Assembly: GCF_012272825.1 (NCBI RefSeq)
Contig: NZ_JAAWWS010000134.1
Span: forward strand, 1-64,000
DNA from: Wenzhouxiangella sp. XN79A
GTDB lineage: Bacteria > Pseudomonadota > Gammaproteobacteria > Xanthomonadales > Wenzhouxiangellaceae
Direction of reading: 5' to 3'
Length of the DNA: 64,000 nucleotides
How positions within the stretch are numbered: the first letter of the stretch is position 1; each line of letters opens with the position of its first letter. A model generated the notes under the pieces. It saw only the letters and a list, made by a program, of their open reading frames with translations, had not been told where the DNA came from and made no database searches. Position numbers and translations under genes: made by a program. Shown here in pieces: positions 1 through 64,000 of this stretch.

Positions 1-420
1 GGCGATCCCTCTTCCTGCCCGGGTTCGAAGGGCGATTGCGTCACGAGGTCCCGGGTTCGCCTTCGGCGCCCCGGGATGACGGAGTTGTGGAAGGGCGGCG
101 CTGGTTCTCCTGTTGGAGGGCGCTTGCTCGCGAACCGGTCGGGCAGTTTCTCTTCCTGCCCCGGTTCGAAGGGCGATTGCGTCACGAGGTCCCGGGTTCG
201 CCTTCGGCGCCCCGGGATGACGGAGGTGTGGAAGGGGCGGCGCTGGTTCTCCTGTTGGAGGGAGCTTGCTCGCGAACCGGTCGGGCGATCCCTCTTTCTG
301 CCCGGGTTCGAAGGGCGATTGCGTCACGAGGTCCCGGGTTCGCCTTCGGCGCCCCGGGATGACGGAGTTGTGGAAGGGGCGGCGCTGATTCTCCTGTTGG
401 AGGGCGCTTGCGCGCGAAGG
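1..420. repeat. Three tandem copies of a 141/142-bp intergenic repeat
   Basis: Near-identical units recur with the anchor GGCGATTGCGTCACGAGGTC beginning at 31, 172 and 314, a period of 141 then 142 bp. The array probably continues left of the window. Each unit carries a GC-rich imperfect palindrome (CCCGGGTTCGCC around TTCG, closing with CCCGGG) and a second short hairpin, CTCCTGTTGGAG. Apparent reading frames across the array repeat with the DNA and look like artefacts. The unit resembles intergenic palindromic repeat families seen in gammaproteobacteria; a specific family is not assigned. Confidence 0.9.
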
Positions 421-497
421 GTTTGCGATCTGCCAACGAACCAAAGAACCAAACAACCAACCAACTTACCCTTCGCCCGCAAGCGGCCTCCAACAGG
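393..497. repeat. 30-bp imperfect inverted repeat pair
   Basis: The end of the third tandem unit (393-422, core TTGGAGGGCGCTTGC) reappears in inverted orientation at 468-497 with only a few mismatches. The spacer at 423-467 contains a CCAA-rich low-complexity run (about 434-465). The right arm overlaps a 6-bp GCGGCC/GGCCGC hairpin (483-501) lying just downstream of the folM stop; it lacks a T-run, so any terminator role is weak. Confidence 0.75.
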
Positions 498-522
498 CCG
501 CCGACCCCGGCCGCTGGCCCGA

Positions 523-1224
523 TCAGACCAGGTGCCGCCCGCCGTCCATGTGGAGGATGCGGCCCGTGACGTAGTGGCTTTCCAGCAGGTAGTCGACCTG
601 GTGCTGCATTTCGTCCAGGCCGCCTTCGCGCTGCATCAGGCTTTTCTTCAGGGTCTTCTCGCGGTAGGCCGCGTCGTCGTCTTCGTTGAACAGCACGAGT
701 GCCGGCGCGATGCTGTTGACCTTCACTTCCGGCGCGAGCAGGGCGGCAAACGAAAGGGTCAGGTTGTCCTGGGCGGCCTTGCTGGCGGCGTAGGCGATGT
801 GCTTCCTGCTGCCGCGGCCGGAGACGTAGTCCCCCAGGTGGATGATGTCCGATGGCGCACCGGCCTTGAGTCGATCGGCGAGACCGAGGTTGATCCGGTA
901 CGGCGCGGCCACGTGCACGGCCATCATGCGGCGCAGGATCTCATCAAGCGGAAGGTCCGCGCTGTCCGGCAGCCAGTCCGACGCGTTGTGGATGATCGCG
1001 CGCAGGCGATCGTGCTTTGCAGCCACGGCATCGATCAGCGCTTGCACCTGCGCTTCGTCGTAGAAGTCGCAGCGATGCAGTTCGACGCCGAGCTGCTCAA
1101 GCTCGTCGATGCTGTCGCGCCTCGTCCGGTAGGTGCCGATCACCGGCTGGCCACGACCGATGAAGGTGCGCGCCAGGTGCAGGCCAACGCGCTGGCCGAC
1201 GCCGGTGATCAGGATCGGGTTCAC
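523..1224 (-). CDS. folM: Dihydromonapterin reductase FolM (SDR family)
   Basis: This 233-residue short-chain dehydrogenase/reductase most resembles FolM, which reduces dihydromonapterin to tetrahydromonapterin with NADPH. The nucleotide-binding motif TGVGQRVG sits near the N terminus, the catalytic YAASK motif is present, and the C-terminal region [15 protein letters not shown] and segment KVNSIAP match E. coli FolM closely from memory. The GTG start at 1224 overlaps the folE stop in a GTGA tetranucleotide, implying translational coupling; upstream in-frame ATG codons lie inside folE. It is the last gene of folX-folE-folM, and that context separates it from a generic SDR. Confidence 0.9.
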
Positions 1225-1925
1225 GGGTTCAGGAATTCGGCCCGCGTATGGATGTTCTTCTCGAAGCACCCGCCCAGCGCGGTCGTGCTGGTGCGTGAAT
1301 TCGAGTCCATCACGCCGCGGGATTTGACGCAGTAGTGGACGGCATCGATGCTGACCGCGACGTCCTGCGTCCCCAGCAGCGCCTGCAGGGCGACGAGGAT
1401 CTGCCGCGTGAGCCGCTCCTGCACCTGCGGGCGCTTGGCGAAGAAGCGCACGAGACGATTGATCTTCGACAAGCCCAGGATCCGGTCCTTCGGGATGTAG
1501 GCGACCTTGGCGGTGCCGTCGATGGTCACGAAGTGATGCTCGCAGGTGCTGACCAGCTCGATGTCGCGCACCTTGACCATCTCGTTGACGCCCATCTTGT
1601 TCTCGATCAGCGAGAGCTTCGGGAATTCGCTGTAGTCCAGGCCGGAGAAGATTTCGCGCACGTACATCTTGGCGATGCGGTGCGGCGTCTCGGCAAGCGA
1701 GTCGTCGTTCAGATCGAGCCCGAGCGTTTCGACGACCTCGCGCATCAAGGATTCGATGCGCTGGTATTTTTCGTCGGCAGTCAACCCGTTGTCGATCATC
1801 GGCGTTTCGAGGCCGCGCTGCACCAGCGTGTCGCGCACGAGGCGGGCTTCGTCACTCAGAAGGGCTTCCTTCTCCGCCGCGGCGGGTTCGGCAAGGGCGG
1901 ACAGGCGAATGGCTTCAGGGCTCAT
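1221..1925 (-). CDS. folE: GTP cyclohydrolase I (FolE type)
   Basis: This 234-residue protein converts GTP to dihydroneopterin triphosphate, the first committed step of pterin and folate synthesis. Zinc ligands are visible in CEHH and in HYCVK, and the conserved blocks [18 protein letters not shown] and RPQVQERLT are all present. The ATG at 1925 overlaps the folX stop as ATGA. Flanked by folX and folM, the enzyme probably supplies precursor for tetrahydromonapterin, though it may also serve folate synthesis. The length is normal for bacterial FolE. Confidence 0.96.
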
Positions 1926-2323
1926 GATGCTTTCTCCAACAGGCGCGGCAGGGCAGCGTGCTGCGCATGATAGTCCAGGGTCAGCGAAACGGAATCGGCA
2001 AAGCGCAGTGCGTGGGGCTTCTCGATCGTGACCGACGCGCGCTGAACGCTCTTGTCCTTGCTGCAGATCGCCAGCACGTCGCCGACCAGCTTCTCGAGCA
2101 GCAGGAACTGCCCCTCTTCCACGTGCTCGATGATGGCCTTGGTGATCGTCTTGTAGTTCAGCGCATCCTCGACGCGGTCTTCGAACACGCCGTCGGCCAG
2201 CGTGTAGGCGATTTCGGCGTTGATGACGATGTCCTGCTTCTTGACCCGCTCGTCGGCATTGAAGCCGATCAGCGTGCGCAGGCGCAGGTTGTGGATGCGG
2301 ATCGTTGCCAGGTTCTTGGTCAT
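1922..2323 (-). CDS. folX: Dihydroneopterin triphosphate 2'-epimerase FolX
   Basis: This 133-residue protein belongs to the FolB/FolX fold. The opening ([14 protein letters not shown]) and the segment [18 protein letters not shown] follow E. coli FolX rather than FolB, and LRFADSVS is also FolX-like. FolX epimerises dihydroneopterin triphosphate to the monapterin form. The ATG at 2323 follows a purine-rich GGGAAGAG; an in-frame upstream extension is unlikely to be translated. It is the first gene of a tightly coupled three-gene operon. FolB (aldolase) is the main alternative. Confidence 0.88.
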
Positions 2324-2704
2324 GGTTCTCTTCCCAGTCCGGGCCACCCTCTGGCACCGAGCGCGAAATCCTAGGGCGTGCGCCAGGTGCAGGATGTGAA
2401 GACCGTTCTGGTGCGTTTGAAGCGGCGGCGCAGTTGCCGGCTCCTGCGCAACGGCCGGATGTCCGGAAGCAGTCACCCGACCCGGCGGAAACCCGATGCC
2501 GACCAGGCAGACCATCGAGCCGATCGCGGCCGGTGTCGGTTCACGACGACCCAGCCTCGTCGGCAGCGACCATTCGTCGTTGGAGGAGCGACCAGCCGGA
2601 GGAATTCCCGCGCCGTCGGAGAACCGGAAGCGGGGGGCGCCCCGGATGGCCGAGAACGCCCCGTCGAACGAAATTCCGGAGGACGAGGACAGCCCCACCC
2701 GGGG
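2324..2704. other. Intergenic region upstream of folX, no gene seen
   Basis: These 381 bp separate the pepA stop from the folX start, both genes being on the minus strand. No persuasive coding frame, tRNA or T-tailed hairpin was found. The promoter of folX-folE-folM must lie here or upstream, but no convincing -35/-10 pair could be picked by eye. Confidence 0.5.
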
Positions 2705-4243
2705 TCACTGTGCCTGGTCCGCCTCGCGCCGAAGCAACTCGTCCATGAACCGAACGCCCCAGCCCGCGTGGCCGACCGGCGCGGTCGGCGTCGCCTCGTC
2801 GCGCCAGTCGACGCCGGCGATGTCCAGGTGGACCCACGGCAGGTCCTCGGCGACGTTGATTCCGATCACGGCCGCGCCGATCGAAGCGCCGGGGGATCCG
2901 CCGGTGTTCTTGATGTCGGCGATCAGGCTCTCGATCTGGGTGAAGTGGTTCGGGTGCAGCGGCAGCGGCCAGACGTCCTCGCCGGACGCTTCGCCGACCT
3001 CCATCATCTCGAGGCTCAGCGGCAGGTCGCGGGTGATCACGGCGGCGTATTCGGCACCGGTGGCGCGCGCGGCGGACCCGGTCAGCGTCGCGATGTTCAG
3101 CAGCATGCGCGGCTCGAATTCCTGCTGCGCGTAGTAGACCGCGTCGACCAGCAGCAGGCGGCCTTCGGCGTCGGTGCTCATGATCTCGACGGTCTTGCCG
3201 GACATGGTGGTCAGCACGTCGCCGGGGCGGATCGCGTCCTGCGACGGCATGTTCTCGGCCAGCGGCATGACACCGACCACGTGCACGTTTTCTTCCCGCT
3301 TGGCCGCGGCGAGCACCGCGCCGGCCACGGCCGCGGCCCCGGACAGGTCGGACTTCATGTACCACATGTTCTCGTTCGGCTTGATCGAGATGCCGCCGGT
3401 GTCGAAGGTGATGCCCTTGCCGGCCAGCGCGATCGGCGCGTCGTCCGACCCGCGATACTGGACGACCAGCAGGCGCGGATCGTGGATCGACCCCTGGCCG
3501 ACGCCCATCAGGGCGCCCATGCCGCGGGCCCGGATGTCGTCGGCGTCGAGCACCGTGATGGTGACGTCGTCGACGTCTTCGAAGGCGGCCTGCACGTGCT
3601 CGACGAAGCGCTGCGGCCAGAGGGTGTTGCCGGGCTCGCTGCCCAGGTTGCGAGCCAGCGTGATGCCTTCTGCCAGGTGGCCGAGATCGGTTTCGAACGC
3701 GCGCTGGTCGGCCCGACCGGACCCGACCAGGACAACTTCGCCGTCGTCCCGGATGTCGTCCACGGTCTTGTAGGTGGTGAACCGATAGTCGCCCAGGGCA
3801 TAGCCCAGGGCCAGGTGGGCGCCGGCGGCATCCACGGCCGCGTCCAGAGCGTCGAACACGATCGCCAGGCCGTCTTCATCATCCGCCGCCATCGCCGCAT
3901 GACCGCCGAGGTCATGGAGATCGCGCGTGCCGAGCGCCTCGTCACCGGCACCGATGACGACGACCTGACGGAACGGTGCCACGGCGGGCAGAGTCAGCGT
4001 TTCGCCGAACTCGCCGGAAAATTCCATCACCTCGATCGCACCCGACAGGCGGCCGCCCGTGGCCTCGTCCAGTTCCCGGCCCAGGTCACCGAGCCCGCCG
4101 CCGGCCGTCACGTAGACAACGACATCGCCGTCATCGGGCAGCTCATCGGTGTTGAAGGAGAAGTCCGGCATGGCAGCAGCAGCGCCCGAAAGCGCCAGGG
4201 TGCCGGCCAGAAATCCGGCGTTGAAAAGACGGGATGGAGTCAT
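2705..4243 (-). CDS. Exported leucyl aminopeptidase (peptidase family M17)
   Basis: This 512-residue M17 metallo-aminopeptidase starts with a signal peptide (residues 1-24, MTPSRLFNAG to AAAAMP), unlike the usual cytosolic PepA. The N-terminal M17 domain spans about 30-180 and the catalytic domain about 190-505. Metal and catalytic residues are visible in GKGITFDTGG, ISIKP, KSDLSG and STDAEGR; the last reads NTDAEGR in most relatives, but its Asp, Glu and Arg are kept. The ATG at 4243 has an AGAGGA ribosome site. It probably trims peptides in the periplasm or outside the cell. Confidence 0.92.
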   Translation of the reverse strand: MTPSRLFNAGFLAGTLALSGAAAAMPDFSFNTDELPDDGDVVVYVTAGGGLGDLGRELDEATGGRLSGAIEVMEFSGEFGETLTLPAVAPFRQVVVIGAGDEALGTRDLHDLGGHAAMAADDEDGLAIVFDALDAAVDAAGAHLALGYALGDYRFTTYKTVDDIRDDGEVVLVGSGRADQRAFETDLGHLAEGITLARNLGSEPGNTLWPQRFVEHVQAAFEDVDDVTITVLDADDIRARGMGALMGVGQGSIHDPRLLVVQYRGSDDAPIALAGKGITFDTGGISIKPNENMWYMKSDLSGAAAVAGAVLAAAKREENVHVVGVMPLAENMPSQDAIRPGDVLTTMSGKTVEIMSTDAEGRLLLVDAVYYAQQEFEPRMLLNIATLTGSAARATGAEYAAVITRDLPLSLEMMEVGEASGEDVWPLPLHPNHFTQIESLIADIKNTGGSPGASIGAAVIGINVAEDLPWVHLDIAGVDWRDEATPTAPVGHAGWGVRFMDELLRREADQAQ

Positions 4244-4272
4244 TCTGGAATCCTCTGAGGTTTCATGTTGCC

Positions 4273-4300
4273 GAACGCATCGATCAGGGTAGATGCGTTC
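4273..4300. promoter_or_regulatory. Perfect 9-bp inverted repeat in the pepA leader
   Basis: GAACGCATC (4273-4281) and GATGCGTTC (4292-4300) form a perfect inverted repeat with a 10-nt spacer, about 30 nt upstream of the aminopeptidase ATG. It could be an operator for a dimeric regulator or an mRNA hairpin in the leader. The regulator is unknown. Confidence 0.5.
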
Positions 4301-4664
4301 CAAGACCGACATCGTACAAGCCACCGCGTCATTCTTCAGAGCAGATTCGATCGGGAGATCGGCCCGAATTGACGCATGAATGGTCGATCGGTGGGCGCGA
4401 CGAGCCCGAGCGACGGTCCCGACGCTCCGGACAAGGTCCCGCACGCCCACTCCGTCAGGACCGGGTCTGTTCGAGTCCAGCGAGTTCGTCGATGCCGCTG
4501 CGCTGCCGGCGAACGATGGAGACCGGGCGCTGCCGCCTCGTCTCGCGAGCCTGTTCGTCCGCCGCTGCAGGCAACGGCGGTGTCTCCGTGGTACGGGTCA
4601 AGACTCGGGCAAGGGCGTCAGGCCGCCGCGCGAACGGATCCGGGTGCGGATCGTCGAGAAGGAC
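4301..4664. other. Intergenic region between EAL gene and pepA, no gene seen
   Basis: This stretch lies downstream of the EAL gene and upstream of the exported aminopeptidase, both on the minus strand. No supported coding frame or RNA gene was recognised. It should hold the aminopeptidase promoter, but no clear sigma-70 pair stood out. Confidence 0.45.
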
Positions 4665-6248
4665 TCAGGCCCCTTTCCCGGCATCCTCGTCCGGCTCGTC
4701 GCCCGACAGCGCGGCCTCGAAGGCCTTGAGCGAATCGGCCGACATCGGGCGGGCGAACAGGAAGCCCTGCCAGGTGACCTCGCCCAGGCGTGCCGCGGCC
4801 TGGCGCTGGCGCTCGGTCTCGATGCCTTCGAGCACGACTTCGAGGTTCAGCTGCTCGGCCATCTGCACCATGCTGGCAACCAGCACGGCTTTCGGCGAGT
4901 CCGTACCGAGGCTGGACACGAAGGTGCGCGAGATCTTGACCCCGTGCAGCGGCAGTTCGTGCAGGTAGGCCAGGCTGCTGTAGCCTTCGCCGAAATCGTC
5001 GACGTGGACGCTGTAGCCGCGTTCGACCAGGCGTTCGATCGGCCCGTGCATGCCGACCAGGCTGCGCTCGGTGATCTCGAGCACCACCTGGCCGGGCGCA
5101 ACGCCGGTCGGGATCAGGTGGCGCTCCAGCGCTTCGCCGAGATCGCCGCCTTCCAGGTCCTGGGCCGAGATGTTGATCGCGACGCTGACCTCGGGACGCG
5201 CGGCCAGCCAGCGGCCGAGATCCCCGGCGACGTTCTCGATCATCCGCCGGGTCAGGCGCCGGGCCAGCCCGCCGTTCTCGGCGGCCGAAACAAAGGCCTC
5301 CGGCGGACGCAGGAAGGCCGGGCCCCGGGGCCAGCGGGCCAGCGTCTCGATACCGACCAGCCGACCGCTGTTGGCCTCGAAGATCGGTTGATAGCGCGCC
5401 TTGATCGCCCCGGAGGCCAGCGCGCGCCGGATCCGCATCGACGGCGTGCAGTAACCGAGTGTTGCCAGCTGGATCAGCAGGACCACCGACAGGCCGGCCA
5501 CGGCGCCGAGCACCACGAAGCTCAGGCGGCCGCTCGAAACCGGCCCGTCCGCGCGCGCCGGCGAGGTCAGGCCGCGCAGGCACAAGCCGTCGGTCGAACT
5601 GCATCGCACACCCACCAGCAGGTCCGAACCCGGTGCGGTCACGGGTACGTTTCCGGGCGCTCCGTACAGCGCGAACCAGTCGGTCCGTGCGATATCGGAA
5701 ATCTGCAGCGCATCCAGCCACGGCGAACTGCTCAAGCCTTCGACCAGGACCGGATCGACCAGCGCGTTCATGTGCTCGAGCTGCAGCACCATGGTCGGCC
5801 GATTCAGCGACAGCCGCACGCTGCGGTAGGCGTAGAGTTCGATGCCGTCGGCCAGGATCAGATCGGGTGCGCTGCTGCTGACCGGGTCGTCGATCACGCC
5901 CAGCGTGGTCGAGCAGAACAGCGTTCGATCGCGGACGATGCCGATGTCGCGCAGGAAATCGAGCCCGAACAGCTGGCGACGCATGCGCTCCAGCTGCGCG
6001 GTCGAGCAATCGATGTCACCGGAAGATGGGATCTCGGCGGCCAGGGCGCGGAATTCGTCGAGGATCTGTTCGATGCGGGCCAGCGCCGCGCCGGTGGCGC
6101 GCTCGAGGTTGGCCTCCAGCTCGACCCGCTGCTGATGCTCGGTCCAGGCCGCGGCGGCCAGCGCGCCGGCGGCCATCAGGGTCACCACCAGCAGCCACGC
6201 GGTCGGACCGCGCAGCCGTCCCGAAGGATCGACGCCGATCAGCCGCAC
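4665..6248 (-). CDS. Membrane CSS-motif EAL-domain cyclic-di-GMP phosphodiesterase
   Basis: From the GTG at 6248 the protein has 527 residues. A membrane segment near residues 12-32 is followed by a periplasmic domain with the CSS-like motif FCSTT (about residue 112), a second membrane segment (about 245-268), then a cytoplasmic EAL domain (about 280-520). The signature reads ETL instead of EAL. Other catalytic-site features are present: NIS, EITE, DDFGEGYSSL, VKIS and LEGIET, so activity is plausible. CSS-EAL proteins hydrolyse c-di-GMP under redox control of the periplasmic cysteines. The frame stays open upstream of the chosen start, so the N terminus is uncertain. Confidence 0.85.
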   Translation of the reverse strand: MRLIGVDPSGRLRGPTAWLLVVTLMAAGALAAAAWTEHQQRVELEANLERATGAALARIEQILDEFRALAAEIPSSGDIDCSTAQLERMRRQLFGLDFLRDIGIVRDRTLFCSTTLGVIDDPVSSSAPDLILADGIELYAYRSVRLSLNRPTMVLQLEHMNALVDPVLVEGLSSSPWLDALQISDIARTDWFALYGAPGNVPVTAPGSDLLVGVRCSSTDGLCLRGLTSPARADGPVSSGRLSFVVLGAVAGLSVVLLIQLATLGYCTPSMRIRRALASGAIKARYQPIFEANSGRLVGIETLARWPRGPAFLRPPEAFVSAAENGGLARRLTRRMIENVAGDLGRWLAARPEVSVAINISAQDLEGGDLGEALERHLIPTGVAPGQVVLEITERSLVGMHGPIERLVERGYSVHVDDFGEGYSSLAYLHELPLHGVKISRTFVSSLGTDSPKAVLVASMVQMAEQLNLEVVLEGIETERQRQAAARLGEVTWQGFLFARPMSADSLKAFEAALSGDEPDEDAGKGA

Positions 6249-6780
6249 GTCCCTTCGGCCCTTCCGGGCGGCGATGCGCAGGTCGAGGATTCGCTTCGCG
6301 CCGTCTCTCGCGCACCCGGGCAGGGACGCTGCACGCTCGTTGGAGGCGGACAGGGTTTGCCTGGACGGCCCGGCTTGCAGGCAACGGCAGCGCCCTTCGT
6401 CAGGAAACGGAATGTCGTCGATGAATGCAGTTCGGCGGCCGCTTCGAGGACACGACACGGGCCGGGCGAACGAGGAGCGCGTGCGACCACCCGCCCCATC
6501 GGACGACGAAGGGTGCGGCCTTGGCGGTGCGGCTCCGCGTGGCCCACGAGCGGCATGCTGTCCACGTTGTCTCCCTTGCGCCGAGCCGTTGCCCTCCCCG
6601 GCCCGGCCCGAACGAACCATCGGACATCAGTATGCGACGAACGGCCGCTCGATGCCAATGGTCTCCGCAATGGTATTCGCGACGGTTTCCGCCACGGTGG
6701 TCATTCGATCCCGGTCACGCTCGCCGCGGCCCGCTGCGTCAACGGGTCGCGCCGGGCGCGACCCGCCGCATCGGGTGCGC
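6249..6780. other. Intergenic region upstream of the EAL gene
   Basis: About 530 bp with open frames on both strands but no recognisable product. Apart from the hairpin at 6744-6764 nothing was identified. The frame of the EAL protein continues into it up to an ATG at 6620, but the extra residues are Arg/Pro/Ser-rich and unlike a folded N terminus. Confidence 0.5.
6744..6764 (-). terminator. Possible terminator hairpin after the FGE-like gene
   Basis: GGGTCGCGCC and GGCGCGACCC form a perfect 10-bp inverted repeat with a single central base, about 17 nt beyond the stop of the FGE-like gene. No T-run follows on the minus strand, so intrinsic termination is only suggested. Confidence 0.45.
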
Positions 6781-8610
6781 TCAGAGGTCGCGTGCCACCC
6801 GGAATCCGACGCGCGCGTCGGTGCTGTCGTTGCGGCTCGACAAGCGGAATGCCGACCGGCTCATCGACGGCGTCGACGACCACGACGCGCCCCGGAGCAT
6901 GCGGCGCTCGCAGCCCGGGTTGACCCAGGCACTGCCATCGTCCGGCGCCCGGACATAGCTGTCGTGCCAGCAGTCCTCGAGCCACTCCATCACGTTGCCG
7001 CCCATGTCGTACAGGCCGAACGGGTTGGTCTGCAGGCTGCCGACCGGGGCCGGACCCCAGAAGCCGTCGTTGTAACGATCGAAGGCCACGGTCCACGAGC
7101 GTGAATCGGTGAACTGATCGCCGTCTCCGGTGACGTTCTCGACCGGCTCGTCGGGACTGCCTTCGCCCCACCAGTACGGGGTCTGGCTGCCGGCGCGCAG
7201 TGCATATTCGAACTCGGCCTCCGACGGCAGCCGGTACGGCCGGCCGGTGCGTCGGGCCAGCCACAGCGCATAGGCGTTGGCGTCGTTCCACGACACGTGG
7301 ACCACCGGCAGGTTCTCCTCGGCGTCCTCGCCGAGGTAGTCCATCCGCCAGGTCACGCCGCGCTGCTCGTCGACCCGGCCGCTACCGGACCGGTAGACCC
7401 TGGAGCTGCGCGCGCGCTCGGCGTCGGTGACATAGCCGGTTTCCTCGATGAAACGGGCGAACTGGCCGACCGTGACCTCGGTCTGCGCCATCGCGAAACC
7501 GTTCTCGAAGCGGACCCGGAACTGCGGCCCCTCGTTGCCGACCCGGTTGTCCTCGTCTTCCGGCGAACCCATGATGAAGCTGCCCGAGGGCACCACCACC
7601 ATCACCGGTCCGAAGCCGTCTCCGTCACCGAGACCGTCCTGGAAGACCTGGCCGGGCTCGAAGCCGCCGTAGCGGATGGCGTCGTCGAGAAGGGTTCGCA
7701 GCGACTCCACGTCGTCGGCCGGCGCGCCGAGCGCGACCAGCTGGTTGATCTGTTGTTCGGCCTGCTCGTAGGCCTCTTCGTCGATCGAGGCGCGGATCTC
7801 GGCGGCCAGTGCACGCATCTGGTCGGCGCGAGCCGCCGTCAGGTCGTTCTCCAGTGCATCGATCCGGTCGGCGTCGGCGTCGCGCTCGGCCGCGGCGGCC
7901 AGCAGTTCGTCGGCGCGCTCGAAATCGTTGTCGGCAATCCGCTGCTCGGCCGCATCGAGCAGCGCGCTGCGCACCGCGTCCTGGCCGGCCAGCGCAGCGG
8001 CGTTGTCGCTCTCGATCGCCAGTGCGCGACCGTACAGCGTCCAGGCGGCGCCGTCCTCCGGCTCGATCAGGTTGCCGTCCTGGAGCGCCGTATCGGCCTG
8101 GGCGAGCAGGCGGGCCAGGCTATCGGCCCGCTCCCGCGCGGCCGCGACCCGGCCGATGATCGCGCGATCCGCGTCCAGTTCGGCAAGCACGTTGGCCAGG
8201 CGCCCGGCCAGCGCCAGGTTGCCGGCCGCCAGCGCCGTGCCGGCCTGCTCCTCGACGTCATCGAGCAGGGCCTGGAGTTCGGCGGCGATGTCGGGGTCGT
8301 CCGGCACGAAGGCACGCCGGGTCAGCAGGTTCTGGAGCTGCGCGTCCTGCTCCGGGTCCGGCAGCGAGACCTGGGGCTGTTCTTCGACCGGTACCGCCGG
8401 GGTCTCGATCGCCGGAATGTCCATCGACCATTCCTGTGTCCCCTCGCCGATCACGTCGCCCAGCCGGCGAACGCGTCGTTCTTCGTCTTCGGTGGCCGGC
8501 TCCGCCGCGGCGGTCCCGGCCTGTGCGTCGTCCTGTTCTTCCTGCGACCATGCGCTACCATGCATCGCGAACAGCACGACCAGTCCCATCAAGGCGATCC
8601 AACGTTTCAT
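6781..8610 (-). CDS. Exported formylglycine-generating-enzyme-like (SUMF1 fold) protein
   Basis: This 609-residue protein begins with a signal peptide (about residues 1-22, ending SAWS). A long Ala/Glu/Asp-rich helical region (about 90-325) with repeat-like pairs such as 'AEQRIADNDFERADELLAA' suggests TPR- or coiled-coil-like structure. The C-terminal domain (about 330-609) is of the FGE-sulfatase family: FIMGSPEDE, EVTVGQFARFIEETGY, YRLPSEAEFEYA, NPFGLYDMGGNVMEW and RGASW. It has few cysteines there, so it need not generate formylglycine; many relatives are binding or regulatory proteins. The ATG at 8610 was chosen because it starts the signal peptide. Confidence 0.85.
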   Translation of the reverse strand: MKRWIALMGLVVLFAMHGSAWSQEEQDDAQAGTAAAEPATEDEERRVRRLGDVIGEGTQEWSMDIPAIETPAVPVEEQPQVSLPDPEQDAQLQNLLTRRAFVPDDPDIAAELQALLDDVEEQAGTALAAGNLALAGRLANVLAELDADRAIIGRVAAARERADSLARLLAQADTALQDGNLIEPEDGAAWTLYGRALAIESDNAAALAGQDAVRSALLDAAEQRIADNDFERADELLAAAAERDADADRIDALENDLTAARADQMRALAAEIRASIDEEAYEQAEQQINQLVALGAPADDVESLRTLLDDAIRYGGFEPGQVFQDGLGDGDGFGPVMVVVPSGSFIMGSPEDEDNRVGNEGPQFRVRFENGFAMAQTEVTVGQFARFIEETGYVTDAERARSSRVYRSGSGRVDEQRGVTWRMDYLGEDAEENLPVVHVSWNDANAYALWLARRTGRPYRLPSEAEFEYALRAGSQTPYWWGEGSPDEPVENVTGDGDQFTDSRSWTVAFDRYNDGFWGPAPVGSLQTNPFGLYDMGGNVMEWLEDCWHDSYVRAPDDGSAWVNPGCERRMLRGASWSSTPSMSRSAFRLSSRNDSTDARVGFRVARDL

Positions 8611-8792
8611 CAGAGATATTCCCGCTACGAGTGATTGATTCGATGTCGGGCGCCGCTTCTGTACGACGACGTCCAAGGCGACATCTGCACGTTCGTCTGC
8701 CCTTTGCGACATAAACATAGCGCAACTGGTCATACGCCACAAGGACCGCTGCATCACTCGTCCGCTCCCCGCACTGTGCCCGAGATCACACA

Positions 8793-9890
8793 ATGACGAC
8801 CGACGCCTTCCACGATGCCCCCCGCCAGCGGGTCGACGATCCGGCCGGCCTGGCCGAGTTCCTGGCCGCGATCGACCGGGCCACCGAGCTCGGCATCGAT
8901 ACCGAGTTCGTCCGCGAACGCACCTTCCATCCGCAGCCCGGACTGATCCAGGTCAGCGACGGTCGGCGCGTCTGGCTGCTCGATCCGCTCGCCCTGGGCG
9001 ACCACGACGGCTTCCGCGCGGGACTGGCCGACTGGATGGCCGATCCGGCGCGGATCAAGATCCTGCACAGTGTCGGCGAGGACTTCGAGGTCATCGACCG
9101 GGTCTGCGGCGCGATCCCCGATCCGCTGTTCGACACCCAGGTCGCCGCGGCGCTGATCGGCAAGCCGCTGCAGCTGAAATACGAGACGCTGGCCGAGGAA
9201 CTGCTCGGCGTGGTCTTTCCCGGCGGCCTGGCGCGCAACAACTGGCTGCGTCGTCCGCTGCCCGACGCCTGGCTGGACTACGCCGCGCATGACGTGATCG
9301 CGCTGCCGGCGCTGAAAGCCGAGCTCACCGAGCGGCTGGTCGCGGCCGACCGGCTGGCCTGGCACGCCGAGGACTGCGCCCGCCGCGTCGCCCAGGCCCG
9401 GACGCCGGTCGACCCGGTACTCCGGATCCGCGGCGCCGAACGCCTCGACGACGAGGCGCTGGCCCGGCTGGTCACGCTGGCCCACTGGCGCGATCGCCAG
9501 GCCCGCGAACGCGATCTGCCGCGGACCTTCATTGCCGCCGATCCGGCGCTGCTGGAGATCGCCCGGCGCAATCCCGCCACGGCCGACGAGCTGCGCGGAA
9601 TCGACGCGCTCAAACCCGGCGCCGCGCGGCGCTTCGGCGACGAGCTGGTGGCCTGCTGCGGTCGCCCGGCCGACGACTGGACGCGACCGGCCGCGCTGCT
9701 GCCGCTGGACCGCGAGGGCCGCGACGAGGTCAAGCGCCTGCAGGGCGTGGTGCGCGAACGCGCCGAGGCGCTGGGGGTGGATCCGGCACTGCTGGCCAGC
9801 AAGCGCGAACTGGAGCGGATCGTCCGCGGCGAGCGACCGGAATGGCTCGACGGCTGGCGTGGCGAGCAGCTCGGCGAACTGACCGGCTGA
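8793..9890 (+). CDS. rnd: Ribonuclease D
   Basis: This 365-residue 3'-5' exoribonuclease is typical in size for RNase D, which matures tRNA and other small RNA 3' ends. The DEDDy catalytic motifs are visible: IDTEF near residue 35, HSVGEDFEV, DTQVAAAL, and YAAHDV with the tyrosine. An HRDC domain follows (about 210-290). It is divergent from the FGE-like gene, with 182 bp between starts. A tRNA-Arg gene follows 58 bp downstream, a neighbour that could be an RNase D substrate, though the placement may be chance. Confidence 0.95.
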   Translation: MTTDAFHDAPRQRVDDPAGLAEFLAAIDRATELGIDTEFVRERTFHPQPGLIQVSDGRRVWLLDPLALGDHDGFRAGLADWMADPARIKILHSVGEDFEVIDRVCGAIPDPLFDTQVAAALIGKPLQLKYETLAEELLGVVFPGGLARNNWLRRPLPDAWLDYAAHDVIALPALKAELTERLVAADRLAWHAEDCARRVAQARTPVDPVLRIRGAERLDDEALARLVTLAHWRDRQARERDLPRTFIAADPALLEIARRNPATADELRGIDALKPGAARRFGDELVACCGRPADDWTRPAALLPLDREGRDEVKRLQGVVRERAEALGVDPALLASKRELERIVRGERPEWLDGWRGEQLGELTG

Positions 9891-9948
9891 ACCGCTGGCC
9901 GGGCTCGCCGCGCCGGTGCCGCGGGCTCTGGTACTCTTCGGCCTCGGG

Positions 9949-10024
9949 GCCCCGGTAGCTCAGCGGATAGAGCAGCCGCCTCCTAAGCGGCAGGTCGCAG
10001 GTTCGACTCCTGCCCGGGGCACCA
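9949..10024 (+). tRNA. tRNA-Arg (anticodon CCT)
   Basis: The acceptor stem GCCCCGG pairs with CCGGGGC, the anticodon stem GCCGC pairs with GCGGC, and the loop CTCCTAA gives anticodon CCT at 9982-9984. The T arm reads GCAGGTTCGACTCCTGC. The 3' CCA is encoded (10022-10024). Confidence 0.97.
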
Positions 10025-10062
10025 TTCCCGTTGCGCCAACCCCTGGCTCCGGAGATGCGCCG

Positions 10063-13000
10063 ATGTCCGACCGACCGATCCCCTGCTGCCCTGCCCTGGC
10101 TGCGCCGGCTCGAGCGATCCTCTCGCTGCTGCCGCTCGCGGCCCTGCTGCTTCTCGCCGGCCGTGCCTGGGCCGATCCGCCGCTGTGGACGCTGGCCGAG
10201 GACAAGTCGCGCCCGAGCGCTGCATCGTCCGTGGCCGGGCTGCCCGAGGCCGCCCGGGTGCCGGTGCGGATCGACGCGGTCGGCCTGGCCGCGGGCAAGG
10301 CGGTGGCGCTGCCGTTCCCGGACGGCCGGACCGTGACGGCAACCGCCGGCGACCCGGTCCGCCACGCCAACGGAGACCTCACGCTGCGGCTTCGCACGAT
10401 GACCAAGGGCAGCGTCGCGATCGACGGCGTACTGACCCGCGGCCGCAGCGGACTGTTCGGCCGGCTGCGGCTCGACGGCCGACTGTGGCTGGTCCACAGC
10501 GAGGCCGGCGGCAGCTGGCTGATCGATGCCGGCCACCCGGCCGTCGAGGTCGATGCGTTCGGCCACGATGCGCTGCATCCCGATGCGCTGGGCCGCGCGG
10601 CCGCCCCGGACCGCCCGCGATCGCCTGCGCCGGCGCCCAAGGACGGCGCGGCCAGCATCATCGACGTGATGTTCATCTACCCGGCCTCGATGCAGCAGCG
10701 CTATCCGGGCGACCTGCTGGACACCCGCCTGAACCACCTGGTCGCGATCGCCAACCAGGCGCTGGCCGACTCGGCGATTCCGGCGGTCGTCCGCCTGGTC
10801 CTGCGCCGCCCGACCGGCCTGCTGCCGACCGAGGACAACCGCGAAATGATCGGGCTGCTGGCCGACGCGCTGGCCGGCGACTTCGTGCCCGGGCTGGAGA
10901 ACCTGGCCAGCATCCGCGACCAGTTCGCCGCCGATCTCGTGGTGCTGACCTGGCCCCACGACATCGAGACGCGCGGCTCCTGCGGGATCGCGTTCTTCCC
11001 GTTTCCGGCCGACGACCCCGACCCGGATTTCGGCGTCCAGATCACCAACGACGGGGTCAGCAACTGGTCGATCTGTTCCGACGCGGTATTCACCCATGAA
11101 CTCGGCCACAATCTGAACGCCCGCCACCAGCAGAACGCCTCGGACGACCCCGACAACGCCAATTACGCCTTCGTGCAGCTGGATCGCTTCCACACCGTGA
11201 TGGGCTCGTTCGGGACCGGCGACGTGAACCGCTTCCTGCGCCTGGACCGATTCTCCAACCCGGACACGACCTGCGGCGGCGGACCGTGCGGCTCGACCCT
11301 GGCCGGTGATGCGGCCGACAACGCGGCCGAAATGCGGCGCCAGCTGGTCCGCATCGCGGCCTATCGCGGCGGCCCGCCGGACAGCACGAGCGCACCGGCG
11401 CCCTCCGACCCGGACAGCGACGGCGACGGCGTGCCGGATTCCACCGATGCCTGGCCGTTCGACCCCGCCGACGGCGAAATCCCGGCACCGCCGCCCCCGC
11501 CGACCTTCACCGACCGTGCGATCCGGACGCCCGGTGATCTCGAGGACCATGAACTGCTGGTCGTCGACAGCGAACGCGACGCCGTGCTGGCCTGGAACCT
11601 CGACGGCAGCTTTCGCGGCGAGGCCGCCCGCCCCGAGCCGGTCGACGCGCTGCCGGTGCTGACCGAGTTCAGCGACCTGGCCGTCGACGGCCGCGGCCTG
11701 GTCTGGCTGCTCGCTTCGGCCGACGTGCGGCGCTACGATCGGGCCACCGGCGACCTGGTCGACGTGTTCCTCGACTCGGCCCGGCCCGAGCCCTTCGAAC
11801 TGCGCAGCGCGTTTCCGCGCGCGCTGGGCTTCGATCCCGACGGCGGCGTGGTGGTGCTCGGCGACGACGCGATCGAACGCTTCGACGCCCAGGGCAACCG
11901 GCGCGCGCCGATCGTGACCGGCGACCCGGCCGACCCGGCCGACTGGAACACCCGGGTCGAACTGCCGCTGCGGGCCTTCGCCTTCGGGCCCGACGGCGAT
12001 TTCTACCTGGCCGAGGGTTCGGCCGGGCGCATCCTGGTGTTCGACGGCGACAGCGGCGAGCGCAAGCCCAACCTGGCCTTCGGCGGCCAGTTGCGGAACC
12101 CGCGCGATCTCGCCTTCGGTCCCGACGGCCGGCTCTACGTCGCCGACGACATCCGCGTGGTGCGGTACTCGACCGACGCGCCGGGCCAGCCCGAGACCTT
12201 CATCCCGACCGGCCGCGGCGGCCTGGCCAGTGCCCGTGCCCTGGCCTTCGGGCCCGACGGCATGCTGTACGTGGTCGACCGGGCGCGCGGCGGCGTGCTG
12301 CGCTTCGACGCCTCGACCGGCGCCTTCGTCGACGAGGCGATCCCGGTCGGCGCCCTGGAGAGCCCGCAATCCATCGCGATCGCACCGAAGCTCAACGCGG
12401 TTCGGCCCGGCCACTCCGGTCACTGGTTCGCCGCCGACCGCTCGGGCGAGGGCTGGCTGGTCGAGGTGCTGCCGAACGGCCGCGCAGCCGTGCTCTGGTT
12501 CACCTACCCGGCGGCCGGCGAGAGCGACGAGCAGCTGTGGCTGACCGGGGCCGGCACCATCGAGGACGATGCGATCGTGATTCCGGACATGCTGCACGTG
12601 CGCGGTCCGCGCTTCGGCCCCGGCTTCGATCCGGCCGACCGCGAGCTGGCGCGCTGGGGCGAACTGACCCTGACCTTCACGGACTGCCGGACCGGCACCG
12701 CCGAGTGGTCGGCCGAGGGGGCGGGCGATGACGCCTACGGCAGCGGCAGCCGGTCGATGACCCGCCTGGCCGGCATCGCCGGCCTGCCCTGCGAACGCGC
12801 ACCGCTGACCGCCGCGCCCGAGCGTCCTGGCGTCAGCGGCCAGTGGTACGACCCGGCCCAGGACGGCCAGGGCTGGCTGCTGCAGGAAGTCCGGCCGAAC
12901 GAACTGTTCATGGCCTGGTTCACCTACGACGACCGGGGTCGGCCGGCGTGGATCGTCGGATCGGGCGTCCTGAGCGATGGTGTCGCCACGTTCGAAGACG

Positions 13001-13215
13001 TGCTGATCACCCGGGGCACCCGGTTCGGCGCCGACTTCGACCCCGCCGAGGTCGAGCGGATCGCGTGGGGGTCGGCGGTGATGCGCTTCGACGGCTGCGC
13101 CGAGGCCCGGATCGAGTGGACCACCGAGCGCTCCGGCTTCGTCGACGGTGCACTGGCACCGGTCCGACTGACCCGGCTCGACGAGCTGGACTGCGCCGAC
13201 GCCGACGGGCCCTGA
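10063..13215 (+). CDS. Secreted metzincin-type metalloprotease with beta-propeller-like region and two copies of a C-terminal Cys domain
   Basis: This 1,050-residue protein has a signal peptide (cleavage near residue 40, RAWA). A zinc protease domain follows with HELGHNLNARH, the HExxHxxxxxH signature of metzincins of the reprolysin-like type. Next come a calcium-binding-like DSDGDGVPDSTD (thrombospondin type 3-like, about 450), a run of NHL-type repeats such as AFGPDGRLYVAD (about 490-775), and two homologous C-terminal domains (about 783-912 and 924-1046). Each of these has a Gly-x-Trp-aromatic opening, FDPA plus WG near the middle and two cysteines. The same domain ends the cyclophilin at 23674-24633. 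It presumably digests extracellular protein. Confidence 0.85.
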   Translation: MSDRPIPCCPALAAPARAILSLLPLAALLLLAGRAWADPPLWTLAEDKSRPSAASSVAGLPEAARVPVRIDAVGLAAGKAVALPFPDGRTVTATAGDPVRHANGDLTLRLRTMTKGSVAIDGVLTRGRSGLFGRLRLDGRLWLVHSEAGGSWLIDAGHPAVEVDAFGHDALHPDALGRAAAPDRPRSPAPAPKDGAASIIDVMFIYPASMQQRYPGDLLDTRLNHLVAIANQALADSAIPAVVRLVLRRPTGLLPTEDNREMIGLLADALAGDFVPGLENLASIRDQFAADLVVLTWPHDIETRGSCGIAFFPFPADDPDPDFGVQITNDGVSNWSICSDAVFTHELGHNLNARHQQNASDDPDNANYAFVQLDRFHTVMGSFGTGDVNRFLRLDRFSNPDTTCGGGPCGSTLAGDAADNAAEMRRQLVRIAAYRGGPPDSTSAPAPSDPDSDGDGVPDSTDAWPFDPADGEIPAPPPPPTFTDRAIRTPGDLEDHELLVVDSERDAVLAWNLDGSFRGEAARPEPVDALPVLTEFSDLAVDGRGLVWLLASADVRRYDRATGDLVDVFLDSARPEPFELRSAFPRALGFDPDGGVVVLGDDAIERFDAQGNRRAPIVTGDPADPADWNTRVELPLRAFAFGPDGDFYLAEGSAGRILVFDGDSGERKPNLAFGGQLRNPRDLAFGPDGRLYVADDIRVVRYSTDAPGQPETFIPTGRGGLASARALAFGPDGMLYVVDRARGGVLRFDASTGAFVDEAIPVGALESPQSIAIAPKLNAVRPGHSGHWFAADRSGEGWLVEVLPNGRAAVLWFTYPAAGESDEQLWLTGAGTIEDDAIVIPDMLHVRGPRFGPGFDPADRELARWGELTLTFTDCRTGTAEWSAEGAGDDAYGSGSRSMTRLAGIAGLPCERAPLTAAPERPGVSGQWYDPAQDGQGWLLQEVRPNELFMAWFTYDDRGRPAWIVGSGVLSDGVATFEDVLITRGTRFGADFDPAEVERIAWGSAVMRFDGCAEARIEWTTERSGFVDGALAPVRLTRLDELDCADADGP

Positions 13216-13234
13216 GCCCGGGTCGGGCCGCCGA

Positions 13235-13777
13235 TCAGCCGCGTTCGGCGAACTCGGCGAATCCGCGCAACCAGCGGTCGATCTGGCGCGCCGTGCGGTC
13301 CTCGGGCCCGGCCTCGCCGAGCGCATCGCCGGCCTGCGAGATCCGCAGGTGGTCGGGAAACAGCGCCACCTTCAGCTGGCGCAAGGTGACCAGGCTGCCG
13401 GCCTGGGCCAGCGTGGTGCCGAGCCCGCCGGGCGTGGCACCGCACAGGGCGGTCGGGCGGTTCGCGAAGGTCGGTCCCATGACCTCGGGCGGCCGGGTCA
13501 GCCAGTCCAGCGCGTTCTTGAACACGCCCGGCATCCCGCCGTTGTACTCGGGCGTGGCCAGAATCAGGCCGTCGGCATCGCAAATCCGCTGCCTCAGCGC
13601 CTCCACTGCCTCGGGCACGCCGTCGCGCTCCTCGAGATCGCCGTCATAGAGCGGGATGCCGTGCAGCGTGGCACAGGCCACGGTCACGCCTTCGGGTGCA
13701 CGGGCGGCCAGGGTCCGGGTCAGGCGGGTGTTGAACGAGTCGCGGCGCAAGCTGCCGCTGACGGCAATCCACTTCAT
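13235..13777 (-). CDS. NAD(P)H-dependent FMN reductase (flavodoxin-like fold)
   Basis: This 180-residue protein has the FMN-binding loop GSLRRDSFN at residues 8-16 and the family motif PEYNGGMPG, which contacts the isoalloxazine ring. Members reduce FMN, quinones, azo dyes or chromate; the substrate here is unknown. The gene is convergent with the secreted protease (19 bp between stops) and divergent from the IPTL-CTERM-like gene. Confidence 0.9.
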   Translation of the reverse strand: MKWIAVSGSLRRDSFNTRLTRTLAARAPEGVTVACATLHGIPLYDGDLEERDGVPEAVEALRQRICDADGLILATPEYNGGMPGVFKNALDWLTRPPEVMGPTFANRPTALCGATPGGLGTTLAQAGSLVTLRQLKVALFPDHLRISQAGDALGEAGPEDRTARQIDRWLRGFAEFAERG

Positions 13778-13895
13778 GATGACGGTCCTCGAGTCGATGA
13801 GCCGAGCAGAAAACGCCCGGGAACGTCCATCATCGCACGAGCAACGGAAGGCGCCGCAAATCCTGCGATCGACAGTTCTTGCAGTTCGATGCCGG

Positions 13896-13924
13896 TTGAC
13901 GTATTCTCGGAGGTTAGGCATGTT
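13896..13924 (+). promoter_or_regulatory. Candidate sigma-70 promoter of the IPTL-CTERM-like gene
   Basis: TTGACG (13896-13901) lies 17 bp from CATGTT (13919-13924). The -35 is strong and the -10 weak. Transcription would begin near 13931, giving a leader of about 55 nt. Confidence 0.45.
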
Positions 13925-13984
13925 CGTGCCTTGATGACGCCCCGTAATCCGACCCCAAAGTTCAAAAAGGGAGTGACACCCAAG

Positions 13985-14743
13985 ATGAATCTCAAGAAGA
14001 ATGCAACCCTGCTGGCTGCAGCCGCTGCGCTCACGTTCGCCGCTGGCGCGAGCTGGGCCCAGGACGCCGGCAACCCGGCCGTCAAGGGCGGCAACGCACT
14101 GCTGTCCAGCGGTGCGGCCTCGATCAACGCCGGTGACGTGATCACCTCCGCCCCGCGCGGCATCGCCCCGGGCTGCTTCAGCTTCGACGGCATCGACAGC
14201 TGGGACGGCCTCGACGACGCCGACAACATCGTGGTCGATCTCGACATCGGCGCCGGCAACGCGCTGACCGGCGTGGGCTGGGACATCGGCATCGCCACCG
14301 TCGGCGCCAGCTGGCTGAGCGAAGCCACCATCCAGCATTCCGACTCGACCGGCTCGTCCGACCCGAACGCGATCAATCTGCGCGTGGGTGTCGGCAGCGA
14401 CGCACCGGGCGATCAGGACTTCACCTCCGCCGGCGCCATCGTCGTGTTTGCCGACAACGCGCTGCCGGACATCGTCGCCGGCCCCGACGGCATCCTGCGC
14501 CTTCAGATCTTCGAAGGCTTCGACGACAACCCCGATGCGGTCGACGCCAACATGCGCAACGCCGCGATGCCGGCGCTGTGCCCGGGCCTGGCCCTGCAGT
14601 GCAGCGACCAGGCGGCCTGCAACGCCGCGGTCGGCGGTCTGCCGGAAAGCCAGCCGGTTCCGGTCAACAGCCCCTGGGCACTGGCGCTGATGATGCTGGT
14701 GCTGGCCGGTCTGGGCATCGTGGCCGTGCGCCGCTTCGCCTGA
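13985..14743 (+). CDS. Exported protein with IPTL-CTERM-like sorting signal
   Basis: This 252-residue protein has a clear signal peptide ([10 protein letters not shown], cleavage after ASWA, residue 25). A beta-rich, Asp/Gly-rich middle resembles a surface or adhesin-like domain but is not assignable to a family. The C terminus has Pro-Val-Asn-Ser-Pro-Trp, a hydrophobic helix and RRFA, the layout of IPTL-CTERM signals, which are thought to be handled by exosortase-type enzymes. No sorting enzyme is in this window. The gene stands alone between its own promoter and a strong terminator, suggesting a monocistronic, possibly abundant product. Confidence 0.75.
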
Positions 14744-14782
14744 AGTACCGTGTAATCGTCGGTCCTGCGTGACCGATCGAAC

Positions 14783-14812
14783 GAGGGCGGCCCCGGGCCG
14801 CCCTCTTTCGTT
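14783..14812 (+). terminator. Rho-independent terminator after the IPTL-CTERM-like gene
   Basis: GAGGGCGGCCC (14783-14793) pairs perfectly with GGGCCGCCCTC (14795-14805) and is followed by TTTCGTT, about 40 nt past the stop codon. Confidence 0.85.
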
Positions 14813-14915
14813 CCAGCCTTCCCCGGGCCCTCCTTGCCGGCGTGCCCGCAGTGGACCGGCCGCCGCCGGTTGCGGGTACACTTTCCGCGTGTCGAACTCA
14901 CGAGGAACGTCCGTC

Positions 14916-15701
14916 ATGGGCATGCTGGAAGGCAAGAAAGCGCTGATCGTCGGTGTTGCGAGCCCGCGCTCGATCGCCTGGGGGATCGCGGAGGCCATGC
15001 ACCGCGAAGGCGCCGAACTGGCGTTCACCTACCAGAACGAAAAACTGAAGAGCCGCGTCGAGAAGATTGCCGAGCAGACCGGCTCGTCGCTGACGATGCC
15101 GCTGGACGTGGCCGACGACGATCAGATCGATGCCGTGTTCGACACGTTGAAGAACGAATGGGGCGCGCTGGACATCATCGTCCACGCCGTCGGCTTCGCA
15201 CCGCGCGACCAGATCGAGGGCGAGTTCGCCGACGTGGTCAGCCGCGAAGGCTTCCGCATCGCCCACGACATCTCCAGCTACTCCTTCGCGGCCCTGGCCC
15301 GCGCCGGGCGGCCGCTGATGGAGGGCCGCAACGGCGCGATGCTGACGCTGAGCTACCTCGGCGCGGTCCGCGCCATGCCGAGCTACAACGTCATGGGCCT
15401 GGCCAAGGCGTCGCTGGAAGCCGGCGTTCGCTACCTGGCCCACGGCCTCGGCCCGCACGGCATCCGCGTCAACGGCATCTCCGCCGGCCCGATCAAGACC
15501 CTGGCCGCGGCCGGCATCTCGAAGTTCCGGGCCATGCTCGAACACGTCGAGACCACCGCCCCGCTGCGCCGCTCGGTGACCATCGAGGACGTCGGCAACA
15601 CCGCCGCCTTCCTGTGCTCCGACCTGGCCGGCGGCATCACCGGCGAAATCACCTACGTCGACGCCGGCTACAACATCGTCGGCATGGCCGGCCTCGACTG
15701 A
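14916..15701 (+). CDS. fabI: Enoyl-[acyl-carrier-protein] reductase (NADH)
   Basis: This 261-residue SDR performs the last reduction of each fatty acid elongation cycle. FabI marks are [13 protein letters not shown] for cofactor binding, AVGFAPRDQ, and the Tyr-x6-Lys active site in YNVMGLAK. The C terminus [13 protein letters not shown] is also typical. GAGGA lies 9 nt before the ATG at 14916; a second ATG two codons on is possible. A TACACT -10-like hexamer is present at 14877-14882. This is the enzyme class inhibited by triclosan. Confidence 0.95.
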
Positions 15702-15739
15702 CGCCGCGCTGGGCCCGGCGTCGCGCTCGATTCGTTTTC

Positions 15740-15884
15740 GACCGCAGATGAACGCGGATGAACATCGGGAATCCCCGCCGCCCAGGCGCTGAGCGAACCG
15801 ACTCGGTCAGGAATGCCCGGCCCCGGCCCGAATTCAGGGCTTCAGACCATGGATCATTCGCATCGATCTGCGTCGATCTGCGGT
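15740..15884. repeat. Intergenic inverted repeat of ATCTGCG/GATGAACG type
   Basis: Left arm GACCGCAGATGAACGCGG (15740-15757) is mirrored by a right arm at 15862-15884 (ATCGATCTGCGTCGATCTG then CGGTC) with some mismatches. Each arm contains an internal direct repeat of about 11 bp. A related, more degenerate pair lies at 40381-40411 and 40571-40606. It looks like a dispersed non-coding repeat family. Confidence 0.6.
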
Positions 15885-15900
15885 CACCTGCGGTTCCGCA

Positions 15901-15935
15901 AAGAAAGAAACGCCCCGGTACAGGCCGGGGCGTTC
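15901..15935 (-). terminator. Terminator after etfA
   Basis: AACGCCCCGG (15910-15919) and CCGGGGCGTT (15926-15935) form a perfect 10-bp stem with a 6-nt loop. On the minus strand it is followed by TTTCTTTCTTT and lies 26 nt beyond the etfA stop. Confidence 0.85.
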
Positions 15936-15960
15936 GTCTTCACCAGCAGTACCGGTGCGT

Positions 15961-16902
15961 TCAGACGAGCTTTTCGAGCTCCGGGATGACGTCGAACAGG
16001 TCGCCGACCAGGCCGTAGTCGGCGATTTCGAAGATCGGGGCCTCGGCGTCCTTGTTGATCGCCACGATGGTGCCGGCGTCCTTGATGCCGGTCAGGTGCT
16101 GGATGGCACCCGAAATGCCGATCGCGAAGTACAACTCCGGTGCGATGATCTTGCCGGTCTGGCCGACCTGGAGTTCGTTCGGCACGTAGCCGGCATCGAC
16201 CGCGGCGCGCGAGGCGCCGACGGCGGCGCCCATCTTCTCGGCGAAGCCGTAGATCAGCTGGAAATTCTCCGCCGAGCCCAGCGCCCGGCCGCCGGAGACG
16301 ACGCGATCGGCCGTCTGCAGGTCCGGCCCGTCACCGCCGCCGCTCTCGAGCCGGACGTAGCGCGTGTGGCCCGGATCCTCGGCCGCCGCCGGGCGGGCAT
16401 CGATTTCGGCCGCGTCGCCGCCTTCGGGCGCGGCCGCGAACGACGCGCTGCGGATCGTCGCGACCACGATCGCCTCGTCCGGCACGCGGACCGTCACGAT
16501 CGCGTTGCCGGCGTAGATCGGGCGCTTGAAGGTGCGCGCGTCGATCACCTGCTGGATGTCGGACACCTGGTTGACGCCGAGCAGCGCGGCGGCGCGCGGC
16601 ATCAGGTCCTTGCCGAAGGTGGTCGACGGGCCGAACACGTGGCTGTAGTCGGTCGCCAGCGCGGCGATTTCCGGGGCCAGCCGGGCCGCGGTCGGATGCT
16701 TGAACGCCGCGTCCTCGACGGCCACGACGCGACGGACACCGTCGAGTTTCGCGGCCTGGCCGGCGACCACGCTGCCGGGCTCGGCGAACACCGCGATGTC
16801 GATCGCCTCGGCGCCGACCTGGAGGGCGCCGGACAGGGTCTTGGCCGTGGCCGGATTGAGCGTGCCGTCTTCGTGCTGGGCAATGATCAGGATCGAAGTC
16901 AT
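15961..16902 (-). CDS. etfA: Electron transfer flavoprotein alpha subunit
   Basis: This 313-residue subunit carries the FAD of the heterodimeric ETF, which takes electrons from acyl-CoA and other dehydrogenases. The C-terminal FAD-binding signature is present: [48 protein letters not shown]. The ATG overlaps the etfB stop by one base (TGATG), giving translational coupling. Electrons should pass to the ETF-quinone oxidoreductase encoded just upstream. Confidence 0.97.
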
Positions 16903-17648
16903 CACAGCAGTCCCTTGTTCTTGAGTTCGTCGACCAGTTCCTGGACCGATTCCAGCATGCGACCGCCGGCGCGTTTCGGCGGCGGCTCGAACGCGGTGGT
17001 CTCGAGGGCCGGACCTGCATCGACGCCGAGCTCGGCCAGCGCGATCTCCTCGAGCGGCTTGCGCTTGGCCTTCATGATGTCGGGCAGCTTGACGAACCGC
17101 GGCTCGTTCAGGCGCAGGTCCGAGGTCAGGACCGCCGGCAGGTCCACTTCCAGCGTCTCGAGGCCGGCATCGACTTCGCGGGTGACCGTGGCGATCTCGC
17201 CGTCGAGGTCGACCTTCGAGGCGAAGGTCGCCTGCGGGCGCTGCCACAGCGCGGCCAGCATCTGGCCGGTCTGGTTGCAATCGTCATCGATGGCCTGCTT
17301 GCCGAGAAAGACGATCTTCGGGTCTTCCTTCTCGACCAGCTTCAGCAGCGCGCGTGCCGCGGCCAGCGGCTGGACTTCATCGTCGGTGAGCACGTGCAGG
17401 GCGCGGTCGGCCCCCATCGCCAGGCCGGTGCGCAGCTGCTGCTGGCAGTCCTTGCTGCCGATCGAGCAGACGATGACTTCCTCGGCCTTGCCGGCCTCCT
17501 TGATGCGCAGGGCCTCTTCCAGCGCGATCTCGTCGAACGGATTGATCGACATCTTCACGCCCTCGGTCTCCACGCCGGAGCCGTCGGACTTGACGCGGAC
17601 GCGGACGTTGTAGTCCACCACCCGCTTGATCGGAACGAGAATCTTCAT
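16902..17648 (-). CDS. etfB: Electron transfer flavoprotein beta subunit
   Basis: This 248-residue partner of EtfA binds AMP. Typical blocks are MKILVPIKRVVDYNVRVR, NPFDEIALEEALRI, GKQAIDDDCNQTGQMLA and RLNEPRFVKLPDIMKAKRK. The ATG at 17648 is preceded by GAGG; a longer in-frame start at 17699 would add 17 residues with no family match. It precedes etfA. A -10-like TACAAT lies about 40 nt upstream on the minus strand, so the pair may have its own promoter after the hairpin at 17707-17727. Confidence 0.97.
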   Translation of the reverse strand: MKILVPIKRVVDYNVRVRVKSDGSGVETEGVKMSINPFDEIALEEALRIKEAGKAEEVIVCSIGSKDCQQQLRTGLAMGADRALHVLTDDEVQPLAAARALLKLVEKEDPKIVFLGKQAIDDDCNQTGQMLAALWQRPQATFASKVDLDGEIATVTREVDAGLETLEVDLPAVLTSDLRLNEPRFVKLPDIMKAKRKPLEEIALAELGVDAGPALETTAFEPPPKRAGGRMLESVQELVDELKNKGLL

Positions 17649-17706
17649 GGAATCGGGGCCTCGCGGAATCGATGAAAGATCAGCCCGGTATTGTACCAAC
17701 CGGGCC

Positions 17707-17727
17707 GACCCCGAGGGATTCGGGGTC
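17707..17727 (-). terminator. Hairpin between etfQO and etfB
   Basis: GACCCCGA (17707-17714) and TCGGGGTC (17720-17727) form a perfect 8-bp stem with a 5-nt loop about 28 nt after the etfQO stop. There is no T-run, so it may only attenuate transcription. Confidence 0.55.
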
Positions 17728-17754
17728 GTTCACGGCGACCGGCCGGGCGTCGGA

Positions 17755-19365
17755 TCAGAGGTTCGAATAGTTCGGCCCGGCGCCGCCTTCCGGCGTGACC
17801 CAGTTGATCACCTGGTACGGATCGGCGATGTCGCAGGTCTTGCAGTGCACGCAGTTGGCGGCGTTGATCTGGATCCGCTTGCCGTCCTCGTCGTCGACGA
17901 CCTCGTAGACGTTGGCCGGACAGAACCGGGTGCACGGGTTGCCGTACTCTTCTTCGCACTTGGTGAAGCAGACGTCGGGATCGACGATCTTCAGGTGGAC
18001 CGGCTGGTCCTCGTCGTGCTCGGTCGAGGCGAAGTACACCGAGGCCAGGCGATCGCGCGGCGGCAGGTCGCGGTCGACGTAGTCGTAGTCGAAGACCTTG
18101 CCGTTGCGCTTGCGGTACTGCTCGTGGTCGGCGTGGTTGGCGATCGTGCGCGGCAGCTTGCCGGCCGTGACGGTTTCCACCACGGCGGTCAGCAGGCCGC
18201 GCCACAGGCCCTTCTGGAACCCCGGTCGGATGTTGCGCACCTTGTTCAGTTCGGCGACGATCTCCGAGGCGCGCAGCGCGTCGTCGAAGCCGGTGGTCGT
18301 CCGATGCTCGGCGATGTGCTCGGCGGCGAGCATGCCGGACTTCATGGCCTGGTGGGTGCCCTTGATCTTCGGCACGTTGAGCAGCCCGGCGGAGTCGCCG
18401 ATCAGCATCGCACCCGGCATCTCGACCCGCGGCAGGCTCTGGAGGCCGCCCTCGACCAGCGCGCGGGCGCCGGACGAAAGAATCTCTCCGCCCTCGAGCA
18501 GCGCATGCATGCTCGGGTGATGCTTGAACTGCTGGAAGGCCTCGAACGGCGTGAAGTCCGGGTCCTGGTAGTCCAGCCCGCAGACGAAGCCGACCGCGAC
18601 CCGGTCCTTGTCGAGGTGATAGACGAAGCTGCCGCCGTAGATGCCGTTCGGCAGCGGCCACCCGATCGTATGCTGGATGTGTCCGGGTTTCACCCGGCCC
18701 TCGGGCAGCTTCCAGAGCTCCTTCATGCCGATCGCATAGGTCTGCGGATCGCTCTCGGCGTCCAGGCCGTACTTGCCGATCGCGCGCTTGGTCAGGTGGC
18801 CGCGGCAGCCTTCGGCCAGCACCGTGATCGGGGCGCGGATCTCGATGCCCTGCACGTAGGTGTCCTTCTCGTTGCCCTCGCGGTCCACGCCCATGTCGCC
18901 GATGATCACGCCCCGGACCGCGTCGTTGTCGTCGTAGGCCAGGTCGGCCGCGGCGAAGCCCGGGAACAGGTCCACGCCCAGCGCCTCGGCCTTCGGCGCC
19001 AGCCAGGCGCACATCGCGCCGAGCGAAACGATGACGTTGCCGTGGTTGTTCTGCTGCGGCGGGGTGGGCAGCCTGCGCGAGCCGGTCTTCGTCAGCAGCC
19101 GGAACTCGTCGCTGGCCGCCGGCACGCAGATCGGCGGCGGATCCTCGCGCCAGCCCTCGACCAGCGCGTCCAGCGGGCCGGTCTCGATGACCGCGCCGGA
19201 CAGGATGTGTCCGCCGATTTCGGCGGCCTTTTCGATCACGCAGACGTTCAGGGCTTCGTCGAGCTGCTTGAGCCGCATCGCGCAGGCCAGCCCGGCCGGG
19301 CCGGCACCGACGACGATGACATCGTATTCCATGACTTCGCGTTCGGGAGTTTCGCCTTCGGACAT
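17755..19365 (-). CDS. Electron transfer flavoprotein-ubiquinone oxidoreductase
   Basis: This 536-residue membrane-associated flavoprotein passes electrons from ETF to ubiquinone. The FAD motif GAGPAGLACAMRLKQ begins near residue 20. The C-terminal ferredoxin-like domain carries the 4Fe-4S cysteines in CTRFCPANVYEV and CVHCKTCDIADP. The ending, QVINWVTPEGGAGPNYSNL, is characteristic of the family. It is upstream of etfB-etfA on the same strand. The first ATG has a weak ribosome site, and the second (MEYDVIVVG, 11 codons later) is a possible start. Confidence 0.96.
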   Translation of the reverse strand: MSEGETPEREVMEYDVIVVGAGPAGLACAMRLKQLDEALNVCVIEKAAEIGGHILSGAVIETGPLDALVEGWREDPPPICVPAASDEFRLLTKTGSRRLPTPPQQNNHGNVIVSLGAMCAWLAPKAEALGVDLFPGFAAADLAYDDNDAVRGVIIGDMGVDREGNEKDTYVQGIEIRAPITVLAEGCRGHLTKRAIGKYGLDAESDPQTYAIGMKELWKLPEGRVKPGHIQHTIGWPLPNGIYGGSFVYHLDKDRVAVGFVCGLDYQDPDFTPFEAFQQFKHHPSMHALLEGGEILSSGARALVEGGLQSLPRVEMPGAMLIGDSAGLLNVPKIKGTHQAMKSGMLAAEHIAEHRTTTGFDDALRASEIVAELNKVRNIRPGFQKGLWRGLLTAVVETVTAGKLPRTIANHADHEQYRKRNGKVFDYDYVDRDLPPRDRLASVYFASTEHDEDQPVHLKIVDPDVCFTKCEEEYGNPCTRFCPANVYEVVDDEDGKRIQINAANCVHCKTCDIADPYQVINWVTPEGGAGPNYSNL

Positions 19366-19424
19366 GCTCGGAAATCGCAGCTTGAGGAAGGTCGGCAGTA
19401 TACCGACAACGCCTCGGCGATCCG

Positions 19425-21902
19425 TCAGCCCGCCCCGCGCACCCGCGCGACGTAGCGCCCGGCGATGGATCGCCAGTCGAGCCGGGCCACCCAGTCGGCA
19501 GCGCGGTCGGCCAGCGCCTGACGCGCATCGACATCGGCCAGCAGCCCGGCGACGAGGTCGGCCATCGCGTCGGGGTCGTCGACGATGCGAAGTTCACGGC
19601 CGTCGCGGAGCGGAAGTCCTTCCATGCCCTTGCGCGTGGCGACCACCGGAACCCGGGCGGCGAAGTCGTCGAGGATCTTCATCCGGGTGCCGCCGCCGCT
19701 TCTCAGCGGGATCACCGCCAGGTCGGCGCCCTTCAGGTGGCCGGCCAGGTCATCGACCGGACCGGCGAAGGTCACGCCCGGCAGCGGCTGCGCCGGCGGA
19801 CGCGGGCCGCAAGCCAGGACCGACGCCTGCACGCCGCGTTCGGCCAGCGCCGGCAGCAATCGGGTCGACAGTTCCTCGACCGCCTCGAGATTGGGCGGAT
19901 AGCTATAGATGCCGTGATAGACCAGCACCGCGTGATCGGCCGGCAGTCCGTACCTTGCCCGCAGATCGACCGGTTCGGCCCGTTCGAAGCGCTGCAGGTC
20001 CACCCCGTGCGGGATGGTCACGATGCGGGCTTCGCGAACGCCGGCGGCGATCAGGTCATCGCGGTCCCGGTCCGACACGGTGACGACGTGATCGCAGGCA
20101 TTGGCCAGTTCGACTTCGGTGCGCTTGAGCAGCCGGGCGCCGCGCGCACCGAGCTCGGGCACCTGGTCGGCAATGCGCTGGAATTCGACGTTGTGCTCGA
20201 CCAGCACCGAGCGGGTGCCGAACAGCCGCGCCGCCCACACGGCCGGGTGCGCGTAGGCCGGAAATTCCGCCTGCACGACTTCGACCGGGTAGCGTCCGAG
20301 CAGCCACAGCAGCCGCGCGTGCAGCCCGCGATCCACCAGCGGCAGATACAGGAACGCGTTGGAATACGGCAGGCCCTTGAGCAACAAGCGAAGCAGGTTG
20401 AACGCACGCGGCCAGCCCAGCGCACGCAGCCAGAGCGGAAACCGGCGCTCGCTCCGTTCGCCCCGCTCGTAGACCCAGTAGCGGTCGCGGCGGTCGGTCA
20501 GCAGCACCACGCGCTGGACGTGATGCGACAGCCCCCAGGCGGTTCGCTCGATCTTGACTGCCGCGCCGTGGTCGGTCGGAAACAGGTCGCTGCGGCTGGT
20601 CACGATCCAGGTCGCCTCGTCGCCGGCCGGCCGCGGTCGGTCGGCGGCGAGCCGCTGGAGCACTCGGTGATAGGGTCGGCGAACCAGGGTGTGCGCCCAG
20701 CGCGACAGGTAATGCCGCCGGAACGCGCCGAGCGCGCCGCGCGCAGCCGGCGGCGCAGTCAGGTCCAGCGGCTGCGGCCTTGCCTGCAACTGACCTTGGC
20801 CGAGCGCGACCAGCGCATCGAACAACGCGGCGTAGTTGCGCGCCGCGTCCAGCTGCTCGCGGGCCAGCGCCAGTGCACCGGACGCGGCGCGCTGCAGCGC
20901 CATCGGCTCATCGGCCAGGCGCTCGAGCAGCGGCGGCAGGTCGTCGGGCGAGTCGACCAGCCAGCCGGCGCCATGATGCTCGATCGCCCCGGCCAGCGGC
21001 AGGAACCGATTGGCAACCACCGGCACGCCCCGGCAGAGTGCGTCGGTCATCCGGAAGGACTGGCTGTAGCGCCGCTCGAGGTTGTCGTCGCACAACTCCA
21101 GCAGCAGGTCGGCCCGACCGAGTCGATCGAGGTAGTCGTCGAAGCCCGACAGCGCGTCGGGTCGCCCGAGATCATCCAGCGTCCATCCGGTGTCGGCCTG
21201 CCGAACCGCTTCCAGCCATCGCGTCGAGACCCGCCAGGGCCAGTCGCGGCCACCGTGGAAGGCGATCGGGGATCGGGCTGGCTGCTCGCCCGGCCGACCG
21301 ACTCGGGCATCGTCGGGCGCATTGTCAGGGACATCGGCCACCGGCGCCGAGATCGGCACCACGCGGATCGGCACGGCGAACCGACAGTCGTGTCCAGCCA
21401 GCAGCAGCCACGGCACCATCAGATCGGCCTGGCGCGCGTTGCCGACCCACACCTCGCGGCTGCGCGCCAGCAGGCGGATCAGCCGCCGGGCGTCGTTGGA
21501 CATTCGGGCACGGTCCTCGAACAGGCGTTCGAGCATGCGTGGCGCGATGTAATCGAGCACCAGCGCACCATCGAGGTCGGTCGGAATCCACTCCTCGAAC
21601 TCCCAGTAGCCCAGCACCACGACGTCCGGTCGCTGGCGGCGGATCCACAGCGCCAGCGCCGCCGGCGTGGCCACCGGCAGGACCTCGAACGCGCGCGCTG
21701 CAGTATCCGGTGCCGTGGCATCCGGATGCGCATAGGTCACGGCAGCGCCGCGTCCGACCAGCGCCTCGGCGATTCGCGCATGCCGCACGGCCAGACCGTC
21801 GGCGGGCCGGGCCGGATCGTACGGCGGATGTTCGCTGAAGATCAGGACGCGGAGCGGGGCCACAACGAGTCGTCCGATGAGGGGATCGACAGGATACGGC
21901 AT
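19425..21902 (-). CDS. Tandem two-domain glycosyltransferase (GT4-like)
   Basis: About 825 residues, roughly twice a single GT-B enzyme. The first half (about 15-400) begins RVLIFSEHPPYDP and contains PVVANRFLPLAGAIEHHGAGWLV, typical of a GT-B donor-site region. The second half (about 440-825) restarts with DLFPTDHGAAVKIERTAWGL, then VTVSDRDRDDLIAAG, PHGVD and GGTRMKILDDFAARVPVVATRKGMEGL, a full GT4-type pattern. It looks like a fusion of two transferases making successive linkages on a surface glycan, though no other glycan genes are adjacent. ATG at 21902 and GTG 13 codons later are both possible starts. Confidence 0.8.
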   Translation of the reverse strand: MPYPVDPLIGRLVVAPLRVLIFSEHPPYDPARPADGLAVRHARIAEALVGRGAAVTYAHPDATAPDTAARAFEVLPVATPAALALWIRRQRPDVVVLGYWEFEEWIPTDLDGALVLDYIAPRMLERLFEDRARMSNDARRLIRLLARSREVWVGNARQADLMVPWLLLAGHDCRFAVPIRVVPISAPVADVPDNAPDDARVGRPGEQPARSPIAFHGGRDWPWRVSTRWLEAVRQADTGWTLDDLGRPDALSGFDDYLDRLGRADLLLELCDDNLERRYSQSFRMTDALCRGVPVVANRFLPLAGAIEHHGAGWLVDSPDDLPPLLERLADEPMALQRAASGALALAREQLDAARNYAALFDALVALGQGQLQARPQPLDLTAPPAARGALGAFRRHYLSRWAHTLVRRPYHRVLQRLAADRPRPAGDEATWIVTSRSDLFPTDHGAAVKIERTAWGLSHHVQRVVLLTDRRDRYWVYERGERSERRFPLWLRALGWPRAFNLLRLLLKGLPYSNAFLYLPLVDRGLHARLLWLLGRYPVEVVQAEFPAYAHPAVWAARLFGTRSVLVEHNVEFQRIADQVPELGARGARLLKRTEVELANACDHVVTVSDRDRDDLIAAGVREARIVTIPHGVDLQRFERAEPVDLRARYGLPADHAVLVYHGIYSYPPNLEAVEELSTRLLPALAERGVQASVLACGPRPPAQPLPGVTFAGPVDDLAGHLKGADLAVIPLRSGGGTRMKILDDFAARVPVVATRKGMEGLPLRDGRELRIVDDPDAMADLVAGLLADVDARQALADRAADWVARLDWRSIAGRYVARVRGAG

Positions 21903-21958
21903 CCTTGCCGTTGCGGTTGCCGCCCGGCGTGGCATTGCCTATAGTCGAGCCCGACCCG

Positions 21959-23125
21959 ATGAATGGATGCGTGACGGTGGAAAAACTCGAACAGCGATTG
22001 TTCCTGGTGCTGCTTGCGGGCGTGACCGCACTGTTCCTGTTCCTGCTCCAGCCGTTCTTCGCGCCGATCCTGTGGGCCTGCATCATCGCGGTCCTGTTCC
22101 ACCCGCTGCAGGTCCGGCTCGAGCGCGCCTGGGGCGACCGGCCCAACCTGATCGCGCTGACCGTGCTGCTGGCCTGCATCGTGCTGGTCGTGGTGCCGGT
22201 GCTGCTGCTGCTCGCCTCGTTCGCCCAGCAGGGCATCGCGCTGTACCGCCAGATCGACACCGGCGAGATCCAGCCGGGGCAGTACATCGACCAGGTCCGC
22301 AACGCCTTCCCGGCCGTCCAGGCCCTGCTCGAGCGATTCAGCATCGACATGAGCTCGGTGCGCGAGAACGTGGCCAACGCCGCGGTGGCAACCAGCCGCT
22401 TCGTGGCCCAGAACGCGCTGGCGGTCGGCCAGGGCACCTTCGGGTTCTTCCTCAAGCTCGGCCTGATGCTGTACGTGGCCTTCTTCCTGCTGCGCGACGG
22501 CCGGCGACTGATCGAGCAGCTGGTCCACGCGCTGCCGCTGGGCGACGAGCGCGAGCGGATGCTGTTCCAGAAGTTCGCCGAGGTCACGCGGGCCACGGTC
22601 AAGGGCAACCTGGTCGTGGCGATGGTCCAGGGCGCGCTCGGTGGACTGATCTTCTGGATTCTCGGCATCCCCGCCGCGCTGCTCTGGGGCGTGGTGATGA
22701 CCGTGCTGAGCCTGATCCCGGCGATCGGCGCGGGCATCATCTGGCTGCCGGCGGCGATCTACCTCTACGCCATCGGCGACTGGGTCTCGGCAACGGTGCT
22801 GATTCTCTACGGGGTGTTGATCATCGGCCTGGCCGACAACATCCTGCGTCCGATCCTGGTCGGGCGCGATACCAAGCTGCCGGACTGGCTGGTGCTGCTC
22901 TCGACACTCGGCGGCCTGACCATGTTCGGCCTCAACGGCTTCGTCGTCGGCCCGCTGATCGCGGTGCTGTTCATCGCGTTCTGGCAGATCTTCGGGCGCG
23001 AGTTCAATGAGAGCCATCCCGAGCACCAGCGCTCGATGTCCGACGACCCGTCCACCGACGAGCCCTCCGCAGACGACCACGGCCGCGATCTCGACGAGAC
23101 CCGCACCGAGGACGTCCGTTCATGA
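21959..23125 (+). CDS. AI-2E family membrane transporter (PerM-like)
   Basis: This 388-residue protein has the hydrophobic profile of AI-2E/PerM permeases, with paired N-terminal helices (FLVLLAGVTALFLFLLQPFF), a soluble middle segment and a C-terminal helix bundle with GVVMTVLSLIPAIGAGIIW, LADNILRPILVG and GGLTMFGLNGFVVGPL. Family roles include autoinducer-2 export and Na+/H+ antiport; no substrate can be assigned. The C-terminal about 40 residues are acidic and likely disordered. It diverges from the glycosyltransferase and is followed 28 bp later by the META lipoprotein. Confidence 0.9.
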   Translation: MNGCVTVEKLEQRLFLVLLAGVTALFLFLLQPFFAPILWACIIAVLFHPLQVRLERAWGDRPNLIALTVLLACIVLVVVPVLLLLASFAQQGIALYRQIDTGEIQPGQYIDQVRNAFPAVQALLERFSIDMSSVRENVANAAVATSRFVAQNALAVGQGTFGFFLKLGLMLYVAFFLLRDGRRLIEQLVHALPLGDERERMLFQKFAEVTRATVKGNLVVAMVQGALGGLIFWILGIPAALLWGVVMTVLSLIPAIGAGIIWLPAAIYLYAIGDWVSATVLILYGVLIIGLADNILRPILVGRDTKLPDWLVLLSTLGGLTMFGLNGFVVGPLIAVLFIAFWQIFGREFNESHPEHQRSMSDDPSTDEPSADDHGRDLDETRTEDVRS

Positions 23126-23153
23126 CGTGTATCGAATCGCTCGAGGAGTGCCC

Positions 23154-23618
23154 ATGCGATCGCTTTCCCGAACCGCCCTGCTTTTCGCCGGCCTGCTGGG
23201 CCTGAGCGGCTGCACGATGCCGAACGCCCCGGACGTCGAACCCGACTCGGGCACCGACCCCGAGCGCCTGACCGCGACCACCTGGGTGTTCGAGACGGTG
23301 GCCGACCAGCCCCTGCCCGATCGGGTGCGGGTGACGATGGGCTTCGAAGCGACCGAAGGCCGGGTGTTCGGCCGCGCCGGCTGCAACCGCTACACGGCCG
23401 GCTACACGCTCGACGGCGCCGACTTCGAGGTCGGCACCGCGGCCGCCACCAAGATGATGTGCCCCGAGGCCATGATGCAGGTCGAGGACCGGTTCCTGAA
23501 GGCGCTGGACGGGTTCCGCCGCGCGACGATCGATCCGGCCACCGGGCGGCTGGAACTGGCCGGCGCGGACGGCGCGCGGTCGTGGGCCTTCCCCGCTCCC
23601 GAGGGCGAAGCGGACTGA
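23154..23618 (+). CDS. META/HslJ-domain lipoprotein
   Basis: This 154-residue protein has a lipoprotein signal with lipobox LSGC (Cys20). The mature part is a META domain: TTWVFETV at the start, GRAGCNRYTAGY in the middle, and the MMCPEAMMQVEDRFLKAL block. META proteins such as HslJ are envelope proteins linked to stress or antibiotic tolerance. GAGGAG lies 5 nt before the ATG. It is probably co-transcribed with the upstream transporter. Confidence 0.9.
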   Translation: MRSLSRTALLFAGLLGLSGCTMPNAPDVEPDSGTDPERLTATTWVFETVADQPLPDRVRVTMGFEATEGRVFGRAGCNRYTAGYTLDGADFEVGTAAATKMMCPEAMMQVEDRFLKALDGFRRATIDPATGRLELAGADGARSWAFPAPEGEAD

Positions 23619-23673
23619 ACCCAGCGGCGCCCCGGCCGGCGACGCCGGCCGGGAACCGAAGATCACGGGTCGA

Positions 23674-24633
23674 TCAGAGACCTTCGCAGCTGTCGAGGTC
23701 GTTCGGCCGGGTCAGGCGGGCCAGCGGTCGTTCGCCGCTGCCGAACTCCGGCGAGTCATAGCTCATCACCGCGCTGCCGCAGCCGGTGACCTCGAAGGTG
23801 ATCGTGCCCCATTCCTCGACGTTCCGATCGTCCGGGTCGAAGGCATCGCCGAACTGCGGACCGTCGAGAATCACCATCGGCACGGTGACCGCCGACGGGC
23901 CGAAGTCGAAGTTCGCGCTGCCGGCCAGCCAGAACTGCTGGCCGTCGATGAAATCGTAGAGGTAGATCACCAGCGTCGCGTCGTTGCCGGACGCGCCGCC
24001 GTTGGCGATCTCGACGTTGAGCCCGCGACCCGGGTTCTGCGGGTCGAACCAGGAACCGGTATGCAGCGGCATCAGCGGATAGCCGTCGGTCTCGACGACG
24101 CGCTCGATGCGTACCGGACGCAGCGGGTAGTCGCGCAGCGCCTGTGCAGCGATACTGGTCGTCGGAGCCGACTGGATGGACTCCAGCACGTTCAATCCGG
24201 TCACGACTTCGCCGAACACGGTGAAATCGCCGTCGAGGACGTCGTTGACCGCGGTGTTGATGAAGAACTGCGCACGGCCGCTGTCGACATCCGAACCGGC
24301 GAGCGCCATGGCGATCGTGCCCGGCACGTTCAGCCGTCCATTGGACGCTTCGCTCTGAATCGCCGGAAACGGCGGGGGCCGGAAGGCCAGCTCATCGTCG
24401 AATGCGCCGGCCTGGACGACGAAGTCCTCGATTACCCGGTGGAAGATGATCCCGTCATAGAACCCCTGCTCGACATGGGCCAGGAAATTGGCCACGGTAA
24501 TCGGTGCGGCACCCTCGTCCAGTTCGAGGATCATCGGTCCTTCCGTGGTTTCCATCCAGACCGTGCGGGTCTGGGCGTGGGCAGGGGTCAGGCAGGCGAC
24601 GAACAGCGCGGCAAGGACAAGGCGTTGGAGCAT
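23674..24633 (-). CDS. Exported cyclophilin-type peptidyl-prolyl isomerase with extra C-terminal Cys domain
   Basis: This 319-residue protein has a signal peptide (cleaved near residue 20, AHAQ). The cyclophilin domain (about 25-185) shows ITVANFLAHVEQGFYDGIIFHRVI, VVQAG and AQFFINTAVND. Instead of the usual Met/Gln-Gly it retains only part of the canonical pattern, as in other bacterial secreted forms. Residues about 190-319 are a separate domain homologous to the two C-terminal domains of the metzincin at 10063-13215: G-x-W-F-D-P opening, GPQFGDAFDPDDR, EEWG, and two cysteines. It likely folds exported proteins. Confidence 0.9.
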   Translation of the reverse strand: MLQRLVLAALFVACLTPAHAQTRTVWMETTEGPMILELDEGAAPITVANFLAHVEQGFYDGIIFHRVIEDFVVQAGAFDDELAFRPPPFPAIQSEASNGRLNVPGTIAMALAGSDVDSGRAQFFINTAVNDVLDGDFTVFGEVVTGLNVLESIQSAPTTSIAAQALRDYPLRPVRIERVVETDGYPLMPLHTGSWFDPQNPGRGLNVEIANGGASGNDATLVIYLYDFIDGQQFWLAGSANFDFGPSAVTVPMVILDGPQFGDAFDPDDRNVEEWGTITFEVTGCGSAVMSYDSPEFGSGERPLARLTRPNDLDSCEGL

Positions 24634-24711
24634 GGCGGCGGTCTCGGTGTCGGGGGTACGGATTCGGTGCCAACCTTACCTTTTTCCGCGCCCCTGCGGG
24701 CCACGGCTGCG

Positions 24712-25629
24712 TCAGTCCCGGGCCACGGCCACCTGGTTGCGGCCGTCCGCCTTGGCCTGGTAGAGCGCCCGGTCGACGCGCTGCATCAGCTCCAGCGGCG
24801 GCTCGGCCGGCCGCGAACGGCCAACACCGATGCTCAGGGTCACGCCGAGATCGTCGCGCGGACGCAGCGCCGCCACGGCGCGAACGATGCGGCGGGACAG
24901 GGTCTCCAGGCCCTCGTCGTCGTCGGGGGCGACGATCATCGCGAACTCCTCGCCGCCGAGCCGGAACAGGTCGTCCGGTTCCGGCGCCAGTCCGCGCAGT
25001 ACGTCGGCGACCTGGCTGAGCACCTCGTCGCCGACCGCGTGGCCGAAGCGATCGTTGACCCGCTTGAAATGATCGAGGTCCATCAGCAGCAGCCCGAAGC
25101 CCCGGTCCTGGCGCTGGTTGACGACCTGGTTGAAGCGGCGTCGGTTGCCGAGCCCGGTCAGCGGTTCGCGCAGGCTCAGCCGCTCGAGCTCCTGCATCAT
25201 CTGACCGGAGTGGCGGACCAGGCCCAGCAGGCCGAGGGCGGCCAGCAGCATGCCGAGAACTCGCGGCACGTCCTCGGCGAAGGCCGACACCCACAGCGGT
25301 TGCCGGACCAGTTCGTCCAGCACGTCGCTGACGCAGGACACCAGCCACAGGATCAGCCCGACGCTGAGCAGCGCGTGGATCCGGGCCGGCAGATCGCGGG
25401 ACTGTAATGCAACCAGGATCGACGCCAGCAGCAGCGCGATCAGCCACTCGGCGATACCGCCGAAGGTCAGCAGGCGAGGCGTCGGCAGCCGCGGCAGCAG
25501 GCCCAGGTGCAAGCCGATGACCAGCGACAGCAGGCAACCGGCGCCGACCAGCAGCAACCAGCGCCCGGAGCGGCGTCTCGAATCGGCGGAATCGCTGGAC
25601 ACGCTCGGCTCCTCAAGGCACGAGCGCAT
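24712..25629 (-). CDS. Membrane diguanylate cyclase (GGDEF)
   Basis: This 305-residue protein has several predicted membrane helices (about residues 20-145: WLLLVGAGCLLSLVIGLHLG, LIALLLASILVAL, ALLSVGLILWLVS, VLGMLLAALGLLGLV). A GGDEF domain follows (about 155-305) with DLDHFKRVND, HAVGDEVL and the active-site GGEEF. The inhibitory RxxD site expected just before GGEEF is absent (EPDD there), so product feedback may be missing. It is the synthetic counterpart of the EAL phosphodiesterase at 4665-6248. The stimulus is unknown. Confidence 0.92.
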   Translation of the reverse strand: MRSCLEEPSVSSDSADSRRRSGRWLLLVGAGCLLSLVIGLHLGLLPRLPTPRLLTFGGIAEWLIALLLASILVALQSRDLPARIHALLSVGLILWLVSCVSDVLDELVRQPLWVSAFAEDVPRVLGMLLAALGLLGLVRHSGQMMQELERLSLREPLTGLGNRRRFNQVVNQRQDRGFGLLLMDLDHFKRVNDRFGHAVGDEVLSQVADVLRGLAPEPDDLFRLGGEEFAMIVAPDDDEGLETLSRRIVRAVAALRPRDDLGVTLSIGVGRSRPAEPPLELMQRVDRALYQAKADGRNQVAVARD

Positions 25630-25719
25630 AGGATACTCTTCGCGCCCGCGTCCGCGGGCCGGTTCCCGGATGCGCTCGAGGCTCGTTCAGCGAGTCGCCG
25701 AGCGAAGCGCCGGGCTCGA

Positions 25720-26226
25720 TCAATCCACGTCGATCGGCGGATCGAGATCACCGAGCGCATCGCCGGGTTCGTCCGGCAGGCGCTGGATCCAGCGCTCGAT
25801 TTCCAGGGCATGGCCGCCCTCTTCCTCGGCGAATTCCCCGGCCAGCGCGCGGACCTCGGGATCAGAGGTGGTCTCGGCCACCCGGGCGTAGAAGTCGTGC
25901 GCCGAGCGCTCGGCGGCCAGCGCCACGGCCAGGGCGTCGTGGGCGCTCATCCGGTAGTGCACCGCCTCGGTGGCCGCGCTTTCCGGACTTTCCGCGCCGC
26001 CCCAGGCAAACGCCCAGGGATCGACCGCCGGCACCCCGCCGGCCCGCTCGGCCCGCTCGCGCGCCTCGGCCCGGTGCAGGCGCGAGTAGTGCGCCATCTG
26101 CGCGAACAGTTCGGCGATCTCGGTGTTGTGGTGGACGTCCATCGCCCGATGGAGTTCGTCGTAGCGCTCTGCCGCGTCGGTTTCCAGCGCCACGGCATGG
26201 GCCAGGAATTGCTGCAGCTCGTTCAT
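25720..26226 (-). CDS. Ferritin-like/rubrerythrin-type diiron protein
   Basis: This 168-residue four-helix protein shows carboxylate/His patterns of the ferritin-like superfamily: ALETDAAERYDELHRAMD, MAHYSRLHRAEA, ALAAERSAHDFYARV and EFAEEEGGHALEIERW. No C-terminal rubredoxin cysteines are present, so it is not a classical rubrerythrin. Its ATG overlaps the korB stop as ATGA. The coupling to a ferredoxin-dependent oxidoreductase suggests a role in protecting or repairing an oxygen-sensitive iron-sulfur enzyme; that is inference. Confidence 0.82.
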   Translation of the reverse strand: MNELQQFLAHAVALETDAAERYDELHRAMDVHHNTEIAELFAQMAHYSRLHRAEARERAERAGGVPAVDPWAFAWGGAESPESAATEAVHYRMSAHDALAVALAAERSAHDFYARVAETTSDPEVRALAGEFAEEEGGHALEIERWIQRLPDEPGDALGDLDPPIDVD

Positions 26227-27050
26227 GCGCCCCCTCCGACGACCAGCGCCCGTTCCGGGGCGCGATGAGCCTCGGGTGCCGGGTCGCCCTGCCACGGTGC
26301 CGGCGGCGCCCTGAACAGCAGGCCGGTGGTCATGCCGTCGTCGTCGAGCAAGCGGGCCATCGCCTCGGTCCGGATCGAGGTCGGTTCGAAATCCTCGTGA
26401 ACGATCTTCTTGTAGCCCATCTGCTCCGGACGATAGGTGATGCACGGCGAGAGCACCTGGATGAAGGTGAAGCCGGGGTAGTCCAGCGCCTCGACGATCC
26501 GCTGGGCCAGTCCGTTGGGGTTGCCGGAGAATTCCCGGGCGACGAAGGCGCAGCCCGAGGCCAGCGCGATCTCCAGCGGCCGGAAGGCCGGCATGTGGGT
26601 CCCGGTCGGCGTCAGCTTGCTGCCGGTCCAGTCGGTCTGGGTGGTCGGCGAGGCCTGGCCCTTGGTCATGCCGTAGACCGCGTTGTCCATGACCAGGTAG
26701 ACCATGTTCACGTTGCGGCGGCAGGCGTGCATGAAGTGGTTGCCGCCGATCGAGAAGCCGTCGCCGTCGCCGCCCATCGCGATGACCGTCAGGTCGGGCC
26801 GGGCCACCGCCAGGCCGGTGGCCATCGGCAGCACGCGACCGTGGACGCCGTGGAAGCCGTACGGGGTCATGTAGGCCGGCAGGCGCGACGAACAGCCGAT
26901 GCCCGAGATCAGCGCAACGCGCTCCGGCGGCTGCTGGCGCGCCGCCAGCGCTTTGGTCAGCGCGTTGAGAATGCCGAAGTCGCCGCAGCCCGGACACCAG
27001 ACCGGGTGGACATCGGACTTGTAATCGCGGGCAGTCAGGGTCTCGCTCAT
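26223..27050 (-). CDS. korB: 2-oxoacid:ferredoxin oxidoreductase beta subunit (KorB-like)
   Basis: This 275-residue subunit binds thiamine diphosphate. CPGCGDFGILNAL and ISGIGCSSRLPAYM supply Fe-S and TPP-site cysteines, and GGDGDGFSIGGNHFMHACRRN holds the TPP/Mg motif. With KorA it would interconvert 2-oxoglutarate (or another 2-oxoacid) and the acyl-CoA with ferredoxin as electron carrier. It overlaps korA by ATGA upstream and the ferritin-like gene by ATGA downstream. Substrate specificity cannot be read from sequence by eye. Confidence 0.9.
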   Translation of the reverse strand: MSETLTARDYKSDVHPVWCPGCGDFGILNALTKALAARQQPPERVALISGIGCSSRLPAYMTPYGFHGVHGRVLPMATGLAVARPDLTVIAMGGDGDGFSIGGNHFMHACRRNVNMVYLVMDNAVYGMTKGQASPTTQTDWTGSKLTPTGTHMPAFRPLEIALASGCAFVAREFSGNPNGLAQRIVEALDYPGFTFIQVLSPCITYRPEQMGYKKIVHEDFEPTSIRTEAMARLLDDDGMTTGLLFRAPPAPWQGDPAPEAHRAPERALVVGGGA

Positions 27051-28822
27051 GCCGGGGTCTCCTCGCGGTTCGGGCGTGCGTCCAGCGCCTCGCTCAATGC
27101 CGCGACCAGCTCGCCGGGACGCAGCGGCAGCGGGCCGGGTCGGTGCCATGCAGTCAACGGACAGGGCCAGTCGGCGTTCGCACGGAGCAGCCGGTGCAGC
27201 TGGCCGGAGTGGTTGTGTTCGACGACGACCGCGCGTTCCACGCCCGCCAGCGCGCCGCGCAGCGCGTCGATCGGCAGCGGCGAGATCAGCCGCAGCGCGA
27301 TGCAGCGAACCGCGCATCCGGCGGCGCGCAGCCGATCGACCGCCTCGCGCACCGCGGCCGTGCTCGATCCCCAGGTGATCACCGCCGCGGCACCGTCCCC
27401 GTCGACCTCGCCCCAGGCCGCGCCGAAATCGAACCCGGTCAGCTTGTCGCGGCGCTTGTCGAGCTGGGCCCGGTGGTCGGCCGAGCGCGACGAGGGCCGG
27501 CCGCGCACATCGTGGGTCAGTCCGTCGGCAACGTACATGCCGCCGGGGGTGCCCGGAATCGCCATCGGCGAGACGCCGTCGTCGGTGATTGCATAGCGCC
27601 GATAGTCGGCGCCCGGCGATTCGGCGCAGCGCCGAGTGGCCGGCGAGCTCCGCGTCGGCGGTTCATCGACGATCAGCCGCGACTGGGCCAGCGACTGGTC
27701 GGACAGAACGATCGCAGGGGCCTGCAGCGCCTCGGCCAGTTCCACGCTCCACTGGGTCGTGAACAGACAGTCGGCCACGCCCAGCGGGGCCAGCACCAGG
27801 TGCGGCGCCTCGCCGTGCAGGCCGTTGACGGCGATGTCGAGATCGGTCTGCTCGGACTTGGTCGGGATGCCGGTCGAGGGGCCGCCGCGCATGACGTCGA
27901 CGACCACGATCGGCGTCTCGGAGGCGACCGACAGGCCGATCGCTTCGAGCATCAGGGCCAGCCCCGGACCGGAGGTGGCGGTCAGCGACGGGACCCCGCC
28001 GAAGCTCGCGCCGATGCACATGTTGACGGCAGCCAGCTCGTCCTCGGCCTGGACCAGGTCGCCGTCGGCCGCCGGAAGCTCCTCGGCCAGCCACTCGAGC
28101 AGGTCGGTGGCCGGCGTGATCGGATAGGCGGCGACGAACCGGATGCCGCCGCGCAGGGCGCCGAGCCCGGCCGCCTGGTTGCCGCTGACGTTCCAGCGCA
28201 CACCGGCCGCGCGGCTCGGCGACAGCGGGCGGGACAACGGCGGTTCGGTCGCGAGGCCGAGCTCGAGCACGGCCAGCGCGGTCTCCACGCTGCGCTCGCC
28301 GAACCGGGCCCGCACCGCCTCGCGCACGAGGGCGGCCGGCAGGTCCAGGGCGCCGGCCAACAGGCCCAGCACCACCAGGTTCGGCCGACCGCCGCGCACG
28401 GCGCGGGCCGTCTCGCTCAACGGCAGTCCACGGCAGTTCGCCCCGCTGGCGACGACGACCGGCGGCACCTCGCCGGCCTTGTCGTCGAACAGCACCTGGC
28501 TGTCCGGACTCAGCGGAATCTCGTCGGCGAAGCGATCGATGTTGCCCCAGTCCAGCGCGACCAGCAGGTCGTAGGCGTCTCCCACGCCCTCGATCGGAGT
28601 GCTCGAGAGCCGAAGCAGCGCTGCGGCCTCGCCGCCGCGGATCTGCGGGCCGAAGGTCCGGCCCATCCGGCCGTACAGTCCGGCCCGGGCCGCGGCATCC
28701 AGCAGCAGTTCGCCGACCGTCATGACGCCGGCCCCACCGCTGCCCGAGATCGCGATCGACAGGGTCCCGGCGGGCGAACACCCGGAGTGGGGAGGGGGCT
28801 GGGCTGCGGCGTGCGTCGTCAT
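27047..28822 (-). CDS. korA: 2-oxoacid:ferredoxin oxidoreductase alpha subunit with fused gamma domain (KorA-like)
   Basis: This 591-residue protein has an N-terminal gamma domain (about 20-190; SGSGGAGVMTVGELLLDAA, GPQIRGGEAAALLRLS) fused to an alpha domain (about 205-590; GGIRFVAAYPITPATDLLEWLA, TATSGPGLALMLEAIG, GGPSTGIPTKSEQTDL). This is the layout of two-subunit KorAB enzymes. The ATG at 28822 has AAGGA 11 nt upstream and is preferred to one seven codons earlier. It opens the korA-korB-ferritin-like operon, 107 bp downstream of tesA. Confidence 0.9.
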   Translation of the reverse strand: MTTHAAAQPPPHSGCSPAGTLSIAISGSGGAGVMTVGELLLDAAARAGLYGRMGRTFGPQIRGGEAAALLRLSSTPIEGVGDAYDLLVALDWGNIDRFADEIPLSPDSQVLFDDKAGEVPPVVVASGANCRGLPLSETARAVRGGRPNLVVLGLLAGALDLPAALVREAVRARFGERSVETALAVLELGLATEPPLSRPLSPSRAAGVRWNVSGNQAAGLGALRGGIRFVAAYPITPATDLLEWLAEELPAADGDLVQAEDELAAVNMCIGASFGGVPSLTATSGPGLALMLEAIGLSVASETPIVVVDVMRGGPSTGIPTKSEQTDLDIAVNGLHGEAPHLVLAPLGVADCLFTTQWSVELAEALQAPAIVLSDQSLAQSRLIVDEPPTRSSPATRRCAESPGADYRRYAITDDGVSPMAIPGTPGGMYVADGLTHDVRGRPSSRSADHRAQLDKRRDKLTGFDFGAAWGEVDGDGAAAVITWGSSTAAVREAVDRLRAAGCAVRCIALRLISPLPIDALRGALAGVERAVVVEHNHSGQLHRLLRANADWPCPLTAWHRPGPLPLRPGELVAALSEALDARPNREETPA

Positions 28823-28929
28823 CGACCGGGAGCGTCCTTGCATGAACCGGGCGCCAGACTAGCGAGCACCGACCGCCTGCCAGTTGATTCAGGACAATTC
28901 GACGACGTCGCAGCGCAGCGGGCGCGGGT

Positions 28930-29556
28930 TCATTCCGACGGCGGCGCCTCGCCGACCCGCGCGAGCGCAGCCTCGACGGCCGGCCGGATCAGCTCGGCCA
29001 GCCGTGGCTGGGCCGCTTCGGTCGGATGGATGCCGTCGTCCATCAGCATGCCCGGTTGGTCGAACAACGGTTCCAGGAAGAACGGGATCCACTCCGCGCC
29101 GGTCGCCTCGGCCACGGCCGGGTAGACCGCTTCGAAGGCGCGCACGTAGCGCGGGCCGAGGTTCGGCGGCAGGCGGACCTGCATCAGCAGCACTTCGGCG
29201 CCGAGGGCCCTGCCCTGCTCGACGATCCGCTCGAGGTTGGCCTGCAGCCGATCGGGCGCCAGGCCGCGCAGGCCGTCGTTTCCACCGATAATGACCACCA
29301 GGACATCCGGCGGGTGAGTGTTCAACAGGCCGTCGAGCCGATCGAGTGCGCCCGACGAGGTGTCGCCGGAAATGCTGCCGTCGACGACGCGGTGCGCGGG
29401 ACCGAGCGCCTCGTCCAGGTGCGCGACCCAGCCGGCTTCACGCGCCATGCCATAGGCATCGGACAGACTGTCGCCGAGCACGACGACGGTCGCGGCCGAC
29501 GCGGGCATCGCGACCAGCGCGGCGACCAACCACAGGGAAACAGACCAACGTGACAC
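28930..29556 (-). CDS. tesA: Periplasmic acyl-CoA thioesterase I / lysophospholipase L1 (GDSL)
   Basis: This 208-residue SGNH hydrolase has a signal peptide (about 1-21, ending PASA), block I GDSLSDAYG, the Gly and Asn blocks ISGDTS and GGND, and the Asp/His block DDGIHP. It closely follows E. coli TesA along its length. The start is GTG at 29556 with AAGGAG upstream; a later ATG would remove the signal peptide. Its first codons overlap the start of the divergent ybbA. The divergent tesA/ybbA-ybbP arrangement is conserved in E. coli. Confidence 0.95.
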   Translation of the reverse strand: MSRWSVSLWLVAALVAMPASAATVVVLGDSLSDAYGMAREAGWVAHLDEALGPAHRVVDGSISGDTSSGALDRLDGLLNTHPPDVLVVIIGGNDGLRGLAPDRLQANLERIVEQGRALGAEVLLMQVRLPPNLGPRYVRAFEAVYPAVAEATGAEWIPFFLEPLFDQPGMLMDDGIHPTEAAQPRLAELIRPAVEAALARVGEAPPSE

Positions 29557-30284
29557 GCGAACATTCTCCTTCCGATGCCGCCGACGGCGCGGCTCGACCG
29601 CTGCTGGTCGCGCAGGACGTCGGCTTCCATGTCGAAGCGCCCGGCGGACGCCTCGATATCCTGCACGATATCAACCTGACGTTGATGCCGGGCGAAACCC
29701 TGGCGATCGTCGGCGCCTCCGGCTCGGGCAAGACCACCCTGCTCGGCCTGCTGGCCGGCCTCGAACTGCCCAGCACCGGCGGGATCGAACTGGCCGGCAC
29801 CGCGCTGGAGCGGCTCGACGAGGACGGCCGGGCCGAGCTGCGACGGCGGCGGGTCGGGTTCGTGTTCCAGTCCTTCCACCTGATGCCGAGCCTGACCGCA
29901 CTCGAGAACGTGATGCTGGCGCTGGAGATCGCCGGCGTCGACGCGCCGCGACCGGCCGCGGAGGCGGCGCTGCGCGAAGTCGGCCTGGGCCACCGGCTCG
30001 ACCACTATCCGCGCCAGATGTCCGGCGGCGAGCAGCAGCGTGTCGCGATCGCACGGGCCTTCGCGCCGGAGCCGGCGCTGCTGTTCGCCGACGAGCCGAC
30101 CGGCAACCTGGACCGTCGGACCGGCGACCAGGTCGCCGAGCTGCTGTTCCGGATCCACCGCGACCACGGCACCTCGCTGGTCCTGGTCACGCATGACCCG
30201 GCGCTGGCCCGGCGCTGCGACCGGACCGCCGTGATCGAGGACGGCCGGCTGGCGCTCCAGCCCGACGCCGCCACGCCGGCATGA
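29550..30284 (+). CDS. ybbA: ABC transporter ATP-binding protein YbbA
   Basis: This 244-residue ATPase of the LolD/MacB type has Walker A GASGSGKTT, Q-loop FVFQSFHLMPSL, signature MSGGEQQRVAIARA, Walker B ALLFADEP and the H-loop THDP. It matches E. coli YbbA strongly. The GTG start at 29550 has AGGGA upstream and overlaps the first codons of tesA on the other strand. The stop overlaps the ybbP ATG as ATGA, so ATPase and permease are coupled. The complex probably acts on envelope lipids or lipoproteins; the substrate is not established. Confidence 0.94.
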   Translation: MTREHSPSDAADGAARPLLVAQDVGFHVEAPGGRLDILHDINLTLMPGETLAIVGASGSGKTTLLGLLAGLELPSTGGIELAGTALERLDEDGRAELRRRRVGFVFQSFHLMPSLTALENVMLALEIAGVDAPRPAAEAALREVGLGHRLDHYPRQMSGGEQQRVAIARAFAPEPALLFADEPTGNLDRRTGDQVAELLFRIHRDHGTSLVLVTHDPALARRCDRTAVIEDGRLALQPDAATPA

Positions 30285-32737
30285 ACGCCTGGCGACTGTC
30301 GAGCCGGCTGCTGCTGCGCCAGGGTCGCTCCGGCGCCCTGTGGATGCTGATCATCGGGCTCGGCGTGGCGGCCGCGGCGCTGACCGCGGTCACCCTGTTC
30401 ACCGACCGGGTCGGGCGGGCCCTGGAGCAACAGGCCGGCGAAGTACTGGCCGCCGACCTGAGGATCAGCGGCCGGGCCCGGCCGGCCGACGCGCTGGAAG
30501 CGCAGGCCCGCGAGCTCGGCCTGTCGACGGCGCGACTACTGGACCTCGACACCGTCGTCTATTCCGACAACGAATCGTCGCTGTTCGAGGTCAAGGGCGC
30601 CGGCGACGGTTATCCGCTGCGCGGTCGGCTGCAGGTGGCCGATGCGCCCGGTGCCGCCGATCGACCGGCCGACGGCCTGCCCGGCACCGGCGAGGCCTGG
30701 ATCGAGCCGAGAGGGCTGCGCGCGCTGTCGATCGAGCTGGGCGATCCGATCTGGGTCGGCGAACAGGCGTTGACCGTGACCCGGCTGCTGACCTATGAGC
30801 CGGACCGCGGCGACGGTCCGTTCGCGCTGGCGCCGCGAGTCATCGTTGCGCTGCCCGACCTGCTCGACGCCGGACTGCTCGGGCCGGGCTCGCGGGCCCG
30901 CCATCGCTTGCTGGTTGCCGGCCCCGCCGAGGCGGTCTCGGCCTACGAACAGGCCGTTCGACCGACCCTCGACGACCGCACCCGCCTGACCACGATCCGC
31001 GATGCCGAGAACCAGACCTCCGAGGCGCTGGACCAGGCCCGCCGCTTCCTGGCCGTGGCCGCGTTGACGGCGGTGGTGCTGGCCGCGGTCGCGGTCCTGC
31101 TGGCGGCGCTGCGCTTCGCCGAGGCCCAGCGCGACCTGGTCGCGGTGCTCAAGGCCTTCGGGGCGCGCGGAGCGGTCATTCAGCGTGCGATGCTGTTGAT
31201 GCTGCTCGGCCTGGTACTTTGTGCGGCCGCGCTCGGCGCACTGGGCGGCGGGATCGGCCAGCACCTGATCGCCGAGATCCTGGCCGGCAACCTGCAGGAA
31301 CCGCTGCCGCCGGTCTCGCTGGCCCCGCTGCCGGGACTGGCCGCGTTCACCCTGCTGCTGGCGGTCGGCTTCGCGCTGCCGCCGCTGGCCGCGCTGCGCC
31401 ACGTGCCGCCGATGCGGATTCTCAATCGCTCGCTGGACCAGCGGCCGCGGGCCGGAGCGCTGGGCTGGCTGCTGGCCGTGGCGGTGGCCCTGCTGCTGCC
31501 GGTGATCCAGCTCGGCCAGCCGCGGCTGGCGCTGTACGTGCTCGGCGGCAGCGCCGTGCTGGCGCTGGCCCTGGCGCTGGCGGCCTGGGGCGCGGTGCGG
31601 CTGACCCGGGCGCTGGCCCATCGCGTGCGCGGGACGTATCGATTCGGCCTGGCCGGCCTGGGCCGGCGCGAAGCGATGAGCATCGTCCAGACCACCGCGC
31701 TGGGGCTGGGGCTGATGGCCCTCCTGCTGCTGATGGTGGTGCGCACCGAGCTGATCGACCAGTGGCGGGCCAGCCTGCCCGACGACACGCCCGATCACTT
31801 CATGGTCAATATCCAGCCCGACCAGGCCGACGCGCTGCGCGAGGAACTCGCCGCGCTGGGTGTCGAAGGGCTCCAGGTCCGGCCGATGGCCAACGCCAAC
31901 CTGGTCGCGATCACCGGCGAAACACCGCCGGACGACGCCTTTACCGGGCAGGTCAACCTGTCGTGGATCGACCGCCTGCCGCCGGCCAACGTGGTCCGCG
32001 AAGGTCGCTTCTGGTCGCCCGACGCGACCGGTGAGATCTCGCTGGCCAGTCGCTGGGCCGAGCGGGTCGGGGTCGGACTCGGCGACCGGCTGACCTTCGA
32101 CGGCGGCGGGCAGACCTTCACCGGCGAGGTCACCAGCATCCGTGAGGTCGACTGGGGCTCGTTCAACGTCAATTTCTTCCTGCTGGTCACGCCGGAGGCG
32201 GCGAACCAGCTGCCGCACCAGTACATCGCCAGCTTCCGCGCCCCGCCGGACCGGCTCGAGGCGCTCGACCGCGTCGCCCGATCGCGGCCGAACGTCACCC
32301 TGCTCGACGTCGGCGCACTGGTCGACCGGGTGTTCGAGATCATCGACCAGGTCAGTCGCGCGGCCCAGGTGGTGTTCGCGTTCACGCTGGCCGCCGGGCT
32401 GGTGGTGCTGCTCGCCGCGCTGGAGGCCACCCGCGACCAGCGCCGCTCCGAGGCCGCGCTGCTGCGCACACTGGGTGCCGAACGGCGGATGGTCCGGGGC
32501 GGACTGCTGATCGAGTACGGCGTGATGGCGGTGATCGCCGCAGCGCTTGCGGTGGCCGGCGCGGCGGTGGTCGGCGGACTGCTGGCCAGGGAGCTGTTCG
32601 GCTTCGACTATCGGCCGGGCGTCGGCTTGTTCGCACTGGGCTTCGGGGCCTCGGTGGCCTTGATCGTCGGTGCCGGCTGGCTCGGCAATCGCAGCGTGCT
32701 CCAGACGCCGCCGGTGCGCATCCTGCGCGAGCGCTGA
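30281..32737 (+). CDS. ybbP: FtsX-family ABC permease YbbP
   Basis: This 818-residue membrane protein has one N-terminal helix (about 20-40), a large extracytoplasmic domain, and two FtsX-type helix bundles (about 260-420 and 680-810), with further helices between. Motifs include ALRFAEAQRDLVAVLKAFGARG and RRSEAALLRTLGAERRMVRGG, the coupling-helix regions that contact the ATPase. Length and layout match E. coli YbbP. It forms the transporter with YbbA. Confidence 0.93.
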   Translation: MNAWRLSSRLLLRQGRSGALWMLIIGLGVAAAALTAVTLFTDRVGRALEQQAGEVLAADLRISGRARPADALEAQARELGLSTARLLDLDTVVYSDNESSLFEVKGAGDGYPLRGRLQVADAPGAADRPADGLPGTGEAWIEPRGLRALSIELGDPIWVGEQALTVTRLLTYEPDRGDGPFALAPRVIVALPDLLDAGLLGPGSRARHRLLVAGPAEAVSAYEQAVRPTLDDRTRLTTIRDAENQTSEALDQARRFLAVAALTAVVLAAVAVLLAALRFAEAQRDLVAVLKAFGARGAVIQRAMLLMLLGLVLCAAALGALGGGIGQHLIAEILAGNLQEPLPPVSLAPLPGLAAFTLLLAVGFALPPLAALRHVPPMRILNRSLDQRPRAGALGWLLAVAVALLLPVIQLGQPRLALYVLGGSAVLALALALAAWGAVRLTRALAHRVRGTYRFGLAGLGRREAMSIVQTTALGLGLMALLLLMVVRTELIDQWRASLPDDTPDHFMVNIQPDQADALREELAALGVEGLQVRPMANANLVAITGETPPDDAFTGQVNLSWIDRLPPANVVREGRFWSPDATGEISLASRWAERVGVGLGDRLTFDGGGQTFTGEVTSIREVDWGSFNVNFFLLVTPEAANQLPHQYIASFRAPPDRLEALDRVARSRPNVTLLDVGALVDRVFEIIDQVSRAAQVVFAFTLAAGLVVLLAALEATRDQRRSEAALLRTLGAERRMVRGGLLIEYGVMAVIAAALAVAGAAVVGGLLARELFGFDYRPGVGLFALGFGASVALIVGAGWLGNRSVLQTPPVRILRER

Positions 32738-33446
32738 ACGCACTGCCGGTCGGCGCAGCCGGGTCCGGCGTTACGCAGCAGCACGTTGCCGTCGGGCCGG
32801 TCGTTGACGGTGCAGATAGCGATCCCGCCGTCGGGGTCGAAATCAGCGGCGATCAGGCCCAGCCTGGTGCCGAGCGGCCGCGCCCCGTCGAAGCCGCCGG
32901 CAAGGTCGGTGAACCCACCCGTGCCGTCGGCGATCAGGATCCGGTCGTACTTCCTCGGATCCGGCGGACGGCTGCGCGAGTGCGCGGCGACGATCAGGAT
33001 CCCGCCAGCCGTCGCGGTTGAAGTCGGCCCAGGCCGGGCCCTGGCTACGCTCGGGGCGGTTCTGCACCGGCGTCGTGCGGTCTTCGAATCCGGCTGCACC
33101 GCGGTTGCGCAGCAGCAGGTTGTCGCCGTTGCAGGGCAGGTCGGCGTCCGGCCAGCCGTGGTTGTCGTCGTCGGCAACCGTCACGGCCGTGCGCTGGGGG
33201 CCGAGGGTGGCCGGTCGGGCGGCGAAGGGTTCGCGCTCGACGAACTGGCCGATGCCGACGTCGAACAACAGACGATCGGGTTGGAAGTCACCGGTAAGCA
33301 GCAGGTCCGGCCGTCCGTTGCGATCGAAATCCGCCACCCCGACCCCGCCGGCCGGTCACGACGCCGGCGGTCGCGGTGACACCGTCGGATCGGGGTGCAG
33401 ACTCGAGGTCGGCCGAAGGACCGAGCACCATCACCACCGTCAGCAT
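32738..33446 (-). pseudogene. Frameshifted and truncated FG-GAP repeat gene
   Basis: Three reading frames in succession encode one FG-GAP/VCBS protein. Frame 1 runs from an ATG at 33446 to about 33350; frame 2 follows with ADFDRNGRPDLLLTGDF and DDDNHGWPDADLPCNGDN to about 33000; frame 3 continues ILIVAAHSRSRPPDP to VNDRPDGNVLLRNAGPGC and ends at the ybbP 3' end. The likely shifts are in a G-rich run at 33340-33352 and near 32999. Each segment aligns with the intact paralogue next door (its DYDNDGWPDLYVACRNG and VVNDKNLGNVLWRNTGPGC). The C-terminal half is missing. Sequencing errors could mimic the frameshifts but not the truncation. Confidence 0.8.
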
Positions 33447-33453
33447 CCGCCGA

Positions 33454-35004
33454 TCATGGCGCGGACTCCAGTGAATCGGAGAACAACGGATCGAAGTTCG
33501 GGTGGGCGCGGTGATGGTAGCGGCCCGCCGGAACGGGCCCCAGCGACTCGGCGAGCCCGTCCGGCCAGTGGATGGTGACCTCGGCCGCGGTGGCGTCGCC
33601 GATGCCGAAATGAACGATCGGGTCGTGGCTGGCTCCACGTGACTCGCCGGAGCGAACCTCGCGCCACTGCGTACCGTCTGCGGTCTGGATCTCGACCCGC
33701 GCGCCCAATGCGTCTCGCGAGACCCCGGCCGAGCCGCCCTCGAGCTCGAACCCGATCCAGTTGCCGGCGGTCGTCTGGTTTCGATAAAGACGATAGCCGT
33801 TGGTTCCGTGGCCGAGAACCAGGTCGAGCCGCCCGTCGCGGTCGAAATCGATCAAGGCCCCGGCGATCGTGACCAGGTCGATATCGAGGCCGGACTGGCC
33901 GGTCACGTTGGCGAAGCTGCCGGATCCGAGATTCCGGTAGATCTGGTCGGTGCCGTCGATCGTCCCGTCCGGCGTCGGCATGACCGCCAGGTAGGCATCT
34001 TCATGGCCGTCGTGATCGAAATCGGCGAAGATCGTGGCCCAGCCCACGCCCGGGTGGCTTACGCCGGCCGCATTCTGGACCTCTTCGAACGCCAGCGGAT
34101 CGCTGGAAGTGGACCGCAGCAACACCTGTTCGCCGATGCTCGAGAAAAACAGGTCCGGCCGGCCGTCACGGTCGATGTCACCGATCGCGATGCCCATCCC
34201 GAACACCGGCCGATCGGCCCCGCTGGCCAGCGAGACGTCTTCGAAACAGACGCTTCCACAGCCGGGCCCGGTGTTGCGCCACAGGACGTTGCCGAGGTTC
34301 TTGTCGTTGACCACGTAGATGTCGGTCCGCCCGTCCCGATCGATATCGGCCTGGACCGCAGCCAGCGTCGGCTGAATCAGGCGCGAGAAGTCCAGCTGCT
34401 GGGCCGCATCGATCCAGGCCGGCCCGGCCATCTGCAGCAGGATTCGATCTCGATTGAACGGATCGCTCGGGTCGGCGGTCGCCGTCGTGGGATAGGTCCC
34501 GACGAACAGGTCCGGCAGTCCGTTCCGATCCAGATCGCCCCAGGCGACGCCGTCCACCCAGGCGGGCGTGAGCCCCGGCGGGTCGTGGTCGAGTTCTGCA
34601 GTGGTGACGTCCGCAAACCCGGTGCCGGTGTTGCGAAACAGGTGGTTCGGCCCGTTCCGGCAGGCCACGTACAGGTCGGGCCAGCCATCGTTGTCGTAAT
34701 CGGCCGCGGCAGCGACGTTGCACAACGCACCCTGAAGCTGTGCGTTGTGAGCGGGGATCTCGAAGAACTGCCCGGTGCCGTCGTTGTAGAAGAGACGATT
34801 GGGCTCGCTGTATCCGGTCACGAAAATATCGGGGAAGCCGTTGCGATCGAAGTCCGCCACTGCGATTCCGCCAGCATGGACATCGGCATTCATCGCCGGC
34901 TGGAACCCGGAAGGGCCGGAGACGTCGGCGAATTCGATAACGGCCTGCGCCGACATCGTTGCGGCGACGCCGGCCAGTGCGAGCACGGTACGGATGGACT
35001 GCAT
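33454..35004 (-). CDS. Secreted FG-GAP/VCBS repeat protein with ASPIC/UnbV C-terminal domain
   Basis: This 516-residue protein has a signal peptide (about 1-20, MSAQA), then about six FG-GAP units with calcium-binding cores such as ADFDRNGFPDIF, ADYDNDGWPDLY, GDLDRNGLPDLF, ADIDRDGRTDIY and GDIDRDGRPDLF, predicted to form a beta-propeller. The C-terminal ASPIC/UnbV domain shows GARVEIQTADGTQWREVRSG and VHFGIGDATAAEVTIHWPDG. The tail FDPLFSDSLES resembles short conserved C-terminal tails on other secreted proteins of related bacteria. The ATG at 35004 has AAGGGG 7 nt upstream. Function unknown; probably surface binding. Confidence 0.9.
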   Translation of the reverse strand: MQSIRTVLALAGVAATMSAQAVIEFADVSGPSGFQPAMNADVHAGGIAVADFDRNGFPDIFVTGYSEPNRLFYNDGTGQFFEIPAHNAQLQGALCNVAAAADYDNDGWPDLYVACRNGPNHLFRNTGTGFADVTTAELDHDPPGLTPAWVDGVAWGDLDRNGLPDLFVGTYPTTATADPSDPFNRDRILLQMAGPAWIDAAQQLDFSRLIQPTLAAVQADIDRDGRTDIYVVNDKNLGNVLWRNTGPGCGSVCFEDVSLASGADRPVFGMGIAIGDIDRDGRPDLFFSSIGEQVLLRSTSSDPLAFEEVQNAAGVSHPGVGWATIFADFDHDGHEDAYLAVMPTPDGTIDGTDQIYRNLGSGSFANVTGQSGLDIDLVTIAGALIDFDRDGRLDLVLGHGTNGYRLYRNQTTAGNWIGFELEGGSAGVSRDALGARVEIQTADGTQWREVRSGESRGASHDPIVHFGIGDATAAEVTIHWPDGLAESLGPVPAGRYHHRAHPNFDPLFSDSLESAP

Positions 35005-35090
35005 CAACGGCCCCTTGATCGTGATCCGCCCCCGGTTATCTCCAAAACGGGACCGGCTGTCAACCGGATCTTCGACAACGAATCGAACGG

Positions 35091-35558
35091 CTACTTGATG
35101 ATCTTCAGGTTCGGTCGGCGCTTGCGGCCGCCGTCGGGCCCATCGGGGTCGTCGTCCGGGTCCTCGCCGCTGCCGTCGGGCCGCTCGGACGCCGGCGGTC
35201 CTTCGACCGGACGCGGACCGGGACTCTCGGCGGGTTCGGCATCGCCGTCCTCGGCGTCGGGAAACATCATCCCCTGGCCGTTCTCTCGGGCGTAGATCGC
35301 AAGCACCGCGTCGATCGGCACCACCACCCCGTGCGAGACGCCGGAGAATCGAGCGACGAAACTGACGTAGTCGGCGTCGACGTCGAAGTCGCGCACCGCG
35401 CTGGGCGAGATGTTGAGCACGACCTTGTCGCCGGACCGCACCGATTCGGGAATCTGCAGCTCCGCGTCGGTACCGTCGACGAGGATCTGCGGGGTCGCGC
35501 CGTTATCGACGATCCACTCGTACAAGGCCCGCAGCAGGTACGGGCGAGAGGAACTCAT
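35091..35558 (-). CDS. sspB: ClpXP protease specificity-enhancing factor SspB
   Basis: This 155-residue adaptor delivers ssrA-tagged proteins to ClpXP. The folded domain opens RPYLLRALYEWIVDNGATPQ and contains VLNISPSAV and VLAIYARENGQGMMF. A Pro/Asp-rich linker leads to the C-terminal ClpX-binding tail RRPNLKIIK. The start MSSSRPYLL was chosen by family; an ATG seven codons upstream is possible. It follows sspA by 31 bp. ClpX and ClpP are encoded at 53957-55914. Confidence 0.95.
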   Translation of the reverse strand: MSSSRPYLLRALYEWIVDNGATPQILVDGTDAELQIPESVRSGDKVVLNISPSAVRDFDVDADYVSFVARFSGVSHGVVVPIDAVLAIYARENGQGMMFPDAEDGDAEPAESPGPRPVEGPPASERPDGSGEDPDDDPDGPDGGRKRRPNLKIIK

Positions 35559-35589
35559 CGCCGTGGGTCCGGACACCATCGGCGGCCGA

Positions 35590-36210
35590 TCAGACCGGTT
35601 CTTCTTCGCGGAAGGACCGCTCGACTTCGGTCAGGCTGCGCTGGAAGGCATCGCGCGCGAACATCCGGTCCATGTAGCGCTGGATGTTGCGGGTCGACTT
35701 CGCCGGCAGATCGACCCCATAGGTGGGAAGCCGCCAGAGCATCGGCAGCAGCGCGCAATCGACCAGGCTGAGCTCGTCGTTGAGCAGGAACGGCGACAGG
35801 CCGAACAGCGGGTCGGACTCGATGATGCTGTCGCGCAGCTGCTGGCGAGCCGTCGCGATCCGCTTCGGTCCGCTGGAGGTCTCGATGATGCGGCCGTTCT
35901 CGATCCAGTCGCGATGGATCCGATACAGCGCCAGCCGCAGCCGCGAGCGCGACACCGGGTCGACCGGCATCAGCGGCGGATGCGGATAGCGTTCGTCCAG
36001 GTACTCGGTGACGACCCAGGTGCCGTAGACGACCAGATCGCGATCGACCAGGGTCGGCGGCTCGCCGTACGGACTGAGCTCGGCCAGGTCGGCAACCGCC
36101 GATCGGTCCTGCTCGATGTGGATGATCTCCACGTTGAGGCCCTTCTCGGCCAGCACCACCCGAACCCGGTGACAGTCCAGACAGTTCTCCGACGAATACA
36201 AGGTCATCAT
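35590..36210 (-). CDS. sspA: Stringent starvation protein A (GST fold)
   Basis: This 206-residue protein has a thioredoxin-like N-terminal domain (MTLYSSENCLDCHRVRVVLAEKG, SPYGEPPTLVDRDLVVY) and a helical C-terminal GST-like domain. SspA binds RNA polymerase and modulates stress transcription and acid tolerance in enterobacteria. The petABC-sspA-sspB order is common in gammaproteobacteria. A GC-rich hairpin lies between petC and sspA in the 37-bp gap, but there is no T-run, so read-through from the bc1 operon is likely. Confidence 0.95.
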   Translation of the reverse strand: MMTLYSSENCLDCHRVRVVLAEKGLNVEIIHIEQDRSAVADLAELSPYGEPPTLVDRDLVVYGTWVVTEYLDERYPHPPLMPVDPVSRSRLRLALYRIHRDWIENGRIIETSSGPKRIATARQQLRDSIIESDPLFGLSPFLLNDELSLVDCALLPMLWRLPTYGVDLPAKSTRNIQRYMDRMFARDAFQRSLTEVERSFREEEPV

Positions 36211-36247
36211 GGTCGTGCTCTCCCTCCGGTGGCGGCGCGGCCGCCGC

Positions 36248-37012
36248 TCACTTCTTCACGTCCTTCCAGTACTCGTGGTACAGCAACCAGGCCAGGAACG
36301 TGAACACGACCAGGAAGAGCAACACCCAGACACCGAGCCGCTCCCGTTCGAGAATGGCCGGCTCACCCATGTAGATCAGGAACGCGGACAGGTCGCGCAT
36401 CGCCGCGCTGTACTCTTCGGGCGTCATCAGGCCCGGCTCGTCGAGCGTGAGCTCCTTGAGTCGTGTCTGCTCGTCGCCGTTCTCGTCGACCACCGTCTCG
36501 TAGACCGGCCGCTGGATGCCCTGCAGTTCCCAGAGAACGTGCGGCATCGATGCGTTCTCGAGCACGGTGTTGTTCCAGCCTTCGTCGGTCAGGTAGAAGC
36601 CCTTCATGAAGGTATACACCCAGTCGACCCCGCCCTTGGAGCGGGCAACCAGGGTGAGGTCCGGCGGCGCCTTGCCGAACCAGTCCGCCGAGGCCTCGTA
36701 GGGCATCGCGGGCTTCATGTAATCGGTGAGTTCCTGATCGCCGAACAGCAGGTTCTGTTCGATCATTTCCTCGTCGAGGCCCTCGATGTCCTCGGCCAGA
36801 CGCTGATAGCGCATGTACTCGGCCGAATGGCAGCTGTGGCAGTAGTTGACGAAGAACTTCGCTCCGCGCTGCAGCGACGCCATGTCGTGCACGTTCGCGC
36901 CCGAGGCTTCGAGCCCCTCGTATCCACCGGCCGCGTAGGCGCCGGGCAGGGCCACGACGGCCGAGAACAACGCGCCTGCGGCGCGGGCGGTCCACTTGTT
37001 GAAACGCATCAT
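36248..37012 (-). CDS. petC: Ubiquinol-cytochrome c reductase, cytochrome c1
   Basis: This 254-residue subunit has a signal peptide (about 1-28), the heme c motif CHSCH (about residue 58), a distal Met region MPHVLW, and a C-terminal membrane anchor (LGVWVLLFLVVFTFLAWLLY). It accepts electrons from the Rieske protein in the bc1 complex. The ATG at 37012 overlaps the petB stop as ATGA. Confidence 0.96.
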   Translation of the reverse strand: MMRFNKWTARAAGALFSAVVALPGAYAAGGYEGLEASGANVHDMASLQRGAKFFVNYCHSCHSAEYMRYQRLAEDIEGLDEEMIEQNLLFGDQELTDYMKPAMPYEASADWFGKAPPDLTLVARSKGGVDWVYTFMKGFYLTDEGWNNTVLENASMPHVLWELQGIQRPVYETVVDENGDEQTRLKELTLDEPGLMTPEEYSAAMRDLSAFLIYMGEPAILERERLGVWVLLFLVVFTFLAWLLYHEYWKDVKK

Positions 37013-38253
37013 TTCGTCACCCGTTCCGGTACAGGTCTGGTTTTCTCGTACTTGGTGATGAACGGCATCAGCCCGAAGAACGCGAAGTACACGAAGGTCC
37101 AGATTCGGGCCTCGAACACTTCGGCCGCCGTTCCCGTGCCGAGCCCGAGCATGCCGAGACGGAAGAAGGCGATGGCGAAAACCACCAGCAGGATCTTGCT
37201 GGCCAGGCCCTTGTAGCGGATCGAACGCACCTTGGACCGATCCAGCCACGGCAGCAGGAACAACACCGCGATCGCCGCGCCCATCAGAAGCACACCAAGG
37301 AGTTTGTCGGGGACGGCCTGGAGGATCGCGTAGTACGGCGTGAAGTACCAGACCGGGACGATGTGTTCGGGCGTGACCAGCGGATCGGCCGGAATGAAGT
37401 TGTCCTTCTCCAGCATCAGCCCGCCGCCGGTCGGGGCGTAGAAGATCATGAACGCGAACAGGGTCAGGAAGACGCCGACACCGAAGATGTCCTTGACCGT
37501 GTAGTACGGATGGAACGGGATGCCGTCCAGCGGACGTCCCTGTTCGTCCTTGTTCTTCTTGATATCGATGCCGTCGGGATTGTTCGAGCCCACTTCGTGC
37601 AGCGCGGCCAGGTGGAGCACGACCAGGAGCAGCAGGGCCAGCGGCAGCGCGATGACGTGCAGCGCGAAGAACCGGTTCAGGGTCGCATCGGACACGAAGA
37701 AGTCGCCGCGGATCCATTCGACCAGCGCGTCGCCGATGTAGGGAATCGCCCCGAACAGCGAGATGATCACCTGGGCGCCCCAGTAGGACATCTGGCCCCA
37801 GGGCAATACGTAGCCCATGAAGGCCTCGGCCATCAGCACCAGGTAGATGAACACGCCGAGGATCCAGACCAGTTCGCGCGGCTTCTTGTACGAGCCGTAC
37901 ATCAGGCCGCGGAACATGTGCAGGTACACGACGATGAAGAAGAACGAGGCGCCGGTCGAGTGCATGTACCGGATCAGCCAGCCCCACTCGACGTCGCGCA
38001 TGATGTACTCGACCGAAGCGAAGGCTTCGGCGGCGCTCGGCTTGTACTGCATGGTCAGGAAGATGCCGGTGACGATCTGGTTGACCAGCGTCAACAGCGC
38101 CAGCGAACCGAAGAAATACATGATGTTGAAGTTCTTCGGCGCGTAGTATTCGCTGATGTGCGCCTTCCAGAAGTCCGAGACCGGAAGGCGACGGTCGACC
38201 CAGTTACCGACCGACTCGAGCTGCCGCGAAAGATTGCTTGCAGGCTTGGCCAT
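37009..38253 (-). CDS. petB: Ubiquinol-cytochrome c reductase, cytochrome b
   Basis: This 414-residue integral membrane protein binds two b hemes, with the paired His ligands visible in GWLIRYMHSTGASFFFIVVYLHMFRG and FFALHVIALPLALLLLVVLHLAALH. The quinol-oxidation site motif reads 'PVWYFTPYYAILQ' (PEWY in many relatives, PVWY here). It is 2 bp downstream of petA and overlaps petC. An N-terminal extension of about 35 residues precedes the first helix. Confidence 0.97.
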   Translation of the reverse strand: MAKPASNLSRQLESVGNWVDRRLPVSDFWKAHISEYYAPKNFNIMYFFGSLALLTLVNQIVTGIFLTMQYKPSAAEAFASVEYIMRDVEWGWLIRYMHSTGASFFFIVVYLHMFRGLMYGSYKKPRELVWILGVFIYLVLMAEAFMGYVLPWGQMSYWGAQVIISLFGAIPYIGDALVEWIRGDFFVSDATLNRFFALHVIALPLALLLLVVLHLAALHEVGSNNPDGIDIKKNKDEQGRPLDGIPFHPYYTVKDIFGVGVFLTLFAFMIFYAPTGGGLMLEKDNFIPADPLVTPEHIVPVWYFTPYYAILQAVPDKLLGVLLMGAAIAVLFLLPWLDRSKVRSIRYKGLASKILLVVFAIAFFRLGMLGLGTGTAAEVFEARIWTFVYFAFFGLMPFITKYEKTRPVPERVTK

Positions 38254-38255
38254 GA

Positions 38256-38882
38256 TCAGGCTGCTCCTTCAGGATCTTGTCCGATGATGACCGTATCGTC
38301 GTCAACGAATCTGTACGGCGGAACGATCAGGTTGGTGGGTGCGGGCACGCCCTGGTAGACGCGGCCGGCCAGGTCGAATTTCGACTTGTGGCACGGACAG
38401 AAGAAGCCGCCCTTCCAGTTTTCCTCGAACGGCTGGGCGCCGACTTCGGGCAGGAATTCCGGCACACAGCCCAGGTGGGTGCAGTGCAGGTTCAGGACCA
38501 GGATTTCCGGCTTGATCGAACGATGGATGTTCTGCGCGTATTCCGGCTGCTGGTCCGGCGTGTTCTCGCTCTGCGGGTCGCGCAGCTGGCCGTTGAGTTC
38601 GGGCAGGTCGTCGAGCATCCGCTCGTTGCGGCGCATGATGCCGATGGTCTGGCCGCGCCAGACCGTCTTCATCAGCTGGCCGGGCTGCAGCTCGCCGATG
38701 AACGCTTCCACCGGCGCACCGATGACCCGGGCCTTGGCGCTCGGCTTCCAGGACGCGAAGAACGGCCACGCGGCAAATCCGGCGCCGACCGCTCCGACCG
38801 CACCGGTGCCGGCGAGCAGCAGCATGCGGCGGCCCTTGTTCGGCGCGGGGTCCAGCGACGCGAGCGATTCCTTCTCTGACAT
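38256..38882 (-). CDS. petA: Ubiquinol-cytochrome c reductase, Rieske iron-sulfur subunit
   Basis: This 208-residue subunit has an N-terminal Arg-Arg followed by a hydrophobic helix (GRRMLLLAGTGAVGAVGAGF), consistent with a retained Tat-type anchor. The 2Fe-2S ligands are in CTHLGC and CPCHKSKFD. It starts the bc1 operon. A -10-like TAAAAT on the minus strand at 38997-39002 would give a leader of about 110 nt. Confidence 0.97.
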   Translation of the reverse strand: MSEKESLASLDPAPNKGRRMLLLAGTGAVGAVGAGFAAWPFFASWKPSAKARVIGAPVEAFIGELQPGQLMKTVWRGQTIGIMRRNERMLDDLPELNGQLRDPQSENTPDQQPEYAQNIHRSIKPEILVLNLHCTHLGCVPEFLPEVGAQPFEENWKGGFFCPCHKSKFDLAGRVYQGVPAPTNLIVPPYRFVDDDTVIIGQDPEGAA

Positions 38883-38996
38883 GAATGCACTCCTGATTCA
38901 GGCAGGCTGTGACGTGGGAAACCCGCTTCCGGACATCGGCAACCGGGCGTCGGCGACGCCCGACCAACGGACGGACTCGGATTTGGTCAATCCTCT

Positions 38997-39002
38997 ATTT
39001 TA
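38997..39002 (-). promoter_or_regulatory. Candidate -10 of the petABC-ssp operon
   Basis: The minus strand reads TAAAAT here, one mismatch from TATAAT, in an otherwise GC-rich gap. No good -35 is present at the expected distance, so an activator may be needed or the site may be fortuitous. Confidence 0.35.
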
Positions 39003-39068
39003 CCGAAAATTTCACGTTCTGCTCGATCTCCGGTGGCCCGGGCTCGGAGATCGCCGGGCCGACGGGCG

Positions 39069-39074
39069 TAGAAT
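39069..39074 (+). promoter_or_regulatory. Candidate -10 of the DegS-like gene
   Basis: TAGAAT lies 33 nt before the ATG, one mismatch from consensus. The matching -35 is poor. Confidence 0.35.
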
Positions 39075-39107
39075 GCCGATATTGTCCGCTATTCGCGTCA
39101 CTCCACG

Positions 39108-40208
39108 ATGAAACGTCTCAGCCTGTTTCTCGCCCAGACCGTGCTGGCCGGTCTCGCCGTCGCGTTCCTGCTGGTCTGGTTCCGGCCGGATCTGCTGCCG
39201 ACGACCGCCTCGCCGTCGCCGGCCGGGGGCACGGTGCGCAGTTACGCCGACGCCGTCAACCGCACCGCGCCGTCGGTGGTCAGCATCTACACCCGCACCC
39301 TGGTCAGCGAACCGATGATCCGGGAGGGCGGCGACGTGATGTTCCGGCAGCTGTTCGGCGACCGCCAGGTGCTGCGGCCCAGGAACGGGCTGGGGTCGGG
39401 GGTGATCGTCTCGCCCAACGGAGTGATCCTGACCACCGCCCATGTGATCGACGGCGTCGACAACATCTTCGTCTCGCTGTTCGACGGCCGGGTCGCCGAG
39501 GCCCGCGTGATCGGGACCGATCCCGGCACCGACCTCGCGGTGCTCAAGGTCGAGCTCGAAGGCCTGCCGGCCGCGGTGTTCGACACCGAGACGCGTCACC
39601 GGCCCGGCGACGTGGTGCTGGCGATCGGCAACGCGTTCGGACTGAACCACACGGTGACCGCCGGCATCATCAGCGCCACCGGTCGCGGCGACCTGAACCT
39701 GACCGCGTTCGAGGACTTCATCCAGACCGACGCGGCGATCAACTCCGGCAACAGCGGCGGCGCCCTGATCAACCCCGACGGCGAGGTCATCGGCATCAAC
39801 TCCGCCTCGTTGAGCCAGGACATCGGCGCCCAGGGCATCAGCTTCGCGATCTCGGCCCGGCTGGCCACCGACGTGCTCGAACAGATCCTGCTCTACGGCC
39901 AGGTCCAGCGCGGCTGGCTGGGCGCCAACCTCGCCGACCCGCCGCTGGTGGCGCTGGAAGGCGAACAACAGCCGCAGGGCGTCCAGATCAGTCAGATCTA
40001 CCGCGACGGCCCGGCCTGGAGAGGCGGCCTGCGGCCCGGCGACATCCTCATCCGCGCCGACGACGAGCCGGTCGGCACCGCACGCGAATTCACCCTGAAG
40101 ATCGCCGAAAAGCCCCCCGGCACCGAAATCGAACTGGTCGCCATGCGCAGCGGCCAGACCTTCACCACCTCGGCCACCCTGATCCAGCACCCGCCGCTGC
40201 AGCGCTAG
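39108..40208 (+). CDS. DegS/AlgW-like periplasmic serine protease with one PDZ domain
   Basis: This 366-residue protein has an N-terminal membrane anchor (LFLAQTVLAGLAVAFLLVWF), a trypsin-like domain with catalytic His in TTAHVI, Asp in GTDLAV and Ser in NSGNSGG, and a single PDZ domain (about 265-355; PAWRGGLRPGDILIRADDEPVG). One PDZ plus an anchor favours DegS/AlgW, which cleaves the anti-sigma factor RseA to launch the sigma-E envelope response, over DegP with two PDZ domains. It is divergent from petA. Confidence 0.9.
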   Translation: MKRLSLFLAQTVLAGLAVAFLLVWFRPDLLPTTASPSPAGGTVRSYADAVNRTAPSVVSIYTRTLVSEPMIREGGDVMFRQLFGDRQVLRPRNGLGSGVIVSPNGVILTTAHVIDGVDNIFVSLFDGRVAEARVIGTDPGTDLAVLKVELEGLPAAVFDTETRHRPGDVVLAIGNAFGLNHTVTAGIISATGRGDLNLTAFEDFIQTDAAINSGNSGGALINPDGEVIGINSASLSQDIGAQGISFAISARLATDVLEQILLYGQVQRGWLGANLADPPLVALEGEQQPQGVQISQIYRDGPAWRGGLRPGDILIRADDEPVGTAREFTLKIAEKPPGTEIELVAMRSGQTFTTSATLIQHPPLQR

Positions 40209-40663
40209 CCCGCCACTCGTCGTGTAACGAATAGCGAGTCGGAGAGCGTTCGGCTGCAAGGCCTGTCTCGCAGGGAATGGCACAGGATGTGTGACCGGGC
40301 ACACTCGCCGAGAGGAGGCAGCCACGAGGGGACAGGACGAGCCGAAACCCTTTCCGAGCGCCCCTGCGCTGCGTGCGATTGACCACAGGCGGATGCAGAT
40401 GCGCGCAGATCGAAACCTTTCCGGAGCGCACCCGGCGGGTAACCGATATCGCGCAGCAGGGTCGCGGCGCTGGTGTGCGCATGCAGTCGACATGGTCGAT
40501 CTCGGCGCCGTGCGCGGATGATCATCTTCCCCCGACCGCAGCGTCGATCGGCATGGCTCGTGATTTCCCGCCGTCATCGGCGTCCATCGCCGTTCATCGG
40601 CGGTTCGCATTCACGCTGCGGCCATCGACCCGGATCGAGGCTCGGGCGTCCCGTCACGGGCGC
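40209..40663. repeat. Intergenic repeat region between degS-like gene and dcd
   Basis: No gene is supported in these 455 bp. Two repeat structures are seen. First, an imperfect inverted repeat, about 40241-40280 against 40318-40355 (both contain forms of TTCGGCT and CCTGTC). Its left arm includes 40257-40281, which matches 62646-62670 at 22 of 25 positions (core TCGCAGGGAATGGC). Second, 40381-40411 and 40571-40606 resemble the arms of the 15740-15884 repeat (GATGAACG-type microrepeats). Confidence 0.6.
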
Positions 40664-41230
40664 TCAGGCGCGCGGCAGCGTCACGCCGCGCTGGGCCTGG
40701 TACTTTCCGCCGCGGTCGGCGTAGCTGGTCTCGCATTCCTCGTCGGATTCCAGGAACAGGAACTGGGCCACGCCCTCGTGGGCGTAGATGCGCGCAGGCA
40801 GGGGGGTGGTATTGGAGAACTCCAGCGTGACGTGGCCTTCCCACTCCGGTTCCAGCGGGGTGACGTTGACGATGATGCCGCAGCGGGCATAGGTCGACTT
40901 GCCGAGGCAGATCGTCAGCACGTTGCGCGGGATGCGGAAGTACTCCACGGTCCGGGCCAGCGCGAAGGAGTTCGGCGGGATGATGCAGGAGTCGGCCCGG
41001 ACATCGACGAAGCTGGCGGGATCGAAGTTCTTCGGGTCGACGACGGCCGAATTGATGTTGGTGAAGATCTTGAATTCGTCGGCGCAGCGAACGTCGTAGC
41101 CGTAGCTCGAGGTGCCGTACGACACCAGCCTGCGGCCGTCGGCCTCGCGCACCTGGCCGGGCTCGAAGGGCTCGATCATGCCGTGTTCGGCGGCCATGCG
41201 CCGGATCCAGCGATCCGATTTGATGCTCAT
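40664..41230 (-). CDS. dcd: dCTP deaminase
   Basis: This 188-residue homotrimeric enzyme deaminates dCTP to dUTP for thymidylate synthesis. Family blocks are [56 protein letters not shown] and QFLFLES. Length is as in E. coli Dcd. It lies 132 bp downstream of mrp on the same strand. Confidence 0.97.
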
Positions 41231-41362
41231 GTGCTTCGTCCAGTCTGCGCTTCCTCGGCAGGGCCGGGGCCGCGGGTTGACCGCCGAGTCCGGCGGTGGT
41301 TCGGTTCGGTCCGCAGAGAATACGCGCTCCGGCCGGCGCTGCGCGAACCGGTTTCGTGCCGG

Positions 41363-42445
41363 TCAGTCCGAGATCGTGATCCTGGGCATCCGGATCGAGG
41401 TGCTGGCCGCCTGCCGGGCCAGCCGCGCCGCGCTCTTCCGGGCGATCTCGCGGAAGCGCATCGCCACGGCGCCGTCCGGGTCGGCGACCACCGACGGCGC
41501 GCCCTGGTCGGTCGAACGGCCCAACGCGGCGTCCAGCGGCAGCTGGCCGAGCAGCGGAAGGCCGGTCTCGTCGGCGATCCGCGCGCCGCCGCCGTGTCCG
41601 AACACGGCCTCTTCGTGGCCGCAGTTCGAACACAGGTGCGTACTCATGTTCTCGACCACGCCGAGCACCGGCACCTTGACCTTGCGGAACATCGCCACGG
41701 CGCGGCGCACGTCGTCCAGCGCCACGTCCTGCGGCGTGGTGACCACGATGCTGCCGGCCACCGGAATCCGCTGAGCGAGGGTCAGCTGCACATCGCCGGT
41801 GCCGGGCGGCAGGTCGATGACCAGATAATCGAGATCGTCCCAGAGTGTCTCCGACACCATCTGCTGCAGGGCCTGGGTGGCCATCGGGCCGCGCCAGATC
41901 ATGGCCTGGTCGACCGCGACCAGCACGCCGATGCTCATCGCCTGGATGCCGTGGGCTTCCAGCGGCAGGATGCGCCGGTTCTCGGTCGTGCCCGGCTTGC
42001 CGGTCAGCCCGAGCATGCGCGGCTGGCTGGGGCCGTAGATATCGGCATCGAGCACGCCGACGCGGGCGCCTTCGGCGGCCAGGGCCAGGGCGAGGTTGGC
42101 CGCAACGGTCGACTTGCCGACGCCGCCCTTGCCCGAGGCCACCGCGATCACGTTGCGCACCCCGTCCAGCGGCTTCAGTCCGCCCTGCACCGCGTGGGTG
42201 GCGATCTTCGTGCCCAGGTCGATGCTGACCGCCTCGACGCCGTCGAAGGCCTCGAGGCAGGCGCGGATGCGCTGTTCGAACCGGTCGATCGAGCCCCGGG
42301 CCGGGTAGCCGAGCACGACCTCGACGGCCACCTTGCCGCCGCGCACTGCGACCCCACGGACCGCATCGCCCAGCGGCGCGCCGGCATCGGGGTCATCCAG
42401 GCCGCGCAGGGCTTCGAGCAGTTCGTCGCGGTTCGGTTCGGTCAC
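41363..42445 (-). CDS. apbC: Iron-sulfur cluster carrier Mrp/ApbC
   Basis: This 360-residue P-loop NTPase has an N-terminal MIP18-like domain (about 1-85), the deviant Walker A GKGGVGKST near residue 106, and the cluster-binding pair CSNC near residue 280. It carries Fe-S clusters to apoproteins. The GTG start at 42445 is set by the strong GAGGAGG ribosome site 5 nt upstream. It diverges from yhbY. Confidence 0.95.
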   Translation of the reverse strand: MTEPNRDELLEALRGLDDPDAGAPLGDAVRGVAVRGGKVAVEVVLGYPARGSIDRFEQRIRACLEAFDGVEAVSIDLGTKIATHAVQGGLKPLDGVRNVIAVASGKGGVGKSTVAANLALALAAEGARVGVLDADIYGPSQPRMLGLTGKPGTTENRRILPLEAHGIQAMSIGVLVAVDQAMIWRGPMATQALQQMVSETLWDDLDYLVIDLPPGTGDVQLTLAQRIPVAGSIVVTTPQDVALDDVRRAVAMFRKVKVPVLGVVENMSTHLCSNCGHEEAVFGHGGGARIADETGLPLLGQLPLDAALGRSTDQGAPSVVADPDGAVAMRFREIARKSAARLARQAASTSIRMPRITISD

Positions 42446-42511
42446 AGGGGCCTCCTCGTGCAATACGTGCGGCGGGCTATTGTAGGCGCGACGCGGGACC
42501 GGTCGCACGAC

Positions 42512-42520
42512 TGGTATGCT
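42512..42520 (+). promoter_or_regulatory. Possible extended -10 promoter of yhbY
   Basis: TGGTATGCT has the TGn extension before a TATGCT hexamer, 36 nt before the yhbY start. No -35 is recognisable, as is common for extended -10 promoters. Confidence 0.35.
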
Positions 42521-42555
42521 TGCGCCCTGTTCGACACACCTCGTTCCGAGCCCGG

Positions 42556-42858
42556 ATGACCACGATGAAACTGACCCGAACCCAGATCCGCCATCTTCGC
42601 GGCCTCTGCCACGCGCTGGACCCGGTCGTGATGGTCGCCGACAAGGGCCTGAGCGACAACGTGCGGGCCGAAGTCGAGCTGGCGCTGGACAGCCACGAGC
42701 TGATCAAGGTGAAGCTGCGCGGCGAACGCGACCAGCGCCAGGCCTGGGCCGACGACCTGGTCGCCACCACCGGGGCGGCCGCGGTCCAGCAGATCGGCCA
42801 GGTCCTGTGCCTGTACCGCCGCCACCCCGAGAATCCGCGAATCCAACTGCCCCGCTGA
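42556..42858 (+). CDS. yhbY: RNA-binding CRM-domain protein YhbY
   Basis: This 100-residue CRM-domain protein associates with pre-50S ribosomal particles in E. coli. The block HLRGLCHALDPVVMVADKGL and the segment SHELIKVKL match YhbY, as does the ending LYRRHPENPRIQLPR. ATG at 42556 or at 42565 (three codons later) may be used. A small Mth938-like gene follows 11 bp downstream. Confidence 0.93.
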   Translation: MTTMKLTRTQIRHLRGLCHALDPVVMVADKGLSDNVRAEVELALDSHELIKVKLRGERDQRQAWADDLVATTGAAAVQQIGQVLCLYRRHPENPRIQLPR

Positions 42859-42869
42859 CCTCACGTCCC

Positions 42870-43250
42870 ATGCAGCTGACCGAGCACCGGCCGGACGGCC
42901 AGTACTACATCCATTCCCTGACCGACGATGCGATCCGGATCGTCGATACCCCGTGGCGCGAAAGCCTGCTGCTGACTCCGCAGCTCGCACCGACGGCCTG
43001 GCCGGTGACCGAGATCGGCGCCGTCGATCGCGACGCGGTCGCACCGATCCTCGAACTCCGCCCCGACGTGGTGCTGCTGGCCTCCGGGCGACAGCTGGCG
43101 TTTCCGCCGCGCGAGGTCCAGGTCGCCTTTCTCGAGGCCGGTATCGGGCTGGAAGTGATGACGCTGGAATCGGCCGCCCGCACCTTCAACGTACTGGCCA
43201 GCGAAGAACGCCGGGTGCTGGCCGCGCTGATCTGGGAACCGGCGAACTGA
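42870..43250 (+). CDS. Mth938-like (DUF498) domain protein
   Basis: This 126-residue protein matches the Mth938-like/NDUFAF3 family: DAIRIVDTPWRESLLLTP, a central PDVVLLASG segment and 'GIGLEVMTLESAARTFNVLASEER', where the conserved Thr/Ala-Ala-x-Thr-Asn/Phe region is seen. Eukaryotic relatives assist complex I assembly; bacterial roles are unclear. It ends 4 bp from the convergent nlpD stop. Confidence 0.85.
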   Translation: MQLTEHRPDGQYYIHSLTDDAIRIVDTPWRESLLLTPQLAPTAWPVTEIGAVDRDAVAPILELRPDVVLLASGRQLAFPPREVQVAFLEAGIGLEVMTLESAARTFNVLASEERRVLAALIWEPAN

Positions 43251-43254
43251 CCGC

Positions 43255-44136
43255 TCAGCGCTGCGGCAGGTAGCCGATCGGGTCGACCGGCTGGCCGTCG
43301 CGGCGGATCTCGAAGTGCAGCACCGGTTCATCGCGCTCGTTGCGGCCGAGCGTGGCGATCTGCTGCCCGGCCCGCACCGCTTCGCCCTCGCCGACCGCGC
43401 GCTCGCGGTTGTGGGCATAGGCCGAGAGCATGCGGTCGTTGTGCTTGATGATGATCAGCTCGCCGTAGCCGATCAGGCCGTTGCCGCTGTAGACCACCGT
43501 GCCCCCGGCCGCCGCGCGGACCGGCTGCCCGGGCGTGCCTGCAATCAGGATGCCTTTCCGGGTATCGCCCGGATTGAATCCGCGAGCGACCGTACCGGCG
43601 GTCGGCCAGCGCCAGTCGACGCCGGCCACGCTGCGGGTCGCAGCGGTCGGGATCGGCGCGGTGCTGCCCGCCGCGCTCGGCGGCGCCGCGCGGGGTCGGG
43701 GTGCCGGCTCGCTGCGGGGCCGGGGTTCGGCCGGGGGTCGCGATGCCGCGGCGCGTGATTCCGGTTCGGGCTCGGCGGCAGGTTCCGGCGGGGCCGTCGG
43801 ACGACGGGTCGGCGGTGGCGCGGTCCGGGCCGGCGCGCTCGGTGGCGAGGCCGGCCGACGCAGCGCGATCGGCTGGCCGACCCGGATCGTGTACGGCTCG
43901 GAAATGCCGTTCCAGCGCGCCACCTGGCGCCAGTCCAGGCCGTAGCGGAAGGCGATCGAATACAGCGTGTCGCCGCGCACCACTCGATAGACCGTGGGCG
44001 CTGGCGCAGGCGGCGGCGCGCTACGGTTCTGCGGCCGCTGGTCCGGCATCAGCGGGCCCGGCGCACCGCAGCCGGACAGCAGCGCCACCCCGGCCAGCAG
44101 CAGCACCGCGACGCGCCGGCGCCGGGCGCTGCTCAC
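43255..44136 (-). CDS. nlpD: NlpD-like LysM/M23 lipoprotein, cell-division amidase activator
   Basis: This 293-residue lipoprotein has lipobox LLSGC, one LysM domain (YRVVRGDTLYSIAFRYGL) and a Pro/Ala-rich linker, then a C-terminal M23/LytM domain (about 185-290). The first metal-site motif, usually HxGxD, reads KGILIAG, so the domain is degenerate, as in E. coli NlpD, which activates amidase AmiC rather than cutting peptidoglycan. The GTG start overlaps the yqaA stop as GTGA and follows CGGAG. The surE-pcm-(yqaA)-nlpD order is conserved, but rpoS does not follow here. Confidence 0.92.
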   Translation of the reverse strand: MSSARRRRVAVLLLAGVALLSGCGAPGPLMPDQRPQNRSAPPPAPAPTVYRVVRGDTLYSIAFRYGLDWRQVARWNGISEPYTIRVGQPIALRRPASPPSAPARTAPPPTRRPTAPPEPAAEPEPESRAAASRPPAEPRPRSEPAPRPRAAPPSAAGSTAPIPTAATRSVAGVDWRWPTAGTVARGFNPGDTRKGILIAGTPGQPVRAAAGGTVVYSGNGLIGYGELIIIKHNDRMLSAYAHNRERAVGEGEAVRAGQQIATLGRNERDEPVLHFEIRRDGQPVDPIGYLPQR

Positions 44137-44717
44137 CCCCGGACTCCGAGGATCACGCCGGCAACGACGGCGATGCCGACCACCAGCCAGCCCAGCGCGT
44201 CGACCCATTCGCGCAGCTGGTCGGCCATGCGCACACCGCCGGCGCGGATCAGGCCGGCGACCAGGAAGAACCGGGCCCCGCGGCCGATCACGCACCCGAG
44301 CACGAAGGCCGGCAGCGGCATCAGCAACGCGCCGCCGGCAATGGTGATGATCTTGAACGGGATCGGCGTGAAGCCGGCCACGATGACGAACGCGATGCCC
44401 CAGGTCTCGAACATCTCGACTGCACGGGCGTACTCTTCGACGTAGCCGACCCGCTCGACCAGCGGAAACACCAGGTCCAGCGCCAGCCAGCCGATCAGGT
44501 ACCCGGCCAGCCCGCCGAGGACCGAGGTGACGGTGGTCAGCAGGGCCAGCGACCAGGCTTCGTCCCGGCGCGCCAGCACCATCGGCGCGAGCATGACGTC
44601 GGGCGGAATCGGAAAGAACACCGACTCGGCAAAGCTCAGCGCGCCCAGGTAGCGACGGGCATGGCGGTGACGGGACCAGGTCAGGACCCGGTCGTAGATG
44701 GGGCGGAACAGGCGCAT
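44133..44717 (-). CDS. YqaA-family inner-membrane protein (DedA/VTT superfamily)
   Basis: This 194-residue membrane protein has four to five helices and the superfamily pattern ESVFFPIPPDVMLAPMVLA and FTPIPFKIITIAGGALLMPLPAFVLGCVIGRGARFF. Such proteins move or scramble lipids or affect envelope homeostasis. It sits 5 bp after pcm and overlaps nlpD, so it is part of the surE operon. Confidence 0.9.
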   Translation of the reverse strand: MRLFRPIYDRVLTWSRHRHARRYLGALSFAESVFFPIPPDVMLAPMVLARRDEAWSLALLTTVTSVLGGLAGYLIGWLALDLVFPLVERVGYVEEYARAVEMFETWGIAFVIVAGFTPIPFKIITIAGGALLMPLPAFVLGCVIGRGARFFLVAGLIRAGGVRMADQLREWVDALGWLVVGIAVVAGVILGVRG

Positions 44718-44722
44718 CCGGC

Positions 44723-45388
44723 TCAGTCCAGCCCCTCGAGCAGCGGCACGAAGCTGACCGCGCCGAGGGTTTCGCGCTCCAGGCCGTCCGCGGTGCGCAC
44801 GACCCGCTCCAGGTGCTGCACCTTGCCCGGCTCGCCGACCGGGGCGACCAGTACGCCGCCCTCGGCCAGTTGCTCGTAGAGCGTGTCGGGCACCTGCCCG
44901 CCGGCCGTGACCAGGATGGCGTCGAACGGCGCCTGGCTGGGCCAGCCGTCGCGGCCGTCGAGGTGGCGAACGAAGACCTTGTGGAGCTTCAGCCGATGCA
45001 GCCGCTGCTTGGCCTGGCGGGCCAGCTCGCCGATCCGCTCGGTGGTGAACACCTGGTCGGCCAGCTGGGCCAGGATCGCGGCCTGGTATCCGGAGCCGGT
45101 GCCGACCTCGAGCACCTTGCCCAGGCGCGGACCGGTCAGCACCGCTTCGGTCATCCGCGCCACCACCAGCGGCTGTGAAATGGTCTGTCCGCGACCGATC
45201 GGCAGCGCGCTGTTCTCGTAGGCGCGCGACGACAGCGCCTCGTCGACGAACAGGTGGCGCGGCGTGCGGGCGATGACCTCGAGCACCGTCTCGTTGACGA
45301 TACCCTCGGCCCGAAGCTGGTCGATCAGCCGACGCCGGGTGCGTTCCGACGTCATACCGATCCCCCGGACCAGCGACTCGGCGTTCAT
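44723..45388 (-). CDS. pcm: Protein-L-isoaspartate O-methyltransferase
   Basis: This 221-residue enzyme repairs isoaspartyl residues using S-adenosylmethionine. Motifs are [28 protein letters not shown] and the SAM-binding [14 protein letters not shown]. The ATG at 45388 overlaps the surE stop as ATGA. The surE-pcm pairing is conserved in gammaproteobacteria. Confidence 0.97.
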
Positions 45389-46167
45389 TGCTCGTCGTCC
45401 TCGGCCCGGGGATCGATCCGGGCCACCCACTGCCCGACCGGATCGAGGGCCTGGTAGCGGGTCAGGTCGACGTGGATCGGCGTGACCGAGACGTAGCCGC
45501 GCCGGATCGCATTGAAATCGGTGCCCGGACCGTTGTCCTCCTCGTCGCCGGGGGCGCCGATCCAGAAGAACCGCCGACCGCGCGGATCCTCCAGCGGGAT
45601 CACGTCCTCGGAACGGTGGCGATGGCCGAGCCGGGTCGTCTCGAAGCCGCGGATCTCGTCCCAGGGCAGGTCCGGGACGTTGACGTTCAGGATGGTGTCG
45701 GCCGGCAGCGGTTCTTCGAACAAGCGGCGCATCAGCATCTTGGCGGCCCGGGCAGCGCTGGCGTAGTGTCGGGCCCGGCCGCCGTCGTAGACCAGCGAGA
45801 CCGCCATCGCCGGCAGGCCGAGGAAGCGGCCTTCCATCGCTGCGGCCACGGTACCGGAGTACAGCACGTCGTCGCCGAGGTTGCCGCCGTTGTTGATGCC
45901 CGAGATCACCATGTCCGGGTCCTTTTCGAGCAGACCGGTGATGCCGATGTGGACGCAGTCGGTGGGCGTGCCGAAGATCTTGTAGATCCGGTCGTCGCGC
46001 TTCTCGACGCGGATCGGACGATCGAGCGTCAGCGAGTTGCTGGCGCCGGACCGGTCGCGGTCCGGCGCAACGATCGTGACGTGGTCGACGTGGCGGCCGA
46101 TCTGGTCGGCCAGCATGCGGATGCCGGTCGCGTCGAGACCGTCATCGTTGCTGATCAGGATATGCAT
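45385..46167 (-). CDS. surE: 5'/3'-nucleotidase SurE
   Basis: This 260-residue metal-dependent phosphatase acts on nucleoside monophosphates and polyphosphate. The signature HILISNDDG begins at residue 2, followed by [52 protein letters not shown] and LNVNVP. The ATG at 46167 was chosen by family alignment; upstream in-frame sequence has no family match. It begins the surE-pcm-yqaA-nlpD operon. Confidence 0.96.
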
Positions 46168-46230
46168 GAAGGCGTGGGGCCTCGTGTTGTCGGAACGGTT
46201 TTGACGGAGCGCTGTCCGTGGAGCCGTCAC

Positions 46231-46236
46231 TATAAT
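46231..46236 (+). promoter_or_regulatory. Consensus -10 (TATAAT) upstream of the Smr gene
   Basis: A perfect TATAAT lies 76 nt before the Smr ATG. A TTGACG at 46201-46206 is 24 bp away, too far for a normal pair, so the -35 contact is unclear. Confidence 0.45.
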
Positions 46237-46306
46237 GGATCACCCGGCTCGCATTTCGGCCGAACGTCATCCCAGGCGTGTCCCCGCGACACCGAAGAGG
46301 CCCCCG

Positions 46307-46840
46307 ATGAGCGACGATTCCGACGATTTCCGCGCATTCCGCGACGCGATCGGACCCGTTCGCCGGATCCGCACCGAACGCGCCGAATCACGTCCCGCGC
46401 CGGCTCGCCCTCATCCCCGCATGCGCGAGCACGACGAGGCCCGGGTGCTCGACGAACTCGCCGAGGCGGCCCCGGGGGTGGAGCTGCTCGAGACCGGCGA
46501 AGAACTGCAGTGGCTGCGGCCCGGGCTGCAACGCCGCGTGCTGGTTCGACTGCGCCGCGGCCACTGGCAGGTCCAGGACGAGATCGACCTGCACCAGATG
46601 AACGTCGAGGCGGCGACCCGGTCGATCCGGCTGTTTCTCGACGAAGCGCTGACCGCCGGCCGCTCCTGCGTGAAGATCATCCACGGCAAGGGCCTGCGCT
46701 CCGGCCCGGCCGGACCGCGCCTGAAGTCCGTGACCGCGCGCATCCTCAGCCGTCATCCGCGGGTGCTGGCGTTCACCGCCGCGCGGCCCGGCGACGGCGG
46801 CAGCGGCGCGACCTACGTGCTGCTCGGACAACGCCGGTGA
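46307..46840 (+). CDS. Smr-domain protein (possible nuclease)
   Basis: This 177-residue protein has an N-terminal charged region and a C-terminal Smr domain (about 90-177) with the core EIDLHQMNVEAA, the loop IIHGKGLRS and GATYVLL. Small Smr proteins can nick DNA or cleave RNA during stalled-ribosome rescue. GAGG is 6 nt before the ATG. The stop overlaps the next gene as GTGA. Confidence 0.92.
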   Translation: MSDDSDDFRAFRDAIGPVRRIRTERAESRPAPARPHPRMREHDEARVLDELAEAAPGVELLETGEELQWLRPGLQRRVLVRLRRGHWQVQDEIDLHQMNVEAATRSIRLFLDEALTAGRSCVKIIHGKGLRSGPAGPRLKSVTARILSRHPRVLAFTAARPGDGGSGATYVLLGQRR

Positions 46841-47190
46841 ACGGCTCGCCCGAGGCCGTCATTCCGCTGATGCTCGTGCTCGGTGCGGTGGCGCTGTGGT
46901 GGGCCGGCGCGGTGGCCGCGCGCGATCGGGCGATTGCTGCGGCGCGCGGACTGTGCCGTGAGCAGGGATGGCAACTGCTGGACGAAACCGTTGCGCTGAA
47001 CCGGCTGCGGCCGGTGCGCGGTGAGCGCGGCCTGCTGCTGGAACGCCGCTACCGCTTCGAGTTCAGCACCGACGGCGGCGAACGCAGCGTCGGCGGGCTG
47101 AACCTCCGCGGCCCGAACGTGACGCTGCGCTGGGCCGAAACGCCCGAGGGACGGCTGATCGAACAGCGCCTCGGGCGCGGTCGTCAGTAG
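46837..47190 (+). CDS. DUF3301-like membrane-anchored protein
   Basis: This 117-residue protein has one N-terminal membrane helix (VIPLMLVLGAVALWWAGAV) and a cytoplasmic part with LCREQGWQLLDETVALNRLRPVR and LERRYRFEFSTDGGERSVGGL, matching DUF3301. Function unknown. The GTG at 46837 overlaps the Smr stop. Its 3' end overlaps the convergent globin gene by 7 bp. Confidence 0.8.
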   Translation: MNGSPEAVIPLMLVLGAVALWWAGAVAARDRAIAAARGLCREQGWQLLDETVALNRLRPVRGERGLLLERRYRFEFSTDGGERSVGGLNLRGPNVTLRWAETPEGRLIEQRLGRGRQ

Positions 47191-47582
47191 CGGTCGATGA
47201 AGAACCGGCAGGTAACCTCGAGCGCGTCGCGCCAGGCGGCCTCGAGCTTCGGCGTGAGCTTCGGGTCGTGCTCACGGACCGATTCCATCAGGCTGTCCAT
47301 CCAGTAGGTGTAGTAGTCCGGCGGAACCGGGGCGCGGCCACGGCGCGAATGCACTTCGGCCATCTGACCCATCATCCCCTGGACGATGTTGCTGCCGCCG
47401 GCGAAGGTCAGCGCCGCGGAGATGCCGCGCCGCAACGCCTTCTGCTGCTGGGGCCAATCGGTATGCGCGAACATCTGCTCCACTCTGGGATCCTTGCCCT
47501 GGAGACGCTGGTAGAAACCGGTGATGAAGTTCCTGTCGCGGAGGCAGCGGCCGTAGCTGGCCTGGATCGGTTCGGTGTTCAT
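47184..47582 (-). CDS. Bacterial globin-family protein
   Basis: This 132-residue protein has globin-family features: IQASYGRCLRDRNFITGFYQRL, a helix with LRRGISAALTFAGG, a candidate proximal His in AEVHSRRG, and YYTYWMDSLMESVREHDPKLTPKLEAAWRDAL. Such small bacterial globins bind heme and may sense or detoxify oxygen or NO. It is a single gene, convergent with the DUF3301-like gene. Confidence 0.87.
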   Translation of the reverse strand: MNTEPIQASYGRCLRDRNFITGFYQRLQGKDPRVEQMFAHTDWPQQQKALRRGISAALTFAGGSNIVQGMMGQMAEVHSRRGRAPVPPDYYTYWMDSLMESVREHDPKLTPKLEAAWRDALEVTCRFFIDRY

Positions 47583-47722
47583 GAATGGCCCTGGCGGTTT
47601 CGGAACCCCGATCATGCCGAGCGTGCGACCGCGAAATATTGCGTCAGGTCAAACGGCGGCCACGTGACGACTCCGACACCGCGCGTGGCCTACACTAGCC
47701 CGAGCCCGCCATCGAACGACCC

Positions 47723-48520
47723 ATGCTCTCCCAGATTCCGCCGCTGTCCCTGCTCGTGACCTTTCTCGGTCTGACCGCCATCATCGCGCTGCGCTACGCC
47801 CTGATTTCCGGCCTGTTCTACTGGTTGCTCTGGGGACGCCCGCCGGAGAAGGTCCACGCCATCAAGCTGATGCACGGCCAGCCCGCACCGGGCTCGGTCG
47901 GGCGCGAGATCCGCTGGTCGCTCTGGTCGTCGTTCATCTACGCCGCGCCGGCCGCGGTCGTGATCGAGCTGTGGAAGCTCGGCGGCACGGCGGTCTACAC
48001 CGACCTGGCGGCCTTTCCTGTCTGGTACGTCCCGGTCAGCATCTTCCTCTATCTGTTCCTGCACGACACCTATTTCTACTGGACCCACCGGATCATGCAC
48101 CACCGGAAGATCTTTCCCGTCGTGCACCGCGTCCACCACGAGTCGCGACCGCCGACGCCGTGGGCGGCATTCTCGTTCCACCCGTGGGAATCGGTGGTCG
48201 GCGCGCTGTTCCTGCCGCTGCTGGCCCTGGTGCTGCCGATCCACGTCGGCGCTGCGCTGTTCATTCTGACGCTGATGACGCTGGCCGCTGTGCTCAACCA
48301 CTCGGGCTGGGAAATCCTGCCGACCTGGTGGCTGAAGAGCTGGCCCGGCCGCAACCTGATCACGGCCGCCCATCACGATCTGCACCACAAGAACCCGCGC
48401 ACCAACTACGGCCTGTACTTCCGCTGGTGGGACAAGTGGATGGGAACCGACCGGATGGAAAACGAGTACGCGTTCCTGAACACGAACGCGGCGCCTTCCG
48501 AAGAAGGCGCCGCGCCCTGA
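47723..48520 (+). CDS. Sterol desaturase / fatty acid hydroxylase superfamily membrane protein
   Basis: This 265-residue diiron membrane enzyme has the eight-histidine pattern: HDTYFYWTHRIMHH, HRVHHES, NHSG and HHDLHHKNPRTNYG. Several membrane helices surround these boxes. The substrate is unknown; bacterial relatives hydroxylate lipids or carotenoids. It is transcribed alone, divergent from the globin gene. Confidence 0.92.
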   Translation: MLSQIPPLSLLVTFLGLTAIIALRYALISGLFYWLLWGRPPEKVHAIKLMHGQPAPGSVGREIRWSLWSSFIYAAPAAVVIELWKLGGTAVYTDLAAFPVWYVPVSIFLYLFLHDTYFYWTHRIMHHRKIFPVVHRVHHESRPPTPWAAFSFHPWESVVGALFLPLLALVLPIHVGAALFILTLMTLAAVLNHSGWEILPTWWLKSWPGRNLITAAHHDLHHKNPRTNYGLYFRWWDKWMGTDRMENEYAFLNTNAAPSEEGAAP

Positions 48521-48585
48521 AGCCCGGCCCGCGGCCGACCTGAACCCGCTCCGGGCCTCGGACGGCGACCGCTCACTTCAACCGA

Positions 48586-50487
48586 TCATTCCAGGCGATC
48601 GTCGGCCACGATGATCTCGGTGTTGGCGCGCAGCCAGGCCAGCAGGCCCTGCACTTCGCGGCCGGTCCAGGCAAACCGGAGCTGCTGGCGGGCGTTGGTT
48701 CGCTGGGCGTCGTCGGCACTGGCCGGATCGCCCGGCGTGACCCCCCTCAGGGCAACCAGGGTCCAGCCCTGACCGCGATCGATCAACTCGTATCGGGTCT
48801 CGCCGTCGACCGGCTCGAGCATGCGGAAGATGCCCTCGCGGACCGCGCCGCCGAGATCGAAGTCGCGCCGCGTGACGGTGCGCTCCTCGAGTTCCAGCGA
48901 CTCGGCCTCGGCCACTTCGGCCAGCGTGGCCTCGCCGGAGCGAACCCGCTCGATCAGCGTTTCGCCGTATTCACGCGCTGCCTCCTGGGCAGCTTCGCCG
49001 GCCAGCCGCTGGCGGATTTCGTCCGCGACCAGCGCCAGTTCGCGCGGCGTCGACGGCCGGTGCTCGGTGACTCGGACGACCACGGCATGGTTGTCGCCGA
49101 CTTCGATCGGCTCACTGGCCTGGCGCTCGATCAGGACCAGGTCGGAGAAGGCGGCATCGAGCACGGCCGGGTCGGCCAGCACACCTTCGGCCGAAAACCG
49201 CGAGAACGGACCTGCGGTGCGAAGCTCGAGGCCGAGGTCCTCGGCGATCGCTGCGAGACCGGTCGGGTCGGCGTAGACCAGGTCGATGAGGCGTTCGCTG
49301 AGTTCGAAGTACAGATCCTCGGCGCGTTCGGCGCGCAGTTCCTCGGCAATCTGATCACGCGCTTCGTCGAAGGTCTGCCCGCGCGGCTCACGGACCTCGT
49401 CGAGACGGATCAGGTGCCAGCCGAACTCCGAGCGGACCGGATCGGAAATGTCGCCCGGCGCCATCGAGAACAGCACCTCGTCGAACGCGTCGTCGATGAT
49501 GCCCGGCTCGAGCCAGCCCAGGTTGCCGCCATCGGCGGCCGACACCGGATCGTCGGACAGCTCTTCGGCCAGCGTGGCGAAGTCCTCTCCGGCCGCCAGC
49601 CGCTCACGGACCGACGTGGCCAGCGACTCGGCCTCGGCCTCGCTGCGCGCGTCCCCCACGTTGATCAGGATGTGCGCTGCGCGCCGCTCCTCGGCGGTCA
49701 TGAAGCGGGCCTTGACCGCCTCGTAGCGATCGCGAAGCTCATCCTCGTCGAGCTCCTCGTCGGCCACCATCGCCGGCGTTTCGAGCTCGATGTACTCGAC
49801 GGCGATTTCCTCGGGCCGCATGAACTGATCGCTGTTTTCCTCGTAGTACGTCGCGATGGCCTCCTCGGTGACGGCATCGGGATCGCGATACGAGGCGCTG
49901 TCGATGTCCAGCAAGGCCACTTCGCGCGCCTGCTGCTGGATCCGCAGCCAGTCGTCGACGGCTGCGTCACTGACGAACGACGAAGCGGAAACCGCCGCAG
50001 GCAGCTCCTGAAGCAGCAGGTCGCGCCGCAGCTCCTGCTCGAAGCGCTGGATCGACTGGCCACTGGCCTGGAGCCGCTGCCGATAGATTTCAGGGTCGAA
50101 CCGGCCGTTGATCTGGAACGCCGGAACGCCGCGGATCACTTCCAGCAGCGTCGCCGGGCTGATCGTCAGACCCAGTTCCTGGGCATAACCGGCCAGCAGG
50201 CGCTGGTCGATCATCTGCTCGAGGTACTCGCGACGACGCTCCGGCCGGTTGACTTCGATATCGTTGTAGTTCTCACCGAGCTGGTCGCGCAGCTGTGCGC
50301 GATAGCGCGCGAACTCGGTCTGGAACTCGGTGATGGTGATGGTCTGATCGCCGACTTCGGCAATCACGTCCTGCGGCACGTCGCGGATGTAGCTGTCGAC
50401 CCCGAAGAACAGGAACGGGACGGCCAGCAGGCCGAGGATGATGAAGGCGACGACGCCGGTGACCCGGTCGCGGATGGCTTGAAGCAT
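48586..50487 (-). CDS. ppiD: Peptidyl-prolyl cis-trans isomerase PpiD (SurA-like periplasmic chaperone)
   Basis: This 633-residue protein has an N-terminal membrane anchor (VVAFIILGLLAVPFLFFGV), a SurA_N-like chaperone segment (about 40-180), and a parvulin-type rotamase domain (about 265-360; RAAHILINVGD, DGGNLGWLEPGIIDDAFDEVLFSMAPGDIS, FGWHLIRLDEV). It assists proteins leaving the Sec translocon. The position after hupB is conserved, here with two tRNA genes and a terminator between. Confidence 0.95.
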   Translation of the reverse strand: MLQAIRDRVTGVVAFIILGLLAVPFLFFGVDSYIRDVPQDVIAEVGDQTITITEFQTEFARYRAQLRDQLGENYNDIEVNRPERRREYLEQMIDQRLLAGYAQELGLTISPATLLEVIRGVPAFQINGRFDPEIYRQRLQASGQSIQRFEQELRRDLLLQELPAAVSASSFVSDAAVDDWLRIQQQAREVALLDIDSASYRDPDAVTEEAIATYYEENSDQFMRPEEIAVEYIELETPAMVADEELDEDELRDRYEAVKARFMTAEERRAAHILINVGDARSEAEAESLATSVRERLAAGEDFATLAEELSDDPVSAADGGNLGWLEPGIIDDAFDEVLFSMAPGDISDPVRSEFGWHLIRLDEVREPRGQTFDEARDQIAEELRAERAEDLYFELSERLIDLVYADPTGLAAIAEDLGLELRTAGPFSRFSAEGVLADPAVLDAAFSDLVLIERQASEPIEVGDNHAVVVRVTEHRPSTPRELALVADEIRQRLAGEAAQEAAREYGETLIERVRSGEATLAEVAEAESLELEERTVTRRDFDLGGAVREGIFRMLEPVDGETRYELIDRGQGWTLVALRGVTPGDPASADDAQRTNARQQLRFAWTGREVQGLLAWLRANTEIIVADDRLE

Positions 50488-50577
50488 GGACGAATGACCC
50501 CGTGTAGCGGCAGCGATTGCGTTTGACGGTTCCGGTTGACGACTTCGGATTCAGGATGTCGGTTCGGATGTCCGGAT

Positions 50578-50608
50578 AAAAAAACGGGGCGCCGATGTCG
50601 GCGCCCCG
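50578..50608 (-). terminator. Rho-independent terminator after the hupB-tRNA unit
   Basis: CGGGGCGCCGA (50585-50595) pairs with TCGGCGCCCCG (50598-50608), a perfect 11-bp stem. On the minus strand it is followed by seven T residues. It lies 10 nt beyond the tRNA-Asp 3' end and separates the hupB-tRNA transcript from ppiD. Confidence 0.93.
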
Positions 50609-50617
50609 GGTCGTATT

Positions 50618-50694
50618 TGGCGGAGTGGACGGGACTCGAACCCGCGACCCCCGGCGTGACAGGCCGGTATTCTAACCAACTGAACTACCACTCC
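50618..50694 (-). tRNA. tRNA-Asp (anticodon GTC)
   Basis: On the minus strand the acceptor GGAGTGG pairs with CCACTCC, and the anticodon arm CCGGC-CTGTCAC-GCCGG gives GTC. The T arm holds GGTTCGAGTCC and the 3' CCA is encoded. Confidence 0.97.
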
Positions 50695-50703
50695 TTGAAC
50701 TGC

Positions 50704-50779
50704 TGGTGGGTGCTGACGGGCTCGAACCGCCGACCCTCGCCTTGTAAGGGCGATGCTCTTCCAGCTGAGCTAAGCACCC
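50704..50779 (-). tRNA. tRNA-Val (anticodon TAC)
   Basis: On the minus strand the acceptor GGGTGCT pairs with AGCACCC, and the anticodon arm TCGCC-CTTACAA-GGCGA gives TAC. The 3' CCA is encoded. It lies 15 bp after hupB and 9 bp before tRNA-Asp. Confidence 0.97.
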
Positions 50780-50794
50780 GGGACGCTGAACTGC

Positions 50795-51067
50795 TTATTT
50801 TATCGCGTCCTTGAAGCCTTTACCAGCCTTGAAGGACGGCGTCTTCGAGGCCTTGATCTTGATCGTTTCACCCGTCGCCGGGTTGCGACCGGTGCGAGCA
50901 GCGCGCTTCTTCACCGAAAAGGTGCCGAAGCCGACCAGGGAGACCGTGTCGCCCTTCTTCAGGGCCTTGGTGACGGCGGCGATCATGCCGTCCAGAGCGC
51001 GACCGGCATCTGCCTTGGAGATGTCTGCCTGCTCCGCGATCGAATCAACGAGTTCCGATTTGTTCAT
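50795..51067 (-). CDS. hupB: DNA-binding protein HU-beta
   Basis: This 90-residue nucleoid protein matches [70 protein letters not shown]. The DNA-intercalating Pro is in RNPATGE. The position downstream of lon is conserved. A leader of about 200 nt with its own promoters precedes it. Confidence 0.98.
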
Positions 51068-51249
51068 AGTGATACGTACTCCAGTTATTCGTTATCCAGC
51101 GTGTCATCCCCTTGGTACGGTGGGCAACCGGATGTCCCCGTCGCTCCCGTTCCGGGCCCGCCACGCGTCGATGGTATATCACGCTGGAGACCGCATCAAC
51201 CAAGGCGTTTCGGTTCGACCGGGCGCTATCGTGGTCGATCCGACGAACT

Positions 51250-51285
51250 GTTTCGGCGTTTCAAAGCGCCGAAACGACAATTATA
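51250..51285 (-). promoter_or_regulatory. hupB promoter with hairpin at the transcript start
   Basis: The minus strand reads TATAAT at 51285-51280, a perfect -10 within an AT-rich patch. Immediately after it is a 9-bp perfect hairpin, GTTTCGGCG (51250-51258) with CGCCGAAAC (51267-51275), so the mRNA would start within the hairpin and carry about 200 nt of leader. A second weaker promoter (TTGATG, 17 bp, TACCAT) lies nearer the gene. Confidence 0.5.
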
Positions 51286-51314
51286 TCCAAAAAATCGGCG
51301 CGTGGTCTACGAAA

Positions 51315-53735
<2,421 letters not shown>

Positions 53736-53786
53736 GGAGTCCTCGGGGCGCAGTCGCGCCGTCAGCAGTTCAGGAAGTACGCTTGT

Positions 53787-53815
53787 ATATTGGCACACCG
53801 CCGGTTCGATTCAAG
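53787..53815 (-). promoter_or_regulatory. Candidate sigma-32 (heat-shock) promoter of lon
   Basis: On the minus strand, CTTGAA (53815-53810) is followed after 15 bp by GCCAATAT (53794-53787), 6 of 8 positions matching CCCCATNT. Transcription would begin about 45 nt before the lon ATG. RpoH control of lon is known in E. coli. Confidence 0.6.
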
Positions 53816-53956
53816 AACGAAGGCAGGCGGTCGGAGGGCAGCACCGGCGCATGCCCGAAGCCGGAGTCCGGCCGCGGAGGGCTGCTCCGGGTCTTCATCC
53901 GATGAGGGGGATCGGCGGAGCCAAGCGCAGGCCGCGACCTGCGCGAGCCGGCGGGC

Positions 53957-55213
<1,257 letters not shown>

Positions 55214-55249
55214 GACACCTTTCCGGAACGTTCGCGTGCATGGTACCCG

Positions 55250-55268
55250 AAAACTCCGGGGCCGGAGT
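55250..55268 (-). terminator. Attenuator-like hairpin between clpP and clpX
   Basis: ACTCCGG (55253-55259) and CCGGAGT (55262-55268) form a short stem followed on the minus strand by TTTTCGGG. It could partly terminate the tig-clpP transcript before clpX. Confidence 0.5.
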
Positions 55269-55296
55269 CAACGGGCGCCGACACGAAGCGAGCCGG

Positions 55297-55914
55297 TCAG
55301 TCGGCCTTGACCTCGGCGTCGCGACGCTCGAGCACGTGATCGATCAGGCCGTAGTCGGCCGCTTCGGCGGCGCTCATGAACTTGTCGCGATCGGTGTCGC
55401 GCTCGATGGTCTCCAGCGGCTGACCGGTGTGATGCTGAAGGATCCGGTTGAGCTGGTCCTTCATCTTCAGGATCTCGCGGGCGTGGATATCGATGTCCGA
55501 GGCCTGGCCGGAGAACCCGCCGAGCGGCTGGTGGATCATGACCCGCGAATGCGGCAGGGCGTAGCGCTTGTCCCTGGCGCCGGCGGCCAGCAGCAGCGCG
55601 CCCATGCTGGCGGCCTGGCCGACGCACATGGTCGAGACGTCCGGCTTGACGAACTGCATGGTGTCGTAGATGGCCATGCCGGCGGTGACCGAGCCACCCG
55701 GGGAGTTGATGTAGACGTTGATGTCCTTTTCCGGGTTCTCGCTTTCCAGGTACAGCAGCTGGGCGACGATCAGGTTGGCCGAGTAATCCTCGATCGGGCC
55801 GACGATGAAGATCACGCGTTCCTTCAGCAGGCGCGAGTAGATGTCGTAGGCGCGTTCGCCCCGGGCCGACTGTTCGACGACCATCGGGACCAGGTTCAGG
55901 GCCTTCTCGTTCAC
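55297..55914 (-). CDS. clpP: ATP-dependent Clp protease proteolytic subunit
   Basis: This 205-residue serine peptidase has the catalytic triad in GQAASMGA (Ser), MIHQPLGG (His) and RDTDRDKFM (Asp). The GTG start at 55914 overlaps the tig stop as GTGA and has AAGGAG 11 nt upstream; residues [19 protein letters not shown] then follow the family. An ATG ten codons in is a less likely alternative, since it would cut the N-terminal loops. Confidence 0.97.
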
Positions 55915-57188
55915 GATTCCATCAGCTCCTTGAAGCTCATCGATCTTTCGGTGACCTTCGCATTGTCCAGCACCCATTCCACGACCTGCTCTTCGAGCAC
56001 CAGGTTGCGCACCTGGTCGGTCAGCTGCGGGTTGGACCGGTAGAGTTCGACGACCTGCGCGGGGTTCTCGTAGGTGTCGGCGATATCGGCGATGTGCTGC
56101 TCGACCCGGGCCTCATCGATGTCCAGGTCGTGCTGGCGGGCGATCTCGGCCAGCAGGAAGCCCAGACGGACGCGGCGTTCGGCGCCCGGACGCAGCTGCT
56201 CGTCCGGGATCGCCACGTCCTGGCCGTACTGCTGCTTGAGCTGCGCGCGCATCTGGCCCAGCTCCTGCCGGATCGCGGTCTCGGGCAGGCTGAATTCCTT
56301 GTATTCCTCGGCCAGGCCATTGGTCACGACCTGCTTGAGCCGGTTGGTCCGGGCCTGGCGCAGCTCGCGCTCGAGGTTGCGGCGCACGTCGGCGCGCATC
56401 TGCTCCAGGCCGCCCTCGACGCCGAAGCTCCTGGCAAACTCGTCGTCGGCATCGGGCAGGTCCGAGGTCTGGACGGCCAGCACATCGATCGTCACATCGG
56501 CGGTCCGACCGGCCAGCGACGAATCGCGGAAATCCTCGGGAAAGCTCAGCTCGACGGTCTTCTCGTCGCCGACCTCGACGCCGGTCAGCGCGTCCTCGAA
56601 GCCCTCGAACAGCGCGCCGCCGCCGATCACCGGCTGCACGGTCCGGCTGCCGCTCTCGGGAATGCGCTCGCCGTCGACCTCGGCATGGAACTCGATCCTG
56701 ACCCGGTCGCCCGATGCCGACGCACGGCCGGCATCCTTCCATTCGCGGCGCTGTTCGCGCAGGGTCTGGATCATGTCGTCGACATCGGTCTCCTCGATCT
56801 CGACCAGCGGGCGCTCGATCTCGAGCCCGGAAACTTCGATGTCCGGCAGCTCGGGGAACACCTCGACTTCGGCGGTGAACGTGAAGGTCGCCTCGGCGTC
56901 GTCGCCGGGCTGGATGCTCGACACCCCCGCCACGCGCAGCTCCTGCTGCTGGATCGCGTCCTGCAGGCTCGACTGCATGACCTGCTGCAGCACTTCCTCG
57001 CGCACCTGCTGGCCGTATCGCTGCTTGACCACGTTCATCGGCACCTTGCCGGGACGAAAGCCCTTCAGGCGCACGGAGCGGCGCAGTTCATTGAGTCGGC
57101 CGGACACCTGGCCATCGATCGAGTCGGCCGGCAGTTCGACCACCAGCTTGCGGCCGAGATCACCGGTCTTTTCTACGGATACCTGCAT
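55911..57188 (-). CDS. tig: Trigger factor
   Basis: This 425-residue ribosome-bound chaperone has the ribosome-docking motif GFRPGKVP near residue 44, a central FKBP-type isomerase domain (about 150-240; [29 protein letters not shown]) and a C-terminal helical chaperone region. It starts the conserved tig-clpP-clpX-lon block, 125 bp after the tRNA-Lys gene. The ribosome site is weak by eye. Confidence 0.97.
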
Positions 57189-57312
57189 GGGAAGCGTTCT
57201 CTGAAGGACGTTGTCGGGTGCGTTGATGTCGAAAAGCCACCGGTGCCCCGCCTGACCGTCCCGATGGGTCGATGACCCCGGTTGCGGATCCGCCGGACTC
57301 CGGTGGCCGGAT

Positions 57313-57388
57313 TGGTGGGCCGTGTAGGACTCGAACCTACAACCAATGGATTAAGAGTCCACTGCTCTACCAATTGAGCTAACGGCCC
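57313..57388 (-). tRNA. tRNA-Lys (anticodon CTT)
   Basis: On the minus strand the acceptor GGGCCGT pairs with ACGGCCC, and the loop CTCTTAA gives anticodon CTT. The 3' CCA is encoded. Most gammaproteobacterial clusters carry the TTT isoacceptor, so the CTT reading is worth noting. Confidence 0.96.
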
Positions 57389-57428
57389 TGCATTGTCCGC
57401 GCGTTGCCCGACCGCAGCCGGGCGAAAA

Positions 57429-57504
57429 TGGGGTGGACGATGGGATTTGAACCCACGACCGCTGGAGCCACAATCCAGTGCTCTACCCCTGAGCTACGCC
57501 CACC
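57429..57504 (-). tRNA. tRNA-His (anticodon GTG)
   Basis: On the minus strand it begins GGTGGGCG, with the extra 5' G typical of tRNA-His. The anticodon arm CTGGA-TTGTGGC-TCCAG gives GTG, and the 3' CCA is encoded. Confidence 0.97.
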
Positions 57505-57684
57505 ATCGTACGCGCGTCGGCCCGATGCCTCGGGCCCGTGCTCCGGAGCGTTCCGACCGGACGATCGCATCATCGATCGTTCGCGTCGAAACGGCCGAAC
57601 CTGCATAGTCTAACCGCTCGCCGTGCCGTTCGGCGCGACATCGCCTCCGGCGACCCCGGCATCGATCCGGGGACCAGGAGACGC

Positions 57685-57761
57685 TGGCGCGCCTGGCAGG
57701 ACTCGAACCTGCAACCGCCGGCTTAGAAGGCCGATGCTCTATCCAGTTGAGCTACAGGCGC
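57685..57761 (-). tRNA. tRNA-Arg (anticodon TCT)
   Basis: On the minus strand the acceptor GCGCCTG pairs with CAGGCGC, and the loop CTTCTAA gives anticodon TCT. The 3' CCA is encoded. Confidence 0.97.
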
Positions 57762-57893
57762 ATTCGACTCGGCGCTGCCGCACGTTCCCTCGGCCACGGT
57801 CGATCGGGTCATCGATCAGGCAATCGAGTCGACACCGATTGCAGGATCGATCCCGCGACCGCGAGCGGTCCTGACCGCCGGGGCTCGCGAAAC

Positions 57894-57970
57894 TGGTCGG
57901 GGCGGCAGGATTCGAACCTGCGACCTACTGCTCCCAAAGCAGTTGCGCTACCAGGCTGCGCTACACCCCG
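57894..57970 (-). tRNA. tRNA-Pro (anticodon TGG)
   Basis: On the minus strand the acceptor CGGGGTG and the loop TTTGGGA give anticodon TGG, with T arm GCAGGTTCGAATCCTGC and encoded CCA. It is the first gene of the Pro-Arg-His-Lys cluster that leads into tig. Confidence 0.97.
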
Positions 57971-57981
57971 GCGAGCCGCCT

Positions 57982-58011
57982 AGTATCGCCGATCCGAAAC
58001 GAGCTCGTCAA
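57982..58011 (-). promoter_or_regulatory. Promoter of the Pro-Arg-His-Lys tRNA cluster
   Basis: On the minus strand TTGACG (58011-58006) and GATACT (57987-57982) are 18 bp apart, followed by a GC-rich discriminator. Transcription would start about 5 nt before tRNA-Pro. The -35 overlaps the end of the gamma-carbonic anhydrase gene. Confidence 0.6.
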
Positions 58012-58553
58012 GCGCCTTCGGCCTCGAGGTAGGCGTCCTTGAGGCGCACATAATGCGCCGCCGAATAGCGCAGCAGGTCGATCTCCTCGCCGGTCAACGG
58101 CCGGGCCGGACGGGCCGGGCGCCCGCGGTACAGCCAGCCGGACTCCAGCCGCTTGCCGGGCGCCACCAGGCTGCCGGCGCCGATCATCACGTCCGGCTCC
58201 ACCACCGCGCCGTCGAGCACCAGGGCGCCCATGCCGACCAGGCAGCGATCGCCGATGGTGCAGGCGTGCAGTACGGCGGCGTGCCCCACCGTGACGTCCT
58301 CGCCGACCACCAGCGGGTAGCCGCCCGGCACCTGCGGTCCGTCGTGGGTGACGTGACAGACGGTGTTGTCCTGGATGTTGCTGCGCGACCCGATCTCGAT
58401 CCGGTGGACGTCGCCGCGCAGGACCACCCCGGGCCAGACCGAAACGTCGTCGCCGAGGCGTACCCGGCCGATCACGGTCGCGGCCGGATCGATCCAGGTC
58501 CGTCGACCCAGTTCGGGCGTTGCACCCCGGAACGCACGAAGTGTGTGGCTCAT
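58008..58553 (-). CDS. Gamma-class carbonic anhydrase family protein (YrdA-like)
   Basis: This 181-residue left-handed beta-helix protein shows hexapeptide repeats (IGRVRLGDDVSVWPGVVLRGD, IEIGSRSNIQDNTVCHVTHD, VTVGHAAVLHACTIGDRCLVGMGALVLDGA). Three zinc-ligand histidines are visible in CHVTH and VGHAAVLHA. Many YrdA-like proteins have the fold and metal site without proven CO2 hydration. The ATG at 58553 follows GAGGA by 7 nt; the preceding GTG is less well placed. Confidence 0.92.
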   Translation of the reverse strand: MSHTLRAFRGATPELGRRTWIDPAATVIGRVRLGDDVSVWPGVVLRGDVHRIEIGSRSNIQDNTVCHVTHDGPQVPGGYPLVVGEDVTVGHAAVLHACTIGDRCLVGMGALVLDGAVVEPDVMIGAGSLVAPGKRLESGWLYRGRPARPARPLTGEEIDLLRYSAAHYVRLKDAYLEAEGA

Positions 58554-58592
58554 CACAGAATCCTCGTTGTCGCTTCGCGGCCCCGGCCGCGG

Positions 58593-58803
58593 TTATGCAC
58601 AGTGTCACACGATCTTCAAGAAACAGCGCCTTGCCCGTCGGACCGAATACTTCAGGTCATGGAGTTTCCACAACTTCATGATTTGCATGTAAATACCGGA
58701 TGTGGCCGGTTTTTGGTCAAATCGGTCAGCGGGCCAAGCCTGCGCCCGATGCGGCGATTCCGGAAGGCTTGCACACAACGTTATCCACAGGTTCTGTGGA
58801 AAA
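58593..58803. promoter_or_regulatory. Cluster of DnaA-box sequences upstream of argS
   Basis: TTATGCACA (58593-58601, plus) and TTATCCACA (58781-58789, plus) fit the DnaA-box consensus exactly. TGTGGAAAA (58795-58803) is TTTTCCACA on the minus strand, and GTTTCCACA (58664-58672) has one mismatch. An AT-richer patch (about 58674-58725) lies between them. The gap runs from 58554 to 58880 and also holds a -10-like TACAAT at 58836-58841 for argS. It could be a DnaA-regulated promoter, a DnaA-titration site, or part of a replication origin. Confidence 0.6.
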
Positions 58804-58880
58804 GCCATCGGCCCCATCACCGCGAGGCGGCTGGCTACAATAGCGCACACTCGTTCACCGCGGTCAGTCCGACCGATGCC

Positions 58881-60641
58881 ATGCGCGCTCACATCGAAGA
58901 ACTCATCCATCAGGCCCTCGGGTACCTGAAGCGCGACGGCGACCTGCCGCGCGATATCGAACCGGCCTTCCAGATCGACCGGCCCCGCGACCCGAGCCAC
59001 GGCGACTACGCCTGCAACGTCGCGCTGGTGCTGGCCAAGGCGGCCGGCCGCAAGCCGCGCGAGATCGCCGAGGCGGTCGCGGCGCGCTTGCCCGACTCCA
59101 AGCGCATCGCCCGGGTCGAGATCGCCGGACCCGGGTTCCTGAACTTCCACGCCAGCGACCATCACCTGCGTTGCGTGGTTCGCGAAGCGCTGGCCGACGG
59201 CCCGGCCTTCGGGCACCAGCCAGCCGGCCGACGCGGTGACGTGCTGGCCGAGTTCGTCAGTGCCAACCCGACCGGACCGCTGCATGTCGGCCACGGCCGC
59301 GGCGCGGCCTACGGGGCGTCGGTCTCGGCGGTGCTTGAGGCCGCCGGCCACGTCGTGAAACGCGAGTACTACGTCAACGACTACGGCCGCCAGATGGACA
59401 TCCTGGCCGTGTCGGTCTGGTTGCGCTATCTCGAGCTGTGCGGCGAGAAGCCGCGCTTTCCCGACAACGGCTACCGCGGCGAGTACATCTACGACATCGC
59501 CCGCCAGGTCCGCAGCCGCCACGGTGACGACCTGCGTTTCTCCGGCGCCACGGTGGCCGAGGGGCTGCCGGCCGACGAGAGCGAGGGCGGGGACAAGGAA
59601 AAGCACATCGACGCGCTGGTCCAGCGCGCCCGCGACCTGCTCGGCGAGGACGGCTACGAGGCCTGTTTCCAGACCGCACTGGAAACCATGCTCGACGATA
59701 TCCGCGGCGACCTCGAGGACTTCGGCGTGGTGTTCGATCGCTGGTTCTCCGAGCGCGAACTCGAGCGCTCCGGCGCGCTGGAACGGGCCATCGCGAAACT
59801 CGACGCCGGCGGCTGGCTGTACGAAGAGCAGGGCGCGAAGTGGTTCAAGTCCTCCGAACTCGGCGATGACAAGGACCGCGTCGTGGTCCGCGAGAACGGG
59901 CGGACGACCTACTTCGCCTCCGACGTGGCCTACATGCTCGACAAGCTCGAGCGCTGCTCGGGCCAGCTGCTCTACATCTTCGGCGCCGACCACCACGGCT
60001 ACGTACCGCGCCTGAAGGCGGCCGCGCGCGGGCTCGGCGAGAATCCCGATCGGCTCGAATTCCAGCTGGTCCAGTTCGCGGTGCTGTACCGCGGCGGCGA
60101 GAAGATCCAGATGTCGACCCGCTCCGGCGAGTTCACCACGCTGCGCGACCTGCGCGAAGAGGTCGGCAGCGACGCTGCCCGTTACTTCTACGTGATGCGT
60201 TCGCACGACCAGCACCTGGATTTCGACCTCGACCTGGCCAAGTCGCGCGCCAACGAGAACCCGGTCTACTACATCCAGTACGCGCATGCCCGCATCCACA
60301 GCATCTTCCGGCAGCTCGAGGGCAAGGGCTACAAGCACAACGCCTCGATCGGCGACGCCGCGCTGAAGCGCCTGACCGAGCCGCAGGAGCGGGCGCTGAT
60401 GCAGGCCATCGGCCGCTGGCCCGAAGTCATCGATTCGGCCGCCCGCCGACGCGCCCCGCACGACCTGGCCCACGCCCTGCACGAACTGGCCTCGATGTTC
60501 CATACCTGTTACAACGCCGTGCCGGTGCTGGTCGACGACGAGGACCTGCGCAACGCCCGGTTGAACCTGGCCCGTGCCGTGGCCGAGGTTCTGGCCGGCG
60601 GCCTGAAGCTGATCGGCGTTTCGGCCCCGGAGCAGATGTAA
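58881..60641 (+). CDS. argS: Arginyl-tRNA synthetase
   Basis: This 586-residue class I synthetase charges tRNA-Arg. It has the N-terminal Add-1 domain (about 1-90), the HIGH-type motif LHVGHGRGAAYG (about residue 135), the divergent KMSKS region KIQMSTRSGEF (about 410), and the C-terminal anticodon-binding DALR domain (about 470-586). The stop overlaps the next gene's start by one base (TAATG). Two of its substrate tRNA genes are in this window. Confidence 0.97.
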   Translation: MRAHIEELIHQALGYLKRDGDLPRDIEPAFQIDRPRDPSHGDYACNVALVLAKAAGRKPREIAEAVAARLPDSKRIARVEIAGPGFLNFHASDHHLRCVVREALADGPAFGHQPAGRRGDVLAEFVSANPTGPLHVGHGRGAAYGASVSAVLEAAGHVVKREYYVNDYGRQMDILAVSVWLRYLELCGEKPRFPDNGYRGEYIYDIARQVRSRHGDDLRFSGATVAEGLPADESEGGDKEKHIDALVQRARDLLGEDGYEACFQTALETMLDDIRGDLEDFGVVFDRWFSERELERSGALERAIAKLDAGGWLYEEQGAKWFKSSELGDDKDRVVVRENGRTTYFASDVAYMLDKLERCSGQLLYIFGADHHGYVPRLKAAARGLGENPDRLEFQLVQFAVLYRGGEKIQMSTRSGEFTTLRDLREEVGSDAARYFYVMRSHDQHLDFDLDLAKSRANENPVYYIQYAHARIHSIFRQLEGKGYKHNASIGDAALKRLTEPQERALMQAIGRWPEVIDSAARRRAPHDLAHALHELASMFHTCYNAVPVLVDDEDLRNARLNLARAVAEVLAGGLKLIGVSAPEQM

Positions 60642-61192
60642 TGGTGCGCAAGCAGGCACGACGCGGCTCCGGCTCGGCCGGCGGCCACCTGGCCAGCTTC
60701 ATCGCCGGCCTGGCCTGCGGCCTGGGCCTGGCCCTGCTGGCCTGGATGGGCGGCTACCTGCCGCGTGGCGACGAGACCCCGTCCGGCCTGCCCAGCGGCC
60801 GTGATGAGCCGCCGATCATCGACGCCCCAGGCACGGAGGCCCGAGATCGCCAGTACGACTTCTTCACCGTGCTGCCGGAAATGGAAGTGGTCGTGCCGCG
60901 CGAGGAAATCGAGCAGCGCGCCCGCGAGAACCCCGAGCAGCCGGCCACGCCGACCGGCGGTTCCTACGTGATCCAGGCCGGCTCGTTCCGCAGTTCCGGC
61001 GATGCCGAGGCGCTCAAGGCCCAGCTCGCCCTGCTCGGCCTGATCGCACGGGTCCAGGAAGTCAGCGTCGACGATACGACCTGGTACCGCGTACGCCTCG
61101 GCCCGTACGACACCGCCCGTGCCGCCGACCAGGCCCGACGCCAGCTGCAGGACAACGGCTTCGACGCCATGGTCATGAGCGGCGGGGGCTGA
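60641..61192 (+). CDS. SPOR-domain membrane protein (FtsN-like)
   Basis: This 183-residue protein has a short basic cytoplasmic tail, one membrane helix (about 17-39), a Pro-rich periplasmic linker, and a C-terminal SPOR domain (about 105-180; YVIQAGSFRSSGDAEALKAQLALLGL, WYRVRLGPY). SPOR domains bind denuded septal peptidoglycan. The argS-SPOR pairing is common in gammaproteobacteria, where the protein is often annotated FtsN. It is translationally coupled to argS. Confidence 0.92.
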   Translation: MVRKQARRGSGSAGGHLASFIAGLACGLGLALLAWMGGYLPRGDETPSGLPSGRDEPPIIDAPGTEARDRQYDFFTVLPEMEVVVPREEIEQRARENPEQPATPTGGSYVIQAGSFRSSGDAEALKAQLALLGLIARVQEVSVDDTTWYRVRLGPYDTARAADQARRQLQDNGFDAMVMSGGG

Positions 61193-61213
61193 AGCCTCAC
61201 CTGCCCTGCAGCC

Positions 61214-62338
61214 TTGACCGACCGCCCCGCCAAGCCCGCCCTGATGCTGCCCGGCGGCGGCGCCCGCGGAGCGTACCAGGTCGGCGTGGTCAAGGCCCTG
61301 GCCGAGTACCTGCCGGGCCCGGCGTCTCCGTTCCCGATCATTGCCGGCATCTCGGCCGGGAGCATCAACGCCGCGGTGCTGGCCAGCCACGCCGGCGACC
61401 TTGCTCACGGCGCGGCACGGCTCGAGGGCTTCTGGGGCAACTTCCGCTGCAACCACATCTATCGCACCGGCTGGTGGCACAACCTGACCAGCGGACTGCA
61501 CTGGCTGGCGGCGATGACGCTGGGCGGTCTCGGCGTGGACAACCCTCGATCGTTGCTCGACAACGCCCCGCTGGGCGAACTGCTGACCCGCGAACTGCGC
61601 ACCGACGGCATCCGCGATGCGATCGACGCCGGCCTGCTCGACGCGCTGCTGATCACCGCGGCGGGCTATTCGACCTCGCGTGCGGTCACCTTCTTCCAGG
61701 GTCGCGACGACATCGACGAGTGGACCTTGTATCGCCGGGCCGGACAGCGCACGACCATCGGCCCCGAGCACCTGCTGGCCAGCGCCGCGCTGCCGCTGCT
61801 GTTCCCGGCGCGACGGATCGGCCAGGAGTTCTACGGTGACGGCGGCATGCGCCACACCACCCCGCTGAGCCCGCCGATCCACATGGGCGCCGACCGGATC
61901 GTCATCATCGGCACCCGCGACGCGGCCCAGGATCCGGAACCGCCGACCTGCCCCGAGTACCCCTCGCTCGGCGAAATCGGCGGCTACCTGCTCGACGTGA
62001 TCTTCATGGACTACCTGACCAACGACCTGGCCCGGCTGCAGCGGATCAACCACACGCTGTCGCTGATGACCGAGGAGCAGCGTTCGCAGACCGAGTTACG
62101 ACCGGTGAAGACCGTGCTGATCCAGCCCAGTCGCGACGTCCGCGAAGTCGCCACCCGCCACATGCACCGCATCCCGGCCAGCGTCAAGACCCTGCTCCGC
62201 GGCATCGGCGCCTGGGGCCCGGGCCGCCTGCCCAGCTACCTGCTGTTCGAAGCCGAATTCTGTCGCGAACTCATCGACCTGGGTTACCGCGACGGCCTCG
62301 CTGCCCGGGACGAAGTGCAGGCGGTGATGGGGCGTTAG
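61214..62338 (+). CDS. Patatin-like phospholipase
   Basis: This 374-residue protein has the oxyanion motif LPGGGARGAYQVGVVKAL, the catalytic serine in GISAGS (about residue 48) and the catalytic Asp in YGDGGMRHTTPL. It probably hydrolyses acyl chains of phospholipids. The only start that keeps the first beta strand is TTG at 61214; the later ATG would begin inside the glycine-rich loop. It lies 21 bp after the SPOR gene, where hslVU is found in some relatives. Confidence 0.88.
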   Translation: MTDRPAKPALMLPGGGARGAYQVGVVKALAEYLPGPASPFPIIAGISAGSINAAVLASHAGDLAHGAARLEGFWGNFRCNHIYRTGWWHNLTSGLHWLAAMTLGGLGVDNPRSLLDNAPLGELLTRELRTDGIRDAIDAGLLDALLITAAGYSTSRAVTFFQGRDDIDEWTLYRRAGQRTTIGPEHLLASAALPLLFPARRIGQEFYGDGGMRHTTPLSPPIHMGADRIVIIGTRDAAQDPEPPTCPEYPSLGEIGGYLLDVIFMDYLTNDLARLQRINHTLSLMTEEQRSQTELRPVKTVLIQPSRDVREVATRHMHRIPASVKTLLRGIGAWGPGRLPSYLLFEAEFCRELIDLGYRDGLAARDEVQAVMGR

Positions 62339-62365
62339 CAGGGCTCATGTCCCCGTCCTCTGGAT

Positions 62366-62587
62366 GATCGGCGCAAGGAGGACCACGGGACGAAGACCGC
62401 AAGGAAGAAAAAGCCATGAAGCAGGGAACCCGCTCGAGGTCGGCACTTCGGCCATCCGAATCGGCGCTCCAGTGCACAGCGGCCTGCCCGTTCCCGGGGT
62501 GGGAGAGGAAAACCCGCGTTTCCGGTTCTCCAGCAGGAATCGGATTTTCCTCGCGTTCTTCGCCCCTTGATCCTCTTCGCGTTGATC
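62366..62587. repeat. Imperfect inverted-repeat element A
   Basis: The left arm (62366-62415, GATCGGCGCAAGGAGG then CGAAGACCGCAAGG) and right arm (62542-62587, read in reverse as GATCAACGCGAAGAGG then CGAAGAACGCGAGG) align over about 46 bp with scattered mismatches. It begins 28 bp after the patatin stop. It resembles widespread non-coding CGCAAGGA-type inverted repeats. No gene is supported inside it. Confidence 0.7.
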
Positions 62588-62589
62588 AG

Positions 62590-62859
62590 CTAGTGGGCCA
62601 TGCGGATCGTTCGGTAACGCTCAGAGCCGCTGTGCCGGTGCGAATCAAGGCGCGTTTCGCAGGGAATGGCCGCTCCCTTGCCGGGAAACGCAACGCCGAG
62701 TCGTGCCGGCACACTGACTCCCGAAGCGCCGTCGCACCCGCACCGAAGGCTGCGTTCCGCTCGCTCGACGGCCCGGCAAGGACGCCTGCACTCGCGCGCC
62801 TTGCATACGACGCGGGTGCGACGGCCGAGCGTCACCTCATTTGCCGCATGGCCCACTAG
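62590..62859. repeat. MITE-like element B with perfect 16-bp terminal inverted repeats
   Basis: CTAGTGGGCCATGCGG (62590-62605) is perfectly inverted at 62844-62859, giving a 270-bp element. The interior has further dyads (CGTTTC at about 62654 with GAAACG at about 62685) and shares a 25-bp stretch, 62646-62670, with 40257-40281 (22 of 25 identical). No transposase is encoded; frames across it are Arg/Cys-rich and look non-coding. Confidence 0.75.
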
Positions 62860-63021
62860 CCCGCATTGTTCATGAATGCGCTCGCGCCCTTGCCTGGTCC
62901 TTGTCCGCACAGCGAATCGTCCTCGCTCGGAAATACAGCAGGGTCTTCCGCTCGGTCGGAAAATCCCCTGTGCGAACAATTCCCGGCGCAATCATCGCGG
63001 CGATTCATGAACAATGCGGGC
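62859..63021. repeat. MITE-like element C with perfect 19-bp terminal inverted repeats
   Basis: GCCCGCATTGTTCATGAAT (62859-62877) is perfectly inverted at 63003-63021, giving a 163-bp element abutting element B and sharing one base with it. The arms contain the palindrome TTCATGAA. No coding sequence is supported. The transcript could fold into a long hairpin-bounded RNA. Confidence 0.75.
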
Positions 63022-63057
63022 TGGAGATGGAGGCCCGAACCAGAAAAGAAGCCCGGA

Positions 63058-63360
63058 TCAGATACGAACGCGGCCGCGGAGGATGTCGTAGAACATGACC
63101 CAGTCGCCGGCCAGGCTGTAGAACGGGTATCGGAAGGTTGCCGGCCGGTTCTTCTCGAATACGAAGTGGCCGATCCAGGCGAAGCCGTAGCCGGCCAGCG
63201 GCATGGCCAGCAGCCACCACGGCGAGACGACGATGCCGGCGATCAGCGCGGCGATCACCAGCCAGGTGCCGATGAAATGCAGCAGCCGGCAGCGGCGGTC
63301 GGCGTGTTCGTCGAGGTAGTAGGGGTAGAACTCGCGGAAGCTGGAAAACGATCGGCTCAT
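63058..63360 (-). CDS. DUF962/Mpo1-like membrane protein
   Basis: This 100-residue protein matches the Mpo1/DUF962 family: FREFYPYYLDEHADRRCRLLHFIGTWLV, then a hydrophobic pair (LIAALIAGIVVSPWWLLAMPLAGYGFAWIGH) and FEKNRPATFRYPFYSLAGDWVMF. The His residues (LDEH, LLHF, WIGH) correspond to the iron ligands of the yeast Mpo1 dioxygenase, which acts on 2-hydroxy fatty acids. The substrate here is unknown. Confidence 0.88.
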   Translation of the reverse strand: MSRSFSSFREFYPYYLDEHADRRCRLLHFIGTWLVIAALIAGIVVSPWWLLAMPLAGYGFAWIGHFVFEKNRPATFRYPFYSLAGDWVMFYDILRGRVRI

Positions 63361-63373
63361 TCGAAGACTCCGG

Positions 63374-64000
63374 TCAGAGGTCGCCACCCCAGCCCACGGC
63401 CTGCTCGCGCAGCACCGGCGCAAGGTGGCCGATCAGGCCGAGCTGGTCGTCGGTCAGCACCTCGCGGATCTGCAGCGTGACGTCGACGCGCAGCAGGACC
63501 AGAATCTCGAACAGATCGGCCCGGGCCTGCAGCGCCGCGCCGATGGCCGCCTCATCGCGCGGTGTCGTGCGGGCCACTTCGCCGAGCGCCTGGCGGTTGG
63601 CGGCCAGGTCGGCGGCCAGGCCGAGAAACTCGCCAACCGCGGCCTCGACGATCGCGCGGACCGCCGCGCGCTGCTCCGGCGTCAGCCCCATCGCGGCGGC
63701 GGCGTCGGTCATCGCATCGCCGGTCTTCGGCCCGCCGCGCTGCAGCGCGGTCCGGCTCATCATGATGCGCTCGGCGGTCGCGCCGACCTGCCCCATCCAC
63801 TCGGTCAGTCGATCGCGGATCAGCGCGCGAAGCTCGTCGAGCAACAGCAGCTGCGATTCGTCCAGCACGGCGCGGACGGCGATGATCGTGTCGATTTCCA
63901 GCCCGGTCAGCTCGGCCGCCGCCCGGCCCTGGGCCTCGGCCAGGCGCTCGATGCGGTCGGTGTCGACCGGCTGCGCCTGCAGCGCGTCGTCGATCTCCGC
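63374..64000 (-). CDS. Spy/CpxP-like periplasmic protein, 5' end beyond the window
   Basis: The frame stays open from its stop at 63374 to the right edge (209 codons seen), so the start lies outside. The visible part is helical and Ala/Leu/Asp/Glu-rich, with two Spy/LTxxQ-like segments, LTPEQRAAVRAI and LTDDQLGLIGHL, plus VLDESQLLLLDELR. This pattern suggests a periplasmic stress chaperone or metal-sensor-like protein, but the assignment is tentative without the N terminus. It is 13 bp upstream of the DUF962 gene on the same strand. Confidence 0.6.
   Translation of the reverse strand, partial: AEIDDALQAQPVDTDRIERLAEAQGRAAAELTGLEIDTIIAVRAVLDESQLLLLDELRALIRDRLTEWMGQVGATAERIMMSRTALQRGGPKTGDAMTDAAAAMGLTPEQRAAVRAIVEAAVGEFLGLAADLAANRQALGEVARTTPRDEAAIGAALQARADLFEILVLLRVDVTLQIREVLTDDQLGLIGHLAPVLREQAVGWGGDL

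Follow-up and report, generated by a model that had tools for sequence, protein, structure and literature searches.

A two-cysteine module, probably a calycin-like barrel, on varied exported proteins of Wenzhouxiangella and its relatives

Introduction

Why should two different exported enzymes of one bacterium carry the same tail? The question is raised by the window analysed here, a stretch of 64,000 nucleotides from Wenzhouxiangella sp. XN79A (contig NZ_JAAWWS010000134.1, positions 1 to 64,000). The initial annotation of this DNA noticed a two-cysteine domain that occurs twice in a metzincin and once in a cyclophilin, for which it could offer no Pfam name.

The two enzymes

The gene of the exported, M12-like metzincin (P0001) occupies 10063..13215 of the forward strand, stop included, as judged from its translation and Pfam matches. 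Its ATG at 10063 is the likelier start, because a longer reading from a GTG at 9916 crosses the tRNA-Arg gene at 9949-10024. The product consists of a signal peptide, a catalytic domain, an NHL-type stretch and two C-terminal copies of the module, in that order. The signal peptide (10063..10173) appears by eye to be cleaved after ...GRAWA. The catalytic domain (10663..11214) matches Reprolysin_3, _4 and _5 above cut-off and contains the motif HELGHNLNARH at 11095-11127. In the propeller-like region that follows, a single stretch, at 12091..12147, is matched as an NHL repeat (PF01436, E 3.1e-6).

The cyclophilin gene (P0002) lies on the reverse strand at 23674..24633, stop included. Its signal peptide (24574..24633), for which cleavage after ...PAHA was likewise judged by eye, precedes a cyclophilin-type peptidyl-prolyl isomerase domain at 24097..24561 (residues 25-179; PF00160, E 1.5e-37) and a single C-terminal module. 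Both enzyme identities given by the initial annotation are borne out by these matches.

Three homologous copies in the window

Copies A and B form the pair at the end of the metzincin, where pairwise alignment and a genome profile place them at 12409-12795 (residues 784-912) and 12829-13200 (residues 924-1047) of the forward strand. Copy C, on the reverse strand at 23683-24066, covers residues 190-317 of the cyclophilin. The module is about 125 residues long. Near its start stands a GxW[FY] motif (12418-12429 in A, 12838-12849 in B; GSWF at 24046-24057 in C), followed by a central FG-x-x-FDP motif (RFGPGFDP at 12610-12633, RFGADFDP at 13021-13044 and QFGDAFDP at 23833-23856, respectively). An RL[TA] motif begins at 12763 in A and at 13165 in B, and spans 23710-23718 in C. 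The two cysteine codons lie at 12685-12687 and 12790-12792 in A, at 13096-13098 and 13192-13194 in B, and at 23779-23781 and 23686-23688 in C. These motifs stand where the initial annotation had placed them.

The three copies are homologous. Local alignment scores are 213 for A-B, 161 for A-C and 123 for B-C; 1000 shuffles per pair gave means of 30-33 and maxima of 63, 65 and 53, which corresponds to z values of 30, 22 and 18. The alignment, originally made by eye, therefore holds, and its coordinates were accurate.

A sequence family without a library entry

Neither Pfam nor NCBIfam contains the sequence family of the module. No model of either library scores above cut-off over it, so the failure to name a known family was justified. 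A search of PDB sequences with the three-copy profile gave no match, and one with 56 copies gave weak matches, the best being retinol-binding protein 1iiu (E 0.051). No title or abstract listed by literature searches describes the domain, which has no name to search by; this does not prove it unpublished. What is new is the sequence family, whereas the predicted fold is of a known type.

Kinship with avidins and lipocalins was considered and rejected at the level of sequence. Neither avidin PF01382 nor lipocalin PF08212 and its kin is matched by any of the 56 copies in Pfam at E <= 1. Profile comparison with nine avidin-family sequences (9 of 14 loci with a resolvable reading frame) returned a probability of 0.14% over three columns, and with 16 Lipocalin_2 sequences (16 of 20 loci) one of 0.41%; such scores are no better than those of the module against ten host families. 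Since avidins and lipocalins failed the same comparison against each other, a distant common descent may nevertheless exist.

The carbohydrate-binding family CBM_56 (PF22184) was a second candidate. It is matched by 9 of the 56 copies at E <= 1, with a best E of 0.001. The best score shown is 20.6 bits against a gathering cut-off of 27 bits, and in hosts scanned whole the similarity spans 18-31 residues. CBM_56 was rejected as the family of the module, as it stays below cut-off wherever scores are shown and the remainder of the domain is unaligned.

Predicted fold and conserved residues

The module probably folds as an eight-stranded barrel of the calycin or avidin type. AlphaFold predicts an eight-stranded up-and-down barrel for copy B (pLDDT 92.9) and, separately, the same barrel for copy C (pLDDT 88.0). 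Neither outcome that the initial annotation had named as refuting it has thus occurred, be it a known family (in Pfam or NCBIfam) or differing models (of copies B and C). The nearest solved shapes common to both models are designed barrels and streptavidin or avidin, and nitrophorins are also near. The best natural match is the streptavidin monomer 4jnj (Z 10.9, rmsd 3.1 over 103 residues; Z 9.4 for the second model). Foldseek gave no match at E <= 0.001, its best being 1.1e-2 with a TM of 0.53. Up-and-down barrels are also a common arrangement, and both points count against the reading preferred below. No CBM56 entry occurs among the structure matches listed, an absence that is uninformative.

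In most lipocalin-like calycins a long alpha helix at the C-terminus lies alongside the barrel, according to PMC2954199. In both models this helix is absent and only a four-residue helix follows the last strand; no N-terminal helix is marked in the secondary-structure strings, which distinguish helices and strands only.

Several conserved positions fit a barrel of this type. In 278 aligned copies, the tryptophan of GxW is present in 93%, an arginine near the C-terminus in 85% (lysine in 2%), and tryptophan and arginine together in 214 copies; the glycine that the copy B construct has at residue 17 is invariant (100%). The GxW and [TA]RL motifs occupy the sites of the calycin signature, which PMC2954199 describes as a first-strand Trp packed against a last-strand Arg or Lys. 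In the module, the Trp of strand 1 and the Arg of the last strand would similarly latch the closed end of the barrel.

The cysteines follow a one-sided pattern, with both present in 226 of the 278 copies, the second only in 36, neither in 16 and the first only in none. If the cleavage site judged by eye is right, the only two cysteines of the mature cyclophilin both lie inside the module. These observations fit the suggestion of the initial annotation that a disulfide closes the domain; such a bond would staple the turn after strand 6 to the C-terminal tail at the closed end. Not every copy can form such a bond internally, however, because 36 have the second cysteine and lack the first.

Hosts and architecture

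The wider sample comprised 157 distinct host proteins with 279 module copies. The hosts fall into 41 BLAST clusters and belong to many different Pfam families, so the same tail on two different secreted enzymes, as originally noticed, reflects a broader pattern. A rough signal-peptide rule is passed by 143 of 151 hosts, compared with 52 of 151 shuffled controls.

The module occurs singly or in pairs, with 122 pairs, 35 singles and no host with three copies; the linker inside pairs has a median of 5 residues (range 0-13). This arrangement would fit a built-in dimer, and hence a module that acts purely as a spacer or dimerisation domain and binds no ligand. Such a function is very improbable. 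Mean conservation of the loops at the barrel mouth is about that of the strands (0.362 vs 0.370), and the terminal position of the module points beyond mere spacing. Against the reading preferred below, the bias that it leads one to expect towards the mouth loops (32 residues) over the other barrel end (0.296, 8 residues) is a trend only and not significant (p 0.15).

The 3' end is complete for 153 hosts. In 92 of them the last copy lies within 15 residues of the protein end; in the other 61, over 100 residues separate the module from the C-terminus, and there it mostly comes directly after the signal peptide. Both placements occur even within CCP_MauG hosts, where the module is N-terminal in L051 and C-terminal in L026. 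These placements bear on the idea that the barrel is a determinant of export or maturation, either recognised by the type II secretion machinery, or acting as a folding aid, or serving as a pro-domain removed after export. The type II gene gspD exceeds its cut-off in 52 of the 56 genomes with the module. The genomes without it number only 5, a small base for any co-occurrence, and gspD exceeds the cut-off in 3 of these; the complete genomes G037 and G054 of the order lack both gspD above cut-off and the module. In addition, while Mep72 is being exported, its metzincin is reported to be freed from the tandem binding domains (PMC4334185). Yet G048, G056 and G057 have gspD above cut-off and no module, the module stands at either end of its hosts, which is unlike a C-terminal sorting domain, and many hosts are not proteases. 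An export determinant is therefore unlikely.

The identity of the hosts raises another alternative, in which the module acts like a carbohydrate-binding module and brings each enzyme to an environmental polymer or a prey surface rather than to that of the producer. Besides metzincins, the hosts include a carboxypeptidase, a sulfatase, a glucose/sorbosone dehydrogenase, a laminin-G lectin-like protein and, below cut-off, a GH53-like protein. The similarity of nine copies to CBM_56, weak as it is, points the same way, as does the description of Wenzhouxiangella AB-CW3 as a predator of Gram-positive cells (PMC7691419). This targeting is nevertheless rather doubtful, since the module is also found on hosts with no polymer substrate in common, such as the cyclophilin, a copper-binding protein, a di-haem peroxidase and a serine hydrolase of the Beta-lactamase family. 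One shared target fits such a collection better than many substrates.

Distribution among genomes

The genome of the window's own strain holds 16 copies in 12 proteins at E <= 2.3e-10 with the three-copy profile, a count that leaves out two weak rows (E 0.016 and 0.48). Within the group of the window, the module is present in 56 of 61 genomes, the strain itself included, with 4-69 copies each. Outliers come from two further families of the class, besides one phage record. The supposition that the module is lineage-specific is hence correct for the overwhelming majority of copies, which belong to one order, but not for these outliers. The order is that of the code used in the genome collection; NCBI places Wenzhouxiangella under Chromatiales, not Lysobacterales. 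Scans with short peptide patterns, an insensitive method, gave no match in plasmids, the one matching record in phages, and no confirmed match in viral contigs for the queries A1 and the phage protein.

Up to 69 copies in a genome, fusion to many different proteins among the 157 hosts sampled and the lack of sequence kinship with avidins or lipocalins speak against a carrier that scavenges a vitamin, lipid or pigment in the manner of those proteins. Although streptavidin, avidin and nitrophorins are among the nearest solved shapes, a small-ligand carrier is highly improbable.

Proposed role

The preferred reading, to which a probability of roughly one half is given, is that the module is an expanded accessory binding barrel through which exported proteins are tethered to a ligand they share on the cell surface or in the matrix. 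A surface-, matrix- or substrate-binding role had also been suggested by the initial annotation. The module would be grafted, singly or as a close tandem pair, onto one end of varied exported proteins, and its work would be non-catalytic. The barrel mouth would bind a ligand of the producer's own surface or extracellular matrix, most likely a glycan, and two linked copies would provide avidity. After export, proteases, isomerases, oxidases and propeller proteins would thereby stay near the cell. A motive for such retention is provided by Wenzhouxiangella AB-CW3, whose medium is reported to show no proteolytic activity, and whose enzymes are assumed by the authors of that study to be anchored at the outer membrane (PMC7691419).

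A bolder version of surface tethering, put forward tentatively, would see in the paired barrel an address tag. It would belong to a so far undescribed system of surface retention in the Lysobacterales-Wenzhouxiangella group, in which a single ligand would keep dozens of different exported proteins per genome on the outer surface or in the matrix.

A domain that reaches 69 copies per genome on varied exported proteins is without a Pfam or NCBIfam model. Naming it would flag many hypothetical proteins as exported and possibly tethered. The module also raises a testable question, namely by what means proteolytic Wenzhouxiangella keep lytic enzymes cell-bound, given that the medium is reported to contain none.

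Comparison with known systems

Calycins have a 3-10 helix that caps one end of the barrel, and their ligand sits in the open end. The calycin superfamily (CL0116 according to PMC2954199) includes lipocalins, avidins and fatty-acid-binding proteins, and the module resembles it in its predicted eight-stranded up-and-down barrel and in the matching positions of the strand 1 Trp and the Arg of the last strand. The module differs from calycins in its two-cysteine pattern and in its fused, often paired, accessory role, and it has no detectable sequence kinship with avidins or lipocalins.

The CBM56 fold is a beta sandwich. The likeness to this family lies in the hairpin around the WFTY motif of the module, which resembles the end of the CBM_56 profile in the nine copies concerned.

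A known parallel to the proposed role is Mep72 of Pseudomonas aeruginosa. This metzincin is described as carrying two carbohydrate-binding domains in tandem at its C-terminus, and alginate is reported to delay its autolysis (PMC4334185). The window metzincin shows the same order, with a tandem pair of accessory domains behind the catalytic domain, and the catalytic parts are related. The Mep72 model NF052434 scores 83.1 bits against P0001, with an equivalog cut-off of 645, and matches only residues 200-457, the catalytic part. Whereas the tail of Mep72 is described as carbohydrate-binding domains recognised by Pfam, that of the window metzincin matches none of them; unlike Mep72, the window metzincin also has an NHL-type stretch between catalytic domain and tail.

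With the C-terminal domain of type IX secretion the module has in common that one domain serves many different exported proteins within a lineage and frequently forms their very end. The module departs from such C-terminal sorting domains in the 61 of 153 hosts that carry it far from the C-terminus. If the address-tag version is true, the barrel would be the functional counterpart of the type IX sorting domains, in the form of a binding module that can be used at either end of its cargo.

The shared tail and its host enzymes

The initial annotation described a two-cysteine tail common to the metzincin and the exported cyclophilin of the window, and pairwise alignment bears this out. Copies A (12409-12795) and B (12829-13200) lie in the metzincin and copy C (23683-24066, minus strand) in the cyclophilin; their mutual alignment scores are 213, 161 and 123, whereas 1000 shuffles of each pair averaged 30-33 and peaked at 53-65. 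The motifs and cysteines named were found in place on the sequence, and both enzyme identities agree with Pfam matches. Judged by eye, both proteins begin with an export-signal-like N-terminus. Read at its longest, the metzincin frame starts with GTG at 9916 and passes through a tRNA-Arg (CCT) gene at 9949-10024. Because this extra segment (window 9916-10062) crosses the tRNA gene, the ATG at 10063 is the likelier start. The metzincin frame of a relative, stretch L069, opens with apparently the same translated tRNA, so the tRNA-metzincin gene order seems to be kept there. Between the catalytic domain and the NHL stretch of the metzincin, the segment DPDSDGDGVPDSTDAWPFDPADGE, inspected by eye, resembles calcium-binding thrombospondin type 3-like repeats; it had no match in the Pfam scan.

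Predicted fold and signature residues

The AlphaFold2 models of copies B (mean pLDDT 92.9, pTM 0.85; 56 sequences) and C (pLDDT 88.0, pTM 0.80; 26 sequences), the two modelled, agree on an all-beta fold whose eight main strands follow a common order; in B the final strand is split. With Foldseek, no structure reached E <= 0.001; the top rows (E 0.01-0.02) were a biogenic amine-binding protein, designed barrels, nitrophorins and a streptavidin monomer. A second structure comparison ranked designed barrels and streptavidin/avidin highest for B and C alike: B matched 6czj (Z 11.9, rmsd 2.5, 98 residues) and 4jnj (Z 10.9, rmsd 3.1, 103 residues), and C matched 6czj (Z 10.8, rmsd 2.7, 98 residues) and 5lur or 4jnj (Z 9.4, rmsd 3.0, 97-100 residues). 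The module is thus predicted to have a calycin-like shape, a fold of known type. Profile comparison with nine avidin-family and 16 Lipocalin_2 sequences showed no kinship, in a test that also failed to link avidins with lipocalins.

A passage of PMC2954199 gives the calycin signature as a first-strand Trp latched by a last-strand Lys or Arg. The module has, in the model of copy B, a Trp in strand 1 (that of GxW) and an Arg in the last strand (that of [TA]RL); over 278 copies, this Trp is conserved in 93%, and the second site is Arg in 85% and Lys in 2%. On the predicted model, the two motifs occupy the positions of the calycin signature residues. The strand order places the chain ends, the turn following strand 6 (with the first Cys) and the tail (with the second) at one barrel end, and the DPxRSGEG, GxRFGxxFDP and FGSG loops and the turn after WFTY at the opposite one, which corresponds to the mouth in calycins. 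A conservation bias towards this mouth was not significant (p 0.15).

Since both Cys sites lie at one barrel end, a putative disulfide between them is geometrically reasonable. The cysteine counts agree with such a bond in the main: 226 of the 278 copies carry the two cysteines and 36 the second alone; none has the first alone, and 16 have neither, several of these being pieces that end before the second site. The mature cyclophilin has just two Cys, both inside the module. The second-Cys-only copies come mostly (31/36) from one cluster of leucine-rich-repeat hosts (L042, L081, L098, L113, L114, L117, L124, L140 and L145), whose copies lack the first Cys and mostly retain the second. Pairs of this kind would allow a bond between two barrels instead of one within each.

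Family size and distribution

Searched with a profile built from the three copies, the window's own genome yielded 16 copies, spread over 12 proteins, at E <= 2.3e-10, two weaker rows (E 0.016 and 0.48) being left out of the count. Of 116 pattern matches across 84,980 species genomes, 29 loci were confirmed, in records named as Tahibacter, Dokdonella (both Lysobacterales at NCBI), Lysobacter, Wenzhouxiangella (Chromatiales), unclassified Lysobacterales, Lysobacteraceae or Rhodanobacteraceae, and under the broad labels Gammaproteobacteria, Proteobacteria and Pseudomonadota, with one Burkholderiales MAG.

With a 56-copy query, the module occurs in 56 of 61 genomes of the window's group (own included), at 4-69 copies each, and in at least 110 of 151 genomes drawn across the order, where no more than 28 candidates were scored in each genome and copy counts are lower bounds; "order" here means the order code common to the window's relatives in the genome collection, not the NCBI order. 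Among the candidates scored in each genome (up to 19) in a class-wide draw of 229, only the own genome and G065 matched. A phylum draw of 200 genomes (21 or fewer candidates scored in each) gave the own genome, one order member and, weakly (E 3.4e-6), G572. The module is rare outside the order, and the family is order-dominated with a few outliers. By sequence, it looks new to Pfam and NCBIfam.

Used as a query, the G572 protein matched in four of 299 genomes: three belong to a single further family of the class, one to the window's order. A divergent sibling group with a related domain is found in that other family (L205-L207, L209 and L210, in G572, G582 and G599), with a relative inside the order (L208, in G047); the one sibling protein scanned had no Pfam match over cut-off. 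Three module matches (E 3.6e-23, 2.5e-11 and 2.0e-7) also lie in Dolichospermum phage Dfl-JY45 (PP438435.1), a record of 209 kb that bears the name of a cyanobacterial phage, at L203:7914-8807, L203:6877-7851 and record positions 185965-186108; the best sits in a protein with an exported-like beginning.

Pairs, paralogues and local expansion

In a FastTree phylogeny of 277 copies, first- and second-of-pair labels switch just 16 times, and each of the six position groups clusters far more than under shuffling (44 changes in all; shuffle mean 165), on 129 columns with many unresolved forks and with near-copies that favour such clustering. Pairs thus appear to travel mostly as pairs. In 18 of the 43 genomes of the window's family, a cyclophilin is matched along most of the tail, with a weaker nineteenth in G008 and one more interrupted by a contig end; a second cyclophilin, matching over the cyclophilin part only, is present in 42 of the 43. 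The form with the tail is a paralogue of its own, and two adjacent genes for it occur at G015:C1:3471430-3473432.

Close-set module-bearing genes of one host cluster number four in L110 (G049:C6:140000-159000), four in L113, three in L114 and three in L124, and this proximity suggests local expansion by gene duplication. In the own genome, which has two Lipocalin_2 genes, a module gene (G000:C36:46515-46901, L054) lies about 2.4 kb from one of them (G000:C36:49297-49719, L201), probably by chance.

Host proteins and possible role

Hosts were collected from the window, from the 29 confirmed loci, from 11 stretches of the own genome (L058 among them, which holds a weak row only) and from 100 stretches chosen among the best-scoring rows of the group and order searches, a sample biased towards typical copies. 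The 291 copies in 163 proteins became 279 in 157 after removal of six duplicate hosts. Exactly two tandem copies occur in 122 hosts, one in 35 and three or more in none; the linker between paired copies has a median of 5 residues (range 0-13). Of the 153 hosts whose 3' end is complete, 92 have no more than 15 residues after the last copy; in the other 61 that copy stops more than 100 residues short of the C-terminus. Among 57 of the latter kind with a signal peptide by a rough rule, the module starts at most 38 residues past the estimated cleavage point in 55 (median 12), and 191 and 531 residues past it in two; in L159 and L079 the pair lies well within the chain. The same rule assigns a signal peptide to 143 of 151 hosts, and to 52 of 151 shuffled upstream sequences.

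After module masking, BLAST sorted the hosts into 41 clusters (22 of single proteins), a number that is not one of unrelated folds, as some share a Pfam family (metzincins fall in at least two). Of 52 hosts scanned, 23 had no Pfam family over cut-off and 29 had one, including Reprolysin metzincins, cyclophilin, kelch, M14 carboxypeptidase, leucine-rich repeats, di-haem peroxidase, copper-binding, DUF1800, glucose/sorbosone dehydrogenase, sulfatase, Beta-lactamase family, FG-GAP and laminin G. In di-haem peroxidases, the module is C-terminal in L026 and N-terminal in L051.

Because exported proteins of many kinds carry it at one end, singly or paired, the module is most plausibly a binder rather than part of any one reaction. 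It may also act in type II export: a match over cut-off to the secretion gene gspD was found for 52 of 56 module-bearing genomes versus three of five module-free ones, and the four exceptions comprise three assemblies that are 73-84% complete and one in which pieces of the gene lie close to contig starts. This co-occurrence does not show the module to be the export signal. The best inference, at about even odds, is that it tethers exported proteins, the shared target being preferably the producer's own surface or matrix; it could alternatively be outside substrates. Of the initial annotation, the shared tail stands and its interpretation is partly supported, the surface, matrix or substrate binding itself being what we infer. 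The nearest studied design is the Pseudomonas aeruginosa metzincin Mep72 (PMC4334185), which carries two tandem carbohydrate-binding domains and is exported by type II secretion.
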